From: JAGLHV01 sp023132075 [NCBI: bacterium]
Lineage (GTDB): Bacteria > CBDUZB01 > JAGLHV01
Reading direction: 5' to 3'
Length of the DNA: 10,193 nucleotides
Assembly: GCA_023132075.1 (NCBI GenBank)
Contig: JAGLYT010000032.1
Coordinates: 1 to 10,193, forward strand
The notes under the pieces were generated by a model, which searched no databases, was not told the DNA's origin, and saw nothing but the letters and a program-made list of their open reading frames with translations. This document shows, in pieces, positions 1 to 10,193 of the stretch; positions within the stretch are counted from its first letter, which is position 1, and each line of letters starts with the position of its first letter. The translations under genes and the position numbers were made by a program.

Positions 1-279
1 AACAACACATACAAATTCTGCAACTATTCTAAAATCATCATCCGATACATTTTCTAATATTATATCTTTAAACTCTTTATTGTCCGGAAATAAAATTATC
101 TTTTTGTGCTGCCATGTGCCATCTTTAAAATATTCCTTTTCACTTTTATATCTTTTGATGGTAAATTTTTGGTTCGTTTCCGGATCCGCTACTAACCGTG
201 ATTCCACGCTATTTATTCTTGTCAATGCAAGCCTAATTTGAAAAGAACCAGCGAAGACCTGACGCCCAGCTAATCTTTG
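1..279 (-). pseudogene. C-terminal remnant of an S24 (LexA/CI-like) peptidase domain protein, running off the left edge
   Basis: The minus strand is open from 279 to the window edge (93 codons). Key stretches read ADPETNQKFTIKRYKSEK, then GTWQHKKIILFPDNKEFKDI, then DDDFRIVAEFVCVV. This matches the C-terminal part of S24-family domains as I know it: a TxKRY strand with the catalytic-lysine region, then 'W.H..I.L.P.N..F..I.L', ending in 'EF.VIAEFV.V'. The stop probably lies just outside the window. The 5' side is broken: in-frame stops occur at 280-282 and 292-294, no ATG exists in the open stretch, and only weak TTG or GTG codons are available. The N-terminal part with the catalytic serine is absent. 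I read it as a 5'-truncated remnant, perhaps of a phage-type regulator or an S24 domain from a larger protein. A frameshifted gene start elsewhere is less likely, because only 24 bp separate it from the next stop codon. The family call is from memory of the motif. Confidence 0.5.
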
Positions 280-303
280 TTATCGTATACTTCACTTTAT
301 ATT

Positions 304-1791
304 TTATATTCGTTGAATCTTTGCTGTTCCATCTGTAATCTTTTCATCAATACAATCGTTAATCTCAGTAAATATACCTTTTAAAGGAGTATATTTATAC
401 TGGTCATTAATTAATTCTATTTTGTAACTGTCTTTTTTAGAACCATATTCAAAATTCAACTCGAAAACATCGTTTAACTCCGGTAATGGTATTTCTGAAC
501 GAGCCCGGCCTAAAGCTCTAAATATAGCCTTAGAACCATCTATTCCTAATAACTTAACATTTATGCTGTCCTTAGCAGCTTTTAGTGATGCTGTAAAATT
601 ATAAGTTACACTATGGTACACCTTTGTGGAAGTAAGACATAAAAATAATTGACTGCCCTTCCTAAGAAAAGTAAATTTCACCGAAGAATCAACCGGTTCT
701 AATTTTGCATTTTGATTATATTCCCTTTTATCCCCTGCAAATTCCCATATGAAACATTGTTTAGAAGCATTAAAGGCATTTACCGGCTTTTCATAAGTAT
801 CGGTCGACTTTTCAAAAAACCTAAAAGTAGAAAGCATTCGATTATAAATATCTTCAGGAAAAACTCCATTGCTGGTATGGTGTGCATCAAGTTTATATAA
901 AAAATTCGGTTCCTTCTTTATAAGGGTACTATCATTATTTCCGCTTGCGGCCCATATCTTAAACTGCAAAACCGGCATATTATTTATCCGACTATGTTTC
1001 ACATCGGAATAGCCATGAGGAGGATCTTTAGGATACTTAATTTTTGTTTCTGAAATTGGGTCGTAGACTTCATCCAGCCAATTTATGAAAGAGAGATCTG
1101 TTTTAATAATAGAAAGATAAAAAGCCGGAGAATGAATAGGTGTTTTTTTCCATTTCTTTTCAACGACCTCGATAATAAATTCACTTTTCCGGTTACTATC
1201 TACTTTAACTTCCTTAACCAAAAAATTTCCAGGATACTTTATTTCAAACCCAAACTCTTTATTTCTATAAGTTTTCCAATTGACAGTTACATCTTTAATT
1301 TGTTGGAAAGATTTCCTGATACCATCATAAACTTTTACTGCTTCCAGATTTTTATCAAAAAGACAAATCCAATTACTACCCGCAAGATTGTAATCACATT
1401 GAACCCCTGCACACTGGGGTAAATTTATTGCTATTCCAAATTTATCTTTTTCACCCCTTTTTGCCGGTCTTGGATCATCTATTCTATTAAGGAAAAGATA
1501 GTGTATACCTTTACTTTTCGCATCCATTTGCCAAGCAGCATTTTTGTATTGATTTTCTTCTTTAATTTCCCAATCAGGGGGGTACTTAAAAGTGAAATTT
1601 ACCTCTGGATTAGAATAAGTTTTCCAATCAATGATTTTATCTTTAGATATTTCTTTTGTTTCCTTAACTTTGTCTCCCCATACTACACAATCCTGCCAAG
1701 TTAAAATCCCGACCCCAAAAAATGTTACCGCGAAAATAATTACCAAAATGTTTTTTGAATTAGCGATTACTTTATTAATTTGTTGATTCAT
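304..1791 (-). CDS. Membrane-anchored protein with two PsbP-like modules, function unknown
   Basis: This is a 495-residue protein with a short basic N-terminus and one hydrophobic segment at about residues 14-31 (an uncleaved anchor or signal peptide; no convincing lipobox). The rest should lie outside the membrane. Two similar modules follow. Each opens with a WKTY(S/R)N motif and a 'F.F/EIKYP..(W/F)..KE' strand (residues 56-79 and 172-194) and closes with a phrase like 'R.SFQQI' (159-165) or 'MLSTFRFF' (319-326). This arrangement is typical of PsbP-like extracytoplasmic proteins. Residues 335-495 form a separate, unrecognised beta-rich domain with Cys346, Cys385 and Cys480. The ATG start is supported by AAAGGA seven bases upstream. 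The gene stands 285 bp from its upstream neighbour and is probably transcribed separately. Its link to the defence genes is doubtful. It may be an envelope or surface protein. Confidence 0.75.
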   Translation of the reverse strand: MNQQINKVIANSKNILVIIFAVTFFGVGILTWQDCVVWGDKVKETKEISKDKIIDWKTYSNPEVNFTFKYPPDWEIKEENQYKNAAWQMDAKSKGIHYLFLNRIDDPRPAKRGEKDKFGIAINLPQCAGVQCDYNLAGSNWICLFDKNLEAVKVYDGIRKSFQQIKDVTVNWKTYRNKEFGFEIKYPGNFLVKEVKVDSNRKSEFIIEVVEKKWKKTPIHSPAFYLSIIKTDLSFINWLDEVYDPISETKIKYPKDPPHGYSDVKHSRINNMPVLQFKIWAASGNNDSTLIKKEPNFLYKLDAHHTSNGVFPEDIYNRMLSTFRFFEKSTDTYEKPVNAFNASKQCFIWEFAGDKREYNQNAKLEPVDSSVKFTFLRKGSQLFLCLTSTKVYHSVTYNFTASLKAAKDSINVKLLGIDGSKAIFRALGRARSEIPLPELNDVFELNFEYGSKKDSYKIELINDQYKYTPLKGIFTEINDCIDEKITDGTAKIQRI

Positions 1792-2076
1792 CCGTTTATC
1801 CTTTCCGTATAAAAGGGAGCCTCTGCTTATTTAATCTCCCCCGGGTTAAAACCCATTCCAAACCCGCATTGGAACAAACCGTTATTTTTGAAGTTCACCA
1901 TCAAGCCATTTTAGATTTTAGGGGACATTGCGTCCCTTAGGAACTAATTATTATTTATGTTACTTCTGGTTCGTTTTTAGTTACTTCTTCCCCTCTTCTG
2001 TATAATTTGCTTATCCCACTCGAACTTGCTTTCAATTTAAACTAAGATAATCTATTTCTATCTACAATTAGTCAGG
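1792..2076. other. 285-bp non-coding gap with hairpins and an inverted repeat
   Basis: No supported gene lies here. It contains a hairpin at 1856-1874 (TTCCAA/TTGGAA, 7-nt loop), the 12-bp palindrome GGGTTAAAACCC at 1843-1854, and the stronger hairpin listed at 1919-1939. A minus-strand open stretch of 28 codons ending at 1955 (start of reading KASSSGISKLYRRGEE) lacks an ATG and may be a gene remnant. The region should contain the promoter of the downstream PsbP-like gene, but I see no convincing -35/-10 pair. The ribosome binding site AAAGGA sits just before 1791. Confidence 0.5.
1919..1939. repeat. Palindromic hairpin, GGGAC/GTCCC core
   Basis: The arms 1919-1926 and 1932-1939 pair over 8 bp (one G-U pair) around the 5-nt loop ATTGC. 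No T-run follows on either strand, so it is not a typical intrinsic terminator. Eleven bases of it (GGGGACATTGC, 1921-1931) recur inverted at 2084-2094, inside the last codons of the TPR gene. Short palindromes with GGGGAC ends are often dispersed REP-like elements, but copy number cannot be judged from this window. Confidence 0.5.
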
Positions 2077-3924
2077 TTAGTATGCAATGTCCCCAACATT
2101 GTCCTTTTCTTTAATTTTCCAATCAAGGTTTAATCCCTTTTTATTATTCTCTTCACTCTCTTTTAAACTTTTTATGATATCTTTTATTTCATTTTTTTTT
2201 GCTTCATTTCCTTCCCAAGATTCTAGCCCTTTTTCAAATGATTGAATAGATTCTTTGTTCTTTACCTGTTTTTTATATGCTACTCCCAAATTATAGTAAG
2301 CTTCAGCAAAATCAGGTTTATATTTTATAGCTAGCTTATACTCCTTTATCGCTTTTTCTAATTTATCCTGAGCATCATATTTGATCCCTAAGTTATTATA
2401 GGTTGTAGCCAAATTATTATGAGCTTTAACAAAATCAGATTTATGTTTTATAGCTAATTTAAATTCTTTTATCGCTTCCACTGGTTTATTCTGCTCACCA
2501 TATGACGCCCCCAAATTATTATGAGCTTTAGCAAAATCAGGTTTATATTTTATTGCTAATTTAAATTCTTTTATCGCTTCTTCTAATTTACCCTGTTTGT
2601 AATATATAACACCTAAATTATTATGGGCTATAACAAAATTGGGTTTATATTTTATTGCTAACTTATATTCCTTTATCGCTTCTTCTGTCTTATTTTGTTT
2701 ATAATCATAAAGAAGTCCTAAATTATAATAAGCACTAGCAAGATCGCGCTTATATTGTATCGCTAATTTAAATTCTTCTATGGCCTTTGTTAGTTTATCG
2801 TTATTATAATAAATACCACCCAAATCATTATGCGCTTCGGCATAATCAGGTTTATGTTTTATTGCTAATTCATATCGCTTTATTGCTTCTTCAATTTTTT
2901 TATGGTTGACAGAAATTAGACCCATCTCATAATAAGATTTAGCAATATCTTCCTGATAAATATTTTTAAATATAAATTCCGCACAATCAAAAAAAGTTTC
3001 TTTACCTTTATAGTTTATATTGAAATATTTTTCATTATCTATACGAACGGTGACATTCCAGTTATTTTCAATATCAATAATATCTCCGTCCACATTATGA
3101 AATTTATATCCAAATATATTTTTTAAATAACCACATTTTTTAAAATAATTCACAACTTCATTTAAAGATAAACCCATTGGTTTAATATACATATCTGGTT
3201 CTGATTTCTTATTATCGATTTCCATTTTTTTAGATAAATTTACAGTAATTATTTTAGTATATATATCTAGTTCTGATTTCTTATTATCGATTTCCATTTT
3301 TTTAGGTAAATTTACAGTAATTATTTTAGTATTTATATCTGGTTCTGATTTCCTATTATCTATTTCGAAACTATTAGCCGAAGGGTTTTTTTCATCTACT
3401 GGTTCCCCTTCCAACATTGCAAGGTTTTTCTTATTGCTTTCAATAATTTTATAAATTTCATCTCTAATATGATTAGTAAACGCTTCATTTGTAAAACCTG
3501 TATTCTTTTTAAAACTCTCGGAAAGAGAAGAAAAGCCAATTAATACACAATCTTTTTGTAACTTGTCTATACAAATTAAAATAAAAACTATAAAAAATAA
3601 AACAATTATTACATCTATTACACTTTTTATATAAATTATTAATAATAAGACTATCCACAAAAGAAATGAAACAAATAATATCTGTTTTATGAAATTTATC
3701 TTAATGAATATTAATCCCAAAATTAGTATAAAAGTAATAATTATTTTTAACACATTTTTATTTTTTATCTCTTTTATTATTTTATCCATTTTAATAATTA
3801 ACTGAAAAATCTGTTTTATTCCTTTAAGCAACTCTATTTTTATCCAACGGAGTAAAACAAATAATTTCTCTGCTATCCTCTTTTTCATTTTATTAATATA
3901 CCTATATATTACTTTCATTTTCAT
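2077..3924 (-). CDS. Membrane-anchored tetratricopeptide repeat (TPR) protein
   Basis: This is a 615-residue protein in three parts. Residues 1-57 are basic and amphipathic. Residues 58-120 are strongly hydrophobic and can form two to four membrane helices. After a linker with tandem 24-residue repeats (about 188-246) and a small mixed domain (about 250-320), residues 329-575 form about seven TPR units of 34 residues. Their consensus is 'A..N.LG..Y...(K/N)...AI.E.KLAI..KPDFA.A'. One unit near 500-541 is longer by about 8 residues. TPRs bind other proteins, so this is probably a scaffold or adaptor at the membrane; no catalytic motif is visible. The first ATG lacks a clear Shine-Dalgarno site; the ATGs at residues 3 and 13 are alternatives. 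It follows the Mrr gene by 68 bp and may belong to the same transcript, but TPR proteins are common and the functional link is unproven. The last codons (VGDIAY) overlap an inverted copy of the 1921-1931 repeat, so the C-terminus may have been altered by a repeat element. Confidence 0.85.
   Translation of the reverse strand: MKMKVIYRYINKMKKRIAEKLFVLLRWIKIELLKGIKQIFQLIIKMDKIIKEIKNKNVLKIIITFILILGLIFIKINFIKQILFVSFLLWIVLLLIIYIKSVIDVIIVLFFIVFILICIDKLQKDCVLIGFSSLSESFKKNTGFTNEAFTNHIRDEIYKIIESNKKNLAMLEGEPVDEKNPSANSFEIDNRKSEPDINTKIITVNLPKKMEIDNKKSELDIYTKIITVNLSKKMEIDNKKSEPDMYIKPMGLSLNEVVNYFKKCGYLKNIFGYKFHNVDGDIIDIENNWNVTVRIDNEKYFNINYKGKETFFDCAEFIFKNIYQEDIAKSYYEMGLISVNHKKIEEAIKRYELAIKHKPDYAEAHNDLGGIYYNNDKLTKAIEEFKLAIQYKRDLASAYYNLGLLYDYKQNKTEEAIKEYKLAIKYKPNFVIAHNNLGVIYYKQGKLEEAIKEFKLAIKYKPDFAKAHNNLGASYGEQNKPVEAIKEFKLAIKHKSDFVKAHNNLATTYNNLGIKYDAQDKLEKAIKEYKLAIKYKPDFAEAYYNLGVAYKKQVKNKESIQSFEKGLESWEGNEAKKNEIKDIIKSLKESEENNKKGLNLDWKIKEKDNVGDIAY
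3199..3366. repeat. 72-bp tandem repeat within the TPR gene (about 2.3 copies)
   Basis: The sequence starting TTCTGATTTC recurs at 3199, 3271 and 3343, exactly 72 bp apart; the third copy is partial. Copies 1 and 2 differ at only a few positions. On the coding strand each unit encodes 24 residues of the type EIDNKKSE.D..TKIITVNL.KKM, so the frame is kept at any copy number. It lies between the membrane segment and the TPR domain and acts as a linker whose length could vary between strains. Confidence 0.9.
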
Positions 3925-3948
3925 ACAATAAAAATCTTTGTATTAATC

Positions 3949-3970
3949 ACAGATAAAGGAAACAGATAAA
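3949..3970. repeat. Short direct repeat ACAGATAAA in the gap between the Mrr and TPR genes
   Basis: The 9-mer ACAGATAAA occurs at 3949-3957 and 3962-3970, within TTAATCACAGATAAAGGAAACAGATAAA. This resembles a widely dispersed bacterial intergenic repeat of the form 'TTAATCACAGAT..ACACAGAT', known to me by appearance only. It fills much of the 68-bp gap. No terminator-like hairpin with a T-run is visible here, so read-through from the Mrr gene into the TPR gene is possible. Confidence 0.4.
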
Positions 3971-3992
3971 AACTCTATTTCTTTTTATCCCC

Positions 3993-4985
3993 TTATGCTG
4001 GCCAATAAAGTTTTTTTAACGGAATTAAAGTCATTATATCGTTATCGACTTTATCATAATTTTCTATTAGCAATTCTGTTAATGAATCTATATCTATTAA
4101 AGTAATAGGGATATTTGAACGTTCTGCTTCATATCTTGCATCCTTACTGAAACCGCCAGTTGATACATATAATCCTCTATCACTAGAAGTTAGTCCGCCA
4201 ATAAAACTTCTTAATTGATTAGAACCTATAGTTCCTGCTCTATGTTTTACTTCAACTTTAATTCTTGGCTGTTCTAAACCCAATCCATCCGGAGAAGCAA
4301 TAACATCAACCCCTCTATCTGCCCCTCTTGCAGAAACTCTCGTCTTATATCCCATTGCTCTTAATATTCCAGCAACTAATTCTTGCATCTCTTCCCAATC
4401 AAGCGTTAGTATTTTATCTTTAATAAATTCATATCCCTGTTCAATTACATCATCTCTTAACACTGCAATTTCCGGCTCTTCTGGTGATATTTCATCTTTT
4501 TTAATTTTATTCCCTTTTAACAATTCTAAAAATTCTTTTGTAGCATTGTTATTTAGTAAAAACAAGGTCATAATTGCACCTATTGTATTTTTTGTAGAAA
4601 CAGACAAGATGTCTCTTTCGACTTCTCCCTTCCATGATACTTCTCGAATATGATTATAATCTTTTATCTGATTGGACTTATATTTATAATCAGATTTTAT
4701 CTCTCCAATATGGTATATTCTTTTTTCAGGATTGTATGTAATCACAGAGTCCCCAACTTTTATTTCACTTCTAAATCTATAGATTTGTCCAATCGACATT
4801 TGTTGTTTTCCTTGACTTTTCCCTGGATAAACTGAACGATATAGCTCTTTAATTTTTTCTTTTCCATCTATTTCTGCCAAATCCCCTAATTCATTCCATC
4901 CTATTGCCACACATTTTTTTTCAATAAATTCATCAACTAAATATGCAGCTCTTCCTGCTCTCACCATCCACATTTTAATGCTCAT
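3993..4985 (-). CDS. Mrr-type restriction endonuclease with N-terminal PUA/EVE-like domain
   Basis: This 330-residue protein has two domains. Residues about 4-155 (WMVRAG...VAIGWNELGDL...GQIYRF..EIKVGD.VITY......Y.IGEI...Y) fit the PUA/EVE-like domain often joined to type IV nucleases, where it is thought to read modified bases. Residues about 194-310 are an Mrr-type PD-(D/E)XK nuclease: Glu202 in MQELVAGIL, Asp227 in RGVDVIA, the E-V-K triad Glu245-Lys247 in KVEVKHR, and Gln257 in SNQLRSF. The full catalytic set is present, so it is probably active. The expected role is cutting foreign DNA that carries base modifications. There is no helix-turn-helix N-terminus as in E. coli Mrr. The start is well set: ATG with AAAGGAG 6 nt upstream, and that site overlaps the stop of the deaminase gene, leaving an 11-bp gap and suggesting coupled translation. 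No partner methylase is visible, which suits a modification-dependent enzyme. Confidence 0.88.
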   Translation of the reverse strand: MSIKMWMVRAGRAAYLVDEFIEKKCVAIGWNELGDLAEIDGKEKIKELYRSVYPGKSQGKQQMSIGQIYRFRSEIKVGDSVITYNPEKRIYHIGEIKSDYKYKSNQIKDYNHIREVSWKGEVERDILSVSTKNTIGAIMTLFLLNNNATKEFLELLKGNKIKKDEISPEEPEIAVLRDDVIEQGYEFIKDKILTLDWEEMQELVAGILRAMGYKTRVSARGADRGVDVIASPDGLGLEQPRIKVEVKHRAGTIGSNQLRSFIGGLTSSDRGLYVSTGGFSKDARYEAERSNIPITLIDIDSLTELLIENYDKVDNDIMTLIPLKKLYWPA

Positions 4986-4996
4986 TGTGTTCTCCT

Positions 4997-7228
4997 TTAA
5001 TACTCATATCTTTCTAGCAAGTTATTGAGTTCTAATTCTTGCCATTCTTTTTGATCATAAACCGGTTTAAACAATTTAAAATATCCCAATGGTTTAACCC
5101 CCTCAAAATGTCTCAATGCAACTTTCTCTTGTCCATCTTGTAAAAACATCTCGGACAGCTCTGCAGGATATGGATCATCATAGATTATTTCTGTCATCCC
5201 AACTTGTAGAATTTTCCGAGCACATAAAGGACAAGGATAAGTAGTAATATAAATTTTTGCTCCTTTTAAACCCATCCCACCTCTACGTGCACTCTGTAAA
5301 ATAGCATTTTCTTCTGCGTGAAGAGCCCGACAATTCTCTATTTTTTTCTGGTATATTTCATTAATCTCTTTGAATGGAAACTTATTTCCCATCACCTTTT
5401 TACATTTTTTCTCAAATTTTTTTATAGAAAACAATTCATTAAAACACACACAATGTTCATCAGGAATCTTTTTGTCTTCATTAAATCCATAAATTTTTCT
5501 TATCCATTCTTTGATTCCTTCTTTAATCTCCTTTCTATTACTTTCCTCTGTCTCCTTCTTTAAAAGACACTCTACATATCTTTGGAATATAGTTTCTTCT
5601 AAATCCTTTATTTCAATTAATCCACAACTCAAATGTCCTTCTCCCACATCATTCCACCCAGCACCGATTATATAGCCCTCTTTGTCTACAATTACAGCTC
5701 CCACCTGTCTGCTTATACAATTTGATTTCATTGCTAAAGCATAAGCCTGATTCATCAAGTGTTCATCATCGTTAGGTTTTGTACAACCTTTATCTATTAT
5801 AAGAGCAAAATATTTTAGAATTTTCCTTTTAAAATCTTCATCTCTATATTCCCTATTTTTTTTTCTTTCTTCTTCGGAAAATTTTTTTTCTAATTCTTCT
5901 TCTGCTACATAATTATTTATTGAGATATCGGCTAACCTGTTACATAAAGTTACGTTTTGTTTATACAGCAAATCTACTGCTTTTACATCTTTACCACTAT
6001 CTCTCTCATCCATTTTTTTAAAAATTTTTTCCTCGATTGTTTCATTTTTTTCTTTCAACCTGTTTAATCTAATTTCTTCAGGAGCAAAAATTGATACCAA
6101 ATAGAAATTTATAAATTGTTTTCTAAGGTATAGTATCTCATGGGGATTTCTTAAACTATTTATCAAAAACACCTTGTGGTTTCCTTTTTTACTAAGTAAA
6201 CTAATTATATTTTTAACATCTCTAACTAATTCATATCTAGTATCTTCCTTTTCTTTTACCAATTTCTTATTAATTACATTTTTATTTTCGTAAGTCTTTT
6301 GATAATCATAAGGATTACCACACTTTCTAATATTATCACCAAAATCTTGCATTAATTCTATACATTTACCCGGGCCTAATGACTTATACAAATCTCCTTT
6401 AATTTCTCTTATTTTTTTGACAATAAATTTTGTTATTTTTTTTATACTCTCTATCTCTTCCTTTTGTGGCTGACAAATTTTTCCATACCACTCCTTAAGA
6501 GTTTTATATTTACAATCTTGTTGCTTAATTTCATTATTTATACAGTTTATAATAGTTTCTACTTTTGTAATAAAAAAATTTTCTACCTTTTTTTTATCAT
6601 TTTTATCGTTTTTATGAATTTCAACCAATAATTTCTTTAAATTATCATCGGTATAGTTGAATAAAACTTTAAAAATAATAATATCAGATACTGTTATTGT
6701 CCTAAAGTGATGTTGTTTATTATCTTTATTAACAAACATCGCTAATTTACTGGTCTCATCATCTAAAGCATTTAAAGCTTCTCTTTGCTCCAATAATACC
6801 TTTACTTCAGAAAAAATACATTGTTTAAAATATTCTATAGTTTCTTTATTTAAATTTAATTTAGTGCATTTATTATTTTTCATAAAATGGCTTATTGCTT
6901 CTTTTTTTTCAAAACAATGAAATATTCTATTTTTTATAATTTTAAGTTTATTTTTTCTTATCTCTGCATCGGAAATTTGCAAATAATTCTCTAACTCTTC
7001 TATTAATTTATAAAAATCATATATTTCTTTTTCTATGTTTGCAAAATCTATTTTCCCTTTTTTTTCTCCTTCATTCCCATTAAAATAACCATTTTCCTCA
7101 AGATAGTCTATCAAGTTTATTTTTGCCTTTTTTTCTTTGGGAAAATTATTAAAAAATTCTGCAAAAGTAGTGCACCCACTACCAAGAGAACCTGTAAGAC
7201 CTATAACAATAATGTCAGATTTATCCAT
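4997..7228 (-). CDS. Anti-phage dCTP/dCMP deaminase (AvcD / DCTPdeaminase type) with P-loop NTPase domain and long insertion
   Basis: The protein is 743 residues. The N-terminus has a P-loop, GLTGSLGSGCTT (10-21), in which Cys19 stands where kinases have the invariant lysine. The second half of that NTPase fold appears at about 335-395 (VFLINSLRNPHEI...IFAPEEIRLNRL). Between them lies a Lys/Glu-rich, mostly helical insertion of about 270 residues. The C-terminal deaminase domain starts near 490 (RQVGAVIVDKEGYIIGAGWND). It has the zinc and proton-shuttle motif H637-A-E639-E and P665-C666-P-L-C669. A further insert of about 100 residues (530-636) carries C535, C554, H592, C593 and C595. Known relatives deplete dCTP/dCMP during phage infection and are shorter, as I recall about 500-600 residues. 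I use the ATG at 7228, preceded by GGAGG 5 nt away. An in-frame TTG at 7240 would put this ribosome site inside the gene. All visible catalytic residues are intact. Confidence 0.88.
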   Translation of the reverse strand: MDKSDIIVIGLTGSLGSGCTTFAEFFNNFPKEKKAKINLIDYLEENGYFNGNEGEKKGKIDFANIEKEIYDFYKLIEELENYLQISDAEIRKNKLKIIKNRIFHCFEKKEAISHFMKNNKCTKLNLNKETIEYFKQCIFSEVKVLLEQREALNALDDETSKLAMFVNKDNKQHHFRTITVSDIIIFKVLFNYTDDNLKKLLVEIHKNDKNDKKKVENFFITKVETIINCINNEIKQQDCKYKTLKEWYGKICQPQKEEIESIKKITKFIVKKIREIKGDLYKSLGPGKCIELMQDFGDNIRKCGNPYDYQKTYENKNVINKKLVKEKEDTRYELVRDVKNIISLLSKKGNHKVFLINSLRNPHEILYLRKQFINFYLVSIFAPEEIRLNRLKEKNETIEEKIFKKMDERDSGKDVKAVDLLYKQNVTLCNRLADISINNYVAEEELEKKFSEEERKKNREYRDEDFKRKILKYFALIIDKGCTKPNDDEHLMNQAYALAMKSNCISRQVGAVIVDKEGYIIGAGWNDVGEGHLSCGLIEIKDLEETIFQRYVECLLKKETEESNRKEIKEGIKEWIRKIYGFNEDKKIPDEHCVCFNELFSIKKFEKKCKKVMGNKFPFKEINEIYQKKIENCRALHAEENAILQSARRGGMGLKGAKIYITTYPCPLCARKILQVGMTEIIYDDPYPAELSEMFLQDGQEKVALRHFEGVKPLGYFKLFKPVYDQKEWQELELNNLLERYEY

Positions 7229-7233
7229 ATTAT

Positions 7234-7238
7234 CCTCC
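7234..7238 (-). promoter_or_regulatory. Shine-Dalgarno site GGAGG that sets the deaminase start
   Basis: GGAGG on the minus strand lies 5 nt before the ATG at 7226-7228. It overlaps codons 2-3 of the longer TTG reading, which argues against that reading. Confidence 0.8.
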
Positions 7239-7262
7239 AAATACTAATTCTTGATCTTTAAT

Positions 7263-7288
7263 AAAAGCAGGGTCAATTCCCTGTTTTT
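7263..7288. terminator. Terminator- or attenuator-like hairpin between the HEPN-like and deaminase genes
   Basis: The core stem CAGGG (7268-7272) pairs with CCCTG (7279-7283) around a 6-nt loop, and A/T pairs plus one G-U pair extend it to 10 bp (7263-7272 with 7279-7288). On the minus strand it starts 4 nt after the HEPN-like stop codon and the core is followed by CTTTTATT; on the plus strand it is followed by TTTTTT. The shape fits a bidirectional intrinsic terminator. As the two genes are only 64 bp apart, it may act as a partial terminator that lowers deaminase expression. I see no separate promoter after it. Confidence 0.65.
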
Positions 7289-7292
7289 TATT

Positions 7293-8795
7293 TTACTCTA
7301 ATATTTTTCCTTTAAAAATACCGGCCGGATCCTTTAACATTGCTAACCAAATATAAATTGCAAGAAATGAAATTTTATTTGAAATATTCCCATCATGAAT
7401 CTTTAAAATATTTGTATTATTTATAGCATACCCATGATAAGTATTTCTAACTTCTCTTATAAATGACGGGATAAAATCTTCCATATCAAGCTTAATATCT
7501 TTTCCTTTTCTATCTTTAAATGAAACCGTACTGCCCTTCTTTCTTTGTGATATAAATATCCCTTTCTCAATCGATTTATTTACTTCTTTTATAGTCTTTT
7601 TACATTTGTTTCTAAAGTAATTGCCAAAAGGCTGGTTATATTTGCTTAAAATCGAACTAATTTCATTTATTGCTTTACTTTTGAATAATATCTTAAAAAT
7701 ATCTGAAGAATTAAAAGTAGTTTTTTTTGAGTGAAATCGAATTAACTCAGATAATTTGTCAATTACTCCAAATAAATTGGTTTTCCTTATGTACTGGTTT
7801 AAATGTTCTGTTTCAATAAGTAGGACTTCATTTGCTATTCTCTCTAGAGACAAATAGTTTAAAAACCATTTTTCTGTATCTATTATATCTGAGTTCTGGT
7901 TTCTAAAATTGATAGGATTTGTAAAGTATTCAAATAAGTTATTCATACCTTCAACATATTCATATAACAGACTCTCTGTATCGTTGATATTAAAATTTAC
8001 TTTTTCTACGGGATCATTTAATATTTTTTCTCCTGGTACATGTTCAGAAAAATAAGTTGCATCCTTTCTAAGTAACTCCTGTAATCTACTAGGAAAAATA
8101 GACCTACAATCAACTAATTTATCGAAAAGAAAGATAAACGCTCCCCCAAGTCGTTCCTTACTTATCCCAATTAGATAAGGAGAAAAAATTCCCATTATCG
8201 GATTCAATATTCCTGTATATCCCAACATATTTGAAGACTCACTCAAATTCTTGAGTGTCTGTATCCCTCTAAATCTGTGTCCTACATTCTGATAAATCTC
8301 TGGTATTTGATCTAATGCGAATAATGTTCTACTCGCAGCTAATCTTTGATTTAATATGGGTTCTACTTTCATAAAATAAATATTCCCTTTAGGGAATATT
8401 TTAGAATAAGCAGGGATAACATAATTTTTTAAAATTAAGCCTATTTGTTCATTTGATGAAAGAAATAGATATTTTCCAATATGATAAAGTTTATTTTTGA
8501 TATTTTCAGCTTTTTTTATTTTATTTCCGATACTTTTTAACTGACTTTCAGTAAGGCATGACTTATATTCAAAAGGATAATTAATTAGCCAATGCTTAAC
8601 TTCTGAAATTTTATCATCCAGGGATTGTTGACCATCGCTTATTTTTAATTCCTCAAAATATTTATTTGGCATGTTTTCTTCAAAAATTATATTTCCGTTT
8701 TCAAACTTACACTTAAAATTACATTTATTTTGAAGAAAAGCAATTAAATTATTTAATTTAGGATCATTACCTTTATTATATACTGCAATATTCAT
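7293..8795 (-). CDS. Unrecognised 500-residue protein with a C-terminal HEPN-like motif
   Basis: I do not recognise the full protein. It appears cytoplasmic: no signal peptide or membrane segment is clear, and it is rich in Lys, Asn and Ile. Residues 1-70 look like a small mixed alpha/beta domain. Residues about 80-400 look mainly helical, with a glycine-containing central stretch (about 170-225, including VGHRFRGIQT and LGYTGILNPIMG). The C-terminus has FIREVRNTYHGY (445-456), giving R447-x6-H454 and R450-N451-x2-H454-G455, followed by a hydrophobic helix (476-487). That matches the R-x4-6-H signature of HEPN ribonucleases and the 'RN..HG' form in Apea-like HEPN families. HEPN assignment is an inference from this motif alone. 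The ATG has GAGGAAAA about 10 nt upstream. It is first in the tight cassette with the deaminase and Mrr genes, so it may be an extra effector, a sensor or the regulator of the deaminase. Confidence 0.75.
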   Translation of the reverse strand: MNIAVYNKGNDPKLNNLIAFLQNKCNFKCKFENGNIIFEENMPNKYFEELKISDGQQSLDDKISEVKHWLINYPFEYKSCLTESQLKSIGNKIKKAENIKNKLYHIGKYLFLSSNEQIGLILKNYVIPAYSKIFPKGNIYFMKVEPILNQRLAASRTLFALDQIPEIYQNVGHRFRGIQTLKNLSESSNMLGYTGILNPIMGIFSPYLIGISKERLGGAFIFLFDKLVDCRSIFPSRLQELLRKDATYFSEHVPGEKILNDPVEKVNFNINDTESLLYEYVEGMNNLFEYFTNPINFRNQNSDIIDTEKWFLNYLSLERIANEVLLIETEHLNQYIRKTNLFGVIDKLSELIRFHSKKTTFNSSDIFKILFKSKAINEISSILSKYNQPFGNYFRNKCKKTIKEVNKSIEKGIFISQRKKGSTVSFKDRKGKDIKLDMEDFIPSFIREVRNTYHGYAINNTNILKIHDGNISNKISFLAIYIWLAMLKDPAGIFKGKILE

Positions 8796-8940
8796 AAGCT
8801 AATTTTCCTCAAATTCAAACAAATAGGAACAATTGTCCCCTATTTGTCTTTTTTCAAAGCTATATTACTCTGTTTTGGCGGGTTTTTACCCGATTGGGAT
8901 GATATGCTCTTGACTTCCCATTATATATTAGCCATGGATT
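8796..8940 (-). promoter_or_regulatory. Leader / likely promoter region of the defence cassette, with two hairpins
   Basis: This 145-bp gap precedes the HEPN-like gene. Hairpin A at 8819-8847 pairs ACAAATAGG with CCTATTTGT (9 bp, 11-nt loop) and contains the palindrome ACAATTGT; it ends 24 nt before the start codon. Hairpin B at 8879-8892 pairs CGGGT with ACCCG (5 bp, 4-nt loop). Neither has a following T-run. A TATAAT at 8920-8925 (minus strand) could be a -10 box, but I find no good -35. The palindromes could be an operator or a folded 5' RNA. Confidence 0.45.
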
Positions 8941-9495
8941 CTATTCCGATAAAAAACGTTTATCATTGATACTTGCTGGAGTTTTCAAATAAGATTCAGG
9001 AATAATATCCTTAATGTAATTTAACAATTCAGAAAGATACTGAGACGACTCTTTACAGCGTACCACCAAATTTTTATTTAACATGAAACTGTTAGGCTCT
9101 TGTTTTTTCTCATCCCAGATTGAACTCATCAAGCACACACTATTGTAATAGTGTTGTGCAGATGACATCAAAATGTTTACAAGCCATTTTGGTGCAAATT
9201 CATATATGCCTTTCTCAACTAATCCCATTGGTGATTTCTTCCCTTGTTTTGAAATTTTATGAATTAATTTTATGTCTTTTGTCTTTATAGCTTCTTTAAG
9301 TAATTGCGCGAGTTCGTCGCATTTTGTTTTCCATCTTTTTATCACAACTATTACACTAATTATGTGATTTGCATCTGGAAGGACTTCTAATTGGCGCACT
9401 TTTCTATCCATGTTTAATGATTCACGAGTGAGATATGTCTGGTAAGCAACAACGAGTAAAGCTACTACATTCAATAACAGAACAAATATTGTCAT
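8941..9495 (-). CDS. Small membrane-anchored protein of unknown function
   Basis: From the ATG at 9495 the protein has 184 residues. One membrane helix lies at the N-terminus (about 2-19, TIFVLLLNVVALLVVAYQ), followed by a basic, helical soluble part (LTRESLNMDRKVRQLEV...) that probably faces the cytoplasm. I recognise no family or catalytic motif. The start rests on AAAGGTGG four nt upstream (9500-9507). However, the frame stays open upstream to a stop at 9655, and a TTG at 9588 would add 31 residues with a second membrane-like helix (AALVGILGVFAIYALQW). That segment looks genuinely coding, but the TTG has no ribosome site, so either a two-helix protein with an unusual start or a decayed N-terminus is possible. 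It sits 145 bp upstream of the HEPN-like gene, and its link to the cassette is uncertain. Confidence 0.65.
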   Translation of the reverse strand: MTIFVLLLNVVALLVVAYQTYLTRESLNMDRKVRQLEVLPDANHIISVIVVIKRWKTKCDELAQLLKEAIKTKDIKLIHKISKQGKKSPMGLVEKGIYEFAPKWLVNILMSSAQHYYNSVCLMSSIWDEKKQEPNSFMLNKNLVVRCKESSQYLSELLNYIKDIIPESYLKTPASINDKRFLSE

Positions 9496-9720
9496 GTTTC
9501 CACCTTTATGGCTAATAATTGAATTTTGGATCCATTGAAGGGCATAAATGGCAAATACACCTAAAATCCCAACCAAAGCAGCATACAAAATTTGGGGGAC
9601 GGTCTTAAGATAATAAGTTAATACTTTTTTATTTAAGTATTCTTTCCCTTTTTTTTACCTCAATTCTTTATGTGCCTGCCATTCCTTCTCTTTTTTTTCA
9701 TTTTTTTTGCCTTTTATCAG

Positions 9721-9754
9721 TTGTTCGGGCGAACACAAGGGTTCGCCCCTACAA
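9721..9754. repeat. GC-rich palindromic element downstream of purL
   Basis: GGGCGAAC (9727-9734) pairs perfectly with GTTCGCCC (9741-9748) around a 6-nt loop. Outside it TTGT (9721-9724) pairs with ACAA (9751-9754), with a symmetric 2-nt internal loop. It begins 8 bp after the purL stop but has no T-run, so it is not a standard terminator. The minus-strand form (TGTAGGGGCGAACC...GTTCGCCC) resembles a dispersed intergenic palindrome seen in many uncultured bacteria; that likeness is from memory. The base composition stands out against the AT-rich surroundings. Confidence 0.7.
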
Positions 9755-9762
9755 TTGTTCTA

Positions 9763-10193
9763 TTAAATCAACGGTTTTTGCCATGCTTTTTTTAAGTCAG
9801 CAATATCGGCGGAAATAATCAAATCATTTTTTATTCCATAAACCAGGAATTGTTTTTCCTCTGTTACTTTGCCTATTGGGGCTATTACAACATCTTTCAT
9901 TGTTTTTTCGAATTCTTTTTGTTTGGCAGGTGATACTTCTACGACAAAGCGGCTGTTTGATTCAGAAAAAAGAATAGTGCTGTCATCCTTTTTCTTTTCA
10001 GAGAAGGGAACTTCGGTTAGATTTATTTCCATACCTAAACCACCGGAAAAAGCCATTTCCGCACAAGCCACGGCAATGCCCCCTTCAGAACAATCATGGC
10101 AAGATTGAACCAATTTTTTATTTATTGCTTTAGAGACAGCCAGCATGGTTTTTCCGGCTTGTTGGGGATTAACCCGGGGAAGATTATTTCCCA
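9763..10193 (-). CDS. purL: Phosphoribosylformylglycinamidine synthase subunit PurL, C-terminal part, 5' end outside the window
   Basis: The frame is open to the right edge, giving 142 visible residues; the ATG at 10146 is internal, not the start. The reading upstream of it continues as GNNLPRVNPQQAGKT, matching the 'G..vP.vd' segment of PurL. Then follow LVQSCHDCSEGGIAVACAEM, with the HD.S.GG motif of the AIR synthase/PurL family, and a GLGMEINL strand. The typical ending is DLKKAWQKPLI. PurL is a cytoplasmic enzyme making FGAM from FGAR, ATP and glutamine-derived ammonia in purine synthesis. It marks the core-genome edge of this accessory stretch. Nothing suggests decay. No T-run terminator follows, only the palindrome at 9721-9754. 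Confidence 0.92.
   Translation of the reverse strand, partial: GNNLPRVNPQQAGKTMLAVSKAINKKLVQSCHDCSEGGIAVACAEMAFSGGLGMEINLTEVPFSEKKKDDSTILFSESNSRFVVEVSPAKQKEFEKTMKDVVIAPIGKVTEEKQFLVYGIKNDLIISADIADLKKAWQKPLI

Follow-up and report, generated by a model that had tools for sequence, protein, structure and literature searches.

The three adjacent minus-strand genes described here, found in a window of 10,193 nt that comprises the whole stretch of DNA analysed, are likely to form a small modular phage-defence locus and not a dedicated three-protein system. In this locus a dCTP/dCMP deaminase and an EVE-like/Mrr nuclease are probably co-translated and would serve as independent layers, while the first gene is probably an independent neighbour, an isolated member of a family whose other members were seen on plasmids. 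A plausible mechanism can be drawn from the families concerned. The deaminase, to judge from its relatives, would be inactive until a phage takes over the cell; once activated it would convert dCTP/dCMP to dUTP/dUMP and starve phage DNA synthesis. The EVE-like/Mrr protein, to judge from its domain type, would cut incoming DNA with modified bases, each protein acting without need of the other.

Gene layout and expression signals

ORFs were located on the minus strand at 7293-8795 (500 aa), 4997-7240 (747 aa when read from a TTG) and 3993-4985 (330 aa). For the deaminase the preferred start is the ATG at 7228, which gives a protein of 743 aa (4997-7228) and is preceded by GGAGG at 7238-7234, its predicted ribosome binding site. 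The first gene is separated from the deaminase by 64 bp (7229-7292) and the deaminase from the Mrr gene by 11 bp (4986-4996), so the co-directional arrangement and both gaps given in the preliminary description were confirmed. The ribosome site that it placed over the preceding stop was also found: AAAGGAG at 4998-4992 on the minus strand, predicted to serve the Mrr gene, overlaps the deaminase stop codon TAA (4997-4999). Because of this overlap and the 11-bp gap, the deaminase and Mrr proteins are probably made from one message.

The 64-bp gap contains a terminator-like hairpin, CAGGG-6-CCCTG followed by CTTTTATT (7268-7283, minus strand). This hairpin is weak (fold z -1.38), and the plus strand also scores as a terminator (7263-7288). 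Promoter-like sites were uninformative, 26 being found against 29 expected. An AvcI-type RNA was sought upstream of the deaminase, where only 64 bp are available, and no Rfam match was obtained; the AvcID type III toxin-antitoxin system has an RNA antitoxin, AvcI, of 171 to just under 300 nt together with avcD (PMC10511110).

Mis-binning of the contig is unlikely because its purL end is 95% identical to purL of G002, a genome of the same genus. The G002 contig stops 180 bases beyond its purL match. A fixed TPR partner was considered and rejected; a membrane TPR gene follows both loci of the genus, and the G002 contig carries a further TPR gene.

The deaminase and the nuclease

The deaminase consists of a P-loop domain and a zinc deaminase domain. 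Its motifs are intact: Walker A GLTGSLGSG at residue 10, HAEE at 637 and PCPLC at 665, the last two as the HAEE and PCxxC reported earlier. The protein matched the PADLOC dCTPase profile at 2e-90, far beyond chance. It was aligned with NF041025 (anti-phage dCTP deaminase) over positions 2-435 of 437 with an E-value of 2.4e-79 and 267.3 bits, which is below the curated cut-off of 400 bits, and for this reason we file it as a divergent relative of NF041025 and not as a curated member. The AlphaFold model (mean pLDDT 74) matched solved dCMP deaminases, the best being 2hvw (E 2.3e-6, TM 0.72 by target length). Twelve family members on viral contigs are 26-32% identical to it, and four on plasmids 28-30%. 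An insert that spans residues 76-170, or 98 columns of the alignment, also occurs in the long proteins from G002, from a Spirochaetes MAG and from a Chlorobiota MAG; at any column it is occupied in at most 3 of the 12 other deaminases. Genome contigs were scanned for such long-insert relatives with two peptide patterns, which returned 3 loci. We place the protein in the anti-phage dCTP deaminase (AvcD/DcdA-like) family, as a distant member with a long insert.

The nuclease (3993-4985, minus strand) has an EVE-like N-terminal part and an Mrr PD-(D/E)XK nuclease domain at residues 193-306. It matched the PADLOC candidate PDC-S02 near full length (1-329 of 334, 1.5e-99) and Pfam Mrr_cat at 7.4e-26, and the residues of the Mrr catalytic motif are present as D227...E245-x-K247, in agreement with the earlier report of a complete Mrr nuclease. 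For the putative EVE/PUA reader the Pfam EVE match was weak (0.041, with 14.3 bits where the cut-off is 23). A plasmid protein of Proteus mirabilis shares 56% identity with the nuclease. Genes of the EVE-Mrr family stand amid R-M genes in 4/4 plasmid loci viewed (41 records were found), and no relatives were detected in viral contigs with single-sequence patterns.

The first gene and the neighbourhoods of the deaminase

The 500-aa product of the first gene (7293-8795, minus strand) had been called HEPN-like, an assignment that was not confirmed. The HEPN RNase motif is R-x4-6-H. The only such motif in the protein starts at R447 and is not conserved in its family, of which five members share the invariant R450-x3-H454-G455 (C-terminal R-N-x2-H-G in the window protein). 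No Pfam, NCBIfam or PADLOC match was obtained for the protein, HEPN Pfam models matched none of the five family members even at E 10, and no PDB chain matched at E 10. A comparison with one HEPN protein by hhalign gave 0.2% probability, the best PHROGs match (0.03) was to a function-unknown family, and the AlphaFold model, mostly helical, was of very low confidence (pLDDT 36); none of these lends support to a HEPN identity. Relatives of the protein were found neither in viral contigs, searched with short peptide patterns, nor in phage records.

The family of the first gene was absent from all 41 deaminase neighbourhoods scanned, and none of 4 plasmid deaminase loci held a member. The 41 loci are of unequal length, many being truncated where a contig ends; among the 25 viral ones several are near-identical by score, one locus (L046) has the deaminase domain only (168-aa frame), and another (L173, genome G336) has a partial deaminase of 369 aa and lies outside the 16 genomes with a full-length deaminase. 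Among these 16, G422 was counted although its deaminase (616-aa frame) follows the profile only as far as position 356 of 437. Two sets of 296 genomes each also gave no member of the first-gene family (0/296 and 0/296), a weak result since these sets held no positive genome. In the reverse direction, eight records of relatives were found, and neither a deaminase nor an EVE-nuclease was present in the four neighbourhoods viewed. The proposed three-gene system was therefore not borne out, the family being present in 0/41 deaminase loci and no deaminase lying near the four relatives. For the same absence from deaminase loci, the search for the families together, which the preliminary description had offered as a check with a refuting condition of its own, counts against its HEPN part.

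That search did recover the other part of the combination, a deaminase with an EVE-type nuclease, in G002 and in G229 (a genome from the sample of another phylum); the two-gene portion of the earlier proposal, probably one message, is supported without the first gene. The pair occurs in 3/16 genomes with a full-length deaminase, and because two of the three are of one genus, there may be no more than two independent pairings. Gene order and nuclease domain are swapped among the three loci: an Mrr-type nuclease lies downstream of the deaminase in the window, a YhcG/NucS-like nuclease lies 51 bp upstream in G002, and a NucS-form nuclease lies upstream in G229, overlapping an HsdS gene. In the G002 nuclease Pfam detected no EVE domain at a threshold of E 0.1; its EVE-type label comes from the models of PDC-S02 and from a match of 33% across 76 residues. 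No description of a deaminase/EVE-Mrr pair was found in the open-licence literature searched.

HsdS genes lay within 5 kb of the deaminase in 4/16 genomes against 0.15 expected at random, an expectation that ignores defence-island clustering; such clustering alone could produce the enrichment. Further neighbours, from a Pfam run on 19 neighbour proteins only, were AlwI with a methylase, Eco57I/MmeI, HsdR and GmrSD. The window's own genome (86.7% complete) gave 0 HsdS matches, and none of the HsdS genes of G002 is near its deaminase.

Alternative explanations and comparison with known systems

The deaminase and the EVE-nuclease may have been selected together as a cytosine pincer, in which the nuclease would catch phages whose modified cytosine lets them evade the loss of dCTP, with the first gene unrelated. 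We regard this as improbable, even though the swapped order and domains at three loci favour it and, in a survey of 296 genomes, one EVE-nuclease was observed within 2 kb of a deaminase against about 0.0005 expected at random. In that survey only 1/8 full-length deaminases and 1/10 full-length EVE-nucleases were paired, the nuclease being missing beside 7/8 deaminases, and modified-cytosine reading by the EVE-like part is putative. Moreover, each family gathers around R-M genes by itself, in part as judged by eye, so the adjacency may be indirect. A bolder form of this pincer appears slightly less probable again: long-insert deaminases and EVE-type nucleases would be a recurrent two-layer combination in which the deaminase takes away ordinary dCTP, phages escaping through modified cytosine would be cut by an exchangeable EVE-nuclease (Mrr or YhcG/NucS), and the insert may sense infection.

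A true three-gene system, with the first protein an RNase working with the other two, is very unlikely. The shared strand and short gaps would fit it, the R-N-x2-H-G motif and helical prediction could suit an RNase, and in G451 a deaminase has beside it a gene of GmrSD type as well as a genuine HEPN, of the RiboL-PSP kind; against these stand the terminator-like hairpin after the first gene, the lack of a conserved canonical HEPN motif or HEPN profile match, and the neighbourhood counts given above. It is just as unlikely that the deaminase serves mainly in housekeeping, as a dCMP deaminase that supplies dTMP, beside coincidental neighbours. Its zinc deaminase domain does match ordinary dCMP deaminases, and it is the sole dCMP deaminase match in its genome (86.7% complete), while G001 and G002 each carry a short dCMP deaminase as well. 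However, it has the full P-loop and deaminase architecture of the anti-phage family, the long form of G002 coexists with the short dCMP deaminase (165-aa frame), and its relatives occur in restriction loci and prophages.

The modular defence locus is the reading we prefer. A functional pairing would account for the way in which a nucleotide-depletion defence is guarded against an obvious phage escape via modified cytosine, and it would offer a two-gene combination open to direct test. Should the pairing not be functional, the anti-phage deaminases still gain a branch with a long insert, these deaminases are in excess near the specificity genes of type I R-M systems, and a protein family with the R-x3-H-G motif, so far undescribed, comes to light.

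The first protein resembles an undescribed family on plasmids of actinobacteria (Clavibacter, Paenarthrobacter, Rhodococcus, Nocardia) in its C-terminal R-x3-H-G...H-x-G, at 17-19% identity, but deaminase and EVE-nuclease are absent near the 4/4 relatives viewed. With the anti-phage dCTP deaminases (AvcD of AvcID, DcdA; NF041025; PADLOC dCTPase) the window protein shares the P-loop, zinc deaminase, HAEE and PCxxC, and it differs in its insert, its score below the NF041025 cut-off and the absence of a visible AvcI-like RNA. Type IV (modification-dependent) restriction enzymes with PUA-type readers, such as the EVE-HNH enzyme VcaM4I (PMC7897488), likewise join a reader-like N-terminus to a nuclease; the window protein has an Mrr/PD-(D/E)XK nuclease in place of HNH, and its reading of modified bases is putative. 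The window nuclease also matches, near full length, PDC-S02, which comprises EVE-like nucleases of the Mrr and YhcG/NucS types; in contrast to PDC-S02, no R-M gene is visible in the 10-kb contig, and the window nuclease adjoins a dCTP deaminase.

Gene layout and the first gene

In transcription order on the minus strand, the locus comprises the first gene (7293-8795), encoding a 500-aa protein, the deaminase gene (4997-7228 from an ATG behind GGAGG, or to 7240 from an upstream TTG) and the EVE-like/Mrr gene (3993-4985). As the preliminary description had stated, 64 bp separate the first two genes and 11 bp the last two, where the ribosome site of the Mrr gene overlaps the stop codon of the deaminase; the deaminase and Mrr proteins are probably co-translated. 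A terminator-like hairpin with a fold z of only -1.38 is located within the 64-bp gap, between the first gene and the deaminase, and, counted once per strand, makes up two of the 4 terminator-like sites in 5.2 kb (1.5 expected). A gap of 145 bp separates the first gene from an upstream frame (8941-9588) for a 215-aa probable membrane protein (by eye), which matched no family in Pfam, NCBIfam or PADLOC. A TPR gene with a membrane anchor (by eye) follows the deaminase locus both in the window (2077-3924, 68 bp after the Mrr gene) and in G002, a congeneric relative (L009:7079-7633, 6 bp after the deaminase); this may be chance, because the G002 contig has another TPR gene. The window, 10,193 bases long, is one entire contig (G000:C246) of G000, a fragmented draft assembly of 1.87 Mb (389 contigs; completeness 86.7%) whose phylum has three genomes in the genome set used. 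The purL end of the window is 95% identical to purL of G002.

For the first gene, neither the PDB nor Pfam, NCBIfam or PADLOC gave a match. The relatives found were on actinobacterial plasmids: one from Clavibacter (19% identity over 310 columns; E 3e-6 in the collection search) and, reached via it, others from Paenarthrobacter, Rhodococcus, Streptomyces and Nocardia. An R-x3-H-G motif, followed by H-x-G, is invariant in the alignment of five family members, in which the Nocardia row is an annotated short gene (the profile matches the neighbouring frame too) and the Paenarthrobacter row starts upstream of the annotated start. The defining motif of HEPN proteins is R-x4-6-H. HEPN profiles matched neither the gene nor its family, and a single-sequence structure model reached a pLDDT of 36, too low for a fold test. 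The initial label "HEPN-like" is therefore unsupported rather than excluded.

Deaminase and EVE-like/Mrr nuclease

The deaminase matches the PADLOC dCTPase profile (2e-90) and positions 2-435 of the 437 of NCBIfam NF041025, the anti-phage dCTP deaminase (2.4e-79), though its score of 267 bits is below the cut-off of 400. Its Walker A, HAEE and PCPLC motifs are all intact, and an AlphaFold model built from 16 sequences, with a mean pLDDT of 74, matches dCMP deaminases of known structure. Relative to twelve members from viral contigs, to which it is 26-32% identical, the protein contains an insertion, residues 76-170, that spans 98 alignment columns, each filled in two or more of the 4 long proteins and in no more than 3 of the other 12; the other long proteins, from G002, a Spirochaetes MAG and a Chlorobiota MAG, are 62%, 52% and 40% identical to it. 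In architecture it is a family member, in score a divergent relative. AvcD was shown to deplete dCTP/dCMP upon infection (PMC10511110); by analogy, the window deaminase would do the same and thereby starve phage replication. A housekeeping role is unlikely. It would be favoured by the finding that the window deaminase is the only dCMP deaminase match in G000, but a second one may be absent through incomplete assembly; a short dCMP deaminase is present in both relatives of G000, and G002 holds both the long and the short form.

The third gene contains an Mrr_cat match (7.4e-26) and aligns near full length with PDC-S02 (1.5e-99), a PADLOC candidate system of EVE-like nucleases of Mrr or YhcG/NucS type; its product is predicted to cut modified DNA. 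The Pfam match of the EVE part is weak (0.041); over 76 residues this part is 33% identical to the N-terminal end of the G002 nuclease, in which Pfam gave no EVE match. Plasmid relatives were found in 41 records at up to 56% identity, and all four EVE-Mrr plasmid loci viewed lie among R-M genes by record annotation. On pHFK418-NDM (L200), a resistance plasmid of Proteus mirabilis, the gene of a 56%-identical EVE-Mrr protein adjoins those of a DNA methyltransferase, a helicase and a GIY-YIG protein. By eye, the EVE-NucS genes of G252 and G065 directly follow HsdS-like frames, and in G065 (L192, 1501-3337) the EVE-NucS gene is directly followed by a second protein reading like another EVE-type N-terminus, in surroundings that look like a type I R-M locus.

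Co-occurrence of the genes

Genome surveys supplied 13 deaminase neighbourhoods, the genome collection 3 and viral contigs 25; the first-gene family profile matched none of these 41, in two of which (L046 and L173) the deaminase is only partial. Neither this family nor an EVE-type nuclease was found at four plasmid deaminase loci (of 61 records), and the surroundings of four plasmid members of the first-gene family (of 8 records) contained neither deaminase nor EVE-nuclease. The family was also found in none of 296 genomes around the Chlorobiota genome and 296 around the Spirochaetes genome, sets without a positive genome and so a weak comparison. The three-gene cassette is therefore not conserved among the loci surveyed. 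The preliminary description stands in part, in its observation as in its interpretation: its three-gene system was not borne out, while the deaminase and an EVE-type nuclease do recur as a pair. In G451 (L168, 4246-7932), the gene of a full-length anti-phage deaminase precedes, on the same strand, those of a GmrSD_N (DUF262) protein and a genuine RiboL-PSP HEPN; the logic resembles that of the preliminary description, with unrelated parts.

With the window Mrr and the G002 nuclease as queries, EVE-type nucleases were found in 2 of the 41 neighbourhoods. A YhcG/NucS-type protein (PDC-S02, 5e-44) is encoded 51 bp upstream of the G002 deaminase (L019). The G229 locus (L165) belongs to the phylum sample taken around the Chlorobiota genome; there, 245 bp ahead of the deaminase, is a PDC-S02 gene of NucS type (1.4e-151), which shares 4 bp with an HsdS gene. 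The pairing therefore stays while gene order and nuclease domain change. It was present in 3 of 16 genomes with a full-length deaminase examined, two of them of one genus. A 296-genome sample with 8 deaminases, 5 EVE-Mrr and 5 EVE-NucS genes, all full-length, contained 1 pair, where random placement would give about 0.0005. The two genes form a recurring but putative pair.

Restriction context and comparison with described systems

Proximity to restriction genes explains part of this pairing. In 4 of the 16 genomes (G048, G215, G229 and G288), a type I specificity gene (HsdS, PF01420) is no more than 5 kb away from the deaminase, where 0.15 are expected from HsdS density (P about 2e-5); the counts are 3 for 3 kb (0.105 expected) and 4 for 10 kb (0.275 expected). 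The control is random placement, and the excess would shrink against defence-island density. HsdS had no match in 6 of the 16, G000 included, and in G002 its genes sit away from the deaminase. Other restriction neighbours identified by Pfam were AlwI with a methylase (G003), TaqI_C about 5.2 kb off (G004), Eco57I/MmeI (G044), HsdR (G215) and GmrSD (G451). An uncontrolled count gives 10 of 16 with a restriction-type gene no further than about 5.3 kb away, the window, G002, G048, G229 and G288 included.

The remaining 6 are described as far as their neighbours were tested. At four syntenic loci (G387, G392, G365 and G422; L169-L172) the deaminase follows a caspase-like (Peptidase_C14) gene by 24-27 bp, assigned by Pfam in G387 (L169) and from the gene listing in the others. 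The G271 deaminase (L167: 8224-11725) is flanked by an HD phosphohydrolase, presumably dGTPase-like, and a dUTPase/dCTP-deaminase-like gene; the neighbours in G214 are DUF5131 and an unmatched gene. An annotated dGTPase adjoins the deaminase on a Geminocystis plasmid (L018: 2699-4018). On a Eubacterium eligens plasmid (L016: 3606-3977) an ASCH-domain gene, of the PUA-like superfamily, lies 363 bp upstream of a deaminase-family gene. At the 15 of 25 viral loci listed, the deaminase is mostly alone, with an integrase-like gene adjoining in about half (by eye).

Most simply, the deaminase and the nuclease would be two independent layers gathered in a restriction-type defence locus. A bolder, less likely reading is a cytosine pincer, in which modified-cytosine phages evading dCTP depletion would become targets of the modified-base nuclease. 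We recognised no description of the deaminase/EVE-Mrr pair in the literature searched. The main text of a survey of EVE contexts in BMC Biology (PMC7641849) contains no words starting with Mrr, HEPN, NucS or cytidine, and names a deaminase once, for heme synthesis. According to a BREX paper (PMC12839542), HEPN RNases and EVE-like domains had been noted earlier together with DUF499 systems, so that finding HEPN and EVE side by side in defence loci is in itself nothing new. A plasmid defence island (PMC8565348) offers a precedent for a type IV enzyme complementing another system.
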